Shown here: in pieces, positions 1 through 64,000 of the stretch
Position numbering within the stretch: the stretch's first letter is position 1
How the letters are laid out: each line of letters begins with the position of its first letter
From: Planococcus sp. 107-1
GTDB taxonomy: Bacteria; Bacillota; Bacilli; Bacillales_A; Planococcaceae
DNA length: 64,000 nucleotides
Reading direction: 5' to 3'
Assembly (NCBI RefSeq): GCF_021513255.1
Contig: NZ_CP090977.1
Coordinates: 1,984,001 to 2,048,000 of the forward strand
Translations under genes and position numbers: made by a program
The notes under the pieces: generated by a model
The model's input: only the letters and a program-made list of their open reading frames with translations
Told to the model about the DNA's origin: nothing
Databases searched by the model: none

Positions 1-295
1 ACTTTTTCTCCAAGTCGTCCCACGCCTGTTCGGCATCGACTTTGCGCTTGGACAATACGAAGTTCTCATCTTCGACTTTTGTGATGACCAATTCCAGTTC
101 ATCACCTACTTGTACTGAATCTGATGCTTTTTCAATGTGGAGGCTCGACAATTCGCTAATCGGTATAACCCCATCAAAAGGTGCTCCTTCGATTGTCACG
201 GTTACTGCTTTTTCTTCGATTTTAGCAACTATACCTTTTACATGACTTCCGACTTGGAAATCACTGTTTTCCATCATATTCATTTCCTCAGACAT
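1..295 (-). CDS. rpsA: 30S ribosomal protein S1 homologue (5' part; runs off the window)
   Basis: The visible N-terminal part (about 98 residues) starts MSEEMNMMENSDFQVGS and continues into an S1 RNA-binding fold (GSHVKGIVAKIEEKAVTV ... GVIPISELS ... VGDELELVITKVED ... LSKRKVDAEQAW). This is the repeated OB-fold of ribosomal protein S1, known as YpfD in Bacillus. The ATG is preceded by a GGAGGG ribosome binding site around 302-308. The rest of the gene lies beyond the left edge. S1-type proteins bind mRNA on the 30S subunit. In Bacilli the protein is smaller than in E. coli and its exact role is less settled. The order cmk-plsC-rpsA on one strand matches the Bacillus backbone, which supports the call. 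Confidence 0.9.
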   Translation of the reverse strand, partial: MSEEMNMMENSDFQVGSHVKGIVAKIEEKAVTVTIEGAPFDGVIPISELSSLHIEKASDSVQVGDELELVITKVEDENFVLSKRKVDAEQAWDDLEKK

Positions 296-363
296 AAGTA
301 GCCCTCCTTCACAAACTATCCACTTCCTATTTTATTCGAATTCTCTAATAAAAACAAAAATAA

Positions 364-951
364 TCACTTATTTTTACTGTATTCATTCAGAATATCTTGG
401 ATGCTTGCCATAATCACTTCGGTCACTTCATCAGCAGAAGCTTTTCTCTCCCGAAATGGAGCCATTTGAATCGGATCACCGTAGACCACTTTCACTTTTC
501 TAAACGTTTTATAGGGGCCGATAATCGCACACGGCATCACGTCCGCCTCGCCTCTCAAGGCAAAGAAACCGCCGCTCAAGCCTTTTTTCAAAACTCCGTC
601 AGTTGACCGGGTGCCTTCCGGAAAAAGGCCGACCACTTCTCCGCTTTTCAGCACTTTTAATGCTGTCCGCATCGCTTCCCGGTCGCTCATTCCGCGCTTC
701 ACAGGAAAAGCATTTACTTTCGGCAAAATGCCGCCGAGCACCGGCAGCTTAAATAATTCTTCCTTAGCCATGAAATGGACAGTTCGTGGAGCTGTCATGC
801 CAACGACCGGCGGATCCAGTGCATGAATATGATTCGAGCAAAGCAGGATTCCACCTTCTTTAGGGAATTTTTCAGCACCGATCACTTCAAATCGGTACAG
901 AGGAGTTAATGCTGTTTTAACCAATGCTTTACCAAATGCATATAAGTTCAC
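364..951 (-). CDS. plsC: 1-acyl-sn-glycerol-3-phosphate acyltransferase
   Basis: A 195-residue PlsC-type membrane-associated acyltransferase that should transfer an acyl group to lysophosphatidic acid to make phosphatidic acid. The acceptor motif H-x4-D is seen at residues 41-46 (NHIHALDPP) and the phosphate-binding block FPEGTRS at 110-116. The length is normal for short Gram-positive PlsC proteins. It ends 68 bp before the rpsA start and begins one base after the stop of cmk, so cmk-plsC-rpsA is probably one transcript. There are no abnormal features. Family-level confidence is high; acyl-donor preference cannot be read from sequence. Confidence 0.92.
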   Translation of the reverse strand: MNLYAFGKALVKTALTPLYRFEVIGAEKFPKEGGILLCSNHIHALDPPVVGMTAPRTVHFMAKEELFKLPVLGGILPKVNAFPVKRGMSDREAMRTALKVLKSGEVVGLFPEGTRSTDGVLKKGLSGGFFALRGEADVMPCAIIGPYKTFRKVKVVYGDPIQMAPFRERKASADEVTEVIMASIQDILNEYSKNK

Positions 952-952
952 T

Positions 953-1627
953 TTAACTCAACCTTTCTTCTGCCAGTTTCAATATTTCTGAAGCCGCTTC
1001 TTGTATCGTTAACGTGGTAGTATCCAAGAAAATAGCATCTTCCGCTTTTTTCAAAGGCGCCACTTCACGTTCGCTGTCCATTTTATCGCGTTTGGCAATT
1101 TCAGCCTGAAGCTCATGAAGCGGCGTTTCGATTCCGCGCGTTTTGTTTTCCTTGAATCTTCTCGCTGCACGTTCTTCTACACTTGCTGACATGAAGATTT
1201 TCAGCGGAGCATTTGGCAGCACGTGTGTGCCGATATCACGGCCGTCCATTACGACACCGCGCCCTTCAGCCAATTGCTGTTGCAACTCAACCATGCGCTC
1301 ACGTACAAGCCCGTGTGCAGACATCTGCGATACGGCTTGTGTCACAACTTGTGTCCGGATTTCTTCCGTCACATTTTTTCGATCTAAAAATACTAGCTGT
1401 CCGTTCGTTGAAGGCTGAAGATCAATTGCCGTTTCTAAAAGCAAAGCCCCCGCCTCTTCATTGCTCGAAAGATCAATCCCTTGATTGATCGCTTTCAGCG
1501 TAATCGCACGGTACATCGCTCCCGTATCAATATATATATAACCTAATTTCTCTGCCACAATTTTAGCAATCGTACTTTTTCCTGCCGCCGCAGGTCCGTC
1601 GATCGCAATTTGTATCGGTTTAGCCAA
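953..1627 (-). CDS. cmk: (d)CMP kinase
   Basis: Cytidylate kinase phosphorylates CMP and dCMP with ATP in pyrimidine nucleotide supply. The P-loop GPAAAGKST is at residues 11-19, and the body carries the family's GRDIGTHVLPNAPLKIFM and RFKENKTRG segments, typical of the CMP-kinase insert and lid. The start chosen is TTG at 1627 because GAGGTG lies six bases upstream; this gives 224 residues, the normal family length. A GTG three codons upstream (1636) is possible but sits inside that ribosome binding site. It is followed after one base by plsC. The B. subtilis sporulation/germination genes that lie upstream of cmk in that species are absent here. Confidence 0.93.
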   Translation of the reverse strand: MAKPIQIAIDGPAAAGKSTIAKIVAEKLGYIYIDTGAMYRAITLKAINQGIDLSSNEEAGALLLETAIDLQPSTNGQLVFLDRKNVTEEIRTQVVTQAVSQMSAHGLVRERMVELQQQLAEGRGVVMDGRDIGTHVLPNAPLKIFMSASVEERAARRFKENKTRGIETPLHELQAEIAKRDKMDSEREVAPLKKAEDAIFLDTTTLTIQEAASEILKLAEERLS

Positions 1628-1668
1628 AACAGTCACCTCATCATATGTATTCGATTTATTTTAACATA

Positions 1669-1789
1669 GAAAAGCGAAGGCGCCTATCCAGCACCGACAA
1701 GCGCTGGAGGACTTTCAGGAAATGGCGCTTTTTGCCATTAACTGAAAGTCCGAAGCGTCTCGAGGGGCTAGGCCGCCTGAGTCTAGACA
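1669..1789 (+). repeat. Intergenic repeat, diverged copy
   Basis: About 121 bp starting GAAAAGCGAAGGCGCC and ending GAGTCTAGACA, with the same head and tail consensus as the tandem pair that follows at once. The interior (ACTTTCAGGAAATGGCGC ... GCCATTAACTGAAAGT) is itself an inverted repeat, so a transcript would fold into a long hairpin. The interior differs from the 1793/1915 copies and looks more like the copy at 56418. No credible coding sequence was found in it. Confidence 0.7.
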
Positions 1790-1792
1790 GAT

Positions 1793-1913
1793 GAAAAGCG
1801 CAAGTGCCCGTGTAGATTCGACGAGCATAAGACAATCGCTCGAAGCGGCGTCTCTTCAGCCGCACAGAGGGATTGGCTTATGACCTAGAGAATCTGGGCG
1901 CTGGAGCTAGACA
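1793..1913 (+). repeat. Intergenic repeat, tandem copy 1
   Basis: A 121-bp unit beginning GAAAAGCGCAAGTGCCCG and ending GGGCGCTGGAGCTAGACA. GTGCCC near the head pairs with GGGCGC near the tail, so the unit can form a closed stem. It is repeated with a period of 122 bp by the next copy; I count two substitutions between them. The stretch 1637-2075 between cmk and prsW consists of these repeats and otherwise holds nothing I can support. Confidence 0.85.
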
Positions 1914-1914
1914 A

Positions 1915-2035
1915 GAAAAGCGCAAGTGCCCGTGTAGATTCGACGAGCATAAGTCAATCGCTCGAAGGGGCGTCTCTTCAGCCGCACAGAGGGATTGGCT
2001 TATGACCTAGAGAATCTGGGCGCTGGAGCTAGACA
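1915..2035 (+). repeat. Intergenic repeat, tandem copy 2
   Basis: Second unit of the 122-bp-period tandem repeat, nearly identical to 1793-1913. It is followed at 2037 by a truncated third head (GAAAAGCGCTAGCG) that fades into unique sequence. The near identity of the two units points to a recent duplication or to a collapsed or expanded assembly. Confidence 0.85.
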
Positions 2036-2077
2036 AGAAAAGCGCTAGCGTTTATCTCAGCCACATAACCTTCCAAA

Positions 2078-2119
2078 GAAAATAAAAAAATCGCCGCATC
2101 CGAATTTAAGGATGCAGCG
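2078..2119 (-). terminator. Rho-independent terminator of prsW
   Basis: On the minus strand a 10-bp stem (CGCTGCATCC / GGATGCGGCG, one wobble pair) is followed by a T-rich run. The stop codon of prsW lies in the loop. Confidence 0.85.
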
Positions 2120-2786
2120 AAGTATGGTCGTGATAATGCGTCAAAGACAGTTGATGCGCTTGCTTGACTTTCCGAAGGCCGAACCACCAAAGGAACAGCA
2201 TGAACGGAATGACTCCATACGACCAACTTGTATTCGAATACAAGATCGAATTATAAAGAATGTGGAGCACCAAGGAAGCCAATAAACTCCAGAAAAGCCA
2301 TTTGCGGCCATCATTAGAATTTGTAAATTTTGCTCTTCCTAAATAATAACCCATTACTACTCCAAATAGTGCATGGCTTGAAACCGGAAGGAAAGCCCGG
2401 ATAAAAGCTGTCTGTAGTCCGAATTCCAATAGGTAGAGCACATTTTCAACCGTCGCGAACCCAAGAGACACACTTGCCCCGTAAAGAATTCCGTCATAGG
2501 GGTCTTCAAAATCAATATGCCGATAAACTGCGATAATCAATACCAGCCATTTAAAAAACTCTTCTACAGTACTTGCAAAAAGAACATTTTGAGCAAACAA
2601 ATGGTTAAAAACGCCTTCAGTCTGGAAAACGTATTGGATAAACATGATTGGAAAAGTTAAGACCGCCCCGTAAATAAAGCAATTCAGCAAGAGCCTTGAA
2701 GGCTCACTCGAAAATTGATCGCGAAGGTAAAAATAACTAAACAAAGCTAAACTGGGAGCAATTGCAACTGTCAGTAAAATAATCAT
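2106..2786 (-). CDS. prsW: PrsW-type intramembrane protease
   Basis: A 226-residue polytopic membrane protein. The family's diagnostic Glu-Glu lies in VEEFFKW (residues 74-80) in one membrane segment and a conserved His in SHALFG (about 138) in another; both are expected catalytic residues of this metalloprotease-like family. In B. subtilis PrsW performs site-1 cleavage of the anti-sigma factor RsiW. Its anti-sigma target here is unknown. An ECF sigma/anti-sigma pair (sigX/rsiX) lies 9 kb away in this window. Position between cmk and ypdA matches the Bacillus order. Hydrophobic segments run almost end to end and no signal peptide is needed. Confidence 0.88.
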   Translation of the reverse strand: MIILLTVAIAPSLALFSYFYLRDQFSSEPSRLLLNCFIYGAVLTFPIMFIQYVFQTEGVFNHLFAQNVLFASTVEEFFKWLVLIIAVYRHIDFEDPYDGILYGASVSLGFATVENVLYLLEFGLQTAFIRAFLPVSSHALFGVVMGYYLGRAKFTNSNDGRKWLFWSLLASLVLHILYNSILYSNTSWSYGVIPFMLFLWWFGLRKVKQAHQLSLTHYHDHTSLHP

Positions 2787-2867
2787 ACGCCTGCTCCTTT
2801 GCTTAGAGTCTCTTTAGTATAACACGATTCACTGGAAAATTTTAGCCGAATCTGCCCTAATTGAAAT

Positions 2868-3836
2868 TCAATAAGTAAAGCTATTGATATCTATTTCTTT
2901 CTTCTCAGACAGCATTACCGCTAATTTAATTCTTGCTTTTTTACTGTCGTAATCACTTCCCAAAAGAACGCCTTTCAGCAGCAAGTCATGTGCACTGCCC
3001 GGATAGCCATAACTCGGATAAGCATTTCCTTCTTCGGCACTCGTTGTTAATACTACTGTTACGCCTTTTTTCACAGCACGTTCTATCGCATCAACCATAT
3101 GCGGCGATACTTGTCCTCTGCCTGCCGCTTCCAGAATAATCCCCTCAGAACCGCTTTCTACCAATAAATCAACCAGACGGCCGTCTTGTCCGGAATAGCA
3201 TTTTACAATATCCACCTTCGGAAGAACTCCGTTTAAGGAATGGACTTCGCGTGAAATCGGCTTTTGATAAACACTCACAACATCATTGTCAATTATCCCT
3301 AAATAGCCGTGTCCGAAAGAGTCGAATCCTTGAAGGTTGCTCGAATGGACTTTTTTAACATATTTTGCTGAATAGATCCGTTCATTAAAGACGACCACTG
3401 TTCCGACGCCGCGCAAAGTTTCATCGACTGACACGTAAATGGAATTCCGCAGATTCGAATAGACATCTGTTCCGACGTCATCCGGTGAACGCTGCGAACC
3501 CGTTACAACGACCGAACGTTCATCGTCCACTGTCAAATCCAAGAAGTAAGAGGTCTCTTCTAATGTATCTGTACCGTGCGTGACAACTACCCCATCCACA
3601 TTTTCATCTTGCAGTTCTTTATCGATCGCTTGTTTAATTATTTCCATTTCCTCAAAGCCGATATGCATGCTCGGCAATTGAAAAATATCGATTACATTCA
3701 CTTCAATTTCTTCCGGCAACTGGCATAATGCCGCTAGTTCTCTACCGGATATTGCGCCGGACTTCAACAAGCCTTTCGAAATTTCCTTACTTGCGATTGT
3801 TCCCCCTGTAGTGATCAAAGAAACTTTTTTATTCAT
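2868..3836 (-). CDS. ansA: Type I L-asparaginase
   Basis: A cytoplasmic 322-residue asparaginase hydrolysing L-asparagine to aspartate and ammonia. The first nucleophile motif TTGGTIAS is at residues 9-16 and the second catalytic motif HGTDTLEET at 87-95, both complete. No signal peptide is visible, in line with a type I, AnsA-like enzyme. The ATG is preceded by AGGGTG with suitable spacing. It lies alone between prsW and ypdA. The intergenic stretch to ypdA holds a hairpin terminator belonging to ypdA. The family call is firm; the paralogue name is by length and lack of a leader. Confidence 0.9.
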   Translation of the reverse strand: MNKKVSLITTGGTIASKEISKGLLKSGAISGRELAALCQLPEEIEVNVIDIFQLPSMHIGFEEMEIIKQAIDKELQDENVDGVVVTHGTDTLEETSYFLDLTVDDERSVVVTGSQRSPDDVGTDVYSNLRNSIYVSVDETLRGVGTVVVFNERIYSAKYVKKVHSSNLQGFDSFGHGYLGIIDNDVVSVYQKPISREVHSLNGVLPKVDIVKCYSGQDGRLVDLLVESGSEGIILEAAGRGQVSPHMVDAIERAVKKGVTVVLTTSAEEGNAYPSYGYPGSAHDLLLKGVLLGSDYDSKKARIKLAVMLSEKKEIDINSFTY

Positions 3837-3910
3837 CGTATATACACCCTTTCCCCCCTATATTTTACACTATTCCAGATGCCAAAAAAGGCTTTCTTCG
3901 TGAAATAAAT

Positions 3911-3941
3911 AGAAAAAGGTTCTGGAAAATTCCAGAACCTT
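3911..3941 (-). terminator. Terminator downstream of ypdA
   Basis: A perfect 11-bp stem AAGGTTCTGGA / TCCAGAACCTT with a 4-base loop, followed on the minus strand by a short T run. Confidence 0.85.
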
Positions 3942-3976
3942 AAAGCTCATCCCAAATTTAAGTAGCAAAGAAAGTT

Positions 3977-4954
3977 TTAAATGAGGTTTTCTTTTCTCGC
4001 AATGGACTCGGCAATCTGATCGCCGTGGAATCGCCCGTTTTCAATAAAGATTTCATTGGCATTATTGCCAGCTGCAATGACACCTGCGATATAGAGATCT
4101 GCCACACCGGTTTCAAATGTTTCTTCGTTGATTTCCGGGCGGCCCGTTGCCCCGTCAATTGTAATGCCGAGTTTCGTCAAAAATTCATGATCCGGATGAT
4201 AGCCGATCATCGCAAAAACGAAGTCGTTTGGAATCACTTCTTTTTGGTCGTTTACTGTAAGCTCGACTTCCGTTTCTGAGATTCGGTCCACAATCGAATC
4301 AAATAGCATCGTAATTTCGCCTTTGCGTACTAAACTATCGAATTCAGGCAAGATCCAAGGCTTGATGCTTTTCGAGTAACTGGTCCCGTGATAAGACACC
4401 GTAACGTGGCTGCCCGCTTTGTGCAGTTCAAGCGCCGCGTCAACGGCAGAGTTTTTGCCCCCGATCACCAGCACGTTTTGGTCAAAATACGGATGGCCTT
4501 CTTTGAAATAATGCATGACTTTCGGCAACGCTGCCCCTTCTACGTCCAGTTGGTTCGGCTGGTCATAATAGCCTGTAGCGGCAATGACATATTTCGCTTC
4601 GTAAACACCTTTCGTGGTTTCCACTTTAAAGAGCCCATCTTTAGTAACGCCCAGCACTTTCTCAAAGGGGCGGACATCAATGCCACTTCGTTTTACAACT
4701 TCCCGGTAATAGACCAGTGCCTGGTTGCGCTTCGCTTTTCGGTCCTCCGTGATAAACGGAATATCGCCGATTGAAAGTTTTTCGCTGGAACTAAAAAAAG
4801 TCTGATGGGTCGGATAATGATAAATGGCATTGACAATATTGCCCTTTTCAATGACCACCGGCTGCAATCCGATTTTTTGTATCGCAATAGCTGCAGCGAG
4901 CCCGCAAGGACCTCCACCAATAATTACAACATCTTTCGTTTCCACATCTAACAT
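3977..4954 (-). CDS. ypdA: YpdA-family bacillithiol disulfide reductase (FAD/NADPH)
   Basis: A 325-residue two-dinucleotide-binding flavoprotein. The FAD site GGGPCGLAAA begins at residue 13 and the NADPH site IGGKNSAVDAALEL at about 163; the C-terminal AGVIAAGNNANEIFIENGR closes the FAD site. These match YpdA, which in Firmicutes reduces oxidised bacillithiol with NADPH. The Cys in GGGPCG is the one thought to be catalytic in this family. Nine bases separate its start from the upstream metallophosphoesterase stop, so the two are probably co-transcribed. Order prsW-ypdA-ypbG is as in Bacillus. Confidence 0.9.
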   Translation of the reverse strand: MLDVETKDVVIIGGGPCGLAAAIAIQKIGLQPVVIEKGNIVNAIYHYPTHQTFFSSSEKLSIGDIPFITEDRKAKRNQALVYYREVVKRSGIDVRPFEKVLGVTKDGLFKVETTKGVYEAKYVIAATGYYDQPNQLDVEGAALPKVMHYFKEGHPYFDQNVLVIGGKNSAVDAALELHKAGSHVTVSYHGTSYSKSIKPWILPEFDSLVRKGEITMLFDSIVDRISETEVELTVNDQKEVIPNDFVFAMIGYHPDHEFLTKLGITIDGATGRPEINEETFETGVADLYIAGVIAAGNNANEIFIENGRFHGDQIAESIARKENLI

Positions 4955-4963
4955 CTCCCGAAT

Positions 4964-5728
4964 TTAAATCAATTTGGTGCTTTCTTTTGGTTTAATGGTC
5001 AATAAATGATATTCAGCTTCCGCCCCTAAACGCAGCGGCAGATGGGTCGTACCATAGCCATTGCTGACAAGCCGGTAAACCCCGTCTTCTTCTGTAAGGC
5101 TGCCTTTTTTATAGAGTCCCCACTTCCCGAGCCGGATCTGACCGCCATGTGTATGGCCGGCTAGCATGAAGTCTACTGGATAATCCGCCTTCACCCGCGG
5201 AAAAATGAAAGGCGTGTGCGAAACAAAAATGACCGTGTCATCAGGATCCACATTCTCAAAGCTTGAATCCAATGGGTTTTCCCTAAAAGCGAAATAGTCC
5301 AAGCCCACTAATTTAAGTCGGCTATTTCCAAAAAGCGGGACCGCTTCATTTTCCAGCAACCGCACATGATAACGCTCGAATAAGCTTCTCAACTCTGTTT
5401 CATCGACTTCCCGGTCATTATTGCCCCATATGAAATATACCGGTGCAAGAGAGCTTAAAACCTTTAGATTATGTTCCACTTTTTTTAAAGGTACTCCTTT
5501 TTCAGCGATATCGCCACCGATGACAATAAGATCGACAGGAAAATCAATCATCTTTTCAGAAAGGACCCGATGATGAATATCTGAAATAAAAACCATTTCA
5601 AACGGTTTGAACGGCTGTTTTGCTTTCAGGTAAAGAGTTTGTCGCTTTAAGGTATGGACATGGGCGTTCCTGAACATAAAAAGAAGCAGCCCCATAGCCG
5701 CCAACCCGAATTTCAAAATCAGTTTCAC
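4964..5728 (-). CDS. ypbG: Membrane-anchored metallophosphoesterase (YpbG-like)
   Basis: A 254-residue calcineurin-like phosphoesterase with an N-terminal hydrophobic anchor (about residues 4-20). The metal ligands are seen in order: SDIHH (50-52), GGDIAEKG (71-78), GNND (102-105, with Asn where GNHD is usual), SHTPF and AGHTHGGQIRLG. The active site should face the outside if the anchor is a signal anchor. It is placed just upstream of ypdA on the same strand, as in Bacillus. Substrate is unknown. The GNND variant is worth noting because the His in GNHD normally contributes to metal and substrate binding. Confidence 0.83.
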   Translation of the reverse strand: MKLILKFGLAAMGLLLFMFRNAHVHTLKRQTLYLKAKQPFKPFEMVFISDIHHRVLSEKMIDFPVDLIVIGGDIAEKGVPLKKVEHNLKVLSSLAPVYFIWGNNDREVDETELRSLFERYHVRLLENEAVPLFGNSRLKLVGLDYFAFRENPLDSSFENVDPDDTVIFVSHTPFIFPRVKADYPVDFMLAGHTHGGQIRLGKWGLYKKGSLTEEDGVYRLVSNGYGTTHLPLRLGAEAEYHLLTIKPKESTKLI

Positions 5729-5750
5729 TTAAAGAATCCTTTCTAATCAA

Positions 5751-5787
5751 TAAAGAGGCACAAGCAAAGCTCTGCTTCCGCCTCTTT
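5751..5787 (-). terminator. Terminator downstream of the CBS/ACT gene
   Basis: Stem AAAGAGGC / GCCTCTTT with an inner AGCA/TGCT stem and a modest T-rich tail on the minus strand. Confidence 0.65.
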
Positions 5788-5805
5788 AACTATTATTTTA
5801 TAAGA

Positions 5806-6435
5806 TCAATCTTCTGAAACATCGAGTACCCGGAATCCGGATTTCTCCAACTCTTTTCTAAATTTATCGACATTGTCTTTTTTGCGTACTTTTAAAACGA
5901 TCCGGCGGACCAATTTGTCCGTTTCATCAAATGTCACTAATGAAATAACCGACTCTTTGTGTTTTTCAATGATTTCGCCGAGACGGCCAATTCGGCCTTC
6001 TGACTCAACAGACGTGAAAGTGATGCGGACGCCTTCTTTGTTCATGCCGAATGCACTTTGCAATTGGTTCATAATATCAAAACGTGTAACGATTCCTAGA
6101 AATTCTGATTTTTCGACTACCGCAATAATCGGAAAATCATTCAATTCAAGGATCGCTTTTTCGTAGACATCATCTATTCCTAAATAAACGTCCTGATTAA
6201 CGACAACGTCGCTGACTTTAGCTGTTTTAATAAATTCTTCCTTCGTCTTCCCTGAGTGGAAAAATGCACGGTAAGCATGGTACCACGTAAAGATTCCCTT
6301 ATATTCTACTCCATCTATGACCGGAAGTGCATCTATTGTATGCTTTTCGAGCAAATCCATTCCTTTTTCAATGGAATCATCCATTGTCACTGTAATACAT
6401 TTCTCTCTTTTGACCATTACGCTTTTCACAAACAT
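5806..6435 (-). CDS. CBS-pair protein with C-terminal ACT-like domain
   Basis: A soluble 209-residue protein. Residues about 5-130 form two CBS motifs (FVKSVMVKREKCITVTMDDS ... DALPVIDG ... DFPIIAVVEKSEFLGIVTRFDIMNQL), which usually bind adenosine-containing ligands. The last 70 residues (VRITFTSVESEGRIGRLGEI onward) have the pattern of an ACT domain. The layout resembles AcuB-like regulators, but there is no acu operon nearby and I do not assign a function. ATG at 6435 is chosen because AGAGGTG sits six bases upstream; a GTG three codons earlier is less likely. It is monocistronic by its own terminator. Confidence 0.75.
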   Translation of the reverse strand: MFVKSVMVKREKCITVTMDDSIEKGMDLLEKHTIDALPVIDGVEYKGIFTWYHAYRAFFHSGKTKEEFIKTAKVSDVVVNQDVYLGIDDVYEKAILELNDFPIIAVVEKSEFLGIVTRFDIMNQLQSAFGMNKEGVRITFTSVESEGRIGRLGEIIEKHKESVISLVTFDETDKLVRRIVLKVRKKDNVDKFRKELEKSGFRVLDVSED

Positions 6436-6508
6436 GCAGTTCACCTCTACTTTAGATTCTTTTCTCTCTTTGACTGTATTTCGACGTGTACCGCTAGAAT
6501 TCCTTTTT

Positions 6509-7282
6509 TTATGGCAAGACTAAAGTTTGGCCAACACTGATCTCGTTCGAAGGCAATCCATTTGCCTGCTTAATTTTCTCTACTCCCGCGCTGGCTCCGG
6601 CTGCTCCGTAAGTATTTACAGCTATGCGGTATAAAGTTTCGCCTGCTTGAACGGTATGGGATTTAGAAGATGCTGGCGGCGTTGGCTTTTGAGCTGCTTC
6701 TTTTTCTGCCTGGGCTTTTGCAGCTGCTTCAGCTTGCGCTCTTGCTGCAGCCTCTTTTTCAGCCTGCACTCTTGCTGCCGCTTCTTTTTCTGCTTGCGCT
6801 TTCGCCGCTGCCTCTTTTTCCGCTTGGGCTTTCGCCGCCGCTTCTTTTTCAGCCTGCGCTTTCGCCGCTGCTTCTTTCTCCGCTTGCGCTTTCGCTGCCG
6901 CTTCTTTTTCAGCCTTTGCTTTCGCCGCTGCTTCTTTTTCTGCCTGCTCGTCAGCAGCCGAAGTTTCATCCTGTTCTTCATCTTCACCAGGAATCGCAGC
7001 AGTATCCGGCGAAGCCGATCCTGATTCAACACTTACTTCGTTCGCAGTTTCATCCGTCGGCAATGTATCATCGGGTTCAAATAAGAAGGCCACATAAAAC
7101 AGGATGGTAACAGGGATTAAAATGAAGATGAAAAATAAAGCCGGCAATAACATATTCTTGGTTTTCTTCGGTTTTTCTTTGACTGCATTCCGCTGCGCTC
7201 TTCTTGAAGGAGCGGAGCCTCGTTCTACGGCAATTTCCTGTCGGTCTTTTTCAACTGATTCACGATAATTCTGTTTTCCCAT
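6509..7282 (-). CDS. ypbE: LysM-domain membrane protein with decapeptide repeats (YpbE-like)
   Basis: A 257-residue protein: basic cytoplasmic N-terminus (1-43), one transmembrane segment (44-68), acidic stretch (70-113), a long Ala/Glu/Lys repeat (114-198) and a C-terminal LysM domain (209-256, [18 protein letters not shown] ... VGQTLVLP) that should bind peptidoglycan. The repeat is mostly [10 protein letters not shown] units, predicted to be a helical stalk spanning the wall. The context (upstream of ypbG, downstream of recQ-ypbB) matches B. subtilis YpbE, also a LysM protein. Its repeat number could vary between strains. Function is not established. Confidence 0.8.
6689..6943 (-). repeat. 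30-bp tandem coding repeat in ypbE
   Basis: About seven near-perfect 30-bp units plus degenerate ends encode [10 protein letters not shown] decapeptides. Codon choice varies little between units, so the DNA itself is repetitive and prone to slippage. Long open frames on the other strand and in other frames here are by-products of the repeat. Confidence 0.85.
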
Positions 7283-7361
7283 AGTAGACTACCCCTATCT
7301 TAACTAATATCTTTATTATGCCGAAAAATATCCAGTTTGTAAATGAGGCTTCCATAGTTTG

Positions 7362-8786
7362 TCATAAAGGCAATAGTGCATTTAGCCGATTTTGCCAACT
7401 TAACGGATCCCTCTTTTTAACCGTTTCATTGCGCAGCTCAAAAGCTTCGTAATCGATGTGGTCATTCACGCAGCAGCTTTCCGGTTTTTGAGTCATTTCC
7501 TGATCAAAGCTCTCTATCAGATATTGACGAATACAAGATGTAATGGTTACAAGCATTTTTATTTTTCCAGCTTGTTTCACTTTTTCTTGTTGAAGCATCT
7601 CTATTTGCTTGTATGTCTCTTCAAGCGATAATTGTTTTAACCAATAGTCAATGACGCGGTAAGCCGTTTCACGTACAATCCCATCGCTTACTAGGCTTTT
7701 GGGATCGTTCGACTGATGGACCTCGTATATTTCGTTTCTTGTCGGAAGATCTTCTAGCACGATGCTTTCCATTAGCCCTTCGTCGCCAGGCGCCAGCAAT
7801 AAAGTTGCAAGTGCCTGTTTGCCGTCGCGTCCTGCCCTCCCGACTTCCTGTACATAGCCTTCGATCGATGTCGGCAATTGATAATGGATTACGTGTCGAA
7901 TATCCGGAATGTGGACACCCATTCCGAATGCATTTGTCGAACAAACCCATTCCAATTCTTTGTTTTGAAATTGCTGCTGGACGAATATCCGGTCCTGGTG
8001 TTCCATGCCTCCGTGATAGTAGGCTGCTGAAATCCCGGATCCATTTAAGAGCGCTGCGAGTTCCTGCGATTTTTTGCGTGTTCCTGCATAAATGATTCCG
8101 GGCCCTTCAAATTTCTGCACAAAATCCTGAAGCCATTGAAGCTTTTCTCCCGTATTTTCAAAACGCTTGATGTCATACGCGATATTTATCCGATCCATCG
8201 GGTGGGTATAGACAAACGGTTCGTCAATTTTTAAATAGGTTTTTATTTCATGAGTGACCTTGGCAGTCGCTGTGGCGGTTAATGCCAGCACCTGCGGATT
8301 GCCCAGCACAGGCAAAATTTCAGAAATCCGCAGATAATCGGGACGGAAATCAAAGCCCCATTGAGAGATGCAATGCGCCTCATCCGCCACTAGCAAGGAA
8401 ATGTTAAGCTGCTCCAATTGTCTTTTGACGAAAGGCTGAACAAGCATCTCAGGCGAAATAAAAATAAAGCGGTATTGGTTCAGCGATTGCCAAATTTTTT
8501 CTTTGTCTTCCCGCTTTAAAAATGAATTGAGGGCGACCACTGATTTTTCACCCATTTTTTTCAATTGGGCGACTTGGTCTTGCATTAGCGACAAGAGCGG
8601 CGACACAATCAGAACACTTCCAGGCAACAGATAGGCCGGCAATTGGTAGCACATTGATTTGCCCATTCCAGTAGGCAGTAAAGCGATCACATCATTTCCT
8701 GCCACCACTTGTTCGATGATTTCTTTTTGGCCAGGCCGAAAAGATGTGAAACCGTATGTCTGATGGAGCAATTCTTCCAGTTTCAT
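7362..8786 (-). CDS. recQ: RecQ-family ATP-dependent DNA helicase (short form)
   Basis: A 474-residue superfamily 2 helicase. Motif 0 (YGFTSFRPGQ), Walker A LLPTGMGKS (36-44), DEAH box (134-137), LTATAT, and motifs V-VI (FGMGVHIPDIRHVIHYQLP ... YVQEVGRAGRDG) are all present. It lacks a clear HRDC domain and is shorter than E. coli RecQ, as in the Bacillus YpbC-type enzyme. Its start overlaps the ypbB stop (ATGA), so it is translationally coupled to ypbB, the conserved Bacillus pair. It should unwind DNA in repair and recombination. Confidence 0.9.
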   Translation of the reverse strand: MKLEELLHQTYGFTSFRPGQKEIIEQVVAGNDVIALLPTGMGKSMCYQLPAYLLPGSVLIVSPLLSLMQDQVAQLKKMGEKSVVALNSFLKREDKEKIWQSLNQYRFIFISPEMLVQPFVKRQLEQLNISLLVADEAHCISQWGFDFRPDYLRISEILPVLGNPQVLALTATATAKVTHEIKTYLKIDEPFVYTHPMDRINIAYDIKRFENTGEKLQWLQDFVQKFEGPGIIYAGTRKKSQELAALLNGSGISAAYYHGGMEHQDRIFVQQQFQNKELEWVCSTNAFGMGVHIPDIRHVIHYQLPTSIEGYVQEVGRAGRDGKQALATLLLAPGDEGLMESIVLEDLPTRNEIYEVHQSNDPKSLVSDGIVRETAYRVIDYWLKQLSLEETYKQIEMLQQEKVKQAGKIKMLVTITSCIRQYLIESFDQEMTQKPESCCVNDHIDYEAFELRNETVKKRDPLSWQNRLNALLPL

Positions 8787-9808
8787 TTCACTTCCTCCTT
8801 TATAGCTAAAGCTAGGCGAATTTGAAAATAACTGGCAGCTGGAACTTTGTCTTTTATATTCCGTAATCTTTTTGTCTGTTCAGCTTTGCTGATATCCGTA
8901 ATTTCCCTATACAATTCCGGGCTTAAAAACGCCGAGTAATCAAATAGCGGATCGTTCATGGCAAGTTCAACAAAATGATCCTCAATGGTACTGATTTTCA
9001 ACTGCCGCTTTGAAGAGATTTCATCCAGTGAGTATCCTTCTTTGAATAGCTTTTCCGTTCTTCTCGTGGATTCTGTCAAAGAGGATAATTCGACAATATT
9101 TTCTTTCATTCCATTTAATAAGGGATGCCGCTTTTCATCTATCGTTTCCAGCCAAGCATGTAAGCTTTCAATCACGGCTAATCGGGCATCTAAGACATGT
9201 ATCCCTTGGATATCTGCGATTTGCTCCCATGTAAGTCCGCTCCATCCGAAACCGCTTAAACGCTGCATCAGCGCGTTTTTATGGCCATCACTTACTTCAA
9301 GGGTTTGAAGGCTATCGAGAATTTCCGCCTTTAACTTAGCGACGGATTCCAAGTCACGGAAATGGATGGCCTTTAAATACCTTTTAACCCATCCTTGGAT
9401 GTCCTCAGAATTGTCGATCGGATCGAATTTATTGATCGATCGGCTCGTATGGGAAAGAGTCTGAATCACCAAAGACAGGCGATTGAAGAAAATCATCTCA
9501 TTCCCTCTGTACTTCCAGCCGTTCAAGCTGGTAGTGGGCAGCGGATGGGTCAATGCTTGCTCAGTCAAATCAATGACATCTTCATTGAAGCGTATGTATT
9601 TTTTGTTGATCAAACCTTTTACCGCTTGATCATAGACCTTTTTCTCCAACTTTGGCATCAAGCCAAAATAAGGATGCAATTTATAATAACCGACATCTTG
9701 AATTGTTTGGCCTGACTTTTTCCCTTTAATGATGTGGTAAGGAGCTGATAATGTCCGCTCCAGATTTATGGTTTTCATGATGGCAATTACGAGTTCATCA
9801 AATAACAA
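8783..9808 (-). CDS. ypbB: YpbB-family protein with C-terminal helix-turn-helix
   Basis: A 341-residue protein always found before recQ in Bacillales. It has no recognised enzymatic motif. The N-terminal part contains HIIKGKKSGQTIQD, conserved in the family, and the C-terminal part (LFKEGYSLDEISSKRQLKISTIEDHF) reads as a helix-turn-helix like those of RecQ-associated proteins. TTG at 9808 is chosen as start because AGGGGGA lies six bases upstream and the following LLFDELVIAIMKTINLER resembles the family N-terminus; an ATG at 9988 in the same frame would run antisense through fer. It overlaps recQ by four bases. Function is unproven; a RecQ partner is the natural inference. Confidence 0.8.
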   Translation of the reverse strand: MLFDELVIAIMKTINLERTLSAPYHIIKGKKSGQTIQDVGYYKLHPYFGLMPKLEKKVYDQAVKGLINKKYIRFNEDVIDLTEQALTHPLPTTSLNGWKYRGNEMIFFNRLSLVIQTLSHTSRSINKFDPIDNSEDIQGWVKRYLKAIHFRDLESVAKLKAEILDSLQTLEVSDGHKNALMQRLSGFGWSGLTWEQIADIQGIHVLDARLAVIESLHAWLETIDEKRHPLLNGMKENIVELSSLTESTRRTEKLFKEGYSLDEISSKRQLKISTIEDHFVELAMNDPLFDYSAFLSPELYREITDISKAEQTKRLRNIKDKVPAASYFQIRLALAIKEEVK

Positions 9809-9881
9809 GAGCGGTCCCCCTAGCGTTTTTGGTTGAAAATCTTCACAAACACCTTTAGAATGAATACGATAGTATAACTGA

Positions 9882-10166
<285 letters not shown>

Positions 10167-10175
10167 TTATAACTA

Positions 10176-10212
10176 CGCGCATGTAAGGCTTTTGCCTTGC
10201 ATGCGTTTTTTT
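10176..10212 (+). terminator. Terminator of fer
   Basis: Stem CGCATGTAAGGC / GCCTTGCATGCG (one mismatch or wobble) with TTTT loop, followed by seven T residues. Confidence 0.92.
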
Positions 10213-10217
10213 GCAGT

Positions 10218-10274
10218 AAAAAAAGCAGGAAGCCAGTGACCTCGCAAGCGTCGGTCAATGGCTTCACTGCTTTT
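10218..10274 (-). terminator. Terminator of ribU
   Basis: On the minus strand a long stem GCAGTGAAGCCATTGACC / GGTCACTGGCTTCCTGC with a small bulge, followed by a run of seven T residues. Confidence 0.88.
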
Positions 10275-10281
10275 CTATAAT

Positions 10282-10863
10282 TTATGATTGGTAATAAAGC
10301 CGCTGTTTCTCAATCCAGGAGTACATGCTATTGAAGATCAATAAGACAACAGCAGCAAGTGCAATTCCTTTAATCAGATTGAAAGGCAGGATACCGAGCA
10401 CGATTGTGCCGAATAGGGCATTGCCTGTTTCAGCCGGCATATTTAAGAAGTAAGTGTACATCGGCAAGAAAACCAAATAATTCAAGAGGCTCATACCGAT
10501 AGCCATGGACAATGTTCCAGCAGTTAACCCGATGATCATTCCTTTTTTAGAAGCAATTCTGCGGTAAATCACATAAACGGGTGTAATGAACAGAATGCTG
10601 GTCGCAAAGTTTGCCAGATGGCCGACTGGCACTCCTGTCGGGCTTCCTGCAAATAGCCAGTCCAGTACGTTTTTGAAAAACGCTACTAGGATTCCGGCAA
10701 CCGGCCCCATTGTGATTGCGGCGATCAAAGCCGGCACATCACTGAAATCAACTTTCAAAAATGCGGGTAATGCTGGTAATGGAAAGTTAAAAAGCATCAA
10801 AATAAATGAAATACTGCTCAACATTCCGATTACAATCATGGATTGTAATTTTTTGTTCTTCAT
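10282..10863 (-). CDS. ribU: Riboflavin ECF transporter S component
   Basis: A 193-residue integral membrane protein with about six hydrophobic segments. MLFNFPLPALPAFLKVDFSD near residue 25 and GPVAGILVAFFKNVLDWL are signatures of RibU (also called FmnP), the substrate-binding subunit that works with the shared EcfAA'T energising module to import riboflavin. The decisive context is the FMN riboswitch in its leader, which predicts repression when FMN is plentiful. AAGGAGAGAGG precedes the ATG. The EcfAA'T genes are not in this window, as expected for group II ECF systems. Confidence 0.92.
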   Translation of the reverse strand: MKNKKLQSMIVIGMLSSISFILMLFNFPLPALPAFLKVDFSDVPALIAAITMGPVAGILVAFFKNVLDWLFAGSPTGVPVGHLANFATSILFITPVYVIYRRIASKKGMIIGLTAGTLSMAIGMSLLNYLVFLPMYTYFLNMPAETGNALFGTIVLGILPFNLIKGIALAAVVLLIFNSMYSWIEKQRLYYQS

Positions 10864-10919
10864 ATTCCTCTCTCCTTGTCGTGATTCACCAGAAGAAAGG
10901 CTTGGACTATGCTGCTACA

Positions 10920-10953
10920 TAAAAAACCCCTTAAGCAAACTTCACTTAAGGGA
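10920..10953 (-). terminator. Riboswitch expression-platform terminator
   Basis: Between the FMN aptamer and the ribU start: stem CCCTTAAG / CTTAAGGG followed by six T residues on the minus strand. Its place fits transcriptional attenuation by the riboswitch. Confidence 0.85.
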
Positions 10954-11009
10954 GAAAAGGCACACTTAAAATAGCGTTCCGTTTATATGTAAACGATACA
11001 CGTCCGCAC

Positions 11010-11141
11010 CTTCACCTTCTCCCATCCAGACTATACTGTCGGCTTTGGAATCTCACCAAATCCTGCGTTTTACGGCTCGCGGGCTTAAGGACTGCTGTCC
11101 AATTACCGCCGGTAGGGAATTGCACCCTGCCCCGAAGATGA
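11010..11141 (-). ncRNA. FMN riboswitch (RFN element) upstream of ribU
   Basis: The minus strand shows the conserved RFN blocks in order: CATCTTCGGGGCAGGGTG, TTCCCTACCGGCGGT, AAGCCCGCGAGC, GGATTTGGTGAGATTCC, AAGCCGAC, and GGATGGGAGAAGGTGAAG. The outer TTCGGGGCAGGG and final GGAGAAGGTG are hallmark FMN-binding parts. It lies 150 bp before ribU with a terminator hairpin in between, so FMN binding should stop transcription. Confidence 0.95.
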
Positions 11142-11173
11142 ATCGATATTTTGTTATGTCCTAATATTAGTAG

Positions 11174-11219
11174 AAAAAAGGCATAATGTAAACAGAAATG
11201 CTTCACATTATGCCTTTTT
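11174..11219 (-). terminator. Terminator of rsiX
   Basis: Stem AAAAAGGCATAATGT / ACATTATGCCTTTTT, near perfect over 15 bp, T run on the minus strand; it lies between rsiX and the ribU leader. Confidence 0.85.
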
Positions 11220-11233
11220 ATTTATTTTTTCTT

Positions 11234-12436
11234 TTAATTTAGCGGCCATTGAAGTTCGTTGGGCGCTTCCGGTACAGGAAGCGGCTCCTGGAAATTAAAC
11301 TCCTGCCATTCGTTTTGCGCCATCCCCGCTAATTCAACCGGTTTTTCGAACGATTTCGCAGTCAACGAAAAATTCTCAATCATTTTCCGAACGGCCTGCT
11401 CATCGAAGCTACTGAAATCCAGCGGCTCAGAAAAATTGATTGTTATCGATTCATCATTTTCTACAACTTCATATTCCACATCCTGCAAAATGGAGCTTTC
11501 GAGAAAATCATTCGGTGAATTTTCAAGTGCAGCTAGCGCATCAGAAGCAGACTCATAGACCATTCCATAATCGGGTACAGAATAGACATTGCCGTCAGCA
11601 GCTGTATAAGAATAGTAGGCATGCTTTTCCGGTGCTGTTAGAATCGGCTCCATAGCTCCTACCTGATCGAATTCAGCTGGATTCCCTTGCTCATCAATTA
11701 CGCGAATTTCATCCATATCTTTAAATGTTTCCTGGAGGGTTCTTGTGTAGACTTCAATGCTTGCCGAGGCCATATCGTATTGATGATCGGCCGGCAGCAC
11801 GTGTTCTGCCACTCTGCCATTTTCAGAAAGCTCGCCAAGCAAAGGATGGTACTCATCAAATCCTAAAGCCTGCTCATCCAATTGGCCCGCATAGCGGTTA
11901 TACATATCAATGGATGAAGGACTCGCCTGTGAAAAATCCTGAGCAATCTGTTCGTTTGGAATTAAGAAAGACACCGGAATAACAAATGCATTTTCATTCA
12001 ATCCGATCGTAAACAGCGTGTTGCCGTTCAAATCATCTTCATATATCGCCTGTATTCCGGAAGCTTCTCCGCTTTCTTCTCCACCAAAACTTTCGATTGA
12101 ACTGGCACCTTCTGAACTTTCCGCTTCCGGTATAGCCTGTTCGTTTACATTGTTTGCATCCGATGTGACCGCTTCATCTTTTGAACTTTCCGAACCGCTG
12201 GAATCAGATGCGCTATTCATGCCATTTTGGCTGATAATGGAAGCGATTAAAACGCCAACCGTGATAAATGCCAAAGCCGCGACCAAAAATGGCAGCCACC
12301 GCTTTGGTTTTTTCTTCACAGGTGCGACCTGGTTTAAGCGCATATAAACTTCTTCTTTAGACCGTTCGTCTTTAATCTGCGGGAACTCCTTCAGCATACT
12401 TTCAATCTGGTCATCGTCCCATTGCTTATTCGGCAT
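11234..12436 (-). CDS. rsiX: Membrane anti-sigma factor for SigX (RsiX-like)
   Basis: A 400-residue protein: cytoplasmic N-terminal part (1-about 46, MPNKQWDDDQIESMLKEFPQ), one transmembrane helix (about 47-70, LPFLVAALAFITVGVLIASI), then a long Ser/Glu-rich linker and an extracytoplasmic domain. The layout is that of RsiX-type anti-sigma factors that hold their ECF sigma at the membrane. ATG at 12436 is preferred: AGGGGGAGAA precedes it and it overlaps the sigX end by 11 bases. Gene order resE-sigX-rsiX is the Bacillus order. Release of SigX would need proteolysis or conformational change; PrsW in this window is one candidate but unproven. Confidence 0.82.
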   Translation of the reverse strand: MPNKQWDDDQIESMLKEFPQIKDERSKEEVYMRLNQVAPVKKKPKRWLPFLVAALAFITVGVLIASIISQNGMNSASDSSGSESSKDEAVTSDANNVNEQAIPEAESSEGASSIESFGGEESGEASGIQAIYEDDLNGNTLFTIGLNENAFVIPVSFLIPNEQIAQDFSQASPSSIDMYNRYAGQLDEQALGFDEYHPLLGELSENGRVAEHVLPADHQYDMASASIEVYTRTLQETFKDMDEIRVIDEQGNPAEFDQVGAMEPILTAPEKHAYYSYTAADGNVYSVPDYGMVYESASDALAALENSPNDFLESSILQDVEYEVVENDESITINFSEPLDFSSFDEQAVRKMIENFSLTAKSFEKPVELAGMAQNEWQEFNFQEPLPVPEAPNELQWPLN

Positions 12437-12959
12437 GCGCTTCTCCCCCTTCCATAGAGGATAATTTTTCACGGAGCGACTTAATTGCACGGTGCTGCGT
12501 CGTCTTTACTTTGCCTTCGGTCCAGCCGAGGACTTCCGCCGTTTCAGCGATCGATAAATCTTGGAAAAAGCGCATAATGATGACCATTTTCTGATCGCCT
12601 GTACACAAATCCAAAGTTTTATACAGTAAAATCTTATCTTCATTCAATAACGAAACTTCTTCCGGTATTTTCTCCGGGGAAACCAATTGCTGGGTTTCCC
12701 AATCGAAATGTTCCATCGAATGCTTCTGGCGCACCGCAGCTTTTCGGAAATGATCAATCGCTACATTTTTCGCAATCGAAAAAAGCCACGTTTTTTCAGA
12801 GCTTTTCCCTTCAAACCGGTCGTATGCTTTAAAAACGCGTATATAGACTTCATGCATCAAATCTTCCGACAGATGGCGGTTTTTCACTAAGTATATTAGA
12901 AATTGAAAGACATCCTGATGGTACTCATCGTAAAGTCGATGGAAAACGGAGTCATTCAT
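12426..12959 (-). CDS. sigX: ECF RNA polymerase sigma factor SigX
   Basis: A 177-residue sigma-70 family ECF protein with region 2 (FHRLYDEYHQDVFQFLIYLV ... LSEDLMHEVYIRVFKAYDRF ... KTWLFSIAKNVAIDHFRK) and region 4 (DLSIAETAEVLGWTEGKVKTTQHRAIKSLR). Its position between resE and rsiX is that of B. subtilis sigX, which controls cell-envelope modification genes. The overlap with the anti-sigma gene favours balanced synthesis. No sigX-type autoregulatory promoter was confidently identified upstream. Confidence 0.9.
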   Translation of the reverse strand: MNDSVFHRLYDEYHQDVFQFLIYLVKNRHLSEDLMHEVYIRVFKAYDRFEGKSSEKTWLFSIAKNVAIDHFRKAAVRQKHSMEHFDWETQQLVSPEKIPEEVSLLNEDKILLYKTLDLCTGDQKMVIIMRFFQDLSIAETAEVLGWTEGKVKTTQHRAIKSLREKLSSMEGGEAHAE

Positions 12960-13004
12960 ATGCTCCCCCCGTTCTTAGATTAGTCGTTTTTCAGTCCAGC
13001 AAAG

Positions 13005-14786
13005 TTACATTTTTTTCAAAGGCAATAAGAAAATGAAAGAAGTACCTTCACCCACTTTGCTCTCTGCATAAATCTTGCCTCCATGGGAGTCAATGATATT
13101 GCTGGCAATCGCTAAACCTAAGCCGGTTCCGCCTTTGCCTAATGTACGGGCCTTATCGGCTTTGTAGAACCGTTCAAAGACATATTGCAGATCTTCTTCC
13201 GGGATTCCGACGCCGGTATCATTCACCGAGATTTTGGCATAGCCCTGTTCTTGTTCAACTTTAACGACGACATCTCCGCCTTCAGGAGTGTGGCGCATCG
13301 CATTATCGATCAGATTCGTCATGACTTGTTCAATGCGGTCTTCATCAAGTTCAGCTGCCGCCCAATCGTCCATGTCCGTTTCAAAAGATAAATGGATGCC
13401 GTTTTCTTTTGCTACTTGCGAAAACTTCATCGTCATTCGTTCCACAATTCCGTTCAATTGAACCAACTCTTTATACAATCGCATATGGCCGGATTCCATC
13501 CGGGCCAAATTCAAGAGATCGGTAACCAGACGGCCCATCCGCTGAGATTCTTCGTAAATGATTTTCGTCATTTCACGGCGATCTTCCTCGGAAGCTCCGA
13601 CATCGTCGAGGATCGCTTCGCTATAGCCTTGCAGCATGGCAATCGGCGTACGCAATTCGTGCGAAACGTTGGCGATAAAATCTTCTCTCAGTTTTTCCAA
13701 GCGATGCTGTTCCGTCATATTGTGCAAGACGGCTACCGCTCCGCGAATAGATTCCCCGCTATATAACGGACTGAAAGAAACGCCATAATATGCGCCTTTG
13801 ATTTCCAATTCCTCTTCAATTTCTTCTTCGAAATCGAGTACATGCTCAAGCATATGAAGCAATTCAGCTGGAAGCGGCTGTCCTTTTTCAGGGCCGTTTT
13901 TAAAAAGCCAATGCTGCAATAATTTTTCAGCAGGCGGATTGCTCAGCAAAATCGTACGGTCTTGGTTAAAGGTGATAACAGCATCTGCCATTGAGGTTAA
14001 TATACTTGATAATTGTTCTTTCTCTTGTCCAATCACTTCGAGATGATGCTTTAATTGCTGCCCCATCTGGTTAAAGGCCGTCGCCAACTGGCCGATTTCA
14101 TCTCGTGAAGTGGCTTGGACTTTTGTATCAAAATTCCCTTTCGCAAGTTCAAACGCACCTTCACGCATTTTGCGGAGGGGAGATGTAATTCTGGAAGATA
14201 AAAAGAATGCAAAAAAAGTTGTTAAAATAAATGCGATAAAAGCGGAAAGAAAAACAATATTCGTCGTCCGGCTTGCTGTACGGTCCATCACTTCTAACGA
14301 TTGATAAATAAAGACGGTACCATGGACCTCATCGCCCGTTTGAAGCGGACTAGCTAATACGATATAGGATTCCATCCGTTTTTCTTCAGTCAGTGATGGC
14401 AAAAGCATTTCTTTCATCACGGTTTCATCCGTTTCAAATACTTTTTGGAAGGCTGGTTCGTTAAGGATTTTCTCTCTTGTTTCATCGCCATTTTTGCCGT
14501 CGTGAATATAATAAGAACTTTCAAAAGGCACTTCGGCAATAACCGCATTTGTTTCAGGACCTAAAATATCTTCTATAATCGTAAGCGAGATGTTCAAATT
14601 ACCATGGTCGTTAAAAATCCTGGCAATGGTGGCCGCTTCTTTGTTCAAGGTTTCTTCTACCGCTTCGCTGTGGTAATTCCCCAAAAACTCAAGCAATAGA
14701 ACGGTTACAATAAACAGGACAAATGAAACGAGAAGCAGTATGGTGATCCACAGCTTCCCGACGACACTATTCCATATTCTATTCAT
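13005..14786 (-). CDS. resE: Sensor histidine kinase ResE
   Basis: A 593-residue membrane kinase: TM1 (about 10-33), an extracytoplasmic sensor loop (35-175), TM2 (177-197), HAMP (197-250), PAS (255-360), HisKA with phospho-acceptor His376 in FIANVSHELRTPI, and HATPase_c with N box LIDNAMRHTPEGGD and G boxes DTGVGIPEED and GKGGTGLGLAI. ResE senses low oxygen/redox or nitric oxide in Bacillus and phosphorylates ResD. It overlaps resD by eight bases. All catalytic blocks are intact. Confidence 0.93.
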   Translation of the reverse strand: MNRIWNSVVGKLWITILLLVSFVLFIVTVLLLEFLGNYHSEAVEETLNKEAATIARIFNDHGNLNISLTIIEDILGPETNAVIAEVPFESSYYIHDGKNGDETREKILNEPAFQKVFETDETVMKEMLLPSLTEEKRMESYIVLASPLQTGDEVHGTVFIYQSLEVMDRTASRTTNIVFLSAFIAFILTTFFAFFLSSRITSPLRKMREGAFELAKGNFDTKVQATSRDEIGQLATAFNQMGQQLKHHLEVIGQEKEQLSSILTSMADAVITFNQDRTILLSNPPAEKLLQHWLFKNGPEKGQPLPAELLHMLEHVLDFEEEIEEELEIKGAYYGVSFSPLYSGESIRGAVAVLHNMTEQHRLEKLREDFIANVSHELRTPIAMLQGYSEAILDDVGASEEDRREMTKIIYEESQRMGRLVTDLLNLARMESGHMRLYKELVQLNGIVERMTMKFSQVAKENGIHLSFETDMDDWAAAELDEDRIEQVMTNLIDNAMRHTPEGGDVVVKVEQEQGYAKISVNDTGVGIPEEDLQYVFERFYKADKARTLGKGGTGLGLAIASNIIDSHGGKIYAESKVGEGTSFIFLLPLKKM

Positions 14787-15495
14787 TGTTTACCTCGAAT
14801 TTATAGCCGACGCCCCAAACCGTTACAATCATTTTCGCTGCGGATTCAGAGACCCGGTTCAATTTTTCTCTTAACCGTTTTACATGGGTATCCACTGTGC
14901 GTAAATCACCGAAGAAATCATAATGCCAAACTTCTTTCAGCAAATGTTCGCGGTCAAATACTTTGTCCGGTGATTTTGCCAGGAAGTAAAGCAATTCATA
15001 TTCTTTCGGCGTCAAATTCACTTCCACATTATCCGCCGTGACGCGATGCGCATCATGGTCAATCGTTAAATGAGGGAAGACAACCAGATCTTTCGAGACA
15101 GACGAATTCGCCACCGGAGAATAAGCGGAAGATCGGCGCAGAATCGCTTTCACCCGCAGTACAACTTCACGAGGGCTGAAAGGTTTGACTATGTAATCAT
15201 CTGCGCCCGATTCAAAACCTTCCACACGGTTAGCCTCTTCCCCTTTTGCCGTCAGCATGATAATCGGGGTCATTTTTTTCTCGCGCAATTCCGTACTTAC
15301 TTCAATGCCGTCTTTTTCCGGCATCATCAAATCAAGCAAGATGCAGTGGTAATCTTTTTCTAAAGCCATTTCCAGTGCTTGTACACCGTTTTCAGCTTCT
15401 TCTACAATATAGCCTTCACGCTCTAAATACATTTTCAACAATCTTCGGATTCTTTCTTCGTCATCTACCACCAAAATCGTAATTTCTTCTGACAT
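14779..15495 (-). CDS. resD: OmpR-family response regulator ResD
   Basis: A 238-residue regulator: receiver domain with phospho-acceptor Asp55 (ILLDLMMPEKDG), acidic pair D11-D12, Thr82 and Lys104 (VKPF), followed by an OmpR-type winged helix (LTPKEYELLYFLAKSPDKVF ... VDTHVKRLREKL). In Bacillus, ResD activates aerobic/anaerobic respiration genes including resABC. It lies after resC with a terminator and a degenerate repeat in between, so resDE may have its own promoter within 15496-15691. Confidence 0.94.
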   Translation of the reverse strand: MSEEITILVVDDEERIRRLLKMYLEREGYIVEEAENGVQALEMALEKDYHCILLDLMMPEKDGIEVSTELREKKMTPIIMLTAKGEEANRVEGFESGADDYIVKPFSPREVVLRVKAILRRSSAYSPVANSSVSKDLVVFPHLTIDHDAHRVTADNVEVNLTPKEYELLYFLAKSPDKVFDREHLLKEVWHYDFFGDLRTVDTHVKRLREKLNRVSESAAKMIVTVWGVGYKFEVNNE

Positions 15496-15555
15496 TGTAA
15501 CCCCTCCAACTTTTGTCTCTTAGTTTTCATTGTACCGTCAACATATGTAAAAATA

Positions 15556-15592
15556 AATAAAAAGCCTTTTCCAAGGCGGAAAAGGCTTTTTA
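15556..15592 (-). terminator. Terminator between resD and resC
   Basis: Near-perfect stem AAAAAGCCTTTTCC / GGAAAAGGCTTTTT with loop AAGGC, A and T runs on both sides, so it could act on either strand. It may end or attenuate resABC read-through before resD. Confidence 0.8.
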
Positions 15593-15630
15593 TTGTAAGG
15601 TTGCTGAGTATTCCAAGCGTTTCGCTTTTC

Positions 15631-15687
15631 GTTGTCCAGACTAAAGCAGCCAGGTTCTCGGGTCGTAAGCGGTTGTTACCGCTTTTC
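15631..15687 (-). repeat. Degenerate, shortened copy of the GAAAAGCG...TAGACA repeat
   Basis: In inverted orientation the segment GTTGTCCAGAC ... CCAGGTTCTCGGGTCGTAAGC ... CCGCTTTTC lines up with the tail (TTGTCTAG ... CCCAGATTCTCTAGGTCATAAGC) and head (GCGCTTTTC) of the copies at 1793-2035, with the middle deleted. It sits just after the resC stop. Confidence 0.55.
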
Positions 15688-15691
15688 ATTG

Positions 15692-16875
15692 TTATGCGTA
15701 AGAATGCAAACCTGCAATAATCAAGTTTACCGCTACTAAGTTGAACATGATGATGGCAAAACCGATCACACCAAGCCATGCTGATTTTTCTCCATGCCAA
15801 CCTTTTCCAAGACGGAGGTGAAGATAAGCTGCATAGAATAACCAAGTAACGAGTGCCCATACTTCTTTCGGGTCCCAGCCCCAGAAGCGGGACCAAGCAA
15901 TTTGCGCCCAAATCATAGCAAAAATCAATGCGCCTAACGAGAAGAGTGGGAAACCGATAATTACAGCTCGGTATCCGATTTCATCCATTAATTGCAAGTT
16001 GACATTTTTAACAAATGGTTTGAAGATCGCGGCAATTCTTTTCCGTGCGATCAATCGAATCAACCAATAAAGGATGGTTCCGACAATCAAGGACCAAGTA
16101 ACAGTCGTTAATTTACCGGCATTGACCACTGCAGGAGTTTCCATCAGCGGCGTCATCTTGTCTTCAGACAGCTGCTCATATTCATGCATTCCAAAAATGG
16201 CAGGCATGTGATACGTAATTTCAGCAGCTGCCCCTTCTTTATCCACATAAGTGAAATCGGATTGATAGCCTGTTAATGTGAAATACGAACTTGCTACAAC
16301 AAAGCCGACAACAAGGACCAATGAATACATAATGGCTTCCAACCAAAATCGCTGTTTGGATTTTTTGTTCAGATCAACCACTTTCAACAAGTAAATCAAT
16401 CCGGCAGCGGCGCTGATTGCCAGCACCCCTTCGGCAAGAACTACTGTGCTGACATGGATTGCTAACCAGTTAGACTGAAGCGCCGGAATCAACGGGCTGA
16501 CTTCACTCGGGAACATGCTTGCGAATGCGATGATCAATAATGCAACAGGCAATACGACCATCCCGACAACTGGTGTTTTATACAATGCGTAGATGACAAT
16601 GAACCCGGCTACAAGCGTCATGCCGAATGCTGTTGTAAATTCGAACATATTGCTTAGTGGCGCATGCCCTGTAGCGCCCCATCGGGTAAAGAAATAGCCT
16701 AAGTTGGCGATAAAGCCGCGATGGTGATGATGAATGCGATTTTGCCCCATCGGCCTTCGGATTGAAATGAACCTTCTTTGTTTCCTTTTACTGCTCCCCC
16801 AAATACAATTGCCGCAATTAAATAAGCAAAAAATGCGACATATAAAAGGTTTGCGCTTAAATCAGTTAAACTCAT
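15692..16875 (-). pseudogene. resC: Cytochrome c biogenesis protein ResC/CcsB, single-base frameshift
   Basis: Encodes the CcsA/CcsB-type haem-handling membrane protein of System II cytochrome c maturation. It starts at ATG 16875, overlapping the resB stop (ATGA), reads [20 protein letters not shown] ... [10 protein letters not shown] and stops at about 16705. The next frame resumes at [21 protein letters not shown] and runs to 15692 with the [14 protein letters not shown] haem-binding WWD-type motif intact. Adding one base near 16717 (GCGGC to GCGGGC or similar) restores a 394-residue protein, the usual length. Loss of ResC should block cytochrome c assembly, so a sequencing error is likely. 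Confidence 0.88.
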
Positions 16876-18521
16876 GACTGTTCCTCACTTTCCAATTTCT
16901 CTGCTTTCTCGATTTCCTCCTGCTGGTCTACATATGCAGGAAGCGATGCATATTCCGTCACTTGGTCAAGATCTTTCTTCAAGCCGAACCAGTTTTTATT
17001 GGTATGGCCTGCTAAAAGGATCTCGCCATCCGCTTTTTGCTGAATCCAGAAACGGCGGTGGTTAAAGTACATCCCTTGCGCAACCCCGATCATAAAGATC
17101 AATCCACCTAAACCGAGAATCGGCAAAGTGCGGTCTTTACGGATGGTCAATCCGGAGACATCACGAGTTTCCGCTGCTTGGAAAGCAAGTTTATATTGGT
17201 TTTCCCCAAAAGGTTCTACTGTATTTTTGATCGTGATAAAACTGGTTTCTCCATCAGGTGTTTCAGGTGTTTTCATTTCTACTAAAAATCCTGGATTGTT
17301 TGGCAACGGCGTTGCAGTTTGAGGTTCTCCGTTTTCAAAGCCTGAAAAATCCGGATAATAACCCAATAAATTCACGGTAGCGCCATTTTCAAACTCATAT
17401 GTTTTCTCAGGGTTGATCAAATCGATTGTCAATTCCCCTAGTGATTCTTCTGTCTCTTTATTGGTTAACTGAAATTTCATGGCTTTTAGCTCATCTAAAC
17501 GGAAATCCATTTGATAAATTGCATAGCCATCAAATTTTAACGGTTCGTTAACGCGGATAGATGATTCTTTTACTTTTTCTAAATCCGTTGCACCTGGCAA
17601 ACTATCTTCAGGCTTTTGATAAAGAACAATGTCCGTTTGATAGTTTTTCGCTACTGAACCGACACGGTCAATTGCTTCATTAAAGACCGCTTCGTCGTCT
17701 TCACCGGTATATGTCTCCAATTCAAAGCCTTTGCTTTCCAAGGAATAGCCCGGGGCTTCCGGAATGGCTCTTGTCTCTCCTTCACGCAGCCAAAGACTTT
17801 CATCCACATAAAAGCCCGGCATCATCCGCAGCATGACCCCGAAAAGGAAAATGATTAATCCGATATGATTGACATAAGGGCCCCATCTTGAAAACCGGCC
17901 TTTTTCAGCCAATAAACCATTTTTGTCTGTCGTGACCTTGTATTTAAGTTCTTTCAGCTTCGCTTCAGCTTTTTGCAAACTGTCGTCAGCTCCAGGGCCG
18001 TCAGCGAAAATCCGCTGTTTGTTCATGAAACTGATGTGCCGCAGCACACGCTGATTTTTCAATGAACGGTAAAGCGGAACAAAACGGTCCAGACTCGCAA
18101 CAATCAATGAAATTGCCAGTAAACCGACTAAAAGGATGAACCAGAAAGAACTGTACATGTCGTGGAATCCGAGAAAGTGATAAACTCGCCCGACGCTTCC
18201 GTAGACATCAGTGTAATAAGCTTTGATTTCTGCAGCTGTTGTTGCTGGAATATAAGCTTTTTGAGGCAAAATGGTTCCGATTGCCGCCGCAACAAGCAAG
18301 AGAACAATTAAACTGACTCCTACTTTAACACTGGAAAAGAAATTCCAGATTTTATCAATTATGGACTTATTGTAAGTTTGCGATCTTCTGGCAGTTCCTT
18401 CATATCGCATATCCACAAGCTTGCTTTTCTGTTCTTTTTCAGTCAACGAGCGTCCGCACGCTTCACACAATACTGTTCCGGGCGGATTTAGATGACCGCA
18501 TTGACATTGTATTTTCTCCAT
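16872..18521 (-). CDS. resB: Cytochrome c biogenesis protein ResB
   Basis: A 549-residue System II protein (Ccs1 family). It begins with a small zinc ribbon (CQCGHLNPPGTVLCEACG, Cys pairs at about 5-7 and 19-22), then transmembrane helices near 70-90, 120-145 and 210-235, a large extracytoplasmic domain and a final helix. ResB works with ResC to carry haem and with ResA to reduce apocytochrome c. It follows resA by 14 bases and overlaps resC by three bases plus shared ATGA. The zinc ribbon is an extra domain seen in some Bacillales members. Confidence 0.92.
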   Translation of the reverse strand: MEKIQCQCGHLNPPGTVLCEACGRSLTEKEQKSKLVDMRYEGTARRSQTYNKSIIDKIWNFFSSVKVGVSLIVLLLVAAAIGTILPQKAYIPATTAAEIKAYYTDVYGSVGRVYHFLGFHDMYSSFWFILLVGLLAISLIVASLDRFVPLYRSLKNQRVLRHISFMNKQRIFADGPGADDSLQKAEAKLKELKYKVTTDKNGLLAEKGRFSRWGPYVNHIGLIIFLFGVMLRMMPGFYVDESLWLREGETRAIPEAPGYSLESKGFELETYTGEDDEAVFNEAIDRVGSVAKNYQTDIVLYQKPEDSLPGATDLEKVKESSIRVNEPLKFDGYAIYQMDFRLDELKAMKFQLTNKETEESLGELTIDLINPEKTYEFENGATVNLLGYYPDFSGFENGEPQTATPLPNNPGFLVEMKTPETPDGETSFITIKNTVEPFGENQYKLAFQAAETRDVSGLTIRKDRTLPILGLGGLIFMIGVAQGMYFNHRRFWIQQKADGEILLAGHTNKNWFGLKKDLDQVTEYASLPAYVDQQEEIEKAEKLESEEQS

Positions 18522-18535
18522 CCGAAAAAAACTCC

Positions 18536-19084
18536 TTATTCAGGTTTGATTTCTTCCATAAAACCTTTGATATCCTCTTCCGTCATTTCACCTGTGACGA
18601 TCCGTTCAATTTCACCTTCTGGATTGATAAGCACCGTTGTCGGCAACGGCCGGATATTATAAGCGGTCATGACACTTTTGGTTTTATCGATCACAATCGG
18701 AAATGATAAGCCATATTGATCTGAAAAAGACTGTACCTCAAAATCGGACTGTGCTATATTCACAGCCAACACTTGAACACCTTGGTCTTTAAAGACATCA
18801 AACTGTCTATCCATCGCCGGCATTTCTTTGGCGCACGGTTTGCACCAAGTTCCCCAGAAATTCAAAAATACCCCTTGCCCTTTGTAATCGGACAATTTAT
18901 GGTCATTGCCTTCCAGGTCCGCTAATGCGAAATCAGGCGCTTTATCCCCGACTTCCAGTACGGTTACGTCGTCTGCTGTCGCACTATTGTATATGGTGTA
19001 GCCGATTGCAGCGATTAAAACAAGCAAAATAGCCGATCTCATGATGAGCCTATTTTGCTTCTTCTTGTTTTTCTTTTCGTTCAA
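18536..19084 (-). CDS. resA: Thiol-disulfide oxidoreductase ResA
   Basis: A 182-residue membrane-anchored thioredoxin-fold protein: signal anchor at about 13-32, then an extracytoplasmic domain with the CxxC motif WCKPC (Cys81, Cys84) and cis-Pro LPTT. ResA reduces the haem-binding cysteines of apocytochrome c. TTG at 19084 is taken as the start because AAGGAGG lies just upstream; the frame is open further but without a ribosome binding site. It is the first gene of resABC. Confidence 0.92.
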   Translation of the reverse strand: MNEKKNKKKQNRLIMRSAILLVLIAAIGYTIYNSATADDVTVLEVGDKAPDFALADLEGNDHKLSDYKGQGVFLNFWGTWCKPCAKEMPAMDRQFDVFKDQGVQVLAVNIAQSDFEVQSFSDQYGLSFPIVIDKTKSVMTAYNIRPLPTTVLINPEGEIERIVTGEMTEEDIKGFMEEIKPE

Positions 19085-19175
19085 TTTTATTCCTCCTTCG
19101 AGGTTTAGAATGCAAATCCAATTATAGCAAAGTTTCATACTTGTAATGGATGGAGTTTTGAAGGGTTTGTGAACG

Positions 19176-19907
19176 TTAGTGGCGCTTGCCAGTCTCTGCC
19201 ATTACACGCAGCAGCTTTACTTCATGAGCAGACAATTCTCTTGATTCACCAGCATTTAACCCTTTTAATGTCAAAAACGCAAATTGTTCACGGCTCAATT
19301 TTTGGACAGGGAAACCAATTGCATCGAACATTCTTCTCACTTGGCGGTTTCTTCCTTCATGGATGGTAATTTGAACTATCGCTTTGCCCGTCTTTTTATC
19401 CCCTGACAATAATTTCACTTTTGCTGGAGCTGTCATGCCGTCTTCAAGTTTGATGCCACGCTCTAATTTCTGCAAATCCTCTTTTGTCGGGATTCCTTTC
19501 AAGCAGGCGACGTATGTTTTGTCGATTTCAAATTTAGGATGCGTAAGAATGTTGGCAAATTCGCCGTCATTTGTCATCAGCAAAAGTCCAGAAGTGTCGT
19601 AATCCAGACGCCCTACCGGATAAATCCGTTTATCGATATCATCAAAGAAATCCGTTACTACTTTGCGGTTCTTGTCATCGCTTACTGCTGAAATCACACC
19701 GCGCGGTTTATACAGTAGATAATAGACTTTTTGCTCTTTTTCCAATTGAACGCCTTCTACTTCAATGGTATCCGATTGGGAAACTTTTGTGCCCAATTCT
19801 TTTACCACTTTACCGTTAACCCGTACTTTGCCATCTAAAATCAATTGCTCCGACTTCCGTCTTGAAGCAACGCCTGCATGCGCAAGCATTTTCTGTAATC
19901 TCTCCAT
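19176..19907 (-). CDS. rluB: 23S rRNA pseudouridine synthase RluB
   Basis: A 243-residue enzyme with an N-terminal S4 RNA-binding domain (RLQKMLAHAGVASRRKSEQLI) and an RsuA/RluB catalytic domain whose Asp lies in GRLDYDTSGLLLMTNDG (about residue 100). It should make pseudouridine in helix 89 of 23S rRNA (position 2605 in E. coli numbering). B. subtilis has rluB (ypuL) just upstream of resA, as here, but with dacB-spmA-spmB between it and scpB; those genes are absent. Confidence 0.9.
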   Translation of the reverse strand: MERLQKMLAHAGVASRRKSEQLILDGKVRVNGKVVKELGTKVSQSDTIEVEGVQLEKEQKVYYLLYKPRGVISAVSDDKNRKVVTDFFDDIDKRIYPVGRLDYDTSGLLLMTNDGEFANILTHPKFEIDKTYVACLKGIPTKEDLQKLERGIKLEDGMTAPAKVKLLSGDKKTGKAIVQITIHEGRNRQVRRMFDAIGFPVQKLSREQFAFLTLKGLNAGESRELSAHEVKLLRVMAETGKRH

Positions 19908-19931
19908 AAGTTCACCTCATTGATATATTTT

Positions 19932-19949
19932 GAAAAGCGGAAGCGCCTG
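19932..19949 (+). repeat. Head fragment of the GAAAAGCG repeat
   Basis: GAAAAGCGGAAGCGCC matches the head of the repeat family, but no matching tail was found downstream before the scpB terminator. It is probably a decayed copy. The rest of 19908-20133 holds nothing else I can support. Confidence 0.4.
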
Positions 19950-20133
19950 CTTTCGCACACTCTTGTTCCCGTAGTCTCACTCGGAATTATGTCACATTTC
20001 GAAGAAAAGAGAAAGTGCTCAGCATTGCGGCCAATTGGAAAACAAGCTTGTTTGGCACCTAAAGAATCCGATGCGAGGAGTTGAAAGCCATTCCATCGAA
20101 AGAAAACCATAATTGCCGCTTTTTTTGAACGAA

Positions 20134-20162
20134 CAAAAAATGGCGGCCGATTCTCGGCCGCC
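20134..20162 (-). terminator. Terminator of scpB
   Basis: Perfect 9-bp GC-rich stem GGCGGCCGA / TCGGCCGCC with a 3-base loop, followed by ATTTTTT on the minus strand. Confidence 0.93.
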
Positions 20163-20171
20163 TCACACCCA

Positions 20172-20762
20172 TTATGCTTTTACTTCTTCTTTGAAAGCCT
20201 CTTGAAACCGTGTCATAAACAGATCTGTTTCTTCGTCTTGGCTTTCATTTGCCTCTTCCGGCAATGCCGGCAATTCGCTTATGTCTTTCAAGCCGAAATA
20301 ATTCAGAAATTCTTTGGTTGTGCCGTAAAGAATCGCTCTGCCTGCGCCTTCAGCGCGGCCCACTTCTTGAATCAATCCTTTAGCTGCCAATGTATGGAGC
20401 GGCTTTTCGCTTTTTACTCCGCGCAAATCTTCCACTTCCAACCGTGTTAATGGCTGTTTGTAAGCAACAATCGCCAATACCTCTAATGATGCTTGGGATA
20501 GCGCTTGGCTTGTCGGATTTTCGACCAGTTTCTGGATCGTTTCTGCCACTTCCGGTTTGGTTACGAGCTGATAAACCCCAGCCAATTCTTTCAGCATGAT
20601 TCCTGAATCGCCTTCGCTATATTTATGTGTCAATTCCTTGACACTTTCTTGAATTTCATTTTCTTCAGCCTCTGTCAAAAATTGAAGCTGTTTCATGGTC
20701 AAGCCATCATCACCTGTCACAAACAACAATGCTTCTATTTTACTCGAAAGAGTCGTCATCAT
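20172..20762 (-). CDS. scpB: Segregation and condensation protein B
   Basis: A 196-residue kleisin-interacting winged-helix protein. LSSKIEALLFVTGDDGLTMKQL at the start and SQASLEVLAIVAYKQPLTRLEVEDLRGV in the second winged helix are family signatures. With ScpA and SMC it forms the bacterial condensin that organises and segregates the chromosome. Its start overlaps the scpA end by 23 bases, the usual coupled arrangement. The tail is acidic, as in relatives. Confidence 0.93.
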   Translation of the reverse strand: MMTTLSSKIEALLFVTGDDGLTMKQLQFLTEAEENEIQESVKELTHKYSEGDSGIMLKELAGVYQLVTKPEVAETIQKLVENPTSQALSQASLEVLAIVAYKQPLTRLEVEDLRGVKSEKPLHTLAAKGLIQEVGRAEGAGRAILYGTTKEFLNYFGLKDISELPALPEEANESQDEETDLFMTRFQEAFKEEVKA

Positions 20763-21512
20763 AATCCCACGTCTCCTTTTTTAATTCCACCATTAAATCG
20801 GTGAAATTCTTTTCTTGTTCCACTTTTACGACTTGCCGTTTCATCAATTCCAAAATAGAGAGAAACGATACTACCAAAACCGTTTTATCATCAGAAGAAA
20901 ATAGATCTGCAAAGTTAGTCCGGCCATTTGCTATCTTCAGACGATTGACAATCGAACCCATTTGATCTTTAATAGATACTTCTTGGCGTGTAACCCGGGC
21001 CGACAGCGGCGCTTTAAGCTGCTTACGCCGAAGCATTTTTTGGAATGCACCAAGCATGTCGTAGGCATTCACTTCCAGATCTACATTCTCTGTAGTTGGG
21101 TTTGCTTGAAGTTCGTTTAAGTCCATCGGCGCTTTTGTATAAATGGCCGATCGATTCGCTTCCAGCTCTTTTAACTTTATGGAAGCTTCTTTGAATCTGC
21201 GGTATTCGATCAATCGGGAAACCAGCTCATCCGCGGGTCTTGCTCGTCGAATTCGTAGTCGATCTCTTCTATATCCCCTTCATGTACCGGCAGCAGCATT
21301 TTGCTTTTGATCGCCAGCAAGGTAGCGGCCATTACTAAGTACTCACTCGCCTCATTCAATTCAAGGACTTGAAGTGCACGAATGTGTTCCATGTACTGAG
21401 AAGTGATCTCAGAAACTGGAATATCGTAAATATCGATTTCCAAACGGTGTATTAAATGCAATAATAAATCAAGAGGACCTTCAAAAGCCTCTACTTTTAC
21501 TTCATAAGACAT
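20740..21512 (-). pseudogene. scpA: Segregation and condensation protein A, single-base frameshift
   Basis: Kleisin subunit of SMC-ScpAB. The first frame from ATG 21512 ([20 protein letters not shown], the ScpA signature) runs to ...EFDEQDPR and then stops in a wrong frame; the second frame resumes at about [16 protein letters not shown] and continues to 20740. One missing G near 21231 (CGCGGATG for CGCGGGATG) explains it, and restoring it gives 257 residues, a normal length. ScpA is needed for normal growth in Bacillus, so error in the sequence is more likely than true loss. Confidence 0.9.
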
Positions 21513-21645
21513 GATTGACCACCTGACTGTTGATTTCAGTAATATTGAATAAATAGATTGCCTACGGCTAGCGCCTAATCCATATAAATGAAGTTGCATT
21601 TCGATTCAATCAACTTCATTATATTATAGTAGAAAGGGGATTAAA

Positions 21646-22152
21646 ATGCACCCACTCCACCATACACTTTTTATTGAATTTATCATTCATTTTAATTATG
21701 AAGAAGATTATTTCGAATGCCATGAAGTAGGGGAAGAGTATTGGAAAGCAGTAGCTCCGAAAGATAAAACGCACCCCTTGACCGGCTGGATCCAATTAGC
21801 GGTCGGCATGTACCATTGGAGAAGAAGCAATTATCCAGGGGCATTGCGCTCTTTTATCCGCTCTAGAGTAAAGCTTACAAACGCTGGAGTCTGGACAGAG
21901 GGATTCGACGAACAGCAATTGATTGATTGCCTGACGCATGCGATTGATGCCGTGACAGAACGGAAACCTTTTGCTCCATTCAAGGTGGCCATTACATCAA
22001 AAGAGCTTGAAAATGCAGTGTCAGCGTATCGGCAACAGCATCCAAATGCTGCTCAAGACCCTTATTATCTCATGCATAAACATCGCCTGCGCGACCGCTC
22101 CTCCATCATCAACCTTCGCGAACAACGCAAGCGCAGAAACTTAGAACTATAA
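21646..22152 (+). CDS. ypuF: DUF309-family protein YpuF
   Basis: A 168-residue soluble protein with the DUF309 core: FNYEEDYFECHEVGEEYWK and LTGWIQLAVGMYHWRRSNYPGA with two conserved His/Glu clusters (HEVGEEYWK, Y/HWRRxN). It is transcribed divergently from scpA with about 130 bp between, and sits in the position of ypuF next to scpA in Bacillus. Biochemical function unknown; the helical repeat-like fold is a family inference. Confidence 0.8.
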   Translation: MHPLHHTLFIEFIIHFNYEEDYFECHEVGEEYWKAVAPKDKTHPLTGWIQLAVGMYHWRRSNYPGALRSFIRSRVKLTNAGVWTEGFDEQQLIDCLTHAIDAVTERKPFAPFKVAITSKELENAVSAYRQQHPNAAQDPYYLMHKHRLRDRSSIINLREQRKRRNLEL

Positions 22153-22195
22153 TGATTCTAATATAGTCAGCTGGTAAATCTTTTTCACTAGAAAA

Positions 22196-22226
22196 TGCAC
22201 GCGCTATTTCAGCAGTGCTTTTTTAT
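22196..22226 (+). terminator. Possible weak terminator of ypuF
   Basis: GCAC...GTGC with an imperfect inner GCT/AGC stem followed by six T residues. The stem is poor; the strong bidirectional hairpin at 22272-22310 could serve instead. Confidence 0.4.
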
Positions 22227-22271
22227 TTGCGTAAAATTTATTGGAAACATTTTTTAAATATAATAATTACC

Positions 22272-22310
22272 ACAAAAAAGAAAGTGCCATATTGGCACTT
22301 TCTTTTTTGT
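22272..22310 (-). terminator. Bidirectional terminator between ypuF and ribT
   Basis: Near-perfect stem AAAGTGCCA / TGGCACTTT extended by A and T runs on both sides, so it can end ribT (minus strand) and ypuF (plus strand). Confidence 0.9.
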
Positions 22311-22340
22311 TCTATGCTGTTTTCTAAAGAACCGCTTAAC

Positions 22341-22699
22341 TTATAATTCAGCTTTTTTTCAGGGCATTTCTCTAAAAAAGACTGCGTTTCTTCTGTTGCG
22401 CGCATTTCTTTGCCTTGCATGGTTTGCTGGATTTTCTCAACCATCGCCCGGCCGATTCCATCGCCTCTATGTGACGGATTTACCGAAACATGATGGATAA
22501 CAAAGTATTCTTCTTGCACTTCAACACCTAAGAGCCCGACAAAATCTTCGCCTTTTTTCCAGAGGTATAGTTGCCAATCCGGATTTTCTTCATATATATG
22601 CATCGTTTGCTGCAGTTTCTTCAACTCTCGCTCTTTCGGCATGAACGATAACAGCCCCATAGCGATTTTCTCAAATGATTTCTTATATCTGAATAACAT
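22341..22699 (-). CDS. ribT: RibT-like GNAT acetyltransferase (C-terminus probably frameshifted)
   Basis: The first residues MLFRYKKSFEKIAMGLLSFMPKERELKKLQQ match the N-terminus of Bacillus RibT, and IHHVSVNPSHRGDGIGRAMVEKI is the GNAT acetyl-CoA loop (R/Q-x-x-G-x-G/A). As read, the frame runs through the downstream terminator to 22238, giving an odd hydrophobic tail. If the A run near 22352 had one more base the protein would end PEKKAEL at 22341 with 119 residues, close to the known length. I give that end. The other rib genes are not next to it here. Acetyl acceptor unknown. Confidence 0.75.
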
Positions 22700-22778
22700 A
22701 TCCGATCCCTCATTTTCATGTTTAAGCGGCTTTTTTTATCCTACTATAAACTCGGAAATAACTCAAGTTCGGTCAGTA

Positions 22779-22883
22779 CTATCCGTTGATGACGCCTTCT
22801 GCAAAGAATAGCCAGTAGATGACGCCCCATCCAATTGCCATCGCTAAAAGCAAGATCATCAAAAGGATATTGGTTTTTCTCAT
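22779..22883 (-). CDS. Small membrane peptide coupled to lysA
   Basis: A 34-codon frame, MRKTNILLMILLLAMAIGWG followed by VIYWLFFAEGVING, with one transmembrane helix and a short polar tail. Its ATG overlaps the (frame-corrected) lysA stop as TAATG, and AGGTG lies about ten bases upstream, both typical of a coupled downstream gene. I do not recognise it. It is too short for confidence from sequence alone, but start site, coupling and clean hydrophobic profile support translation. Confidence 0.5.
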   Translation of the reverse strand: MRKTNILLMILLLAMAIGWGVIYWLFFAEGVING

Positions 22884-24201
22884 TAAGGTTTCACCTGTTG
22901 TTTATAAGACATGTCTTGTTTAATCAAATCGTCTAAGTTTTCCCGTCGGACAACTAATTGATGTTCACCATTTTCCGCAAAAACCACCGCAGGGCGGCAA
23001 TCCGGTTATAATTGCTTGCCATCGAATAGCCATATGCACCTGTACAGAAAACACCCAGTATGTCTCCAGACTCCACTTTCGGCAAATCTGCTTGTTCGAT
23101 TAACTTATCACCCGATTCACAGCATTTTCCGGCAATTGTATATTGCTCATTAATCGCTTGATCGGCTTTATTCGCCAAGATCGAACTGTATTTCGCCCCG
23201 TATAATGCCGGGCGGATATTGTCCGACATGCCTCCGTCCACAGCTGCATACTTCCGGGTTCCTGGAACTTCTTTCATGGAACCGATCGTATAAAGCGTCG
23301 TTCCGGCATCGCCAATCAATGAGCGGCCGGGTTCAATCCAGATTTCAGGAATTGGAAAATCCATCGCAATTGTCGTTTCTTTTACAGTTTCAATCATTTC
23401 TTTCACATAAACAGAAGGTTCTAGAGGCTCGTCATCTTCTGTGTAACGGATGCCGAAACCGCCGCCCAAATTCAAGACAGGGCATGTATAACCAGATTCC
23501 GTTTTCCAATGGCCCATTTTCCCGACTAATTTCTCAGCGGCTAAACGGAACGCAGCAGTATCAAATATTTGGGAACCAATATGGCAATGCAGGCCCAGCA
23601 AATTTAAAAATCCATGTTGATAAACTTCCTGAAAAGCCTGATCTGCTTGGCCATTCATTAAATCAAACCCGAATTTCGAGTCTTCTTGGCCCGTCGTAAT
23701 GTAATCATGGGTATGCGCTTCAATTCCTGGGGTTACGCGAAGCAAAATATTCATCCGCTGCTGACGTTGTTCTGACAATCTTTTTATCGATTCAATCTCA
23801 TAGAAGTTGTCGACAACGATGCAGCCGATGCCTTCTTCAAATGCCATCTGCAGCTCCTCAAAACTTTTGTTATTGCCATGGAAATGGATTTTTTGTTTTG
23901 GGAAGCCGGCTTTGATGGCTGTATATAATTCTCCGGCAGAAACGACATCAAGCGATAAATTTTCTTCAGCTGCTACTTGATAGATCGCGATTGTCGAAAA
24001 GGCTTTACTCGCATAGGCCACTTGATAGCCAATTCCGGCTTCTTCGAATGTTTTCTGGAATGCTTTTGCCCGGTCACGGAATAATTGAATATCGTATACA
24101 TACAACGGTGTTCCATATTCTTTCACTAGATCGATTGAATCTGTGCCTCCGATTGTTAAATGGCCCTCTTCATTAATCGTTTGTGTTCCGTATAGATACA
24201 T
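22883..24201 (-). CDS. lysA: Diaminopimelate decarboxylase (late frameshift)
   Basis: PLP enzyme of fold type III that decarboxylates meso-diaminopimelate to lysine. PLP-binding Lys66 lies in VAYASKAFST; HCHIGSQ, LNLGGGFGIRY, EPGRSLIGDAG and GVFCTGAYGYSMASNYNR are intact. As read the frame ends at 22954 after a wrong tail. One missing C near 22996 (GCCGC for GCCCGC) restores IARPAVVFAENGEHQLV to a stop at 22883, giving 439 residues. ATG at 24201 is preferred, with AGGAGGG upstream; the frame is open to 24264 but that would start inside the upstream terminator. No lysine riboswitch was seen in the short leader. Confidence 0.9.
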
Positions 24202-24234
24202 GATTTCCCTCCTGTTGCGCGAATGGCGGATGTT

Positions 24235-24266
24235 AAAAAACCTTGCTGAGAATAATCTCAGCAAGA
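24235..24266 (-). terminator. Terminator between pdp and lysA
   Basis: Stem CTTGCTGAG / CTCAGCAAG with loop ATTATT, followed by six T residues on the minus strand. Confidence 0.92.
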
Positions 24267-24270
24267 TTTG

Positions 24271-25575
24271 TCAATCGGTGATCAGCGCTGAAATCAGCGG
24301 CGTCGTTTCAACCGGTTCGCTTGTATATTCGATACTATTATATATCATCTTCATGCATTCTGCGAGTTCTTCTGTGTTCGAATAAATAGTGGCAATCGAT
24401 TCGCCTTTTTCTCACGAAATCGCCCACTTTTTTATTCAATACAATGCCGACAGCCAAATCGATTTCCGATTCTTTCGTCGCGCGTCCAGCCCCAAGAACC
24501 ATTGCAGCTGTTCCAATTTCATCCGCTTCCATGAATGAAATATAGCCTTCTTTTTCCGAAGGAACTTCATTCACGTATTTTGCTTGCGGCAATAAGCTGA
24601 CATCGTCAACAATTGCAGGGTTTCCACCTTGGTTTTCGATGAATTGTTTCATGACCTTCAAGGCTTCACCGTTTGCAATCACTTCTTCAAGCATCGCACG
24701 GGCTTCTTCCAAGGTTTCCGCTTTTCCGCCGACTACTACCATCTGGCTGCCCAGTACTAAGCACAATTCTGTTAAATCTTCTGGACCGTTTCCTTGCAAT
24801 GTTTCAATCGCTTCTTTGACTTCAAGTGCATTGCCGATTGCAAACCCAAGCGGCTGGCTCATATCTGAAATGATGGCCATTGTCTTCCGCCCAGTCGCAT
24901 TGCCGATTCCAACCATGGCATGCGCCAGTTCTTTAGCGTCTTCCGCCGTCTTCATGAATGCCCCTTCACCCGTTTTAACATCAAGGACGATTGCATCTGC
25001 ACCGCAGCAATTTTCTTGCTCATGATGGAACTCGCGATTAGAGGAATACTGTTGACTGTCGCTGTTACATCGCGTAGTGCATACAATTTCTTATCTGCAG
25101 GCGTCAAGTTTCCGCTTTGGCCAATAACCGCCAATTTAATATCATTTACTTGCTTGATGAATTCTTCCGTTGACAATTCGACATGGAATCCTTCAATTGC
25201 TTCTAATTTATCAATCGTACCGCCTGTATGGCCGAGGCCCCGTCCGCTCATTTTCGCAACCGGAACGCCGCAAGCCGCTACTAAAGGACCCAACACTAAA
25301 GTAGTTGTGTCGCCGACTCCGCCAGTTGAATGCTTATCGACTTTAATGCCGTCAATTGCCGATAAGTCGATTTGATCTCCTGAACCTGCCATAGCGAGCG
25401 TCAAGTCTGCCCGTTCGCGGTCTGTCATGTTTTTAAAATAGATTGCCATAAGGAAAGCACTCATTTGGTAATCTGGAATATCTCCTGCTGTATAGCCTGT
25501 AACGATGTGTTGGATTTCTTCAGTAGACAGTTCAAAACCGTCTCTTTTCTTTTCAATTAAATCAACCATTCTCAT
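24271..25575 (-). pseudogene. pdp: Pyrimidine-nucleoside phosphorylase, two compensating frameshifts
   Basis: Cleaves thymidine, uridine and deoxyuridine with phosphate. Frame 1 ([20 protein letters not shown] ... KHSTGGVGD ... [12 protein letters not shown] ... [10 protein letters not shown]) breaks near 25002, where one G is missing before [20 protein letters not shown], which is in the next frame. A second break near 24408 has one extra A in an A5 run. After it the original frame reads [19 protein letters not shown] and ends at 24271. Correcting both gives 434 residues, the family length. It follows deoB by 18 bases; both belong to nucleoside salvage. Confidence 0.9.
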
Positions 25576-25593
25576 GAACGATTACCGCCTTTT

Positions 25594-26778
25594 TTAGTTT
25601 AGTTTAGATAGGAAGCTTGAACCGAATTTCGGCATCGGCGCTGCAAAATTCTCTGCAATCGTTGCTCCGATATCTGCAAAAGTTTTTCCTAGTTCGAGCT
25701 CTTTTCCACCGCTAAAGCGCGGAGAATAAGCAAGAAGCGGAACGTATTCACGTGTATGGTCAGTGCCCGGGAACGTCGGATCGTTGCCGTGGTCGGCTGT
25801 AATAAGCAATAAATCATCATCTTTCATTTGCTCAAGCACTTCCGGCAGGCGCTTATCGAAAGCTTCAAGAGCTTCTCCATAGCCTTCCGGGTTTCTTCTA
25901 TGGCCGTAAAGCGCATCAAAATCCACTAAGTTCAAGAAGCTTAAGCCGTTAAAGTCTTCTTTTACCACCTCGACGAGCTTATCCATTCCATCCATATTGT
26001 CTTTCGTACGGATGGCTTTAGTCACGCCTTCACCATTGTAGATATCATTGATCTTGCCGATCGCAATGACATCTTTACCGATGTCTTTCATTTCGTTCAT
26101 TACAGTACGGTCAAACGGCTTCAACGCATAATCGTGGCGATTTGAAGTTCGCTTGAATGCGCCTTTTTCCCCTAAGAACGGGCGAGCGATAACTCGTCCA
26201 ACCAAAAATTCAGGAGAAAGCGTCAATTCCCGGGCAATTTCACAAATCTTATACAGTTCTTCCAACGGAATGATTTCTTCATGAGCCGCGATTTGCAAAA
26301 CTGGATCTGCAGAAGTATAGACAATGATTGCCCCAGTCTCCATATGCTCTTCCCCAAGCTCATCCAAAATTTCAGTGCCGCTGGCCGGTTTATTGCCGAT
26401 CACTTTGCGCCCTGTTTTTTCTTCTAATTGCTTGATCAAGGTTTCCGGGAAACCTTCAGGATACACTTTGAAAGGGGTGTCGATATTTAAGCCCATGATT
26501 TCCCAGTGCCCTGTCATTGTATCTTTGCCTACAGAGGCTTCTTGTAATTTCCCGAAATAAGCGGAAGGGCTTTCAGAAGCTTCCATTCCTTTTACTGGGA
26601 CAATGTTGGCAAGCCCCAATTTTTCCATGTGTGGCATAGTAAGCCCGCCTATCGCTTCTGCAATGTGGCCTACCGTATTAGAACCTACATCGCCGAATGC
26701 TTCAGCATCAGGCGCTTCACCAATTCCCACAGAATCCAGTACGATTAAATGTATGCGATGAAACGGTTTATTAGTCAT
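25594..26778 (-). CDS. deoB: Phosphopentomutase
   Basis: A 394-residue alkaline-phosphatase-fold enzyme that converts (deoxy)ribose 1-phosphate to the 5-phosphate, the step after Pdp. Metal/phosphate motifs [13 protein letters not shown] (13-25), [10 protein letters not shown] with the phosphorylated Thr, [32 protein letters not shown] are complete. The gene is also called drm in Bacillus. It sits between xerD and pdp on one strand, the Bacillus order. TTG/ATG ambiguity is absent; GGAGGAAG precedes the ATG. Confidence 0.95.
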
Positions 26779-26850
26779 ATTTCTTCCTCCTTGTTTACGA
26801 TTCTATAGTAACATATTTCCCTGTATTGTCAGAAGTCTGACCTGTGTTTT

Positions 26851-27752
26851 TTAAGCACGAGGATGAAATTGCGTATATACGTCTTTTAATCTTGTTTTGC
26901 TGACATGCGTATAAATTTGTGTTGTAGAGATATCGGCATGGCCAAGCATTTCCTGAACTGCCCGCAAATCCGCACCATTTTCAATTAAATGAGTCGCAAA
27001 CGAATGCCTAAGCGTATGCGGCGTCAACTCTTTCTGGATGCCGGCTTTTTGGGCATGCTGCTTGAGCAGTTTCCAAAATCCTTGTCGAGTCAAGCGTTTC
27101 CCGCGTTGATTGATGAACAGCGCATCGGTTTTTGTTTCCGCTTTCACAAGTTCTTGGCGCGGTCCATCCAAATAAACTTTACAAGCACTTAAGGCTGATT
27201 TTCCCAATGGAATGATTCGTTCTTTCCCGCCTTTGCCAAAGCACCGGACAAATCCCATCGTCAGGTTGATGTCATCTATATTTAAATTTATGCATTCACT
27301 GACCGCATGCCGCTTCCATAGAGAAGTTCCAGCATCGCCTGGTCGCGGATTCCATTCGCTTTTTTTGTATCCGGCGCTTGGATCAACGCATCCACTTCTT
27401 CAATAGATAAGACGTTCGGCAATTTCTTATCCATTTGAGGCATTTCTAAATGGACGGTAGGATCGTTGTCGACTACCCGTTCTCTAATAAGAAATTGGTG
27501 GAATGACCGGATAGAAGAAATGTGGCGGGCAACGGTCCTAGACGTTTTCGTATTTTCTTTCAAATGGCGCAAATGGTTTAAGATATGTACGCGTTCCACT
27601 TTTCTTAAGGAATCCAATTGCTCGACTTCTTTTAAATAATGCAAATAGCTTTTTAAATCACGTTCGTAGGAAACCAGCGTATTCGCAGCCAGTTGGCGTT
27701 CTACCCGCAGGAAATGCAAATAATCGTCTAGCGCATCTTGTGCATATTTCAT
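26851..27752 (-). pseudogene. xerD: Site-specific tyrosine recombinase XerD, single-base frameshift
   Basis: Chromosome-dimer resolvase acting at dif with a XerC-type (CodV) partner. The first frame holds the SAM-like DNA-binding domain (DYLHFLRVERQLAANTLVSY) up to LLYGSGMR, the next frame resumes at about [17 protein letters not shown] and carries the catalytic part: [11 protein letters not shown] (R and H), [13 protein letters not shown] with nucleophile Tyr. One missing G near 27303 (CGGTC for CGGGTC) explains it; restoring it gives 300 residues. XerD is nearly always intact in this group, so an error is likely. Confidence 0.9.
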
Positions 27753-27769
27753 CTTTTCCCCTCCTAATC

Positions 27770-27817
27770 CAAAATAGAAAAGGAAGGATGACCTTTAAAC
27801 GGCCGTCCTTCCTTTTC
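27770..27817 (-). terminator. Terminator of fur
   Basis: Perfect 12-bp stem GAAAAGGAAGGA / TCCTTCCTTTTC between fur and xerD; the loop is 17 bases and the T-rich tail is within the stem. Confidence 0.75.
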
Positions 27818-27824
27818 TCACCAA

Positions 27825-28286
27825 TCATTGGGACGAATCTTGTGAGTTGCGGTCATGGCAACGCCAGCAAATGCCATGAAACGTGAGACGGTGGTCTTTA
27901 ATTTGGAAATTCCACCGTTTTTCTACAACGGCCTCCACATCTTCAAGCAAATCTTCTTGTATTTCGTCTACTGCTCCGCACTCTATACAAACTAAATGGT
28001 GATGGAAGTGAGCTGCGCCTTCTTGGCGTAAATCGTAGCGCGAAACTCCGTCACCAAAATTGATTTTGTCGACAATTTTCAACTCTGTGAGTAATTCCAA
28101 TGTCCGATACACTGTGGCCAATCCGATTTCCGGTGCTATGTCTTTCACTAACAGGTAGACGTCTTCTGCACTCAAATGGTCTTCTTCATGGTTTAACAAG
28201 ATTCGGACAGTTGCTTCACGCTGTGGCGTCAGTTTGTAACTCGCAGCGTGCAACTGTTTTTTTATACGGTCAATCCTAGTTTCCAT
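27825..28286 (-). CDS. fur: Ferric uptake regulator
   Basis: A 153-residue Fur. The winged-helix part (KLTPQREATVRILLNHEEDHLS, EIGLATVYRTLELL) and metal-binding C-terminal part (GAAHFHHHLVCIECGAVDEI, HRLTFHGICWRCHDRN) are complete, including two CxxC zinc pairs. It closely resembles B. subtilis Fur in wording and position next to xerD and nudF. With Fe(II) it should repress iron-uptake genes. Confidence 0.95.
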   Translation of the reverse strand: METRIDRIKKQLHAASYKLTPQREATVRILLNHEEDHLSAEDVYLLVKDIAPEIGLATVYRTLELLTELKIVDKINFGDGVSRYDLRQEGAAHFHHHLVCIECGAVDEIQEDLLEDVEAVVEKRWNFQIKDHRLTFHGICWRCHDRNSQDSSQ

Positions 28287-28389
28287 GCGACGCCCTCCCC
28301 TAAACTGTCTTCATTATATCAAAAGACAGTTCTCATTTACAACAGATACAACCATTCTTTATTAAGAATGATTATAAATAAGAAGGAGT

Positions 28390-28941
28390 TCAATTCTCAT
28401 TTGCGATTTTCTGTTTTGCCCACAATACAGCAAAAGCCGTTTTAGCATCGTAAATGCGGTTCTCTTTCATCAATTGCTCTGCTTCTTCAATCGTCACTTC
28501 TAATAGTTCCACAAATTCATCGTCATCTAAAACCGCGCCTGAAGTCGATTTCTTTAATCCTGTTGCGGAATAGAGATGAATCACTTCATCTGCGAACCCG
28601 GGTGAAGTCGAAAATGATTGGATCAGTTCAAGATGATCTGCAGAATAGCCGGTTTCTTCTTCCAGTTCACGCATCGCCGTGTATTTCGGGTCTTCGCCTT
28701 TTTCAATTTTCCCAGCCGGAATTTCGATGATGGTCCGTTCGAGCGCTTTCCGGAATTGCTCTACCATAATTATTTTATGATCTTCCGTAATGGCAACCAA
28801 TGCGACAGCCCCTGGATGCTCGATCAGTTCGCGTTTCGATTGGTTGCCATTCGGCAAAATAACATCATCAACTTTCAAGTTAATGATTTTCCCTTCGTAA
28901 ATTCTTTCGGATTGGATCGTTTTTTCTTCAAATTTACTCAT
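28390..28941 (-). CDS. nudF: ADP-ribose pyrophosphatase (Nudix)
   Basis: A 183-residue Nudix hydrolase. The Nudix box G-x5-E-x7-REUxEExGU is complete in GKIEKGEDPKYTAMRELEEETGY (split for length: GKIEKGED then AMRELEEETGY). It should hydrolyse ADP-ribose to AMP and ribose 5-phosphate. ATG at 28941 (MSKFEEKTIQSERIYEG) is the family start with AGAGGC upstream; the longer open frame would run antisense into the aldo-keto reductase. It sits next to fur as in Bacillus. Confidence 0.9.
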   Translation of the reverse strand: MSKFEEKTIQSERIYEGKIINLKVDDVILPNGNQSKRELIEHPGAVALVAITEDHKIIMVEQFRKALERTIIEIPAGKIEKGEDPKYTAMRELEEETGYSADHLELIQSFSTSPGFADEVIHLYSATGLKKSTSGAVLDDDEFVELLEVTIEEAEQLMKENRIYDAKTAFAVLWAKQKIANEN

Positions 28942-29017
28942 GCTCTGCCTCTTTTCATTTGTGATTTCTCTATGGCAAAGTATACCATAAGGAAAACAAC
29001 AAATTAAACGAGGTGTA

Positions 29018-29923
29018 ATGATGAAGAAAAGAACTTTAGGGTCAAGCAACATCCAAGTGAGTGAAATCGGTTTTGGCTGCATGTCATTGCCGCAGAACCA
29101 GCAAGAAGCTGGAACCATTATCGACGCAGCTGTTTCTTCCGGCATCAATTATTTTGACACAGCTGATTTGTACAATAAAGGCAAAAATGAGGAGTTGGTC
29201 GGCAACTTGTTAAAACCTCATCGCCAGAACATCATCCTTGCCACCAAAGTCGGCAATCAGTGGGAACCCGAATCAGAAGATGTGAAATGGAACGCCACTA
29301 AATCCTATATTACGGAGCAAGTGCATCATAGTTTGCGACGCCTCCAAACGGATTATATCGACCTTTATCAACTTCATGGCGGAATGATTACCGATCATAT
29401 CGATGAAACGATTGAAGCTTTCGAATCGTTGAAAAAAGAAGGCTTGATTCGGGAATATGGCATTTCGTCTATTCGGCCGAATGTTATAAAGCGTTATCTT
29501 GAAAAAAGTAATATCGCTTCGATTATGATGCAATACAGTCTTTTGGACCGAAGACCTGAGGAATATTTAGAGGCTATCGAGTCGGCTGGCCGTTCTGTCG
29601 TTACACGCGGCAGCCTCGCAAAAGGAATGTTGACCAGTGAAGGATTGAAGCGTGCAACAAAATCAGGCAGCTATCTGACTTATCAGGAAGGCCAACTCGT
29701 GAATATAGTAGAGGAATTGACGAATATCCATCCGAGCCTTCACGCCCTTTCAGTGCACTCTGTGTTGCAGCAGCCTGCCATCGCATCCATCGTTGCAGGC
29801 GCCAGTTCTCCTTCTCAAATAGAAGCTACTCTGCAAGCCTATGAAACGGCTGTGTCACCTGAACAAATTAACGAGGCACTTAGCCTAACCAAACAAGACC
29901 GATATAAAGAACATCGCGAGTAA
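29018..29923 (+). CDS. Aldo/keto reductase
   Basis: A 301-residue NAD(P)H-dependent oxidoreductase with the family signatures FGCMSLPQ, FDTADLYNKGKNEELVG (catalytic Asp/Tyr), ATKVG (Lys), and LYQLHG (His). It is of the type often annotated as general AKR in Bacillales, without a known substrate. The ribosome binding site GAGGTG precedes ATG-ATG. It is divergent from nudF with 76 bp between. A strong hairpin follows. Confidence 0.85.
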   Translation: MMKKRTLGSSNIQVSEIGFGCMSLPQNQQEAGTIIDAAVSSGINYFDTADLYNKGKNEELVGNLLKPHRQNIILATKVGNQWEPESEDVKWNATKSYITEQVHHSLRRLQTDYIDLYQLHGGMITDHIDETIEAFESLKKEGLIREYGISSIRPNVIKRYLEKSNIASIMMQYSLLDRRPEEYLEAIESAGRSVVTRGSLAKGMLTSEGLKRATKSGSYLTYQEGQLVNIVEELTNIHPSLHALSVHSVLQQPAIASIVAGASSPSQIEATLQAYETAVSPEQINEALSLTKQDRYKEHRE

Positions 29924-29930
29924 CTTAAAA

Positions 29931-29965
29931 AAGGCTGTCGGCGAATACGCCGGCAGCCTTTTTTG
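29931..29965 (+). terminator. Terminator of the aldo/keto reductase gene
   Basis: Stem GGCTGTCGGCG / CGCCGGCAGCC (one mismatch), AATA loop, six T residues. A runs before it allow use by the opposing methyltransferase gene too. Confidence 0.9.
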
Positions 29966-29969
29966 TATT

Positions 29970-30574
29970 TCACTGTGAAGGCAGAAAGTCGTTTAAACAG
30001 TCAATTTTCAAAACCCAGCCTTTATAATACGTTTCTATTACTGTTACCGACAGTTTCGAATTTTGTATCAACGCTAGTGTATCCCGGTTTAAATGACAAC
30101 CGCCAAATGCTTTTTTCCAAAGCGGCGTCATCAAATCCTGTGCTTTTCCCATTATTGGCTGCGGCATCCGCACATGTTCAAGAAAAAGATCCTTGCACCA
30201 GGTTTCGCTACCCGCTGAATTTCCTCAAGCGCCTTTTGAGGATCAGGGATCGTACAAAATACGAGAGTCGCTACGACCGTATCAAACACATTCTCATTAA
30301 AGGGCAATTGTTCTGCTTTAGCAACATGGAGATGGATAGGCGCTTTTGCCATTTTGACTTGTTTGCGTGACCGGCTAACTCTTCTTTCATCCGGTTCAAT
30401 GGCATCTACGCTTAACGCATTTTTATAAAAAGGAAAGTTCGCTCCTGTGCCGGATCCAATTTCCAGCACATGGCCATAAGCATTTCCGCCGATTGCTGCT
30501 CTTAACTGAGTGATGCCTGTTTTCCTTGGAAGTTGATTTGAATGTCCGGCCTGGCTGCTATATTTTTCTTTCAT
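29970..30574 (-). pseudogene. Class I SAM-dependent methyltransferase, single-base frameshift
   Basis: UbiE/small-molecule type methyltransferase. The first frame holds SAM motif I VLEIGSGTGANFPFY, motif II-III (IEPDERRV, AEQLPFNENVFDTVVATLVF) and PGARIFFL, then breaks near 30179, where a missing G (TTGAAC for TTGGAAC) would restore EHVRMPQPIMGKAQ. The last part (WKKAFGGCHLNRDT ... YKGWVLKIDC) is typical of methyltransferases similar to those acting on phospholipids or quinones. Corrected length is 201. Substrate unknown. Confidence 0.8.
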
Positions 30575-30807
30575 CTCTTCCCCTTCTCTCTTTTTTCAGA
30601 AGCATGATCTGCCGATTTACACTGAATTTTATGCGTAGCATGAAATAAAAAAAAGTCTTTACGCTCGCCTGTTCAATAGGAGAAAAAAATTTTATGAAGC
30701 TATTGTCATCAAGATTCCCCTTCCCCTTAACCTCTAAACTGAATAAATGCATAGTTTAAAGTGAAATAGGGAAAATGCTTTAGAAGACAATATGGGAGGT
30801 GCAGCAA

Positions 30808-31134
30808 ATGGAAAAACTTATTACAGCAGAAGAAACTACAAATTTTATGAAGCAGCCCGGCTTGAATTTCCTTTATATCCTAAGCCCGTCCTGAAGTGTT
30901 TGCCATGCACTGCTTCCTCAGGTTGAGGAAGTGTTGAATGATTTCCCGAAAATCCAAACGAAAACGGTTGATGTAACGGATCAGCCAGAACTTGCTGGTC
31001 AACTATCGATCTTCACAGCACCTGTTTTACTGCTTTTTGATCAAGGATTGGAATTATTAAGAGAAGCACGATTTGTACATCTCCAAGAGCTCGAAAGAAA
31101 AATCGATAAAATCTATTGGTCTTATTATGGCTAA
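30808..31134 (+). pseudogene. Thioredoxin-like protein with in-frame TGA at the first CxxC position
   Basis: From ATG 30808 (GGGAGGT upstream) the frame reads MEKLITAEETTNFMKQPGLN, then FLYILSPS, TGA, SVCHALLPQVEEVLNDFP and continues to VHLQELERKIDKIYWSYYG at 31134. In thioredoxin-like relatives the TGA position would be the first Cys of a C-x-x-C motif (here TGA-S-V-C). The cis-Pro region FTAPVLLLF is present. So this is a 108-residue thioredoxin-fold protein broken by a nonsense codon, a sequencing error, or, less likely, a selenocysteine codon: an 8-bp hairpin with loop GGT lies 18 bases after the TGA (see findings). Confidence 0.7.
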
Positions 31135-31162
31135 GATAAAACTTCCATAATAGACTTACTTC

Positions 31163-31197
31163 AACCATCGACATTTTTATGTCGATGGTTTTTCTTT
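31163..31197 (+). terminator. Terminator of the thioredoxin-like gene
   Basis: Stem ACCATCGACAT / ATGTCGATGGT with T4 loop, followed by TTTTCTTTTC. Confidence 0.92.
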
Positions 31198-31451
31198 TCT
31201 TCCACCACTTCAATTAATTTCCTCTTAAAAAAGTTATTTTTTTGTTTCCGATGCCTTTTTAACTAATTCAAAAGAATCATTTTACGATAAATTAACCAAA
31301 TATTTTAATTTTTAATAGGTTTTTATATGTGCTTTTATGTTATTATCAAAAACAATAAGTTATTTGAATATTCAAAATAGACTTATCAATTATTTACAGC
31401 TTATTAATGCTTTTTTCTAAATTGACGGATCACTATTGAGGAGGATGGATT
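31198..31451. other. AT-rich leader of the SLH protein gene
   Basis: Between the thioredoxin-like gene and the SLH metallophosphoesterase lie about 250 very AT-rich bases. They end in GAGGAGG ahead of ATG 31452 and probably hold its promoter; several TATTAT/TATAAT-like hexamers exist and I cannot choose among them. No small gene or structured RNA was recognised. Confidence 0.4.
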
Positions 31452-33902
31452 ATGACGAAAAAATTCTTTACCTATGCAGCGGCTGCCGCAATGACTTTTA
31501 GCCTCATTGCGCCAGTGCCGACCTTAGCTGCCGATTCAGCTTTTACAGAAGTAGCACCTGCGAACGCCGCTGCCGATGTTTACCGAAACGCTTCATTAGA
31601 AGCCGTTGTGAGTAACAACGACCCGGTTGAAGCTGTTGAATTCATGCAAGGAGATTTTAAGGATTTTTCCACTGACGGCATTAAAGCGAAAGCAAATGTA
31701 GCAGGTGAAGAAAAAGAAGCGACTCCTGAAAACAAAGCTGAACTAGCTTCAGACGATGGCAAATACTTTACGACTGCCTCTGATCAGGGGGATTCTTTCC
31801 AGACTTTCGAAGTTGATGCCGGAAAACTTGAAAAAGGCGGATCGGCTGAAATCAATTGGCAAGGAAAAACATTGCCTGATTCAACGCTTTCCATTTCAGT
31901 TTGGGACCATTCCAAAACTGAATGGGTTAAAGTGACTGAAAAAAAATCCGATAGCAAAGGTAGCGAAATCGATTTCTCTATTAATGTTTCGGATACAAAA
32001 TTCATGGACGCCGGAAAAATCCTGGTAAAAGTTCAAAATGAACTGAAGAATACTGCTCCTTCTAAAGAAGAATTCTCATTACTATGGTTTACAGATACCC
32101 AGTTCTACGCAAGGCTCTTCCCGGAAAATTGGGACAAAGTCACAGATTTCATCATTGATCAATACAACAAAGACCGCTTCGAATATGTGATCAATACAGG
32201 AGACTTGGTGGATACCCCGGATAGCGAAGAAGAATGGGCTGTCGCCAAGAAAAACCTGGACCGAATGGATGCAGCCAAAATTCCATACGGCGTATTAGCT
32301 GGAAACCATGATGTTCAGCATAAGTCCGATATGCGCATAGACTACACCTATTTCCATAAATATGCCGGTGCTGATCGCTTCGAAGGAAAGTACTGGTACG
32401 GCGAGAACATGAATAATAATCAAAATCATTATGATTTGATGACCTTGAATGGCCATGAATTCGTCTTCCTGTATCTTGGATTTGGATTAGAGGATAAACC
32501 GGAAACCATCGAATGGGCAAACCGTGTGTTGGCAGAGCATGCGGAGAAAAATGCTGTACTGAATATGCATCAATACCTGGCGCACAACGGCAGCCTTGAT
32601 CCTGGGATTCCTACAGTCGTCTATAACAAAGTAGTCGTTCCAAATGAAAACGTGAAACTTGTTCTTTCTGGCCATTTTAATGGAGCTAAAAAGAAAATCT
32701 CTAAATTGCAGAACGAAGATGGTTCAGAGCGTGAAGTATTGCAAGTAATGGGGAATTATCAAGGCGTAGGTGAAGGCGGCGATGGCTATCTTCGATTCGT
32801 TGATTTCAAACCTGAAACAGAGGAAATTGAATTCACGGCGATTTCCGCTATCACTGGAGACATTGACCACTATGAACCTGAAGATTCCTTCACTGGCAAA
32901 TACGACTTAGTCGATTGGGAACCGAATCAAGAAGCGATCGCTAAAAACAAAAAAGAAGTCTCAACCGATTATGTCTCCGCTGAAATCTATAAAGAAAAAG
33001 AGATTGGTGTAGATGAAGAGCTGGAAAAAGGCAAAGCTTCAGCAGAATGGAAAAACCTTGAACCAAAAACAAAATATTTCTGGTACATGAATGCTTATAC
33101 GGAAAACAGTGAATTCAAATCAGATATTTATGAATTCACAACAGGCACTGAAGCTGGACCTGTAAAACCGACTCCTGAGCCAGACCCTGAGCCTGAAACA
33201 CCAACGAACCCAGGAACTCCGACAAATCCGGGCAACCCTGGTGGCGGTGGTGGTGGTACAACACCTGACCCTGGTAATCCCGGCGGTGGCGGTTCGACTC
33301 CTGTCCCGACACCGACACCAGATCCAACACCTGTTCCAACGCCAACGCCTGACCCTGGCCCTGCTCCAGATCCTGGCCCAGTTCCGGCACCCGTTGCCTT
33401 TACTGATGTCGCTAAGAAATACATGCCTTCTGTAATGTACTTAATCCAAGAGGATATTACAAAAGGATACTCCAACAGCAAATTCGGTACGGGTGATCCA
33501 ATCAAACGTGTAGATGCTGCCATCATGTTAGCCAAAGCACTTAAACTGAATCTAGATGATGAGCCATCCGGATTTAAAGATGTGCCGAAGCGCGGCATCG
33601 AATATGTAAATGCTTTGAAAGCTGAAGGCATCATCAACGGGAAATCAGCTGTGGAATTCGGTTCGAACGATTTGATTACACGCGGCGAAATGGCGATTAT
33701 GTTGACAAGAGCGTACCGCATGAATGCCGTTACTAAAGATACCGCATTTACAGATGTGGGTGGACGTTACCGCGACGCAGTTGCTGCATTAGTTGAGTAT
33801 CAGATTACTAATGGGAAAACGGCAACTACCTTTGGAACCGTTGACCCCATTACACGCGGCGATTACGCGATCTTCCTTTACAAATTGAATGATATGAATT
33901 AA
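31452..33902 (+). CDS. Secreted metallophosphoesterase with proline-rich linker and three SLH domains
   Basis: An 816-residue surface protein. Residues 1-27 are a signal peptide (KK ... AAAAAMTFSLIAPVPTLAA). A beta-rich domain (30-205) is followed by a calcineurin-like phosphoesterase (about 208-480) with LWFTDTQF, VINTGDLVD, LAGNHDVQ, MHQYLAHN and SGHFNGA; the usual DxH is DTQ and the final GHxH is GHFN. A short domain (FWYMNAYTENSEF) precedes a Pro/Thr/Gly linker (about 572-650). Three SLH modules (VAFTDVAKKYMPSVMYLI; FKDVPKRGIEYVNAL; FTDVGGRYRDAVAALV) end the protein and should bind pyruvylated wall polymer. Substrate unknown. No neighbour suggests a role. Confidence 0.85.
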   Translation: MTKKFFTYAAAAAMTFSLIAPVPTLAADSAFTEVAPANAAADVYRNASLEAVVSNNDPVEAVEFMQGDFKDFSTDGIKAKANVAGEEKEATPENKAELASDDGKYFTTASDQGDSFQTFEVDAGKLEKGGSAEINWQGKTLPDSTLSISVWDHSKTEWVKVTEKKSDSKGSEIDFSINVSDTKFMDAGKILVKVQNELKNTAPSKEEFSLLWFTDTQFYARLFPENWDKVTDFIIDQYNKDRFEYVINTGDLVDTPDSEEEWAVAKKNLDRMDAAKIPYGVLAGNHDVQHKSDMRIDYTYFHKYAGADRFEGKYWYGENMNNNQNHYDLMTLNGHEFVFLYLGFGLEDKPETIEWANRVLAEHAEKNAVLNMHQYLAHNGSLDPGIPTVVYNKVVVPNENVKLVLSGHFNGAKKKISKLQNEDGSEREVLQVMGNYQGVGEGGDGYLRFVDFKPETEEIEFTAISAITGDIDHYEPEDSFTGKYDLVDWEPNQEAIAKNKKEVSTDYVSAEIYKEKEIGVDEELEKGKASAEWKNLEPKTKYFWYMNAYTENSEFKSDIYEFTTGTEAGPVKPTPEPDPEPETPTNPGTPTNPGNPGGGGGGTTPDPGNPGGGGSTPVPTPTPDPTPVPTPTPDPGPAPDPGPVPAPVAFTDVAKKYMPSVMYLIQEDITKGYSNSKFGTGDPIKRVDAAIMLAKALKLNLDDEPSGFKDVPKRGIEYVNALKAEGIINGKSAVEFGSNDLITRGEMAIMLTRAYRMNAVTKDTAFTDVGGRYRDAVAALVEYQITNGKTATTFGTVDPITRGDYAIFLYKLNDMN

Positions 33903-33910
33903 CTGCTTTA

Positions 33911-33962
33911 AAATGCAAAACACGCAGCGCTTTTTAAAGGGCTGCGTGTTTTGCATTTACAG
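33911..33962 (+). terminator. Terminator of the SLH protein gene
   Basis: A perfect 18-bp stem (AAATGCAAAACACGCAGC and its complement) with a 12-base loop. There is no long T run beyond it, but the stem's own 3' arm is T-rich. Confidence 0.8.
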
Positions 33963-34050
33963 CGAATTAGTTGTTTGCATCCGAAAATTCGGGAATATAG
34001 TTTTTAAACGGCCAGTTAACTCAATAATCACTAAATTGGAGGGACGGCGA

Positions 34051-34562
34051 ATGGCTGAAGCAGGCAGAACTTTTCCAGCAACTTACTCTATGGCGCCCAT
34101 CATTTACCACGGACCTAAGAAAAAAAGACTCTCAACTGGAAAAATTATTCTCGGCAGTGTTGCGGTATTTACAGTGCTCGGAGGCTTTATAGCGGATATG
34201 AACAAAACACATATGAAAAACCCCGATTGGCCGCCTCATGCGAAATTCCATGATGCTATGTCAATTACCCTTGGCGCGTTTCTCGGTACGGCCAGTTTAT
34301 ACTTTCTTAGCCGTAAAACATTCGATTCACACCAAGATATTCAGCTTTCCGCACTGCTGCCTTCAATGTATTGGGCAGCTCAAGGCGTCAGCTTTTTTTA
34401 CCGCAAACATCCGGGATGGAAGCTGAATTTCCTCAATACGTCCCGAAAGTTCAAGGACTCTTGGTCAATGAGAAATTTGCATCCATTGCGATGCTTGCTT
34501 TAACTGGCATAGGCTATACGATGGAAAACCTGCCATCGGGCCAGTCCCTGTCAAATCGTTAA
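34051..34562 (+). pseudogene. Unknown membrane protein, single-base frameshift
   Basis: Not recognised. ATG 34051 with GGAGGG upstream opens MAEAGRTFPATYSMAPIIYH, a KKKR stretch, then two hydrophobic segments (IILGSVAVFTVLGGFIADM; SITLGAFLGTASLYFL). The first frame goes wrong at a run of seven T (34393-34399). With eight T it would continue FFLPQTSGMEAEFPQYVPKV to 34562, giving 170 residues and a third hydrophobic segment (FASIAMLALTGIGYTM). A strong terminator follows. It is probably a small membrane protein of the family's accessory genome. Confidence 0.6.
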
Positions 34563-34566
34563 AGCA

Positions 34567-34604
34567 AAAGCAAGGCCACCCTATTTCGGATGGCCTTGCT
34601 TTTT
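34567..34604 (+). terminator. Bidirectional terminator
   Basis: Stem AGCAAGGCCA / TGGCCTTGCT with further inner pairing and T5, between the membrane protein gene (plus) and the SorC-type regulator gene (minus); A run on the other side allows both. Confidence 0.9.
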
Positions 34605-35540
34605 CACGTAATCAAATCAGCTGTTACATCATCAATCACCAATACATTTAAGTAATTGCCATTTAGCGCAGCTCGTATGCTTTCCACTTTATGGGAACCT
34701 TCTACAATGCCAATTACTTCCGGAATTTTTTTATATTCATTAATATCGAGGCCGATGACCAATTCGTTTAACGGGTGTTTGATTTCATTGCCAGACTGGT
34801 CATAGAAACGTGAACCGATATCCCCTATCGCCCCCGCTTCCTTCAATGATTCTAAATCCTCTCCCGTCAAATACTGCATCGTAGCCATTGTCGAACCTTC
34901 ATAGGGGTTGCCGATTCCCACTACTGCCATATCAACATTTCGCCCTTCTTCCAGAACCATCGCAATATCCTCCGATTCGATTAAGCGGCGTTTCAATTCA
35001 GCTGTCTCGACCATTGCCGGAGCATAGAGATAGGAGCAACCTGTATTCATTTTTTGAGAAAGCTGATAAGCTAGCAAATTCGAATGAATTTCCACCAGGC
35101 TTCTTCCCATCCCTCCAACTAGCGGAATGATTTTCAGCTGTTGATGCTGCTCATATGGATATTCCTGAACAAACTTAGCCAATGTGCTCCCCAGGAAATG
35201 CCCAGCGACTTTTTTCCGTTAATATTTTTGGATATGTAAAAAGACGCCGCTTTTCCTAAAGAATGCTTAATCATTTCAGGATCTCGTCCTGCAGCTGGAA
35301 CCACAATCGCTTCTTTCAATTGGTATTTCTTTTCAAGGCGATGTTCTAATTCGACTGTATGTGCATTTTCGTCTTTGATATAAATTTCAACTATGCCATT
35401 TTCACGCGCTTTGTTCAGCAATTTGGAGATCACCGGGTGGAAACCCCCATTTTTTTTGCGATTTCTGCCTGTGTCAGCCCGTCAAAATAATAGAGCCTTG
35501 ATACTTTTACAATTTGCCTGCGTTCGTCCCAATTCATCAT
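34604..35540 (-). pseudogene. SorC/DeoR-type sugar-binding transcriptional regulator, two frameshifts
   Basis: Likely regulator of the adjoining catabolic island. The N-terminus MMNWDERRQIVKVSRLYYFD and GLTQAEIAKKMGVS is the helix-turn-helix of SorC-family proteins. It breaks near 35437 before PVISKLLNKARENG. The ligand domain (IEIYIKDENAH ... LGISWG) breaks again near 35190, where one G is missing (TGGGGAGC for TGGGGGAGC), and continues TLAKFVQEYPYEQHQQLKII to 34604. With both restored it has 312 residues, usual for the family, whose members bind phosphosugars. It lies 160 bp after the E3 gene on the same strand. Confidence 0.82.
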
Positions 35541-35700
35541 CAATGCACCTTCTCATTTTAATAAAACTTAAAAAGCGAATGGATTAACATGTGGACCGCT
35601 TTCATTTTCAAAAGCAATTCTGCTAACTCCTCTCAAGGCAAGGGATTTACTCGTTGCCTCATCTTGCTCTATTATAGGACGCAATGGCCACTTCTGGCAA

Positions 35701-37083
35701 TTAATGGTGAACGCCTTTTTCAAGCCATGAAGCTGCCGCTTCATATACACTTTCAGATACAGTGGGGTGGGCATGAATCATAGAAGCCAGTTCTTCGACA
35801 GTCCCTTCTAAGCGCATAAAAGCAGAAGCTTCTGCTATCATTTCCGTTACGTGGGGACCAACCATCAAAACACCCAAAATTTCCCCGTACCGTCTGCTAG
35901 CAATAAGCTTTGTAAAGCCTTCTTTTTCATCTTGCGCCAACGCTTTCCCGTTGCTCGAATGATCGATTTTGATTATTTTATAGTCAATACCTTGCTGATT
36001 TGCTTCGCGTTCTGTCATGCCCACACTGGCAATTTCCGGACTCGTATACACACATCTCGGCACGATTGAATAATTCATGTATTCTGTTTCTCCTGCAGCA
36101 TTCGCAGCAGCTACTAATCCTTCCGCACTTGCTACATGGGCAAGCTGCCACCCTCCAATAATGTCTCCAATAGCGTAAATTCCAGGTTCGCTTGTGGCCA
36201 TCCGATTGTCCACTTTTACAAATGGCCCATTTATCTCCAAATTCAACTCAGAAAATGAAGAGGTGTTTGCGGTTCTTCCGACTGCCATCAAAATCGTCTC
36301 TGTCTCTACTATTTCTTTATCGCTATTTTCTTTTTCTATTTCCACAAACTTATTGGATCCGCGCTGTTCAATCTGTACTACTTTTGTATTCGCCAGAACT
36401 GTAATCCCTTTCTTTTCCAAAGACTTCATGAGCAATTCAGAAGCTTCCGGTTCCTCACTCGGCACAACCCTTTCGCCCATCTCGATAAGATGGACCCGAA
36501 CCTGCAGACTGGCAAAAATACTGGCCAATTCGACTCCGATGATGCCGCCTCCTACAATAACCATGGATGCTGGTATTTTCTCAATATCAAAAATGGTGTC
36601 GCTCGTAAAATAGGCTGCACTTTCTATGCCCGGAATCGGCGGAACAAGCGGTTTTGATCCGGTAGCGAGAATAATGTTGTCGCCACTGATAAGCACTTCC
36701 TTCTCCTGCTTCCGGATAGCGATTGTCCGGTCCTTCCTCACTTCTCCGAAACCATTGTAAACTTTGATTTCACCTTTTTTTAATAAATAGGCGATGCCGC
36801 TTCTTAACTGTTTAATAACAGCATCTTTGCGAGCAAGCATTTTAGTGAGTGAAAAAGTTACAGGTCCTGTTTCAATTCCCCACTCTTTCGCTTTTCCGAT
36901 GGTTTCAATCACTTCTGCGTGCCGAAGCAAGGTTTTTGATGGAATGCATCCGCGGTTTAAACAAGTACCTCCAAGATCACGCGCTTCGATAAGCGCCACC
37001 TTTTTTCCAAGTTTAGCTGCCCGTAAAGCTGCTACGTACCCTCCAGGACCACCACCGAGCACTACGACTTCATAATTTTCCAA
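35701..37083 (-). CDS. lpdA: Dihydrolipoyl dehydrogenase (E3) of the accessory complex
   Basis: A 460-residue flavoprotein disulfide reductase. FAD site GGGPGGYVAALRAA (11-24), redox Cys pair GGTCLNRGCIPSK (about 38-50), NAD site VIVGGGIIGVELA and the C-terminal HAHPTVSES with the catalytic His. It reoxidises the E2 lipoyl groups with NAD+. There is no N-terminal lipoyl domain. It ends the E1alpha-E1beta-E2-E3 run, 13 bases after E2, and so is dedicated to this complex. The call is firm; the exact complex it serves is discussed under E1. Confidence 0.92.
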   Translation of the reverse strand: MENYEVVVLGGGPGGYVAALRAAKLGKKVALIEARDLGGTCLNRGCIPSKTLLRHAEVIETIGKAKEWGIETGPVTFSLTKMLARKDAVIKQLRSGIAYLLKKGEIKVYNGFGEVRKDRTIAIRKQEKEVLISGDNIILATGSKPLVPPIPGIESAAYFTSDTIFDIEKIPASMVIVGGGIIGVELASIFASLQVRVHLIEMGERVVPSEEPEASELLMKSLEKKGITVLANTKVVQIEQRGSNKFVEIEKENSDKEIVETETILMAVGRTANTSSFSELNLEINGPFVKVDNRMATSEPGIYAIGDIIGGWQLAHVASAEGLVAAANAAGETEYMNYSIVPRCVYTSPEIASVGMTEREANQQGIDYKIIKIDHSSNGKALAQDEKEGFTKLIASRRYGEILGVLMVGPHVTEMIAEASAFMRLEGTVEELASMIHAHPTVSESVYEAAASWLEKGVHH

Positions 37084-37096
37084 TGGAATCTACTCC

Positions 37097-38461
37097 TTAA
37101 ACCAATAATTTAAAGGGTTGTTCGAGCACTTCTTTCAAGTTCGTTAAAAAGGCGGCAGCTGGAGCACCATCAATGACGCGATGATCAAACGATAGGCTAA
37201 GTACCATCATTGGCCGGAGTTCGATGGCTCCGTTTCGTCCGACTGGCTTTTCATTGATTCGCCCTACCCCTAAAATAGCGGATTCTGGCTGGTTGATGAC
37301 CGGGGTAAAAGCATCAATGGCATACATGCCCAGATTGCTGATAGTGAATGTGCCTCCCGACATTTCCTGGGGCTTTAAGTTGCTGTTTCGAGCCGCCGTT
37401 CCTAAGCGTTTGCATTCTGCAGTCAAATCCGAAAGGCCCTTTTGATCGGCTTCCTTGACTACCGGTACAAGCAAGCCGTTTTCCACAGCTACAGCTATTC
37501 CTAGATTGATTTCTTCATGGAAGATGATTTCATTGCCTTCTAATGAAACATTTAAATTTCTATGGCGCTTTAAACAGGCGGCGACCGCTTTTAAAACAAT
37601 TTCGGTGTAGGAAAGCCGGAAGCCCGTCTGCTTTTCGATAGTTCCCAGCAATTGCTTTCGCAAATGGATCGCTTCCGACATATCCACTTCTGTCGTCAAT
37701 GTGACATGCGGTGCTGTCGTTTTACTCTGCAGCATGCGCTCTGCGACAACTTTTCGGATCCCTTCCATTTTCATCCGTCTGCCGCCGGTTTCAGAAGCGG
37801 TTGATGGCTGCCTCATTTTTTCAACATCTGCCCGGTATATTTTTCCTTGAGGACCCGAACCATTTATCGTGTGCAAATCGATTCTTTCCGCTCCTGCCAC
37901 TTTTTTAGCAAGCGGAGTTGCTTTTGGTGCAGATTGCAAAAAGTCTCCAACATCCTTTTGGTGGATCCTCCCCTTAGGCCCGGTTCCAGGAACTTCGGAA
38001 AGTACGATATTATGTTCTTTAGCTACTCTGCGTGCTGCCGGTGTGGCCCGGATTTTTTCTGACTGTGAATTTTCATTGCCGGTATCGCCGGTTTCATTTA
38101 TCGTAGTTGTTTCACTGATCTCTATTTCTTCCAAGTCGTGCATTGCCGGCTGCCGCGAGTCACTCAGAATGTCCTGCACTGCAGCAACCGATTCTCCGGG
38201 AGGAGCCTCCGGAATATGTTCACCCGCCTCTCCGATATACCCGATTACATGATTTATCGGAATTTCATCCTCTTCGGCAAAATACTTTTTTAAAAGGATG
38301 CCTTCCTCGTAAGATTCCACTTCGATATTGATTTTGTCGGTCATGATTTCAAACAACGGATCTCCCACTTCAACGGAATCCCCTTCGTTTTTAAACCATT
38401 GCAGCAACGTTCCCACTTCCATGGTGCTGCTTAGTTTCGGCATGAAGATTTCTTTCGCCAT
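37097..38461 (-). CDS. Dihydrolipoamide acyltransferase (E2), AcoC-like, with two E3-binding domains
   Basis: A 454-residue E2. One lipoyl domain (3-77; lipoyl Lys43 in MTDKINIE), an acidic linker, then two peripheral subunit-binding domains in tandem (138-175, IRATPAARRVAKEHNI ... GTGPKGRIHQKDV; 180-216, KATPLAKKVAGAERI ... GSGPQGKIYRADV), and the catalytic core (from 225) with the active-site FDHRVIDG near the end. It moves the acyl group made by E1 to CoA. Its similarity to acetoin dehydrogenase E2 and E1 lengths favour an acetoin-type rather than a housekeeping pyruvate complex. Confidence 0.88.
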   Translation of the reverse strand: MAKEIFMPKLSSTMEVGTLLQWFKNEGDSVEVGDPLFEIMTDKINIEVESYEEGILLKKYFAEEDEIPINHVIGYIGEAGEHIPEAPPGESVAAVQDILSDSRQPAMHDLEEIEISETTTINETGDTGNENSQSEKIRATPAARRVAKEHNIVLSEVPGTGPKGRIHQKDVGDFLQSAPKATPLAKKVAGAERIDLHTINGSGPQGKIYRADVEKMRQPSTASETGGRRMKMEGIRKVVAERMLQSKTTAPHVTLTTEVDMSEAIHLRKQLLGTIEKQTGFRLSYTEIVLKAVAACLKRHRNLNVSLEGNEIIFHEEINLGIAVAVENGLLVPVVKEADQKGLSDLTAECKRLGTAARNSNLKPQEMSGGTFTISNLGMYAIDAFTPVINQPESAILGVGRINEKPVGRNGAIELRPMMVLSLSFDHRVIDGAPAAAFLTNLKEVLEQPFKLLV

Positions 38462-38479
38462 CGGGCTGATCCTCCTCCC

Positions 38480-39463
38480 TTACGATCGATTCAATACTTC
38501 TTTTACTGCTAAGACGATATCGTCCACTCCAGGGACTGCAGCTTTTTCAAGATCCGGATTATAGGGAATGGGCACCGCTTTGCCGCCTAAACGTTTAATC
38601 GGAGCGTCCAAATAGTCAAATGCTTCACTTTCTGCGATTATGCTGGCAATTTCCCCACCGAATCCACCCCGTTTTACCGCTTCGTGAACCACGACAAGGC
38701 GGCTCGTTTTTTTGACGGACCCAATAATCGTTTCTGTATCAAGTGGCACCAAGGTTCTGGGATCGATTATCTCGACACTGATGCCGGATTTTTCAAGTTC
38801 TTCAGCTGCTTCAAGCGCTTTATGGACCATAATGGCAGTAGCGACGATCGTAACATCTCTTCCTTCGCGTTTAATATTCGCTTTGCCTAAAGGGATGGAA
38901 TACTGCTCTTCCGGAACATCCGACTTCGTTTTATAACAAAGTTTATGTTCATAAAAAATCACGGGATTATCGTCGTCAATTGCCGCTTTCAGCAAACCTT
39001 TTGCATCATATGCGGTTGAAGGCTGCACCACTTTCAAACCGGGCACATGCGCCATCCACGCTTCTAAACTTTGAGAATGCTGCGCTGCTGCTCCTGTTCC
39101 AGATCCAGCCGGCGTGCGAAGCACCATTGGCACTTTCCCTTTGCCGCCGTACATATAGCGGATTTTTGCCGCTTGATTGACCATATTGTCCATTGCAATC
39201 GTAATAAAATCAGAGAATTGAAGTTCAAGAATCGGCCGCATACCGGTCAAGGCAGCTCCAACTGCCGTACCCGAAATTGCCGCTTCTGAAATGGGCGTAT
39301 TGCGAATCCGTTCGGGCCCAAATTCTTCAATCATTCCGCGTGTAACGCCAAAAGCCCCGCCGTATACGCCAATGTCTTCGCCTAAAATGAAGACATCTTC
39401 ATTTTCCCGCATCTCTTGGCTCATCGCTTCTCTCACTGCCTCTAAATACGTTAGCTCTCTCAA
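38480..39463 (-). CDS. TPP-dependent dehydrogenase E1 beta subunit (acetoin-dehydrogenase-like)
   Basis: A 327-residue E1 beta of the alpha2-beta2 type: [71 protein letters not shown] and the ion/pyrimidine regions [20 protein letters not shown]. It matches AcoB/PdhB proteins. TTG at 39463 is chosen, nine bases after AAGGGGA; a GTG three codons earlier abuts that site. It lies 25 bases after E1alpha. Substrate (acetoin, pyruvate or another alpha-hydroxyketone) cannot be fixed from sequence. Confidence 0.88.
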
Positions 39464-39488
39464 CCCGTCCACTCCCCTTTGCTCCGTC

Positions 39489-40472
39489 TTATGCGTAAAT
39501 GTCTTCCATCAAATCATCGCGTGTCGGCATTGGGCTATTTTTGGCAAATTCCACCGAATCCTCTATTTCCTTTTTCGCTTCATTTTTCATTTGATCTGCG
39601 CTCTCTTCGGTTAGCAATCCTTCTTCGATCAATATACTGCGGAGCCTCGCAATTGGATCTTTTGCCCGCCATTCCTGTTCTTCTTCCCGAGTACGATACT
39701 TTTTCGCATCACTCTTAGAATGGCCTTTCCAGCGGTAGGTTTTGGCTTCCACTATGGACGGTCCTTCTCCGTTCCGTGCCCGTTCCACAGCCTCGCCCAC
39801 ACCGTTCATAACATCCAATACATCATTGCCGTCAACAATTTTCCCCGGAATCCCGTAAGCTTCAGCTCGCTTTGCCACGTCTTCGACATTCATCATTTCT
39901 TTTGCAGGACCTGACATGCCATATTGATTGTTTTCGCAAATGAACACTACCGGCAACTTCCAAATCGATGCCAAATTGACCGCCTCATGAAAACTTCCCT
40001 CATTCGAAGCTCCATCTCCAAAAAAGCAAAGCACAACATAGCCTTCTTTTTTCAGCTGCGAAGTCAATGCAGCACCGGCAGCAATCGAAAATCCACCTCC
40101 AACAATTCCATTTGCCCCTAAATTGCCCCTTTCAACATCCGCAATATGCATCGAGCCGCCTTTCCCTTTGCAATATCCCGTGGTGCGTCCGAACAATTCA
40201 GCCATCATCCGGTTGACTTCAGCCCCTTTGGCAATGCAGTGGCCATGGCCTCTGTGCGTACTGGTAATCTTATCCCGATCTTCTAATACAGCAATTGCTC
40301 CAACGGCTGAGGCTTCCTGCCCTACTGCTAAATGGGTCGTTCCGTGAATCATCCCTTTCGCAAAAAACTCATCCACTTTTTCTTCAAAGTACCGAATGAG
40401 CCACATCTGCTTAAGTAAAGCCGGTAAATCTTTTCCTTCCACGCCTGATGGTAAATTCAATAGCTGATTCAT
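39489..40472 (-). CDS. TPP-dependent dehydrogenase E1 alpha subunit (acetoin-dehydrogenase-like)
   Basis: A 327-residue E1 alpha. The TPP motif GDG-x26-NN is exact (GDGASNEG at 152, NN at 181-182), with [12 protein letters not shown] and GKGGSMHI upstream as in AcoA/PdhA. ATG 40472 is preferred, seven bases after GGGGG; ATG 40478 is too close. It is the first gene of the E1alpha-E1beta-E2-E3 operon, with a good promoter and the ACATATGT operator upstream. Short length and the AcoA-like sequence suggest an acetoin-type complex that cleaves CH3-CO-CHOH-R. Confidence 0.88.
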
Positions 40473-40488
40473 TTTCATTCCCCCTATT

Positions 40489-40518
40489 TACATATGTTCA
40501 CTATAGTTACATATGTAA
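40489..40518 (-). promoter_or_regulatory. Putative operator: two ACATATGT sites 19 bp apart (E1alpha promoter)
   Basis: ACATATGT at 40490-40497 and again at 40509-40516, within TTACATATGTA-type palindromes. They lie just downstream of the -10 box, where a repressor would block. The same pair and spacing is found at 44834-44860 before gutM. Confidence 0.65.
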
Positions 40519-40519
40519 T

Positions 40520-40548
40520 ATATTAAGACTTTTCAGTTAATTAGTCAA
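40520..40548 (-). promoter_or_regulatory. SigmaA-type promoter of the E1alpha operon
   Basis: On the minus strand TTGACT (40543-40548), 17-bp spacer, TAATAT (40520-40525); the start codon is about 48 bp downstream. Confidence 0.7.
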
Positions 40549-40553
40549 GCAGT

Positions 40554-40590
40554 AAAAAGGCTGAACCACTCTCATTAGGAGCAGTCCAGC
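40554..40590 (-). terminator. Terminator of the PTS operon
   Basis: 12-bp stem GCTGGACTGCTC / GAGTGGTTCAGC with wobble pairs and TTTTT tail on the minus strand, after the zinc-ribbon gene and before the E1alpha promoter; it separates two transcripts. Confidence 0.75.
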
Positions 40591-40606
40591 ATTTTATAGG
40601 AGCACA

Positions 40607-40950
40607 TTATTTTTTGGTCTTTTTCATTTTATAAGTCTGCATCACTTTTCTCGAAGAATTAACGTCTTTTAATATCCGGTATGGTTTTTTTATGGTCCGG
40701 ACCGGAAGAGAAAATAAAAGGTGGCCAATTCCCTCTTTTGACTCTTTCGTCACCCGTTTCGGTTTAGTTGCAATGCGCTCATATATTTCCCGGTAAAACT
40801 CTTTTTTAAATCCACTTTCAATTCCTTCGTCCGGCCGCATTGCAAACACTTTATGGTTTTCATATCGCTATTGATGTAAGTGATCTCATGATCGACTTCT
40901 TCTTTGCAATTTGTACAGTATAAACCAGCTTCCATCTTTTTCACTTTCAT
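40607..40950 (-). pseudogene. Small zinc-ribbon-like conserved protein, single-base frameshift
   Basis: From ATG 40950 (GAGAAGGTG upstream): MKVKKMEAGLYCTNCKEEVD, then HEITYINSDMKTIKCLQCGR with two CxxC pairs, a zinc-ribbon pattern. The frame breaks at the A6 run 40802-40807; a seventh A would give DLKKEFYREIYERIATKPKR and continue to a very basic tail ending at 40607, total 114 residues. It resembles the short 'bh protein' family seen in Bacillus beside similar dehydrogenase genes (from memory). It is the last gene of the PTS-DRL transcript. Function unknown. Confidence 0.65.
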
Positions 40951-41033
40951 ATTTGAACACCTTCTCGCTCCGTTGTTTGCCTTCTCTACAAGCCGAATAG
41001 GATCAATTTTACAAATCGATCTCTTCATCTGTT

Positions 41034-42359
41034 TCAGACATTGATCGGGTGTACCTTTTGCTCTTTTCCCGCTAACATATCATCTTGCATCCGGCGCAGC
41101 CGCCAAATCGTTGATTCTTTTGTCTGAACGACATCCTCATACGCAATAATTTCACCTTTTTTAATAGAGCGCTTCAATTGGACATTCCGGTCCACTAGTC
41201 CCATCGGCAAGGCATCTTTGCTTTTTGCTTCTTGTGCCGATAGAATACTGCCGTAAACCGTAAACCCGCCAATGCTGTCTAAAAATTGGCCTTCTTCCAA
41301 GTCTGTTTTGGCTACCGCCACAGTCTCCGCCTGCAGCCCTTTCCAAGGCGCGATGGTCGCTTCATTGTAAAGGAACGCTCTCGCAATGGAGATCGGCGTT
41401 TCCAAGCTGGTAAGGTGGTAAGGGCGATAAAGCACGTAATTCGGGCCTTCACCCATGCTCAAATAATGCATTTCGTGATTTACTTCTTCTTTTTCTGATG
41501 CAATGATCGCAAAGACGCCAGGCGCAATCCCATTGATATACTCGACAACTTTTTTATGGCCCACTTTTCCGCCTTGCTCTTTCAATTTGAAAAGTTCCGG
41601 AAGGCCTTTTACGTCACTGACAAAGCCATGCATTCCTGGTACATCCGGAAGAAAACCTGTGGCGTTTGCGACAGCCGTCATTTCTACCATAGTTTTTGTA
41701 CCATCTTGGAAAGAGGCAAGCATTTTGGGACTCGCGCCTTTTCTCGCAGCTTCTTCAGCAGCCGTATCTGGATTTGCTGCTAGATTAAGCGGATTGTTTT
41801 TTCCTTTTCCAAGTGCCACTACCTCGAAGCCGAGCGCATCTGCAAAATCATAGAGCTCCATAATGGCACCCGGTTCGTCTCCAGCTGTTCCGGTGTAGAC
41901 AACGCCGCTCGCATCAGCCATCTTCTTAAGCAATGGTCCGATGGTAACATCTGCCTCCACATTCAACATGACGATGTGTTTTTTATTCAGAATGGCGTCC
42001 CATGCAATTTTAGCTCCGATGTCCGGAACACCCGTGGCGTCAACGATAACATCCACTTCAGGGAGCTCAGTGACGAGCCGCGCATCTGTCGTCGCTACCA
42101 CTTTACCGGCTTTTACAGCTTCTGAAGCTTCTGCTGTCTGATCTGTTTTGATAATATCAGAAACGGCAACACCTGATTTTGCATAAGCACTTGTCACATT
42201 TTCCAGTTGAATGTCGGCTGTAATGACGACACGCATACCTGCCATGCTCTCTATTTGCGAAACCATACCTCTTCCCATTTGCCCTGCACCTACGAGGCCG
42301 ACTTTTATGATGGTTCCTTTCTGCTCCAACTCTTGAAGTTTCCTGTTTATCCCAAGCAT
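41034..42359 (-). CDS. DRL-like NAD(P)-dependent oxidoreductase with C-terminal SAF domain
   Basis: A 441-residue protein of the homoserine-dehydrogenase-like group that includes DRL, the DXP-reductoisomerase-like enzyme first found in Brucella. Rossmann motif GLVGAGQMGRG (21-31), DVIVDATGVPDIG, LNVEADVTIGPLL, YTGTAGDEPGAIMELYDFAD and LGKGKNNPLN form the catalytic half. A SAF-type domain is at the C-terminus (DLEEGQFLDSIGG ... RSIKKGEIIAYEDV). It stands where srlD (sorbitol-6-phosphate dehydrogenase) would be in a sorbitol operon, 18 bases after srlB. Family call moderate; reaction inferred: interconversion of a PTS-delivered polyol phosphate and a deoxyketose phosphate. Confidence 0.72.
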   Translation of the reverse strand: MLGINRKLQELEQKGTIIKVGLVGAGQMGRGMVSQIESMAGMRVVITADIQLENVTSAYAKSGVAVSDIIKTDQTAEASEAVKAGKVVATTDARLVTELPEVDVIVDATGVPDIGAKIAWDAILNKKHIVMLNVEADVTIGPLLKKMADASGVVYTGTAGDEPGAIMELYDFADALGFEVVALGKGKNNPLNLAANPDTAAEEAARKGASPKMLASFQDGTKTMVEMTAVANATGFLPDVPGMHGFVSDVKGLPELFKLKEQGGKVGHKKVVEYINGIAPGVFAIIASEKEEVNHEMHYLSMGEGPNYVLYRPYHLTSLETPISIARAFLYNEATIAPWKGLQAETVAVAKTDLEEGQFLDSIGGFTVYGSILSAQEAKSKDALPMGLVDRNVQLKRSIKKGEIIAYEDVVQTKESTIWRLRRMQDDMLAGKEQKVHPINV

Positions 42360-42377
42360 TTTTCAGTCTCCTCTTTG

Positions 42378-42743
42378 TCAGGCTTTATAAATCTGAATTA
42401 GTGCTCCCACTGCCATTTTAGGCATGGCTTTTTTCTCCACACACATCGTCCCCGGTAAATCAGCCGACGTTTCTCCATTGAACGAAATCGTGCAATGGCC
42501 GATTTCTTTTAACGTATCGTTCACTTTGCTTCCTACAAATAAAATATCGTATGGTTCACCTGCAATTTCAAGGACGTCTCCGCTTTCAATCTCCTCTAGA
42601 AGACGAACCTTTTCATGAATGACCCCAAATGACCTTAATTCGATCGGCACGGTATCATTAAAAATGACCATCATATTTTCTTCTGAGAAAATCTCCACTT
42701 CTTCCCCGATTTCGATAATTTTAGCTTCGTATTTTTTTATCAT
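42378..42743 (-). CDS. srlB: PTS glucitol/sorbitol-type EIIA
   Basis: A 121-residue EIIA of the Gut family. FNDTVPIELRSFGVIHEKV and DILFVGSKVNDTLKEIGHCT are family blocks; the His of one of them should carry the phosphate passed from HPr. ATG 42743 is chosen (AGGTGGAG six bases upstream); a GTG four codons earlier overlaps that site. It follows srlE by 30 bases. Specificity of the Gut family ranges over polyols, so sorbitol is not implied. Confidence 0.87.
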   Translation of the reverse strand: MIKKYEAKIIEIGEEVEIFSEENMMVIFNDTVPIELRSFGVIHEKVRLLEEIESGDVLEIAGEPYDILFVGSKVNDTLKEIGHCTISFNGETSADLPGTMCVEKKAMPKMAVGALIQIYKA

Positions 42744-42773
42744 GACATTCTCCACCTAGTTGCCCCCTTTAAA

Positions 42774-43826
42774 TTAACTGTACAATCCAAAGCTGAATAG
42801 ATAAGCGATGACTACCGCAAGCGGCCCAGTGATCATCCGAGAAATCAACACTGCCGGAACCCCGACTTCAATCGTTTCCGGCTCAGCTTCCCCAAGTGTC
42901 AAACCAACCGGTACAAAATCAGCCCCAACTTGCGGGTTGATCGCAAATAAGGCCGGAAGCGCCAAAGCTGGCGGTATATTTCCGCGGCCGATTTCAACAC
43001 CGACCAACACCCCTACTACTTGGGCAATGACGGCCCCTGGACCCAGCAGCGGGGAAAGAATCGGCAAGGCACAAATCACGGAAAGAATAAGTAAACCGAA
43101 AATATTGCCTGCAAGCGGCGAGACAAAGTTTGCAATGAGATCTCCTATACCGGTAAATGTGATGATCCCGATCAGCATACTGACAAAAGCCATGAATGGC
43201 AGGATATTTTTTAGTACTTGATCCACGGTTTCACGTCCAGCTTGGTAAAGTACCCCTACTACTTTTCCGGCGCCGCGCCCCACTTTTTCAATAATATTCA
43301 TTTTCTTAGGCTGCTTGTAATTTTCTGCAGCTTTTCGTTTTGCTTCTTCTTTGATTTCCTGCGGCGTTTTTTGAACAGCTGGCGCTTCGACTTCATCGAC
43401 CGCCTTTTTCAGTTGATCTGGATCTTCATAAGGGGCTGCTGAGGCACTAATATCAGACACTGTCACACCCGAAACGAAGTTTTCTTCATTAATGAATTTC
43501 ATCAGCGGCCCTGAAGGCGAAGTTGGATTGACATTGATCGTCAATATGCCCATTTTCGGATACACTCCGCAACGAGCTGTACCGCCGCAGTCAATAATGA
43601 CGCAAGCCATCGTTTCTTTTGCATAAGATGCTTTAAAACCGTCGACGGCTTCCGCTCCAGTTAAACGCGCAATTTCTTCAGCCACTGGATGTATTCCACC
43701 TCCAGTGACTGAAACGATATAACGCTGCTCTTCGTTTGGCCGAATGGTCAGCGGTCCACCCCAGCCGCCTCTGCCTTTCGTGACGGAAATCGCTTTGAAA
43801 TTTAATGGTGCATGCGTATTTGTCAT
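42774..43826 (-). CDS. srlE: PTS glucitol/sorbitol-type EIIB-C1
   Basis: A 350-residue protein: EIIB domain (1-130) with phosphorylated Cys86 in [11 protein letters not shown], a charged linker (130-175) and about five transmembrane segments of the C1 part (185-350, [60 protein letters not shown]). It phosphorylates the incoming polyol. It lies between srlA and srlB. All expected blocks are intact. Confidence 0.9.
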
Positions 43827-43865
43827 GTTACTAGCCCCCTTTTCAATTGAGCACTGCCATAGCCT

Positions 43866-44414
43866 TTATACTTCCATGCCTTTCGCTTTCATCATGCGAA
43901 CTGTAATAATTTCTGTTACGATTCCACGGATCAAAATAACAATGATCCCAACTAAGAAAAAGCGGATCGCCAACGGTCCAAGCGATAACCCTAATGTAGT
44001 GATTCCTGCGGATATGCCCAGATACACGAACAATTCAGCTGGGTTTGCGTGTGGGAATAAGCCTGTAATCGGATGGACAAATGATACAGCTGAGTCGTAA
44101 AAAGCCGGTTTTTGTTTTTCCGGAAGAAACTTCCCAAATGTATAAGCCATCGGATTTGTCAAAAAGAAAACTGCCAAAACCGGGAAAAGGGTGTAGCGCA
44201 GAATGATATTTTTCGTGCTTCGGCGTGCTAGCCGATTGATCCGTTCTTCACCAATCATCCGGATCAGCGCGTTGATGGCCGTAATCAATACAATCAGCAA
44301 AGGGATGATTCCTGTAACTAAGCCCGTAAATGTATCAGCCCCTGCTTGGAACATGCCGATAAAGCCTTCAGCAAGTTTAACTAAAAAGTTCATGATTGAA
44401 TCTAAAAAGTCCAT
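43866..44414 (-). CDS. srlA: PTS glucitol/sorbitol-type EIIC2
   Basis: A 182-residue integral membrane subunit with about four hydrophobic segments (LVTGIIPLLIVLITAINALI; ILRYTLFPVLAVFFLTNPMA; ELFVYLGISAGITTLGLSLG; FFLVGIIVILIRGI) and the family stretch VHPITGLFPHANPAEL. With EIIB-C1 it forms the translocation path. It starts 12 bases after gutM. Names follow the family, not proven sorbitol use. Confidence 0.9.
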   Translation of the reverse strand: MDFLDSIMNFLVKLAEGFIGMFQAGADTFTGLVTGIIPLLIVLITAINALIRMIGEERINRLARRSTKNIILRYTLFPVLAVFFLTNPMAYTFGKFLPEKQKPAFYDSAVSFVHPITGLFPHANPAELFVYLGISAGITTLGLSLGPLAIRFFLVGIIVILIRGIVTEIITVRMMKAKGMEV

Positions 44415-44426
44415 TTTCCTTCCTCC

Positions 44427-44813
44427 TTAGACAGCCATAATAGTTTTCTTTTCCATTTGGCTTTCAATTTTTTCAAATGCCATTTTAAATGCTTGGGCGA
44501 CTGATTCGTCTTTCGCTTTGTTTTTAATCTCTTCCATATGAAGACCGTTGTAATCTGTATAAGGTTCAAATCGGCTAAAGACCGTAACGCCTTTCATTAA
44601 TTGGCTTTCAAGAATAACTCCATTGTCGTCTACAACTACTACAGCAATTACGCCTATCCCTAATTTTTGCTTTTGGATTCCTACCCCCAGATAGCCTGAT
44701 GGCCGTTTACTCATCTTTTTAATGGTCAGCTGATAGTTTTTCATTTGAATTTTCGTCATCATGATTTGAAGCAGCCATACTCCCGCAAATACAGCTATAA
44801 ACCATCCCCACAA
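44427..44813 (-). CDS. gutM: GutM-family membrane protein
   Basis: A 128-residue protein with an N-terminal transmembrane helix and a soluble domain (KRPSGYLGVGIQKQKLGIGV, LMKGVTVFSRFEPYTDYNGL). In enteric bacteria GutM is an activator of the gut operon. In Gram-positives it is a constant partner of Gut-type PTS genes, probably at the membrane. TTG at 44813 is the start, five bases after GGAGGGG. It is the first gene of the transcript gutM-srlA-srlE-srlB-DRL-zinc ribbon, whose promoter carries an operator and a cre-like site. Confidence 0.85.
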   Translation of the reverse strand: MWGWFIAVFAGVWLLQIMMTKIQMKNYQLTIKKMSKRPSGYLGVGIQKQKLGIGVIAVVVVDDNGVILESQLMKGVTVFSRFEPYTDYNGLHMEEIKNKAKDESVAQAFKMAFEKIESQMEKKTIMAV

Positions 44814-44833
44814 AAGAACCCCTCCATTCTTTT

Positions 44834-44860
44834 ACATATGTTCTCACATGTAACATATGT
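44834..44860 (-). promoter_or_regulatory. Putative operator: two ACATATGT sites 19 bp apart (gutM promoter)
   Basis: ACATATGT at 44834-44841 and 44853-44860 with ACATGTAA between, just downstream of the -10 box. It matches the E1alpha operator in core and spacing. Confidence 0.65.
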
Positions 44861-44870
44861 TAATACATTC

Positions 44871-44899
44871 ATTATAAAAGCGCTTTCATTAGAAATCAA
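44871..44899 (-). promoter_or_regulatory. Promoter of the PTS operon with embedded cre-like site
   Basis: On the minus strand TTGATT (44894-44899), 17-bp spacer, TATAAT (44871-44876). TGAAAGCGCTTTTA (44875-44888) in the spacer matches the CcpA cre consensus with one mismatch and should give catabolite repression. Confidence 0.7.
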
Positions 44900-44980
44900 T
44901 ACTTATTGAAAGAATATTTAAACTATTCTAACTTCCCTTCTATTTTAACTTTATTTAAGCATTTATTAAATATAACGAAT

Positions 44981-45011
44981 AAAAAAAGACAGCCCTCTAA
45001 GGCTGTCTTTT
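44981..45011 (-). terminator. Terminator of guaC
   Basis: Stem AAAAGACAGCC / GGCTGTCTTTT, loop CTCTAA, T-rich tail on the minus strand. The remaining bases to gutM are AT-rich. Confidence 0.9.
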
Positions 45012-45082
45012 CTTGAAGAAACTATTTAGTTGCCCCTGCTCATGCTTATCTACCGGAGCCTATTTACATTACGATAAGGCGA

Positions 45083-46066
45083 TTAATATACTTTATCTCC
45101 ATTGAAAATGGAATTTTTTACAATGACATAATCTACCGTGCGGATGGCGCTCAATTTATCTCCTCCGGCGTAAGAAATAGCTGATTGCAGATCTTGCTCC
45201 ATTTCGACTAAAGTATCCTGTAAAGATCCTCTATACTCTACGAACATTTTCTTGCCTTCAACGTTTTTCTTCTCGCCTTTTTGAAATTCTGAAGCTGATC
45301 CAAAATACTCTTTGTAGAGTTTGCCGTCGGTCTCAACTGTTTGTCCAGGTGATTCTTCATGGCCAGCAAACAACGAACCGATCATCACCATTGAGGCGCC
45401 AAAACGCACTGATTTCGCAATATCTCCGTGCGTGCGGATACCCCCGTCGGCAATAATCGGTTTTGTTGCAGCTTTCGCACACCAGCGAAGTGCCGCCAAT
45501 TGCCAACCGCCTGTTCCAAAGCCCGTTTTGATCTTCGTAATACAAACTTTCCCAGGACCAATTCCAACTTTTGTAGCATCAGCTCCTGCATGTTCGAGCT
45601 CACGCACTGCTTCAGGCGTCCCAACATTCCCAGCGATGACAAAACTCGCAGGCAATCGTTTTTTTATGTATTGAATCATTTCAATCACTGAGTTTGCATG
45701 CCCGTGGGCAACATCAATCGTGATATATTCCGGAACAAGCTGTTGAGCTGCCAACTGCTCCACAAATTCATATTCTTCCGGCTTAACGCCAACGCTAATC
45801 GATGCATATAAACCGCGTGCTTGCATATCTTTCACAAAACCTAGTCTTGTTTCAGGCTGGAAACGGTGCATAATATAAAAATAATTATTTTCTGCAAGGT
45901 TGATGGCAATCTTTTCGTCAATGATCGTCTGCATATTTGCAGGTACGACCGGCAATTTAAAAGTACGTCCTCCGAATTCAACAGATGTGTCGCATTGTGA
46001 ACGGCTATTCACCACCGCTTTTGCAGGAATTAATTGAATATCTTCGTAATCAAATACATTTTCCAT
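45083..46066 (-). CDS. guaC: GMP reductase
   Basis: A 327-residue IMPDH/GMPR-fold enzyme converting GMP to IMP with NADPH and releasing ammonia. Active-site loop [17 protein letters not shown] with the catalytic Cys, [48 protein letters not shown] and the lack of CBS domains distinguish it from IMP dehydrogenase. ATG 46066 is eight bases after AGGAG. PurR-like sites and a good promoter lie upstream. Confidence 0.93.
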
Positions 46067-46080
46067 GTTATACACTCCTA

Positions 46081-46121
46081 AATACGAATAATAAATATAA
46101 TTATTTCGTTATTGTTCGTCC
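46081..46121 (-). promoter_or_regulatory. Possible PurR boxes upstream of guaC
   Basis: Inverted ACGAACAATA-like sites: GACGAACAAT (minus strand, 46111-46120) and AATACGAATA (plus strand, 46081-46090), arranged like paired PurR boxes between promoter and start codon. Bacillus guaC is in the PurR regulon, which supports the call; consensus match is partial. Confidence 0.5.
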
Positions 46122-46128
46122 ATAAGAC

Positions 46129-46157
46129 AATGTACAATAATTAAAAATTTTTGTCAA
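46129..46157 (-). promoter_or_regulatory. Promoter of guaC
   Basis: Minus strand TTGACA (46152-46157), 17-bp spacer, TACATT (46129-46134). Confidence 0.65.
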
Positions 46158-46174
46158 AGGCTTTTCCAATTAAC

Positions 46175-46203
46175 ATGCAGCCTGTGTAATTCACAGGCTG
46201 CAT
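46175..46203 (-). terminator. Hairpin after the dehydrogenase gene
   Basis: Perfect 12-bp stem ATGCAGCCTGTG / CACAGGCTGCAT with a 5-base loop. The T tail is poor, so it may be a weak terminator or an RNA-stabilising hairpin. Confidence 0.6.
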
Positions 46204-46206
46204 AAT

Positions 46207-47241
46207 TTATCCTTCAAATGGGCCTTCAACCACAATCTTGCCAATTGTCCGGTTTGTTAATAATTGTTCATAAGCCTCTTTTAACGTATTGGCATTGAGC
46301 GGCTTCAACTGATTGGCCATTGTCGAAACGATTGAGCCTTCATCTGCCCATTCACTAATACGATTCAAGGCTTTATGCTGGTCTGCCATATCTGCCGTTT
46401 GGTAAACAGAGCGTGTATACATCAACTCATAGGCAAAAGTGGCGCTTTTTGCAAAAAGCTGCATGTCGAGCGGTTTTTGCAGCGGCAAAATGGAACAAAT
46501 TTTCCCTTGAGGAGCTATCACTTCTGCCATATTCGCCATATGCCCATCTGGATCGGAAAGGCAAAAGATGTAGTCCACCGCTTTTAACCCTTGCTCTTTG
46601 AGTTGAGGCATCAATTCCTCGTGGTGATTGATGACCATATCTGCGCCATGCTCTTTTGCCCAATCCGTTGTCTCTTGCCGTGAAGCAGTGCCGATCACTT
46701 TCAGCCCAGCCAACTTCGCCATTTGAACAGCAATTGACCCTACTCCACCTGCTGCACCAATAATTAAAATGGTTTTACCCTTATTTTCATTCGCCTCGTG
46801 TGAGACCCCTAGTCGGTCAAATAAGGCTTCCCATGCCGTCAAACTCGTTAATGGCAGAGCGGCCGCATGAGCAAAATCCAATCGTTCCGGTTTTTTGCCG
46901 ACAATCCTCTCATCCACTACATGCAGTTCACTATGGCCACCCGGTCGATTATTGGTTCCAGCGTAAAATACTTCATCGCCGACTCCAAACAATTCACAGT
47001 CTTCTCCAGTTTCCACCACGATGCCCGCTACATCCCTCCCTACAATCGTAAACGAATCATCATCGTCCTTTTTTGCATCTCGAGTCCGCAAATCTGTCGG
47101 ATTGACAGAAATCGCTTTTACTTCCACTAATAAATCTTTTCCAGTGACCGAAGGTTTTGGCATGTTTTCGGAAACGAATTCCGGCGGTTTTGTCCGATCT
47201 CCCGGTTGGTAGAATCCGAATGCTTTGATCTTTTGTTCCAT
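46207..47241 (-). CDS. Quinone-oxidoreductase-type medium-chain dehydrogenase (zinc-binding ADH family)
   Basis: A 344-residue MDR-family enzyme. N-terminal GroES-like part (EVKAISVNPTDLRTR, VGRDVAGIVVETGE) and NADP-binding part (ILIIGAAGGVGSIAVQMAKL, AAGGVG motif). The usual zinc ligands are not evident, so it is nearer to NADPH:quinone reductases/YogA-like proteins. ATG 47241 has GAGAGGAAG upstream. It ends the short run pyruvate oxidase-dehydrogenase (33 bp apart). Substrate unknown. Confidence 0.82.
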   Translation of the reverse strand: MEQKIKAFGFYQPGDRTKPPEFVSENMPKPSVTGKDLLVEVKAISVNPTDLRTRDAKKDDDDSFTIVGRDVAGIVVETGEDCELFGVGDEVFYAGTNNRPGGHSELHVVDERIVGKKPERLDFAHAAALPLTSLTAWEALFDRLGVSHEANENKGKTILIIGAAGGVGSIAVQMAKLAGLKVIGTASRQETTDWAKEHGADMVINHHEELMPQLKEQGLKAVDYIFCLSDPDGHMANMAEVIAPQGKICSILPLQKPLDMQLFAKSATFAYELMYTRSVYQTADMADQHKALNRISEWADEGSIVSTMANQLKPLNANTLKEAYEQLLTNRTIGKIVVEGPFEG

Positions 47242-47274
47242 GGATTTCTTCCTCTCTTCATGCATTTTGGCTAG

Positions 47275-48879
47275 TTATTTTGTTTCCGGTGATACATCTT
47301 CCACAAAAACATCAATGACTACAGGTTTAGATGAGCCTTTCGCTTTCGCTAATGCCTCTTTCAGTTCCGCTTTTGTTTTTGCAGTAAAGCCTACTCCTCC
47401 GCAGGCAGTGGCAAAAGCGGCAAAATCGATATTGCCGAGTTCTACATTGGTTGGCTCATTGCCAATTTCCTGTTGTTCATGTTCAATCAATTGGATTTTT
47501 TGATTATTAAATACAACAAGCGTCATCGGCAGACGATATTTCACTGCCGTCACGAAATCTTGCATACCCATTGAGAATCCACCATCTCCGACAATACCCC
47601 TCACTTGTTTATCAGGATAGGCAATTTTTGCAGCAATTGCCCCTGGCAGTGCACAGCCCATCGTTGCTAACCAGGCGGAAGTGATCAGTGCTTGGCCATC
47701 CAGTTTTAAATAGCGCGCAGCCCATATGGTCACACTCCCCACATCTAAAGAAATTATGGCATCTTTCTCCAAGACATGTTGGATTTCTGCGAGTACCTGT
47801 GGAGGCTGCAATGTTTCCGTTTGCTGACGCATATCTTCTTGCAGCTTTTCATTCCATTTTCGTTGTTTTTCTTGGAACTCCTCCAAATAATGCCCTTCTT
47901 TTTCACTGCTATGCTCTGCTAGCCAAGCAAGTGCAAACTTCGCGTCTGATACGATTCCAACGGTCGAAGGATAGTATTTGCCTAAGACACGCGGTTCGAT
48001 ATCAATTTGAATCGCAGGGGCATTGTCTGGCAAATAATCACGGTAAGGATACGAGGTGCCCGCTAAAATCAACAAATCCGCTCCTTTCATTGCTTCTTTT
48101 GCGGGTTCTGTTCCGAGCTGGCCCAATTGGCCAAGATAATGAGGATGGTTTTCCGGGATCATCCCTTTTGACGGCAGCGAAGCAATGAGCGGGGCTTTAA
48201 TTTTTTCTGCTAATGCCAACAGTTCAGGCACTGCTTGTTTTGCCCCTTTTCCAGCCAAAATAATCGGCTTATTTGAAGCCGCGACTAAGTCTAAAGCTTT
48301 CTGCAAATCTTCTTCAGAGCCTCTTATTTTCGGCGACGAGTAGACTGCCGAACTGAGTTCTTTCTCCCGCTTAATTTTTGTGCTGAACAAATCGTCTGAA
48401 ACAATCAACACAGCTGGCCCTTTTTCAGCGTAAGCCGTTCGGATCGCTTGGTTCAGCATATCCGGCAATTGTTCAGCCCGGTGGACACGGCGGTTGTATA
48501 CAGCTGCGTCTTCAAACATGGATTCAAGTTGGAGTTCTTGGAAGTTGTCCGTGCCCACTTTTCCGCTTTCTACTTGTCCCACAATCGCAAGAACTGGTGT
48601 TTTATCTTTTTTGGCATCGTACAGGCCGTTTTGAAGATGAACTGCACCAGGACCGGCAATCGACATGCAGACACCGATTTTGCCAGTGAGTTTCGAATAA
48701 GCGGCAGCTGCGAGCGCACCGGTTTCTTCATGTCGAATTTGGATGAAGCGAATAGACTCTTCTTTCCTTAACTCTTCCATAAACTCATTGATGGAATCTC
48801 CAGGCATTCCGTATAGATGATCGACTCCCCACTCTTTCAACAATTCGACAACATAGGTTCCAGCTTTATGTTCAAACAT
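47275..48879 (-). CDS. Pyruvate oxidase-type TPP enzyme
   Basis: A 534-residue TPP- and FAD-dependent enzyme of the POX/acetolactate-synthase superfamily, like B. subtilis YdaP. IQIRHEETGALAAAAYSKLT carries the catalytic Glu; SIAGPGAVHLQNGLYDA, the central FAD domain (PLIASLPSKGMIPENHPHYLGQLGQ) and the TPP motif GDGGFSMGMQDFVTAVKY ... VVFNNQ are intact. It should oxidise pyruvate to acetate or acetyl phosphate, passing electrons to quinone or oxygen; which, the sequence does not tell. ATG 48879 follows GGAGGG. Confidence 0.85.
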   Translation of the reverse strand: MFEHKAGTYVVELLKEWGVDHLYGMPGDSINEFMEELRKEESIRFIQIRHEETGALAAAAYSKLTGKIGVCMSIAGPGAVHLQNGLYDAKKDKTPVLAIVGQVESGKVGTDNFQELQLESMFEDAAVYNRRVHRAEQLPDMLNQAIRTAYAEKGPAVLIVSDDLFSTKIKREKELSSAVYSSPKIRGSEEDLQKALDLVAASNKPIILAGKGAKQAVPELLALAEKIKAPLIASLPSKGMIPENHPHYLGQLGQLGTEPAKEAMKGADLLILAGTSYPYRDYLPDNAPAIQIDIEPRVLGKYYPSTVGIVSDAKFALAWLAEHSSEKEGHYLEEFQEKQRKWNEKLQEDMRQQTETLQPPQVLAEIQHVLEKDAIISLDVGSVTIWAARYLKLDGQALITSAWLATMGCALPGAIAAKIAYPDKQVRGIVGDGGFSMGMQDFVTAVKYRLPMTLVVFNNQKIQLIEHEQQEIGNEPTNVELGNIDFAAFATACGGVGFTAKTKAELKEALAKAKGSSKPVVIDVFVEDVSPETK

Positions 48880-48954
48880 ACCGTCCCTCCTCAGTTTGGT
48901 CTTTACCTCTTTCATTTTCCTTCTCTCGAACGGCCATAAACAATTTCAGCCAAT

Positions 48955-48997
48955 AAAAAAACACGCAAGCCAAACTTTTACGAGTTCAGCCTGCGTG
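48955..48997 (-). terminator. Terminator of ilvA
   Basis: 14-bp stem CACGCAGGCTGAAC / GTTTGGCTTGCGTG with wobble pairs, followed by seven T residues on the minus strand. Confidence 0.88.
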
Positions 48998-49000
48998 CGA

Positions 49001-50290
49001 TTAAATTAATAAATTGAATAGCAAGGGATCGTGGTTGATTTCAACAAAAGGAAAGCCTTGTTCAGCCATCCGCTGGACGAGCGGGAAATAATCTTCTTTT
49101 GACTGCAATTCAATGCCCACTACTACCGGACCCGCTTCACGATTCGTGCGTTTCGTGTATTCAAAATGGGTGATATCGTCATTTTCACCGAGTACTTGCT
49201 CCATAAACTTCCGGAGCGCTCCGGCCCGCTGTGGGAAGGTGACAATGAAATTATGCTTTAAGCCTTCATGGATCAGCGAACGTTCTTTGATTTCCTGCAT
49301 ACGCTCGATATCGTTATTGCCGCCGCTGATTACACAAACAACGTTCTTCCCTTTGATCTCTTCTTGGTGCTGTTCAAGTGCCGCAATTGCAAGGGCTCCG
49401 GCCGGCTCAACAACAATGGCATTTTCATTGTAAAGCTGTAAAATCGTCGTGCACACGCGCCCTTCCGGAATGATTGAAACCTGGTCCACCACGTTTTGGC
49501 AGATCTGCAAAGTCAGATCGCCGACTTGTTTGACGGCCGCTCCGTCTACAAATGTGTCAATGGATTCTAGCCGAGTCACTTGGCCGCGGTCCATTGATGT
49601 CCGCATTCCTTGTGCTCCTTCAGGCTCTACTCCGACAAGTTTCGTCGATGGGCTGACCCCTTTTAAATACGAGCCCATCCCGGAAGCTAAGCCGCCTCCG
49701 CCGATGGCACAAAATAAATAATCCACCGGTGCTTGCATATCATTCAAGATTTCCATCGCCACTGTCCCTTGCCCCGCAATGATTTTTTCATTATCGAAAG
49801 GATGGACGAATACTTTGTTTTCAGAAGTGCAATAGCTAATCGCAGAAGTATAGGAATCATCGAAAGTATCGCCAATCAATACAACTGAAACTTTATCTCC
49901 GCCGAACCGCTCCACCTGGGAAACTTTTTGGCGCGGAGTAGTCAAAGGCATGAAAATCTTTCCTTCAATGCCCAGTTTGAAGCATGAATAAGCTACTCCC
50001 TGCGCATGGTTCCCCGCACTGGCACAGACAACACCAAGACGCCGCTCTTCTTCGTTGAGGCTGCAGATGAAATTGTAAGCGCCGCGCAGTTTAAACGAAC
50101 GGACCACTTGCAGGTCTTCACGTTTCAAAAAAACGTTGCAGCCGTATCTGGCCGAAAGAATTTCGTTTTTTTGCAGCGGCGTTTTAAGGACAACGTCTTT
50201 TAATGCCTGATTGGCGATGACGATGTCTTCAACCGTTACTTTAGGGACTTTTATTTCGCGCTCTTTTTCTGCAGTCATTCTTTTTGTCAT
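49001..50290 (-). CDS. ilvA: Threonine ammonia-lyase (threonine dehydratase)
   Basis: A PLP enzyme of 429 residues that deaminates threonine to 2-oxobutyrate, entry to isoleucine synthesis. PLP Lys67 in RSFKLRGAYNF, substrate loop SAGNHAQGVAYSC, glycine loop AIGGGGLASGMG and ISGGNND are present; the C-terminal ACT-like domain (FIVTFPQRAGALRKFMEQVL) suggests isoleucine feedback control. ATG 50290 is a fair choice, but TTG and GTG codons just upstream, nearer to GGAG, are alternatives. It stands alone; no T-box leader was seen. Confidence 0.9.
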   Translation of the reverse strand: MTKRMTAEKEREIKVPKVTVEDIVIANQALKDVVLKTPLQKNEILSARYGCNVFLKREDLQVVRSFKLRGAYNFICSLNEEERRLGVVCASAGNHAQGVAYSCFKLGIEGKIFMPLTTPRQKVSQVERFGGDKVSVVLIGDTFDDSYTSAISYCTSENKVFVHPFDNEKIIAGQGTVAMEILNDMQAPVDYLFCAIGGGGLASGMGSYLKGVSPSTKLVGVEPEGAQGMRTSMDRGQVTRLESIDTFVDGAAVKQVGDLTLQICQNVVDQVSIIPEGRVCTTILQLYNENAIVVEPAGALAIAALEQHQEEIKGKNVVCVISGGNNDIERMQEIKERSLIHEGLKHNFIVTFPQRAGALRKFMEQVLGENDDITHFEYTKRTNREAGPVVVGIELQSKEDYFPLVQRMAEQGFPFVEINHDPLLFNLLI

Positions 50291-50386
50291 ATGCAACACC
50301 ATCTCCACTAAAATTATTTCTCCCCATCGTAACATATTTCTTCAAATTCTCAGTCTTTTCTGTGAACTTTTTCTGACTTTTTTCAC

Positions 50387-50400
50387 TGTAAGCGCTTCAA
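50387..50400 (+). promoter_or_regulatory. Weak cre-like site upstream of ilvA
   Basis: TGTAAGCGCTTCAA matches the CcpA cre consensus with one mismatch in the gap between the YqkK-like gene and ilvA. It could act on ilvA. The rest of 50336-50490 holds nothing else recognised. Confidence 0.35.
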
Positions 50401-50490
50401 TTGCGGTTTCTAGTTGTTTTCTCCAAATTGCACCTTTTCTTTTGACTGGATTTTCTGCTTGCTGCTTTAATTTATCCTTCTTCAATACAA

Positions 50491-50536
50491 GAAAAAAGGA
50501 ACTTTCCGCCCCCAACGGGGAATAGAAAGTTCCTTA
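50491..50536 (-). terminator. Terminator of the DUF3886 gene
   Basis: Stem AAGGAACTTTC / GAAAGTTCCTT with an inner CCCC/GGGG stem, T6 tail on the minus strand. Confidence 0.9.
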
Positions 50537-50542
50537 AACAAT

Positions 50543-50752
50543 TTAAAATTTATTTCCTTTGTCCCCGTGCCGTTCAAGAAGTTCAGCGAATGACAAATTC
50601 TTTTCGCGTTCTTTCCGCTCAAACAGCTCCTGTGCATGTTTTTCTTCTGCACGTTTTTGTTCTTCTTTCACCAGTTCTTTTTTGGTTTCTTTTAGTTTCG
50701 CCAAAATATCTTCCGGTAAATTGCTCGATGTCTCTTCTCTTTTCTTCGCCAT
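50543..50752 (-). CDS. Small DUF3886-type protein (YqkK-like)
   Basis: A 69-residue, highly charged helical protein (MAKKREETSSNLPEDILAKL ... KEREKNLSFAELLERHG) matching the pattern of YqkK/DUF3886 proteins of Bacilli, especially the ending KNLSFAELLE. GGAGAGA lies before the ATG. It lies 12 bases downstream of the thiolase stop on the same strand. No function known. Confidence 0.7.
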   Translation of the reverse strand: MAKKREETSSNLPEDILAKLKETKKELVKEEQKRAEEKHAQELFERKEREKNLSFAELLERHGDKGNKF

Positions 50753-50764
50753 GCTGTTCTCTCC

Positions 50765-51949
50765 TTAAGGACGTTTTACGATGGTTGCAACGCCTTGGCC
50801 GCCGCCGATGCATAAAGTGGCAAGACCGGTTTTCGCATCGCGCTTCTTCATTTCATGAAGCAAGGAAACGAAGACACGTGCGCCACTGGCACCAATCGGA
50901 TGGCCAAGTGCAATCGCACCGCCATTCACATTTAATATATCGTGGTTGAAGGCGAGTTCACGATCCACTGCAATCGACTGGGCAGCAAATGCTTCATTCG
51001 CTTCAATCAATTCGATGTCCGCTAACTCCATATCCGCTTTTTTCAATGCATTTTTAACTGCTTGCACAGGGCCGATGCCCATGACTGCAGGATCTACTCC
51101 TGCATTTCCATTTGCCGCAATGACCGCAAGCGGCGTTAAGCCCAATTCTTCCGCTTTTGCTCTAGACATTACGACCACAGCTGCTGCTCCGTCGTTGATG
51201 CCTGATGCATTTCCAGCAGTCACACTGCCGTCTTTTTTGAAGGCTGGACGCAATTTCCCTAATTTTTCAGCAGTGGAATCACGTTTCACGTATTCATCGG
51301 TCTTGAAAATGACAGGCTCCCCTTTGCGCTGTGGAATTTCCACAGGTACAATTTCATCATCAAAGCGGCCAGCATCGATGGCGGCCGCCGCACGTGCCTG
51401 AGAACGGGCTGAGAATTCATCTTGCTCTTCGCGCATAATGCCATAGCGATCGCAAAGGTTTTCAGCCGTAATGCCCATGTGGTAATCGTTAAACGCACAA
51501 GTCAGTCCATCAACAATCATGCTGTCAATGACTTTCTGATCGCCCATCCGGAACCCGCTCCGGGCATTTTGCAATAAATAAGGAGCTTGGCTCATATTTT
51601 CCATTCCGCCGGCCACTACAATTTCTGCATCCCCCGCATAAATTGCCTGGTAAGCTAAATGCACCGCTTTCAAACCAGATCCGCAGACCTTATTGATCGT
51701 CATCGCTGGCACGGTTTCAGGCAAGCCCGCTTTGATCGAAGCTTGTCTGGCTGGATTTTGCCCAAGTCCCGCCTGCAGTACATTGCCCATGATGACTTCG
51801 GAAATTTGATCTGCAGAGATTCCCGCTTTATCCACAGCCTCTTTAATGACGATAGCCCCTAATTCTGTTGCAGGCACGTCTTTCAAGGCCCCTTGGAACG
51901 ACCCGATTGCCGTACGAACGGCGCTGACAATTACGATTTCTTGTGACAC
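50765..51949 (-). CDS. Acetyl-CoA C-acetyltransferase (thiolase)
   Basis: A 394-residue biosynthetic-type thiolase. Catalytic Cys89 in [20 protein letters not shown] with the catalytic His, and CIGGGQGVA with the second Cys are all present. It condenses or cleaves acetoacetyl-CoA. It is divergent from the HMG-CoA lyase gene with a short shared promoter region (51950-52027), which joins two steps that meet at acetoacetyl-CoA. Which thiolase paralogue (MmgA-, YhfS- or AtoB-like) cannot be decided. Confidence 0.9.
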
Positions 51950-52027
51950 ATGATTTCCCCCTTGTTGGCGTTTACTGGTTGCTCTTTTATCCCCATTCTC
52001 TATACAATGATAGGTAGGGGGGATACT

Positions 52028-52927
52028 ATGTTCAGTTTACCAAAAAATGCAACAATTATCGAGGTTGGTCCGCGCGATGGACTTCAAAACGAAGGGCGCA
52101 TCGTGGCAACGGACTTTAAACTGCAATTTATCGAAGGGCTTCAAAATTCCGGCATTCAAGAAATGGAACTCACTTCTTTCGTATCGCCGAAATGGGTTCC
52201 GCAGATGGCAGATGCAAAAGACATTATGGCAAACACCCAAAAACAAGGCCGTCAATTTGTGTTAGCGCCAAACGAAAAAGGAATTCAAGCAGCTTTGGAT
52301 TCCGGAGCTAAAGCCATTGCCGTATTTGTCGGCGTTTCCAATTCGTTCAATAAAAAGAATATCAATAAGACCACTTCAGAAAGCATGGATGCATTAAAGC
52401 CGCTTGTCGCGATGCTAAAAGAGCAAGCCATTTTCGTCAGAGCCTGCATTTCTACAGCTTTCTATTGCCCTTTTGAAGGGGCGATTGATCCAGAAGCAAC
52501 GCTTGCCCTCTGCCAGCAATTTGTCGATTGGGGAGTTGATGAGTTGAGTGTTGCCGATACGATCGGTATGGCAGCACCTAATGAAAGTTATGCATTGTTC
52601 AAGAAAATCATGGAAGCATTCCCGGATACGCTCATCGCTGCCCATTTCCACGACACGCGGAAAATGGCATTAGCGAACATTTATGCTGCTCTGCATGCCG
52701 GCGTTACGCGGTTTGACAGTTCGGCTGGCGGCATAGGCGGATGTCCATTTGCTCCAGGCGCTACAGGCAACGTCGCGACTGAGGACGTCGTCAATATGTT
52801 GCATCGCATGGGCGTCGACACGGGCATCGATCTTGACCAATTATGCGATGCCGTCCAAAAAATCGAGCATCATATATCCAATCCGGTCCAAACTGGGATG
52901 TATAGCCTCTATAAGAACCAAGTGTGA
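52028..52927 (+). CDS. mvaB: Hydroxymethylglutaryl-CoA lyase
   Basis: A 299-residue TIM-barrel lyase cleaving HMG-CoA to acetyl-CoA and acetoacetate, the last step of leucine breakdown. [11 protein letters not shown] (metal Asp), [10 protein letters not shown] (metal His pair) and [15 protein letters not shown] (signature Cys) are present. ATG 52028 follows GGGGGG; the open frame upstream to 51950 has no ribosome binding site. In Bacillus the equivalent is YngG. The other leucine-degradation genes are not next to it here. Confidence 0.92.
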
Positions 52928-52940
52928 GGAGCCGATTTAC

Positions 52941-53888
52941 TTGAAGAAAAAATTATTGTGGGCAACCGGGGCTGCTTCTAGTATTTTAGCAGCCACAATG
53001 ACGGTATTTGGCATCGCCTTATCAAACCGCATTATGTATATGCAGATAAAAGATGACCAATTGATCTTAGAACGTGAAACCACGGCAAAACGAATTGACG
53101 AACATTGGTACGCAACTGCCAATAAAACCGAGAAATGGATCGATTCCGAAAACGGCTACCCCATCAAAGCGATTTTTTTGGAGCCGCATCAAACAAATCG
53201 CTATGTCATCATTTGCCATGGCGTAACAGAATCAAAAGTGAATTCCTTTAAATATGCCCGGATGTTTGAGCGACTTGGATACAATTCGGTCGTCTATGAC
53301 CATCGCCGCCACGGCGATTCTGGCGGGAAAACCACCAGTTTCGGCCATTATGAAAAAACCGATCTGAAAGCGGTTGTCGCTGCTTTGAAACTGCATGCGG
53401 GGGCTGACGTCGTTTTTGGCATCCACGGAGAATCAATGGGCGCCGCTACAACGCTCCTCTATGCCGGCATGGAAGACTCGGCTAATTTCTATATATCCGA
53501 CTGCGGCTATTCAGATATCTCGGAACAGTTACTTCACGTCATGAGAACGACGACGCCTTTTAGAACAACGATTGCTTTGCGAGTGGCCAGCGTTTTCCTA
53601 AAACTGCGAGATGGCTATTCCATCAGCACCGTATCGCCGCGAGAAGCGGTTAGACAGATTAATAAACCGGTTCTATTCATTCATAGCCTGCAAGACGATT
53701 TTATCTTGCCGGCCATGACACAGGAAATGTATGATTTAAAACCCGGTGATAAAAAACTGAAATTCTTCGAAGAAGGCGGGCATGCCCAATCTTTCAATAA
53801 AAACCCAGAAGCTTATGAACAAACGGTAGCCGAATTTTTAACGGAATATGGTTTTGCTGCTTCTGAAACAGAAAAAACCACTTTATAA
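52941..53888 (+). CDS. Alpha/beta hydrolase with N-terminal membrane anchor
   Basis: A 315-residue protein: anchor at about 5-32 (WATGAASSILAATMTVFGIA), then an alpha/beta-hydrolase fold with HG oxyanion (VIICHGVTESK), YDHRRHGDSGG, nucleophile elbow GIHGESMGA, Asp in SLQDDFILP and His in EEGGHAQSF. It is like the YqkD-type serine hydrolases of Bacilli. TTG at 52941 is the start, with GAGGAG about ten bases upstream. It follows mvaB by 13 bases. Substrate unknown. Confidence 0.82.
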   Translation: MKKKLLWATGAASSILAATMTVFGIALSNRIMYMQIKDDQLILERETTAKRIDEHWYATANKTEKWIDSENGYPIKAIFLEPHQTNRYVIICHGVTESKVNSFKYARMFERLGYNSVVYDHRRHGDSGGKTTSFGHYEKTDLKAVVAALKLHAGADVVFGIHGESMGAATTLLYAGMEDSANFYISDCGYSDISEQLLHVMRTTTPFRTTIALRVASVFLKLRDGYSISTVSPREAVRQINKPVLFIHSLQDDFILPAMTQEMYDLKPGDKKLKFFEEGGHAQSFNKNPEAYEQTVAEFLTEYGFAASETEKTTL

Positions 53889-53943
53889 AGAAATTTCTCT
53901 CTTTTTGTTTTTAAAACTGGTTCCAGAAGTACTTTTATCCAAA

Positions 53944-53972
53944 CAAAAAAGCGCTCAATGTGAGCGCTTTTT
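53944..53972 (-). terminator. Bidirectional terminator between the hydrolase gene and yneF
   Basis: Stem AAAAAGCGCTCA / TGAGCGCTTTTT with T runs on both strands. Confidence 0.9.
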
Positions 53973-54213
53973 ATTTTTTAGCTGGTTTTCCAGGTTTAGT
54001 TGACGCTTTATTCATTTGAGCCATCATTTGATTGATTTTTTTCTGTGATGGTTTTTGCCCCATCTGCATCATCATGATTCGCAGCATTTCTTCGTTAATC
54101 GGCGGGTTGTCCTGCAAATACTTCATCATGTATTGACGAGCGATGAAAAAGCCAAGCGCAACACCGGCGAGCAAAGCCACGATAACGATTACGATCCAAA
54201 TCCATGTAGACAT
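53971..54213 (-). CDS. yneF: YneF family (UPF0154) small membrane protein
   Basis: An 80-residue protein with one N-terminal transmembrane helix ([20 protein letters not shown]) followed by [20 protein letters not shown] and [20 protein letters not shown], the conserved UPF0154 sequence. The neighbour order yneF-tkt-ynzC-yneB-yneA is as in Bacillus. AAGGAGGT stands before the ATG. Function not known. Confidence 0.92.
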
Positions 54214-54302
54214 TCAAGTTACCTCCTTCGTGTTGCATAAATAAGTAGTGCACCACAATGGATTATACTATAAATCCGGAGTGGTGACTATACACAGAAA
54301 TA

Positions 54303-54338
54303 GATAAAAAAGAGAAGGGATGCAACTCCCTCCTCTTT
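54303..54338 (-). terminator. Terminator of tkt
   Basis: Stem AAAGAG(G)AGGGA / TCCCT(T)CTCTTT with loop GTTGCA and TTTATC tail on the minus strand. Confidence 0.8.
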
Positions 54339-54354
54339 GGCACTTATTCTTCGA

Positions 54355-56343
54355 TCAATTGTTTAACGCGGCCGCAACATTTTCAGGAGTAAAGCCGAAT
54401 TCCTTCATGATGCGTTCTCCTGGAGCACTTGCACCAAAATGGTCGATTGCTAAGATATCGCCTTCATCGCCTGTGTATCTTTCCCAGCCGAATGAAGTTC
54501 CCATTTCGATCGCCAAACGTTTCTTAACCGTTTTCGGAATAACGGATTGCTTGTATTCTTTATCCTGTTTTTCGAAACGGTCCCAAGACGGCATGGAAAC
54601 AACAGAAACTGAAATGCCTTCTTCCGCTAATTGCTTCTGTGCGTCTACAGCTAAGCTGACTTCAGAACCGGTCGCCAATAATAAAGCTTGCGGGTTTTCT
54701 GCTGGTGAAACGACATAAGCCCCTTTTTCAACTCCGGATTCAGCCATTTCGCCGCTCTTCTCAAGTACCGGCAAGTCCTGGCGTGAAAGCACTAATAGAG
54801 TCGGTGCTGTTTTTGCCGTCAACGCTAGACGCCATGCAGCTTTCGTTTCATTTGCATCAGCCGGACGGACAACGCTTAAGTTCGGCATTGCACGCAGAGA
54901 AGCTAAATGTTCAACTGGTTCGTGCGTAGGTCCGTCTTCTCCAACAGCTACGCTGTCATGAGTGAAGACGAATGTTACCGGTAGGCCCATCAATGCAGCT
55001 AAACGGATTGCCGGGCGAACATAATCGCTGAATACGAAGAACGTACCACCGAACACATGTAAGCCGCCATGAAGCGCCATACCGTTTAACGCTGCGCCCA
55101 TTGCGAACTCACGAACACCAAACCAAATATTGCGTCCAGCTGGGTTTTCAGCATCGAAATCTCCGCCGCCTTTGATATTCGTTTTGTTGGATCCCGCTAG
55201 ATCCGCACTTCCTCCGAAGAACGAAGGAACAGCTTTTGCAATGGCATTGACCATATCGCCTGAAGAAGCGCGAGTCGCCTGCTTTTTGCCCACTTCATAT
55301 GTCGGGAATTCAGCATCAAAGTTTTCTGGAAGTTCACCTGCGATTGCTTTTTGCAATTGCTCTGCAAGTTCCGGATACTGAGATTCGTATGTTGCATATA
55401 ATTCGTTCCAAGCCTTCTCGGCTTTGCCGCCTAATTCTTCAGTAGCTTGTTTGAACGTTTCGTAAACTTCTTCTGGCACGTGGAAATCTTGGTCGAATGT
55501 CCACTTGTAGTATTCTTTCGCCAGTTTCATTTCGTCTTCTCCGAGCGGCGAACCATGCGCATCGGCTTTACCAGATTTATTAGGGGCACCATAGCCAATG
55601 ACCGTTTTTACTTCAATGATAGTCGGTTTGTCTGACGATTCTTTTGCTTCTGCAATTTTAGCTGATAGGTCATCAAGTTCGTTGCCGTCATCTACGCGCA
55701 AATAATTCCAGCCGTATGATTCAAAGCGTTTCTTGATATCCTCAGAGAAACTCATTGCCAAGTCGCCATCAAGTGAAATGTCATTGCTGTCATAAAGAAC
55801 AACCAATTTGTTCAGTTTCAAGTGGCCAGCAAGTGAAATTGCTTCACCGGCAACTCCTTCCATCAAATCTCCGTCTCCGCAAAGAGCGAATGTGTGATGG
55901 TCAACAATGTCCAAGTTTTCTTTGTTGTAAGTAGCAGCTAAGTGGCGCTCAGCCATAGCCATACCGACTGCCATGCCGATGCCTTGTCCAAGCGGGCCAG
56001 TTGTCGCTTCTACGCCGACCGTATGGCCGTATTCCGGATGTCCAGGAGTTTTTGAATCCCACTGGCGGAAGTTTTTGATTTCTTCTAATGACAAGCCATA
56101 TCCGCTTAAGTGAAGCAAGCTATATAGAAGCATAGAACCGTGCCCTGCTGATAAGACGAAGCGGTCACGATTGAACCAAGTCGGGTTTTTAGGATTATGG
56201 TTCATATGTTTAGTCCATAATGAGTAAGCCATAGGAGCTGCGCCCATCGGCAATCCTGGATGGCCAGAGTTTGCTTTTTCGATAGCATCAATAGAAAGAG
56301 TTCGTATTGTGGTTACTGCAAGTTGATCTGCATGGTTTGACAT
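54355..56343 (-). CDS. tkt: Transketolase
   Basis: A 662-residue TPP enzyme of the pentose phosphate pathway. Start [23 protein letters not shown] motif [13 protein letters not shown]; substrate/TPP His residues in [21 protein letters not shown] and [15 protein letters not shown]; the C-terminal domain ends [14 protein letters not shown] 56343 with GAGAGGA upstream is chosen; the upstream open frame runs through a repeat element. It is monocistronic with its own terminator. Confidence 0.95.
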
Positions 56344-56417
56344 GAAAACATCCTCTCTTATACAAAAAAATATAGATCCTTTTCTAGTGTAGTCAACAAT
56401 AGAAAAGAATACAACTA

Positions 56418-56539
56418 GAAAAGCGCAAGTGCCCGCTTTAGACCCGCCAAGCGCTAGAAGTCTTAACGGAAATAGCACTTTGTGCCAGTGTCGAAAAGAC
56501 AAATCGCGGCTTGAAGAACTGGGCACTGGTGTCTAGACA
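56418..56539 (+). repeat. Intergenic repeat copy between ynzC and tkt
   Basis: A 122-bp unit with head GAAAAGCGCAAGTGCCCG and tail GGGCACTGGTGTCTAGACA. GTGCCC and GGGCAC pair end to end. The interior differs from the 1793/1915 copies, with shared ends. Confidence 0.8.
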
Positions 56540-56542
56540 ATT

Positions 56543-56580
56543 AAAAAGAGAATAAGTATTAATTCAAATACTTATTCTCT
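56543..56580 (-). terminator. Terminator of ynzC
   Basis: Perfect 14-bp stem AGAGAATAAGTATT and its complement, loop about 6 bases, TTTTT tail on the minus strand. The ynzC stop codon lies inside it. Confidence 0.9.
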
Positions 56581-56792
56581 CGAATATTTTTGACCTTTTC
56601 GGGTGTTACGTCATTGCCGTTCGGGTCGATGACTTTTACATTTTCAATTGTGCCGCGCATCGTTTTGCGGAATGTCTGTAAATACTCTTGGCGAAGCAGC
56701 GATTGTTCTTTTGCTTCTTCGATAGACAATCCAGCTGTCTTCGACTTGCGTGAAAGTTCATTTATGCGATTCAATTTATCCGGTGGTAACAT
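56559..56792 (-). CDS. ynzC: DUF896 family protein YnzC
   Basis: A 77-residue helical protein with LNRINELSRKSKTAGLSIEE and LLRQEYLQTFRKTMRGTIEN, the conserved UPF0291/DUF896 helix pair. ATG 56792 is preceded by AAGGCGGG; the ORF is open four codons or more upstream but without a site. It is downstream of yneB in the SOS-linked gene order of Bacilli. Its role is unclear. Confidence 0.88.
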   Translation of the reverse strand: MLPPDKLNRINELSRKSKTAGLSIEEAKEQSLLRQEYLQTFRKTMRGTIENVKVIDPNGNDVTPEKVKNIRENKYLN

Positions 56793-56849
56793 AAAATCCC
56801 GCCTTTCTTCTAATATATCGTACAAAAGAAGGGCGGTTTCTGCAATAGA

Positions 56850-57817
<968 letters not shown>

Positions 57818-57832
57818 ATGAACCGCCTCCTA

Positions 57833-57913
57833 GGAATGTGTGTTCGGAATGTATGTTCTTATAATAATGCGAACAGGTGTTTTTGTCAACAAATAAATTC
57901 GAACCTATGTTTG
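57833..57913. promoter_or_regulatory. LexA (SOS) boxes in the yneA-lexA intergenic region
   Basis: CGAACCTATGTTTG (57900-57913) fits the Bacillus LexA box CGAACNNNNGTTCG-type consensus with one change; CGAACAGGTGTTTT (57870-57883) and the minus-strand CGAACACACATTCC (57833-57846) and AGAACATACATTCC (57846-57859) are weaker. The set is placed to control both divergent transcripts. Confidence 0.85.
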
Positions 57914-57939
57914 CATTTCATATCCCAAGTTGGTATACT
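57911..57939 (+). promoter_or_regulatory. Promoter of lexA
   Basis: TTGCAT (57911-57916), 17-bp spacer, TATACT (57934-57939); the -35 overlaps the strongest LexA box. Confidence 0.7.
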
Positions 57940-57982
57940 TATGGTAGAAAACATACTGAACAACTAAAAAGAGGTGAAACTG

Positions 57983-58603
57983 TTGAAAAAAGTATCAAAA
58001 CGGCAGGAAGATATTTTGACATTTATAAAAGACGAGGTACGGGCTAAAGGCTATCCGCCTTCCGTTCGGGAAATCGGAGAAGCAGTTGGTTTGGCATCAA
58101 GTTCGACTGTACACGGGCACTTAGCTCGCTTGGAAAGCAAAGGCTTGATTCGCCGAGATCCAACAAAACCGAGAGCGATCGAAATTATCAGCACAGAAGA
58201 AGCACTGATCGACAAAAGCCCTGTTCTTCATGTCCCGTTAATTGGTAAAGTTACAGCAGGATTGCCGATTACAGCGATAGAGAATGTAGAGGAGTACTTC
58301 CCTCTTCCCCAATCCTACGGCACAGAAGATGACCACATTTTCATGCTGGAGATTATGGGTGAAAGTATGATCGAAGCAGGCATCCTTAACGGGGACTATG
58401 TGGTCGTTAGACAACAGCAAACCGCTAATAATGGTGACATCGTCGTTGCGATGACTGCCGAAGACGAAGCAACTGTCAAACGTTTTTTCCGAGAAGAAGG
58501 CTTTTTCCGCTTACAGCCTGAAAACTCATCGATGGATCCCATTATTGTCGAACAAGTTTCGATCTTAGGAAAAGTGGTCGGCGTATACCGCCAACTTCAT
58601 TAA
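57983..58603 (+). CDS. lexA: LexA repressor
   Basis: A 206-residue SOS repressor/protease. Winged helix ([40 protein letters not shown]), cleavage site Ala92-Gly93 (VTAGLPI), catalytic Ser128 (MGESMIEAG) and Lys166 (ATVKRFF). TTG 57983 is chosen, seven bases after AGAGGTG; GTG 57974 lies within that site. Autocleavage promoted by RecA derepresses yneAB and itself. Confidence 0.95.
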
Positions 58604-58605
58604 TA

Positions 58606-58636
58606 AAAGAGCTGAGAATTTCTCAGCTCTTTTTAT
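58606..58636 (+). terminator. Terminator of lexA
   Basis: Perfect 10-bp stem AGAGCTGAGA / TCTCAGCTCT, 2-base-type tight loop, TTTTTATTTTT tail. Confidence 0.92.
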
Positions 58637-58648
58637 TTTTCACCAATT

Positions 58649-59380
58649 TCACTTTTCACACGAAAAGATCAGCATGATCGGCACGCGAGTCCTTCTGATG
58701 TATTCCTCTTCTGTCGCAAAGCGGCTTCGTTTAGGCTTCCCTTCTCTCAATGCTTTTAGCTGAAATCCAGCAGCAAGCAAAGCCGTTATGTAATATTCAG
58801 TTGTCCAATGGTATTTTCTCACCGTCTTATCAATCCATGGCTCATTCCGTTCACCTTCAATAAAATAATCATCCACAATCCAGTCTTCTCTTCTGCCGCT
58901 TTGTTCTTTGCTTTTAAAAGAGGACGTGGTCAGCGGATGCTGAACACTGAAAATGAAGCGCCCCTTTTCTTTTAATGCTGCGTAGACTTTTGCAAATAAC
59001 CCTTCAATGTCCTGAAGATAATGGATGACAAAACGGGACGTCACTAAATCATATTTTTCGCTGCCAAATTGATATGCTTCGAGCGATTCGTTGATAATTT
59101 GAATGCCTGTACCTGCTGTTGTGCTTTTCGCAAGTTCAGCCATCTGCGCCGCCCCTTCAACTCCTGTATAGCTTTTCGCCCCTATATCAAGCAATTCCAG
59201 TCCGTATACTGCATCTCCGCACCCTAAATCTAATACATCCTGCCCGCTCGCTGTTTGGATCAGTTCCATCAGTATCGGTTTTTCAATCGCATTATTCGGG
59301 CTTTCCACCCGTTTTCGCCGCCTTAGATAATTGGCTAAAAAATCTTCTTCATTGTACGCACTCGGTCCTTTGTAAATCAT
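58649..59380 (-). CDS. Class I SAM-dependent methyltransferase
   Basis: A 243-residue methyltransferase: motif I DVLDLGCGDAVYGLELL, acidic motif (YTGVEGAAQMAEL), KYDLVTSRFVIHYLQDI and RFIFSVQHPL. It resembles methyltransferases of small molecules of unknown substrate, common in Bacilli. ATG 59380 is chosen for the GGGAG site upstream. It opposes lexA; a hairpin follows on the other side. Complete. Confidence 0.8.
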   Translation of the reverse strand: MIYKGPSAYNEEDFLANYLRRRKRVESPNNAIEKPILMELIQTASGQDVLDLGCGDAVYGLELLDIGAKSYTGVEGAAQMAELAKSTTAGTGIQIINESLEAYQFGSEKYDLVTSRFVIHYLQDIEGLFAKVYAALKEKGRFIFSVQHPLTTSSFKSKEQSGRREDWIVDDYFIEGERNEPWIDKTVRKYHWTTEYYITALLAAGFQLKALREGKPKRSRFATEEEYIRRTRVPIMLIFSCEK

Positions 59381-59412
59381 TCCATCCGCTCCCTCGAGTA
59401 ATTTCCGCATAG

Positions 59413-59444
59413 AAAAGGCACCCTTTATGTAGAGGATGCCTTAA
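59413..59444 (-). terminator. Terminator of the 59447 small gene
   Basis: Stem AAGGCA(T)CC / GG(G)TGCCTT with a T-rich tail on the minus strand; imperfect. Confidence 0.6.
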
Positions 59445-59446
59445 CG

Positions 59447-59641
59447 CTAAATTTCAGTGACGACTATATATTTAACAAGATTAATCGTGATTCGATAAAG
59501 TTTGCCGGTTAACTCATCAATCATTTCATAAGTACCGTTAGAGGGGATTTTGTTTAATGCCGCTTCTCGATCGGCGCCTTTTACATTTTGCACAATTGTA
59601 TTGCCTTGATCAAAGTAAAATTCAATTTGGAATGTTTTCAT
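59447..59641 (-). CDS. Small protein of unknown function (64 residues)
   Basis: Not recognised. MKTFQIEFYFDQGNTIVQNV is followed by KGADREAALNKIPS; it is alpha/beta in pattern and soluble. GGAGG lies before ATG 59641. It shares a layout with the 60581 protein (see findings), which hints at a small paralogous family. Upstream residues of the open frame lack a ribosome binding site. Confidence 0.65.
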   Translation of the reverse strand: MKTFQIEFYFDQGNTIVQNVKGADREAALNKIPSNGTYEMIDELTGKLYRITINLVKYIVVTEI

Positions 59642-59699
59642 AAAGGCCTCCTTAACTGTGTTATTTGCACTCTGTTTACAGTTTACCATAGCCTTCTGC

Positions 59700-60125
59700 T
59701 TATTGTTGTTTATACAATTCCTTATATGCGAGAACTTTCAGTGCAAGCATTTCTTCTTCGCTCAATTGGGTTTCCAGCTTTTGGATAGCTTCCTGCTGGG
59801 TCATCGTTCCTTTTTGCACTTCCGACTGCATCGTCTTCAATTCATTGATGCCCACTTTTTGAATCAATACACGAGTCGCTTCGCCTTTCGTTTTAATCGG
59901 CAAGTTTTTATCTTCAGCTGCTCTCGCTTCTTCAAGGTAGCCGGCTAATTGTGGATCTTTTTCTACATACGACTTGATTTCATCCATTTTCCCGCTGTCT
60001 TCGAGTTCCAAAGCTGCTTCTTCTACAATTTTTTCAGAAGCAATATTAGTGCCGATATAATAGACTCCGATTCCGGCAACACCTAGGATGATTACAAAAA
60101 TAATAAAATACTTTAAAAAGCGCAT
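59700..60125 (-). CDS. Small membrane-anchored helical protein
   Basis: Not recognised by name. A 141-residue protein with an N-terminal anchor (FLKYFIIFVIILGVAGIGVY) and a mostly helical, charged soluble part with a conserved-looking ending (EEEMLALKVLAYKELYKQQ). GGAGGA stands before ATG 60125. Such proteins occur near glnA-ynbB-lexA in Planococcaceae-type genomes, but function is unknown. Confidence 0.6.
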   Translation of the reverse strand: MRFLKYFIIFVIILGVAGIGVYYIGTNIASEKIVEEAALELEDSGKMDEIKSYVEKDPQLAGYLEEARAAEDKNLPIKTKGEATRVLIQKVGINELKTMQSEVQKGTMTQQEAIQKLETQLSEEEMLALKVLAYKELYKQQ

Positions 60126-60183
60126 ACGCCATTCCTCCATTAATTCTCTACTGCTTAATAAGACGTACTTCCTTTTAAAAAGT

Positions 60184-60245
60184 TACTGAAAAACTCAATA
60201 CCCCACTGCCGGGAACTTAGTAGAAGTCCTGGAAGTGGGGTATTG
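60184..60245 (-). terminator. Terminator of the 60250 gene
   Basis: Perfect 12-bp stem CAATACCCCACT / AGTGGGGTATTG with a 26-base loop, then AGTTTTTC on the minus strand. Confidence 0.75.
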
Positions 60246-60249
60246 TAGC

Positions 60250-60456
60250 CTATTCGTTAACATTGCCGAGTTGTTTCCTCTGTTCAGTTACCCACCAGTC
60301 GATATGGCCTTTATCAAAAATCAACATGTCGCCAAAAGGCTGGCTATGCGGTATAGTCCGCTGGGTTATTAAATTTCGGATTTGCTCTTCAGTCATTGGG
60401 CATTCCTTTGAATCCAAGTACGTTAAAAGATTTTCGATCCCTTGGATTTTTTTCAT
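60250..60456 (-). CDS. Small excisionase/HTH-like protein
   Basis: A 68-residue protein MKKIQGIENLLTYLDSKECP ... EEQIRNLITQRTIPHSQPFG ... DKGHIDWWVTEQ. The pattern of a short helix-turn-helix with an xxIPHxxxG turn and a conserved HIDWW is like AlpA/excisionase-type domains; this is inference by pattern. It may be a small DNA-binding protein. GGGGGTGATT precedes the ATG. Confidence 0.6.
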   Translation of the reverse strand: MKKIQGIENLLTYLDSKECPMTEEQIRNLITQRTIPHSQPFGDMLIFDKGHIDWWVTEQRKQLGNVNE

Positions 60457-60580
60457 TTAATCACCCCCACAAAATCCTCCTTGTACTTTCAAAAAGAAAA
60501 TTCAGTACGGGTTATTAAATTTGGTAAGCCTATTTTATTTATACCCTGATTCCAAAGTCTTTAATCCTTATCCCCGCTTT

Positions 60581-60805
60581 TTATCCACCCCTTCGTGAAG
60601 TAGTGACGGGTTCAGTATAATTTTTTATTTTTACTAATTTCACATCTTCTTTGTTAAAAAGATTTACTTCCCCAAAATTATCCTCAAAACGGACGATTTT
60701 TTCTGAAAGCGCCATGTCAGCTACTTCATCACGGCTAGCAGCTTCCACTGTCCTTTCGACAGCCAGCCCCTTTTCTAAGAAGTATTGAATCACGAATTTC
60801 GCCAT
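60581..60805 (-). CDS. Small protein of unknown function (74 residues)
   Basis: Not recognised. MAKFVIQYFLEKGLAVERTV, then EAASRDEVADMALSEKIVR, soluble, with a strong AAGGAGGTGA ribosome binding site. Similar in layout to the 59447 protein (M-x-x-F-x-I-x-x-x, G-x-x-V, V-x-x-A-x-R, later VKxVxI). It is followed by glnA on the other side of a terminator. Likely real because of the ribosome binding site and clean length. Confidence 0.65.
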   Translation of the reverse strand: MAKFVIQYFLEKGLAVERTVEAASRDEVADMALSEKIVRFEDNFGEVNLFNKEDVKLVKIKNYTEPVTTSRRGG

Positions 60806-60870
60806 CGGCTCACCTCCTTCTTGAAGGGGTTCTCTGTTATCTTAATTTATTCCTGCCTATTTGCGAAATT

Positions 60871-60904
60871 AAAAAAGCTGCAAGAGCGGTTAAGCCCTTG
60901 CAGC
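60871..60904 (-). terminator. Terminator of glnA
   Basis: Stem GCTGCAAG / CTTGCAGC extended, with T6 tail on the minus strand. Confidence 0.88.
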
Positions 60905-60912
60905 AGATTCTA

Positions 60913-62247
60913 TTAATACATTTTCAGGTATTGCTCGCGCTCCCATGGATGCACAGCCGTTCTGAACATATCCCATTCAATTTCTTTCGCTTCGACGAAG
61001 TTGTTTAAAATATGATCTCCTAACGCTTTTTTCATTACATCATCATTCTGCAGTTCTTGCAACGCTGCATAGAGAGTTGAAGGCAAGTCTTTAATGCCTA
61101 CAGCTTCACGCTCTTTTTTGTTCATTGCATAAATATTACGGTCTACTGGTTTTGCCGGTTTCAGCTTGCGGCGAATGCCGTCTAACCCAGCTCCAAGCAA
61201 TACCGCCATTGCTAAATACGGATTAGCGGCAGGATCAACCGAGCGCACTTCAACACGAGTTGACATGCCTCGTGATGCCGGAATCCGGATTAAAGGGCTG
61301 CGGTTCTGGCCAGACCAGGCTATGTAGCACGGTGCTTCATATCCAGGAACTAATCGTTTATAAGAATTGACTGTTGGATTTGTGACAGCTGTAAAGCCTT
61401 CTGCATGTTCCATAATACCAGCGATAAATTGATAAGCTGTTTCACTTAATTTCAATTCCCCGTCTTCATCCAAGAACATGTTCTTATTGTTATTGAACAA
61501 CGAGACGTTCATGTGCATTCCAGAACCACTGACCCCGAATAACGGCTTAGGCATGAAAGTAGCATGAAGACCGTGTTTACGGGCAATCGTTTTAACGACT
61601 AATTTAAAAGTTTGGATATCGTCGCAGGCTTTAATGGCATCTGCATATTTAAAGTCGATTTCATGTTGGCCTGGCGCCACTTCATGGTGGGAAGCTTCAA
61701 TTTCAAAGCCCATTTCTTCCAGTTCCAATACGATGTCGCGGCGGCAGTTTTCACCAAGGTCCATCGGTGCTAAGTCAAAATAACCACCGTTATCATTTAA
61801 CTCCAGTGAAGGCTCACCGCGCTCATCAAGTTTAAACAAGAAGAATTCCGGCTCTGGCCCTAAATTAAAGTGAGTGAAACCGAGTTCTTCCATTTCTTTT
61901 AACACACGTTTTAAGTTTGTACGCGGATCGCCCGCAAAAGGCGTCCCATCGGCACTGTAGATGTCACAGATCAAGCGCGCAACTTTTCCTTTGCCTGTAA
62001 TCCACGGGAATACCACCCATGTATCAAGGTCCGGGAACAAATACATATCCGACTCTTCGATCCGTACGAATCCATCGATAGAAGATCCATCGAACATCAT
62101 TTTGTTGTCGAGTGCTTTGTCCAGCTGCGATGTAGGGATCTCTACGTTTTTGATAACACCTAGAATATCGGTGAATTGCAAGCGGATAAAATTGACGTCT
62201 TCCTCTTTAACTAGTCGTTGAATGTCTTCTTTTGAATATTTACCCAT
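60913..62247 (-). CDS. glnA: Glutamine synthetase type I
   Basis: A 444-residue GSI-alpha enzyme. Metal and substrate motifs are intact: [71 protein letters not shown], and [28 protein letters not shown]-alpha is feedback inhibited by glutamine and lacks the adenylylation Tyr. It forms the glnR-glnA operon (39 bp between), and in Bacillus the inhibited enzyme modulates TnrA and GlnR. Confidence 0.96.
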
Positions 62248-62286
62248 GAATTCTCCACTCTCCTATTAATAGTATGTAAGCCCGTC

Positions 62287-62676
62287 TCAGTTTGGAAAGA
62301 AACGGGATAATTCACCATGCCTAAAACCACTTTGGCTAAGCGGCCTTGCCTGTTGTTGAAGTTCCTCCCGCAAAATCCGTCGAAGTTCCGTATCGGTCAA
62401 CGTTTTTGGTTCAGCTGTAACATTTACCGGTACGGATTTCATCGCATAGATCTTCTTGATTCCCGCCATGTTCAACCCTTGGTCCAAATAATCCTTGATT
62501 TCAAGCAATGTATCGACATCGTTCAATGAGAACATGCGCTTATTGCCTTCCGTGCGGGCAGGGCTGATCAATCCATGCTCTTCGTAATAGCGGATCTGGC
62601 GCGCAGTCAATTCTGTCAGCTGCATCACAATGCTGATGGGCAGAAGCGGCATCGTTCGACGAACCCGATTCGTCAT
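62287..62676 (-). CDS. glnR: Glutamine synthetase repressor GlnR
   Basis: A 129-residue MerR-family repressor. Winged helix at the N-terminus (RRTMPLLPISIVMQLTELTA, RQIRYYEEHGLISPARTEGN) and a C-terminal tail (SGFRHGELSRFFPN) that senses inhibited GlnA. ATG 62676 is chosen with AAGGGTG upstream. It is the first gene of glnRA with GlnR box and promoter before it. Confidence 0.94.
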   Translation of the reverse strand: MTNRVRRTMPLLPISIVMQLTELTARQIRYYEEHGLISPARTEGNKRMFSLNDVDTLLEIKDYLDQGLNMAGIKKIYAMKSVPVNVTAEPKTLTDTELRRILREELQQQARPLSQSGFRHGELSRFFPN

Positions 62677-62709
62677 TATTTTCACCCTTTTCAGTTTTAC
62701 TACTCTTTC

Positions 62710-62738
62710 AGTATAAAACATGTTAGATAAATTGTCAA
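62710..62738 (-). promoter_or_regulatory. Promoter of glnRA
   Basis: Minus strand TTGACA (62733-62738), 17-bp spacer, TATACT (62710-62715); consensus sigmaA promoter. Confidence 0.85.
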
Positions 62739-62760
62739 ACTCATGTTATGTTTTCTAACA
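62721..62760 (-). promoter_or_regulatory. GlnR boxes upstream of glnRA
   Basis: TGTTATGTTTTCTAACA (62744-62760) is an exact TGTNAN7TNACA GlnR/TnrA box upstream of the -35. A second imperfect copy (62721-62737) overlaps the promoter, like the two-operator layout of B. subtilis glnRA. Confidence 0.85.
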
Positions 62761-62762
62761 CA

Positions 62763-62794
62763 AAAATATTCCTGCACTCTTTCAAGTGCAGGAA
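62763..62794 (-). terminator. Terminator of ynbB
   Basis: Perfect 10-bp stem TTCCTGCACT / AGTGCAGGAA, 6-base loop, TATTTTTGT tail on the minus strand. Confidence 0.88.
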
Positions 62795-62797
62795 CAC

Positions 62798-64000
62798 TTA
62801 TAAAAGACCGGATTCTTCTAAAGCTGCGATTGAATTCAATACCGCAATTTTCACATGTTCATAAGTTAATCCGCCTTGCACAAAGGCGGTGTAGGGCGGC
62901 CGAATCGGGCCGTCTGCTGTGAGTTCGATGCTGGAGCCTTGGACAAATGTCCCAGCTGCCATGATGACATCATCTTCATATCCCGGCATATAGGCCGGTT
63001 CCGGTTTGAACTGTGCATTTACCGGCGAACTGTTTTGGATCGTTTGGCAAAAGGCGATCATCTGCTCTGCCGTTTTAAAAGAAACGGATTGGATAAGGTC
63101 AGTCCGCGGCGCAGAATAATGCGGCGTCGTTTCCATCCCTACCGATTCCAAAAGAGCCGACGTGAAGATCGCCCCTTTTAAGGCTTGCGAGACAATGTGC
63201 GGAGCCATAAAAAAGCCTTGATACATATCAGGCAACGCGTTCAACGAAGCTCCTGCCTCTCCTCCTATACCCGGAGAAGTCATCCGGTAACCGCATTTTT
63301 CGACTAAATCTGCTTTTCCGGCAATATAGCCGCCGATTTTCGCCAAACCGCCTCCCGGATTTTTGATTAAAGAGCCGGCAATCAAATCTGCACCAGCCTC
63401 GATCGGTTCCCGCCTCTTCCACAAACTCTCCGTAGCAATTGTCCACAAAAATGATGGCATCTTCCTTTATTACTTTGACACGCCGGACCATCTCTTCAAT
63501 TTCACCGACGGTAAAAGAGGGCCGTGTATCGTAGCCGCGTGATCGCTGGATTGCAACCACTTTTGTTTTTTCTGAAACAGCGCTTTCAACATTGGCCCAG
63601 TCGATCTGATTGCTCCTCGTTAAATCGATATGCTGATAGCCAATGCCAAAATCCTTAAGGGAGCCCGTATCCTTTTCGCCTCCCGAGACGATGGCGTCTA
63701 AAGTGTCATAAGGCTTTCCTGTGATGTACATCAATTCATCCCCCGGTCGCAGCACGCCAAAAAGCGCAATGGTAATTGCGTGGGTTCCGGAAATGATTTG
63801 TGGGCGGACCAAAGCTGCTTGCGCTTTGAAGACATCCGCATAGACTTTTTCTAAAGTGTCCCGTCCTTCATCATCGTAGCCATACCCTGTAGAAGGGTTG
63901 AAATGATGGTCGCTCACTTTTTGACGATGGAAAGCATCCAATACTTTCTTCTGATTCAGGAAGGCGATGTCGTCTGCACGCCGCAATTCTTTTTGGATTG
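62798..64000 (-). pseudogene. ynbB: Methionine gamma-lyase-family PLP protein YnbB, frameshifted and cut by window edge
   Basis: PLP-dependent protein of the family wrongly called aluminium resistance protein, next to glnRA as in Bacillus. The first frame enters from the right edge (IQKELRRADDIAFLNQKKVL, then VSDHHFNPSTGYGYDDEGRD) and runs to IIFVDNCYGEFVEE. One extra G near 63413 then shifts the frame; the next frame goes on REPIEAGADLIAGSLIKNPG, with the PLP Lys in SLIKNPGG, to 62798. Apart from the indel it appears whole from about residue 30. The start lies beyond 64000. Confidence 0.87.

Follow-up and report, generated by a model that had tools for sequence, protein, structure and literature searches.

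The question raised by this locus is whether an in-frame TGA within an otherwise open thioredoxin-like frame marks a defective gene or a genuine selenocysteine (Sec) codon. The locus lies in what we call the window, the whole 64,000-nucleotide stretch of Planococcus DNA that was analyzed here. A preliminary description, made from the sequence alone, had noticed that the TGA falls on the first cysteine of a CxxC motif and is followed by a SECIS-like hairpin, but had considered an error or a nonsense mutation the most likely cause. The former observation stands, whereas the latter guess is refuted by the conservation of the codon in other genomes. As set out below, we regard it as almost certain that the gene encodes a Sec-containing thioredoxin-like protein, in which SelB and the hairpin would direct Sec to residue 29 and which would be recycled by thioredoxin reductase. 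Automatic annotation tends to shorten or drop genes of this kind, which contain an in-frame UGA.

Layout of the Gene and Its Hairpin

The features of the locus are collected in Table 1. The TGA at codon 29 is the only stop within the frame 30808-31134, which confirms the earlier remark that the frame is otherwise clean with TGA at the first cysteine of CxxC; the arrangement is functionally meaningful. The conserved Pro72 presumably occupies the cis-proline position of the thioredoxin fold. With a GGGAGG site before the ATG and a terminator-like hairpin after the gene (one found, compared with 0.4 expected from shuffles), the thioredoxin gene looks like a single-gene unit; a promoter scan around the gene returned a single site, on the - strand, and nothing promoter-like on the + strand.

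Table 1. Coordinates of the features of the Sec gene, numbered from the first nucleotide of the window.
Feature	Position	Strand	Remarks
Thioredoxin-fold selenoprotein gene (predicted)	30808..31134	+	108 residues, Sec at position 29 (U-S-V-C-H), translated with TGA=U
UGA predicted to be read as selenocysteine (codon 29)	30892..30894	+	TGA in 20 distinct rows, TGC/TGT in 80
Putative ribosome-binding site GGGAGG	30794..30799	+	8 nt before ATG, direct sequence reading
Resolving Cys codon TGC of the UxxC motif	30901..30903	+	C32 column invariant in the 21-row alignment A1
SECIS hairpin CTTCCTCA-GGT-TGAGGAAG	30913..30931	+	8-bp stem; apical loop 26 nt after UGA
Conserved Pro72 codon	31021..31023	+	P72 invariant in alignment A1
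Terminator-like hairpin	31163..31190	+	12-bp stem, T-rich tail, 3' of the gene

A spacer of 18 nt separates the TGA from the start of the hairpin, whose arms CTTCCTCA (30913-30920) and TGAGGAAG (30924-30931) form a perfect stem of 8 bp around the loop GGT (30921-30923). This confirms the stem and the spacing given in the preliminary description, and RNA folding yields the same hairpin with one additional G-U pair. As a SECIS rule we applied a loop located 16-37 nt after the TGA, a loop size of 3-8 and a G in the first two bases. The hairpin lies directly 3' of the UGA and presents a G in its small apical loop, a feature of bacterial SECIS elements according to the available text of PMC1088965. 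Its folding stability by itself is only moderately unusual: the z-score is -2.14 relative to dinucleotide shuffles, and 5 of 200 shuffles fold equally well. On both strands of the 64-kb window, 14 TGA trinucleotides are accompanied by a perfect 8-bp stem at a SECIS-like distance; among these, solely the one at 30892-30894 resides in an open frame, that is, with at least 25 codons before and at least 60 codons after it.

Elsewhere on the - strand of the window, a recombinase gene (26851-27752) and a methyltransferase gene (29970-30574) are each split over two frames, the former presumably a tyrosine recombinase. These split genes are consistent with indel errors in the assembly. The mention of many sequence errors in the preliminary description fits these split genes and the broken selB (see below), but the TGA at codon 29 is no such error.

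Affiliation to the Thioredoxin Family

When cysteine is put in place of U, the protein matches PF00085 (Thioredoxin) with 32.4 bits, above the gathering cut-off of 23.5, and its predicted structure (mean pLDDT 87, pTM 0.79) adopts the thioredoxin fold: the 50 PDB rows listed, most of them thioredoxins or domains of that type, have query-normalised TM scores of 0.73 to 0.85. Together, the profile match and the predicted fold place the protein in the thioredoxin family. Moreover, the redox pair and the proline that characterize this family are present: U/C29, C32 and P72 show no variation among the 21 rows aligned. Canonical thioredoxin TrxA carries the motif WCGPC. The protein has SUSVCH in place of WCGPC and reaches only 31.5 bits against the cut-off of 96.8 for TIGR01068 (thioredoxin), which speaks against a canonical TrxA; judged by its motif, this U-S/G-V-C-H redoxin appears to stand apart from the WCGPC thioredoxins. 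By sequence, the nearest relative of solved structure is PDB 4euy, an uncharacterized protein of 105 aa (E 3e-25 to the profile), which matches profile positions 1-100.

The genomic surroundings provide a candidate partner. At 4 of the 26 loci examined (G102, G082, G091 and G085), a gene resembling thioredoxin-disulfide reductase is located beside the Sec gene in divergent orientation, and the copy at L026 scores 391.7 bits against a cut-off of 343.45. Such a divergent thioredoxin reductase gene upstream of the Sec gene is seen at L023, L026, L053 and L054, all from Planococcus-group genomes. In the window and in G099, the neighbouring genes instead encode a long secreted protein and an aldo-keto reductase, and over the whole Sec set no conserved neighbour was found besides these. 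On account of the PF00085 match, the predicted fold and the adjoining thioredoxin reductase, we read the protein as a Sec thioredoxin that would be reduced by thioredoxin reductase.

Conservation of the UGA among Relatives

When 261 genomes of the family were searched in six frames, 181 gave matches; among the matches listed, 15 genomes contain a TGA copy, with the TGA at the same codon in all of them, and one (G136) contains TAG. A profile search of 250 genomes across the order (E 1e-25), for which the matches listed come from genomes of the same family only, listed 57 matches, of which 42 lack a stop and 15 are the TGA copies already found. In the genome_contigs scan, 80 of 239 relatives were kept, comprising 14 loci with TGA, 38 with TGC and 28 with TGT. 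Nine of these TGA loci duplicate family genomes, and the five new hosts all belong to the Bacillaceae: Mesobacillus zeae, Alteribacillus persepolensis, Bacillus sp. FJAT-27251, Sediminibacillus massiliensis and a Salirhabdus. After 10 duplicates had been dropped, the comparison set consisted of 20 Sec rows and 80 Cys rows, so that the UGA is aligned to cysteine in 80 distinct rows. The comparison of orthologous codons that the preliminary description had proposed thus turns out clearly: TGA accompanied by an intact hairpin in 20 distinct sequences, TGC or TGT in the other 80. As the TGA is kept across relatives (15 of 261 genomes, among the matches listed), a chance origin of the TGA-hairpin combination is ruled out.

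The protein on both sides of the UGA is conserved as well. Within alignment A1 (21 rows), V31, C32, H33, L36, P37 and Q38 are invariant. Nonsynonymous differences among the Sec rows average 0.33 ahead of the TGA and fall to 0.26 past the hairpin, the lower value indicating that the downstream protein is under selection; these values argue for purifying selection on either side of the UGA.

The hairpin distinguishes the two groups sharply: 7-8 of the 8 stem pairs are kept in all 20 Sec rows (8/8 in 13 rows, 7/8 in 7 rows) versus 0-6 of 8 in all 80 Cys rows. Synonymous differences among Sec rows average 0.19 at the hairpin codons (7-12 after the TGA), whereas the flanks reach 0.74 upstream of the TGA and 0.76 downstream of the hairpin; for 40 of the 80 Cys rows, the mean at the hairpin codons is 0.90. 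Leu36 is encoded by CTT and Gln38 by CAG in 20/20 Sec rows each, whereas Cys rows with the same residue agree in its codon in 20% (Leu36) and 50% (Gln38) of comparisons. Losses of stem pairs among the Sec rows concern the outer T-A pair in 2 rows and the innermost A-T pair in 4; in L104, the frame of which ends about 18 residues early, one inner pair is broken. The single compensatory pair among the Sec rows is found in G016, where G-C has replaced T-A; the substitution in one arm is synonymous, that in the other nonsynonymous. As many compensatory pairs arise in 27 of 500 shuffles. Taken together, these patterns show that the hairpin is under selection as RNA, for which the frozen codons speak strongly and the covariation weakly.

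Selenocysteine Machinery and Its Distribution

The window's genome (G000) is a single contig of 3.5 Mb. The check for selA, selB, selC and selD proposed in the preliminary description is positive, with all four present. selA is intact and scores 562 bits (cut-off 267.9), tRNA-Sec reaches 65 bits (gathering score 47) and is also called by ARAGORN as tRNA-SeC with anticodon TCA, and selD attains 414.6 bits (cut-off 125). The selB gene at L051:5487-7521 is broken over three frames, with a main piece of 292.4 bits (cut-off 242.25) and two more pieces in other frames; these breaks are probably a sequencing or assembly error caused by base-calling indels.

The selD gene (G000:C1:3246843-3247892; L051:8844-9893) has one in-frame TGA as its 18th codon, within a GGUGC motif, and a hairpin, GGCGCAGGTTCTGCGCC, with the loop 33 nt after this TGA. 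By these features, selD of this genome would itself be a selenoprotein gene. SelD (G000:C1:3246864-3247793) resembles the thioredoxin gene in having an in-frame UGA followed by a hairpin with a CAGGTT top; it is a different protein, however, its loop is located 33 nt after the UGA rather than 26 nt, and the remaining stem is unrelated. When a covariance model was trained on the hairpins of 20 rows, including that of the window, it matched the thioredoxin gene in its own genome with E 2.6e-14 and nothing else there below E 2.6. As it missed the selD hairpin, the model is no test for further selenoproteins. Genes for a binding protein, a permease and an ATPase lie 3' of selD (L051:9987-12400); they resemble those of a phosphonate-type ABC transporter, for which a role in selenium uptake is possible.

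Other selenoprotein clients were sought in two families. Formate dehydrogenase alpha (TIGR01591) has no match in G000, and across 20 genomes 9 are over the cut-off, with best matches all devoid of an in-frame stop. AhpC/TSA (PF00578) gives 13 matches in G000, one of which contains both TGA and TAA and was taken as a broken gene.

The preliminary description had doubted that Planococcaceae use selenoproteins at all, and this doubt is answered by the presence of selA over the curated cut-off in 27 of 261 genomes of the family. selA was found in 14/15 TGA genomes versus 13/246 others (TGA among the matches listed; Fisher p 5e-15) and, in a second set, in 6/6 TGA versus 13/43 Cys genomes (Fisher 0.002), where both tests ignore shared ancestry and the second set overlaps the first by one of the six (G016) and one of the 43 (G090). 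With 13 of 43, selA is also common in the Cys-type genomes of the second set. A search for tRNA-Sec in 22 chosen genomes found 15 over the gathering score: all 13 TGA genomes of that list, G015 apart, as well as G095 and G080, both of which also possess selA.

G015 (L034, G015:C1:313887-314207), a one-contig genome, retains the TGA and the hairpin; it gave no selA match, and its best tRNA-Sec hit has 42.2 bits against the gathering score of 47. Because of this genome, the TGA and the machinery are imperfectly linked. Its gene may be an orphan, either recently acquired or decaying, or the assembly may be without a plasmid that belongs to it. Conversely, 13 of the 27 selA genomes of the family have no TGA copy among the matches listed, for example G095, G080, G104 and G109. 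In these four the best formate dehydrogenase match is free of in-frame stops, and selA genomes without the TGA thioredoxin may harbour another selenoprotein.

Alternative Explanations of the UGA

If the TGA were a sequencing error or a recent nonsense mutation in an ordinary CxxC thioredoxin, it would be in keeping with the frame errors elsewhere in the assembly, including the selB gene distributed over three frames. Yet 14 other genomes of the family and 5 further Bacillaceae genomes share this TGA, purifying selection acts on the part downstream of it, and the hairpin codons hardly vary at synonymous sites. The conservation of the TGA in other assemblies rules this explanation out, and we assign it a negligible probability. 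The UGA might also simply terminate translation, in which case the true product would be a peptide of 28 residues or, since a GTG-started frame does exist at 30931-31134, a protein of 67 residues. This is extremely improbable as well: the stretch from the UGA to the GTG specifies the V-C-H and L-L-P-Q block, which is conserved, there is also conservation in parts of the 28 codons before the UGA, and an internal product would be devoid of the redox motif. The internal start at GTG 30931 was rejected, with GTG present in only 4 of 20 Sec rows.

Readthrough without any Sec, in which a suppressor or near-cognate tRNA would place Trp or Cys at the UGA, would account for G015, which retains gene and hairpin with neither a selA match nor a tRNA-Sec over the gathering score. 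Against it, the homologues have Cys at this position, the hairpin is as expected for Sec insertion, another gene of this genome, selD, likewise combines a TGA with a hairpin topped by CAGGTT, and the TGA tracks selA. We consider such readthrough very unlikely and prefer insertion of Sec at residue 29.

Evolutionary History

In a midpoint-rooted tree of 100 rows, which is based on few columns and has many weak forks, the 20 Sec rows form a clade together with one Cys row (support 98/94), and the Sec/Cys label changes twice across the tree. The nested Cys row is that of Planococcus koreensis (G090; L032 / L059), which has TGC and 5/8 stem pairs and in whose genome we found neither a selA match nor a tRNA-Sec over the gathering score. 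The simplest reading of this tree would be one Cys/Sec switch at the base of the clade, followed by a Sec-to-Cys reversion and loss of the machinery in G090. Given the midpoint root and the modest support of the fork that holds G090 (83/58), the direction of change is an inferred one. A Sec clade that includes a Cys reversion in a selA-less genome constitutes a compact natural experiment on the cost versus the benefit of selenium.

Proposed Mechanism

Sequence comparison establishes that UGA and hairpin are conserved, that the genome has the Sec machinery and that purifying selection acts on either side of the UGA; from this we infer selenium insertion, redox activity and the reductase partner. 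SelB together with Sec-tRNA(UCA) would recognise the hairpin 18 nt past the UGA, and Sec would be inserted at residue 29 to give the U-S-V-C-H redoxin of 108 residues. In the next step, the selenol of U29 would attack a disulfide or another oxidised substrate, and C32 would resolve the resulting mixed selenenylsulfide. Finally, the Sec thioredoxin would probably be recycled by NADPH-thioredoxin reductase. As to its most likely role, we would guess at a general or a peroxide-linked disulfide reductase.

We also put forward, tentatively and with somewhat less than even confidence, a broader proposal: The U-S/G-V-C-H proteins may represent an undescribed, Bacillales-specific subfamily of Sec thioredoxins that works with the neighbouring thioredoxin reductase and, along with SelD, is one of the chief users of the Sec apparatus in some of these bacteria, and the reversion in P. 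koreensis together with G015 may show the loss of a selenoprotein in the act.

Comparison with Known Selenoproteins

UxxC Sec thioredoxins (Trx, PF00085) are an established selenoprotein family according to the available portions of PMC1794560, PMC1088965, PMC2398784 and PMC9312934. As far as the accessible text and tables of the 2006 survey PMC1794560 go, it counted 7 bacterial members, its Table 3 marks the hosts Geobacter, Anaeromyxobacter, Carboxydothermus and Treponema as anaerobic, and its Table 2 lists 3 selenoproteins for the Bacillales. The gene described here is unreported in the listed titles and abstract beginnings on selenoproteins of Planococcaceae, Planococcus, Sporosarcina, Bacillales and Bacillaceae, while supplementary tables may list it; the available parts of PMC1794560, PMC1088965, PMC5029168, PMC9312934, PMC2398784 and PMC6080646 make no mention of it, and the taxon names searched for are absent from PMC5330540. 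With this locus, a group that had few selenoproteins in the early survey (PMC1794560, as far as available), namely the Planococcaceae and some Bacillaceae, would gain a Sec-using genus and a candidate selenoprotein with good support.

The Cys-type thioredoxin-like proteins of the Bacillales belong to the same family over nearly the full length and share the V-C-H and L-L-P block with the Planococcus protein; they differ in having TGC or TGT at the attacking position, with no hairpin of at least 7 pairs in any of the 80 rows. What the Planococcus protein has in common with the known Sec thioredoxins is the thioredoxin fold, Sec in place of the first Cys of CxxC and a hairpin that follows the UGA directly within the coding sequence. 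It is set apart from them, on the basis of the descriptions and tables available in the above reports, by the motif U-S/G-V-C-H-x-L-L-P-Q and by its hosts. Judged by its sequence, we file the Planococcus gene as a probable addition to the known Sec-thioredoxin family, from whose described members it differs in motif and host.
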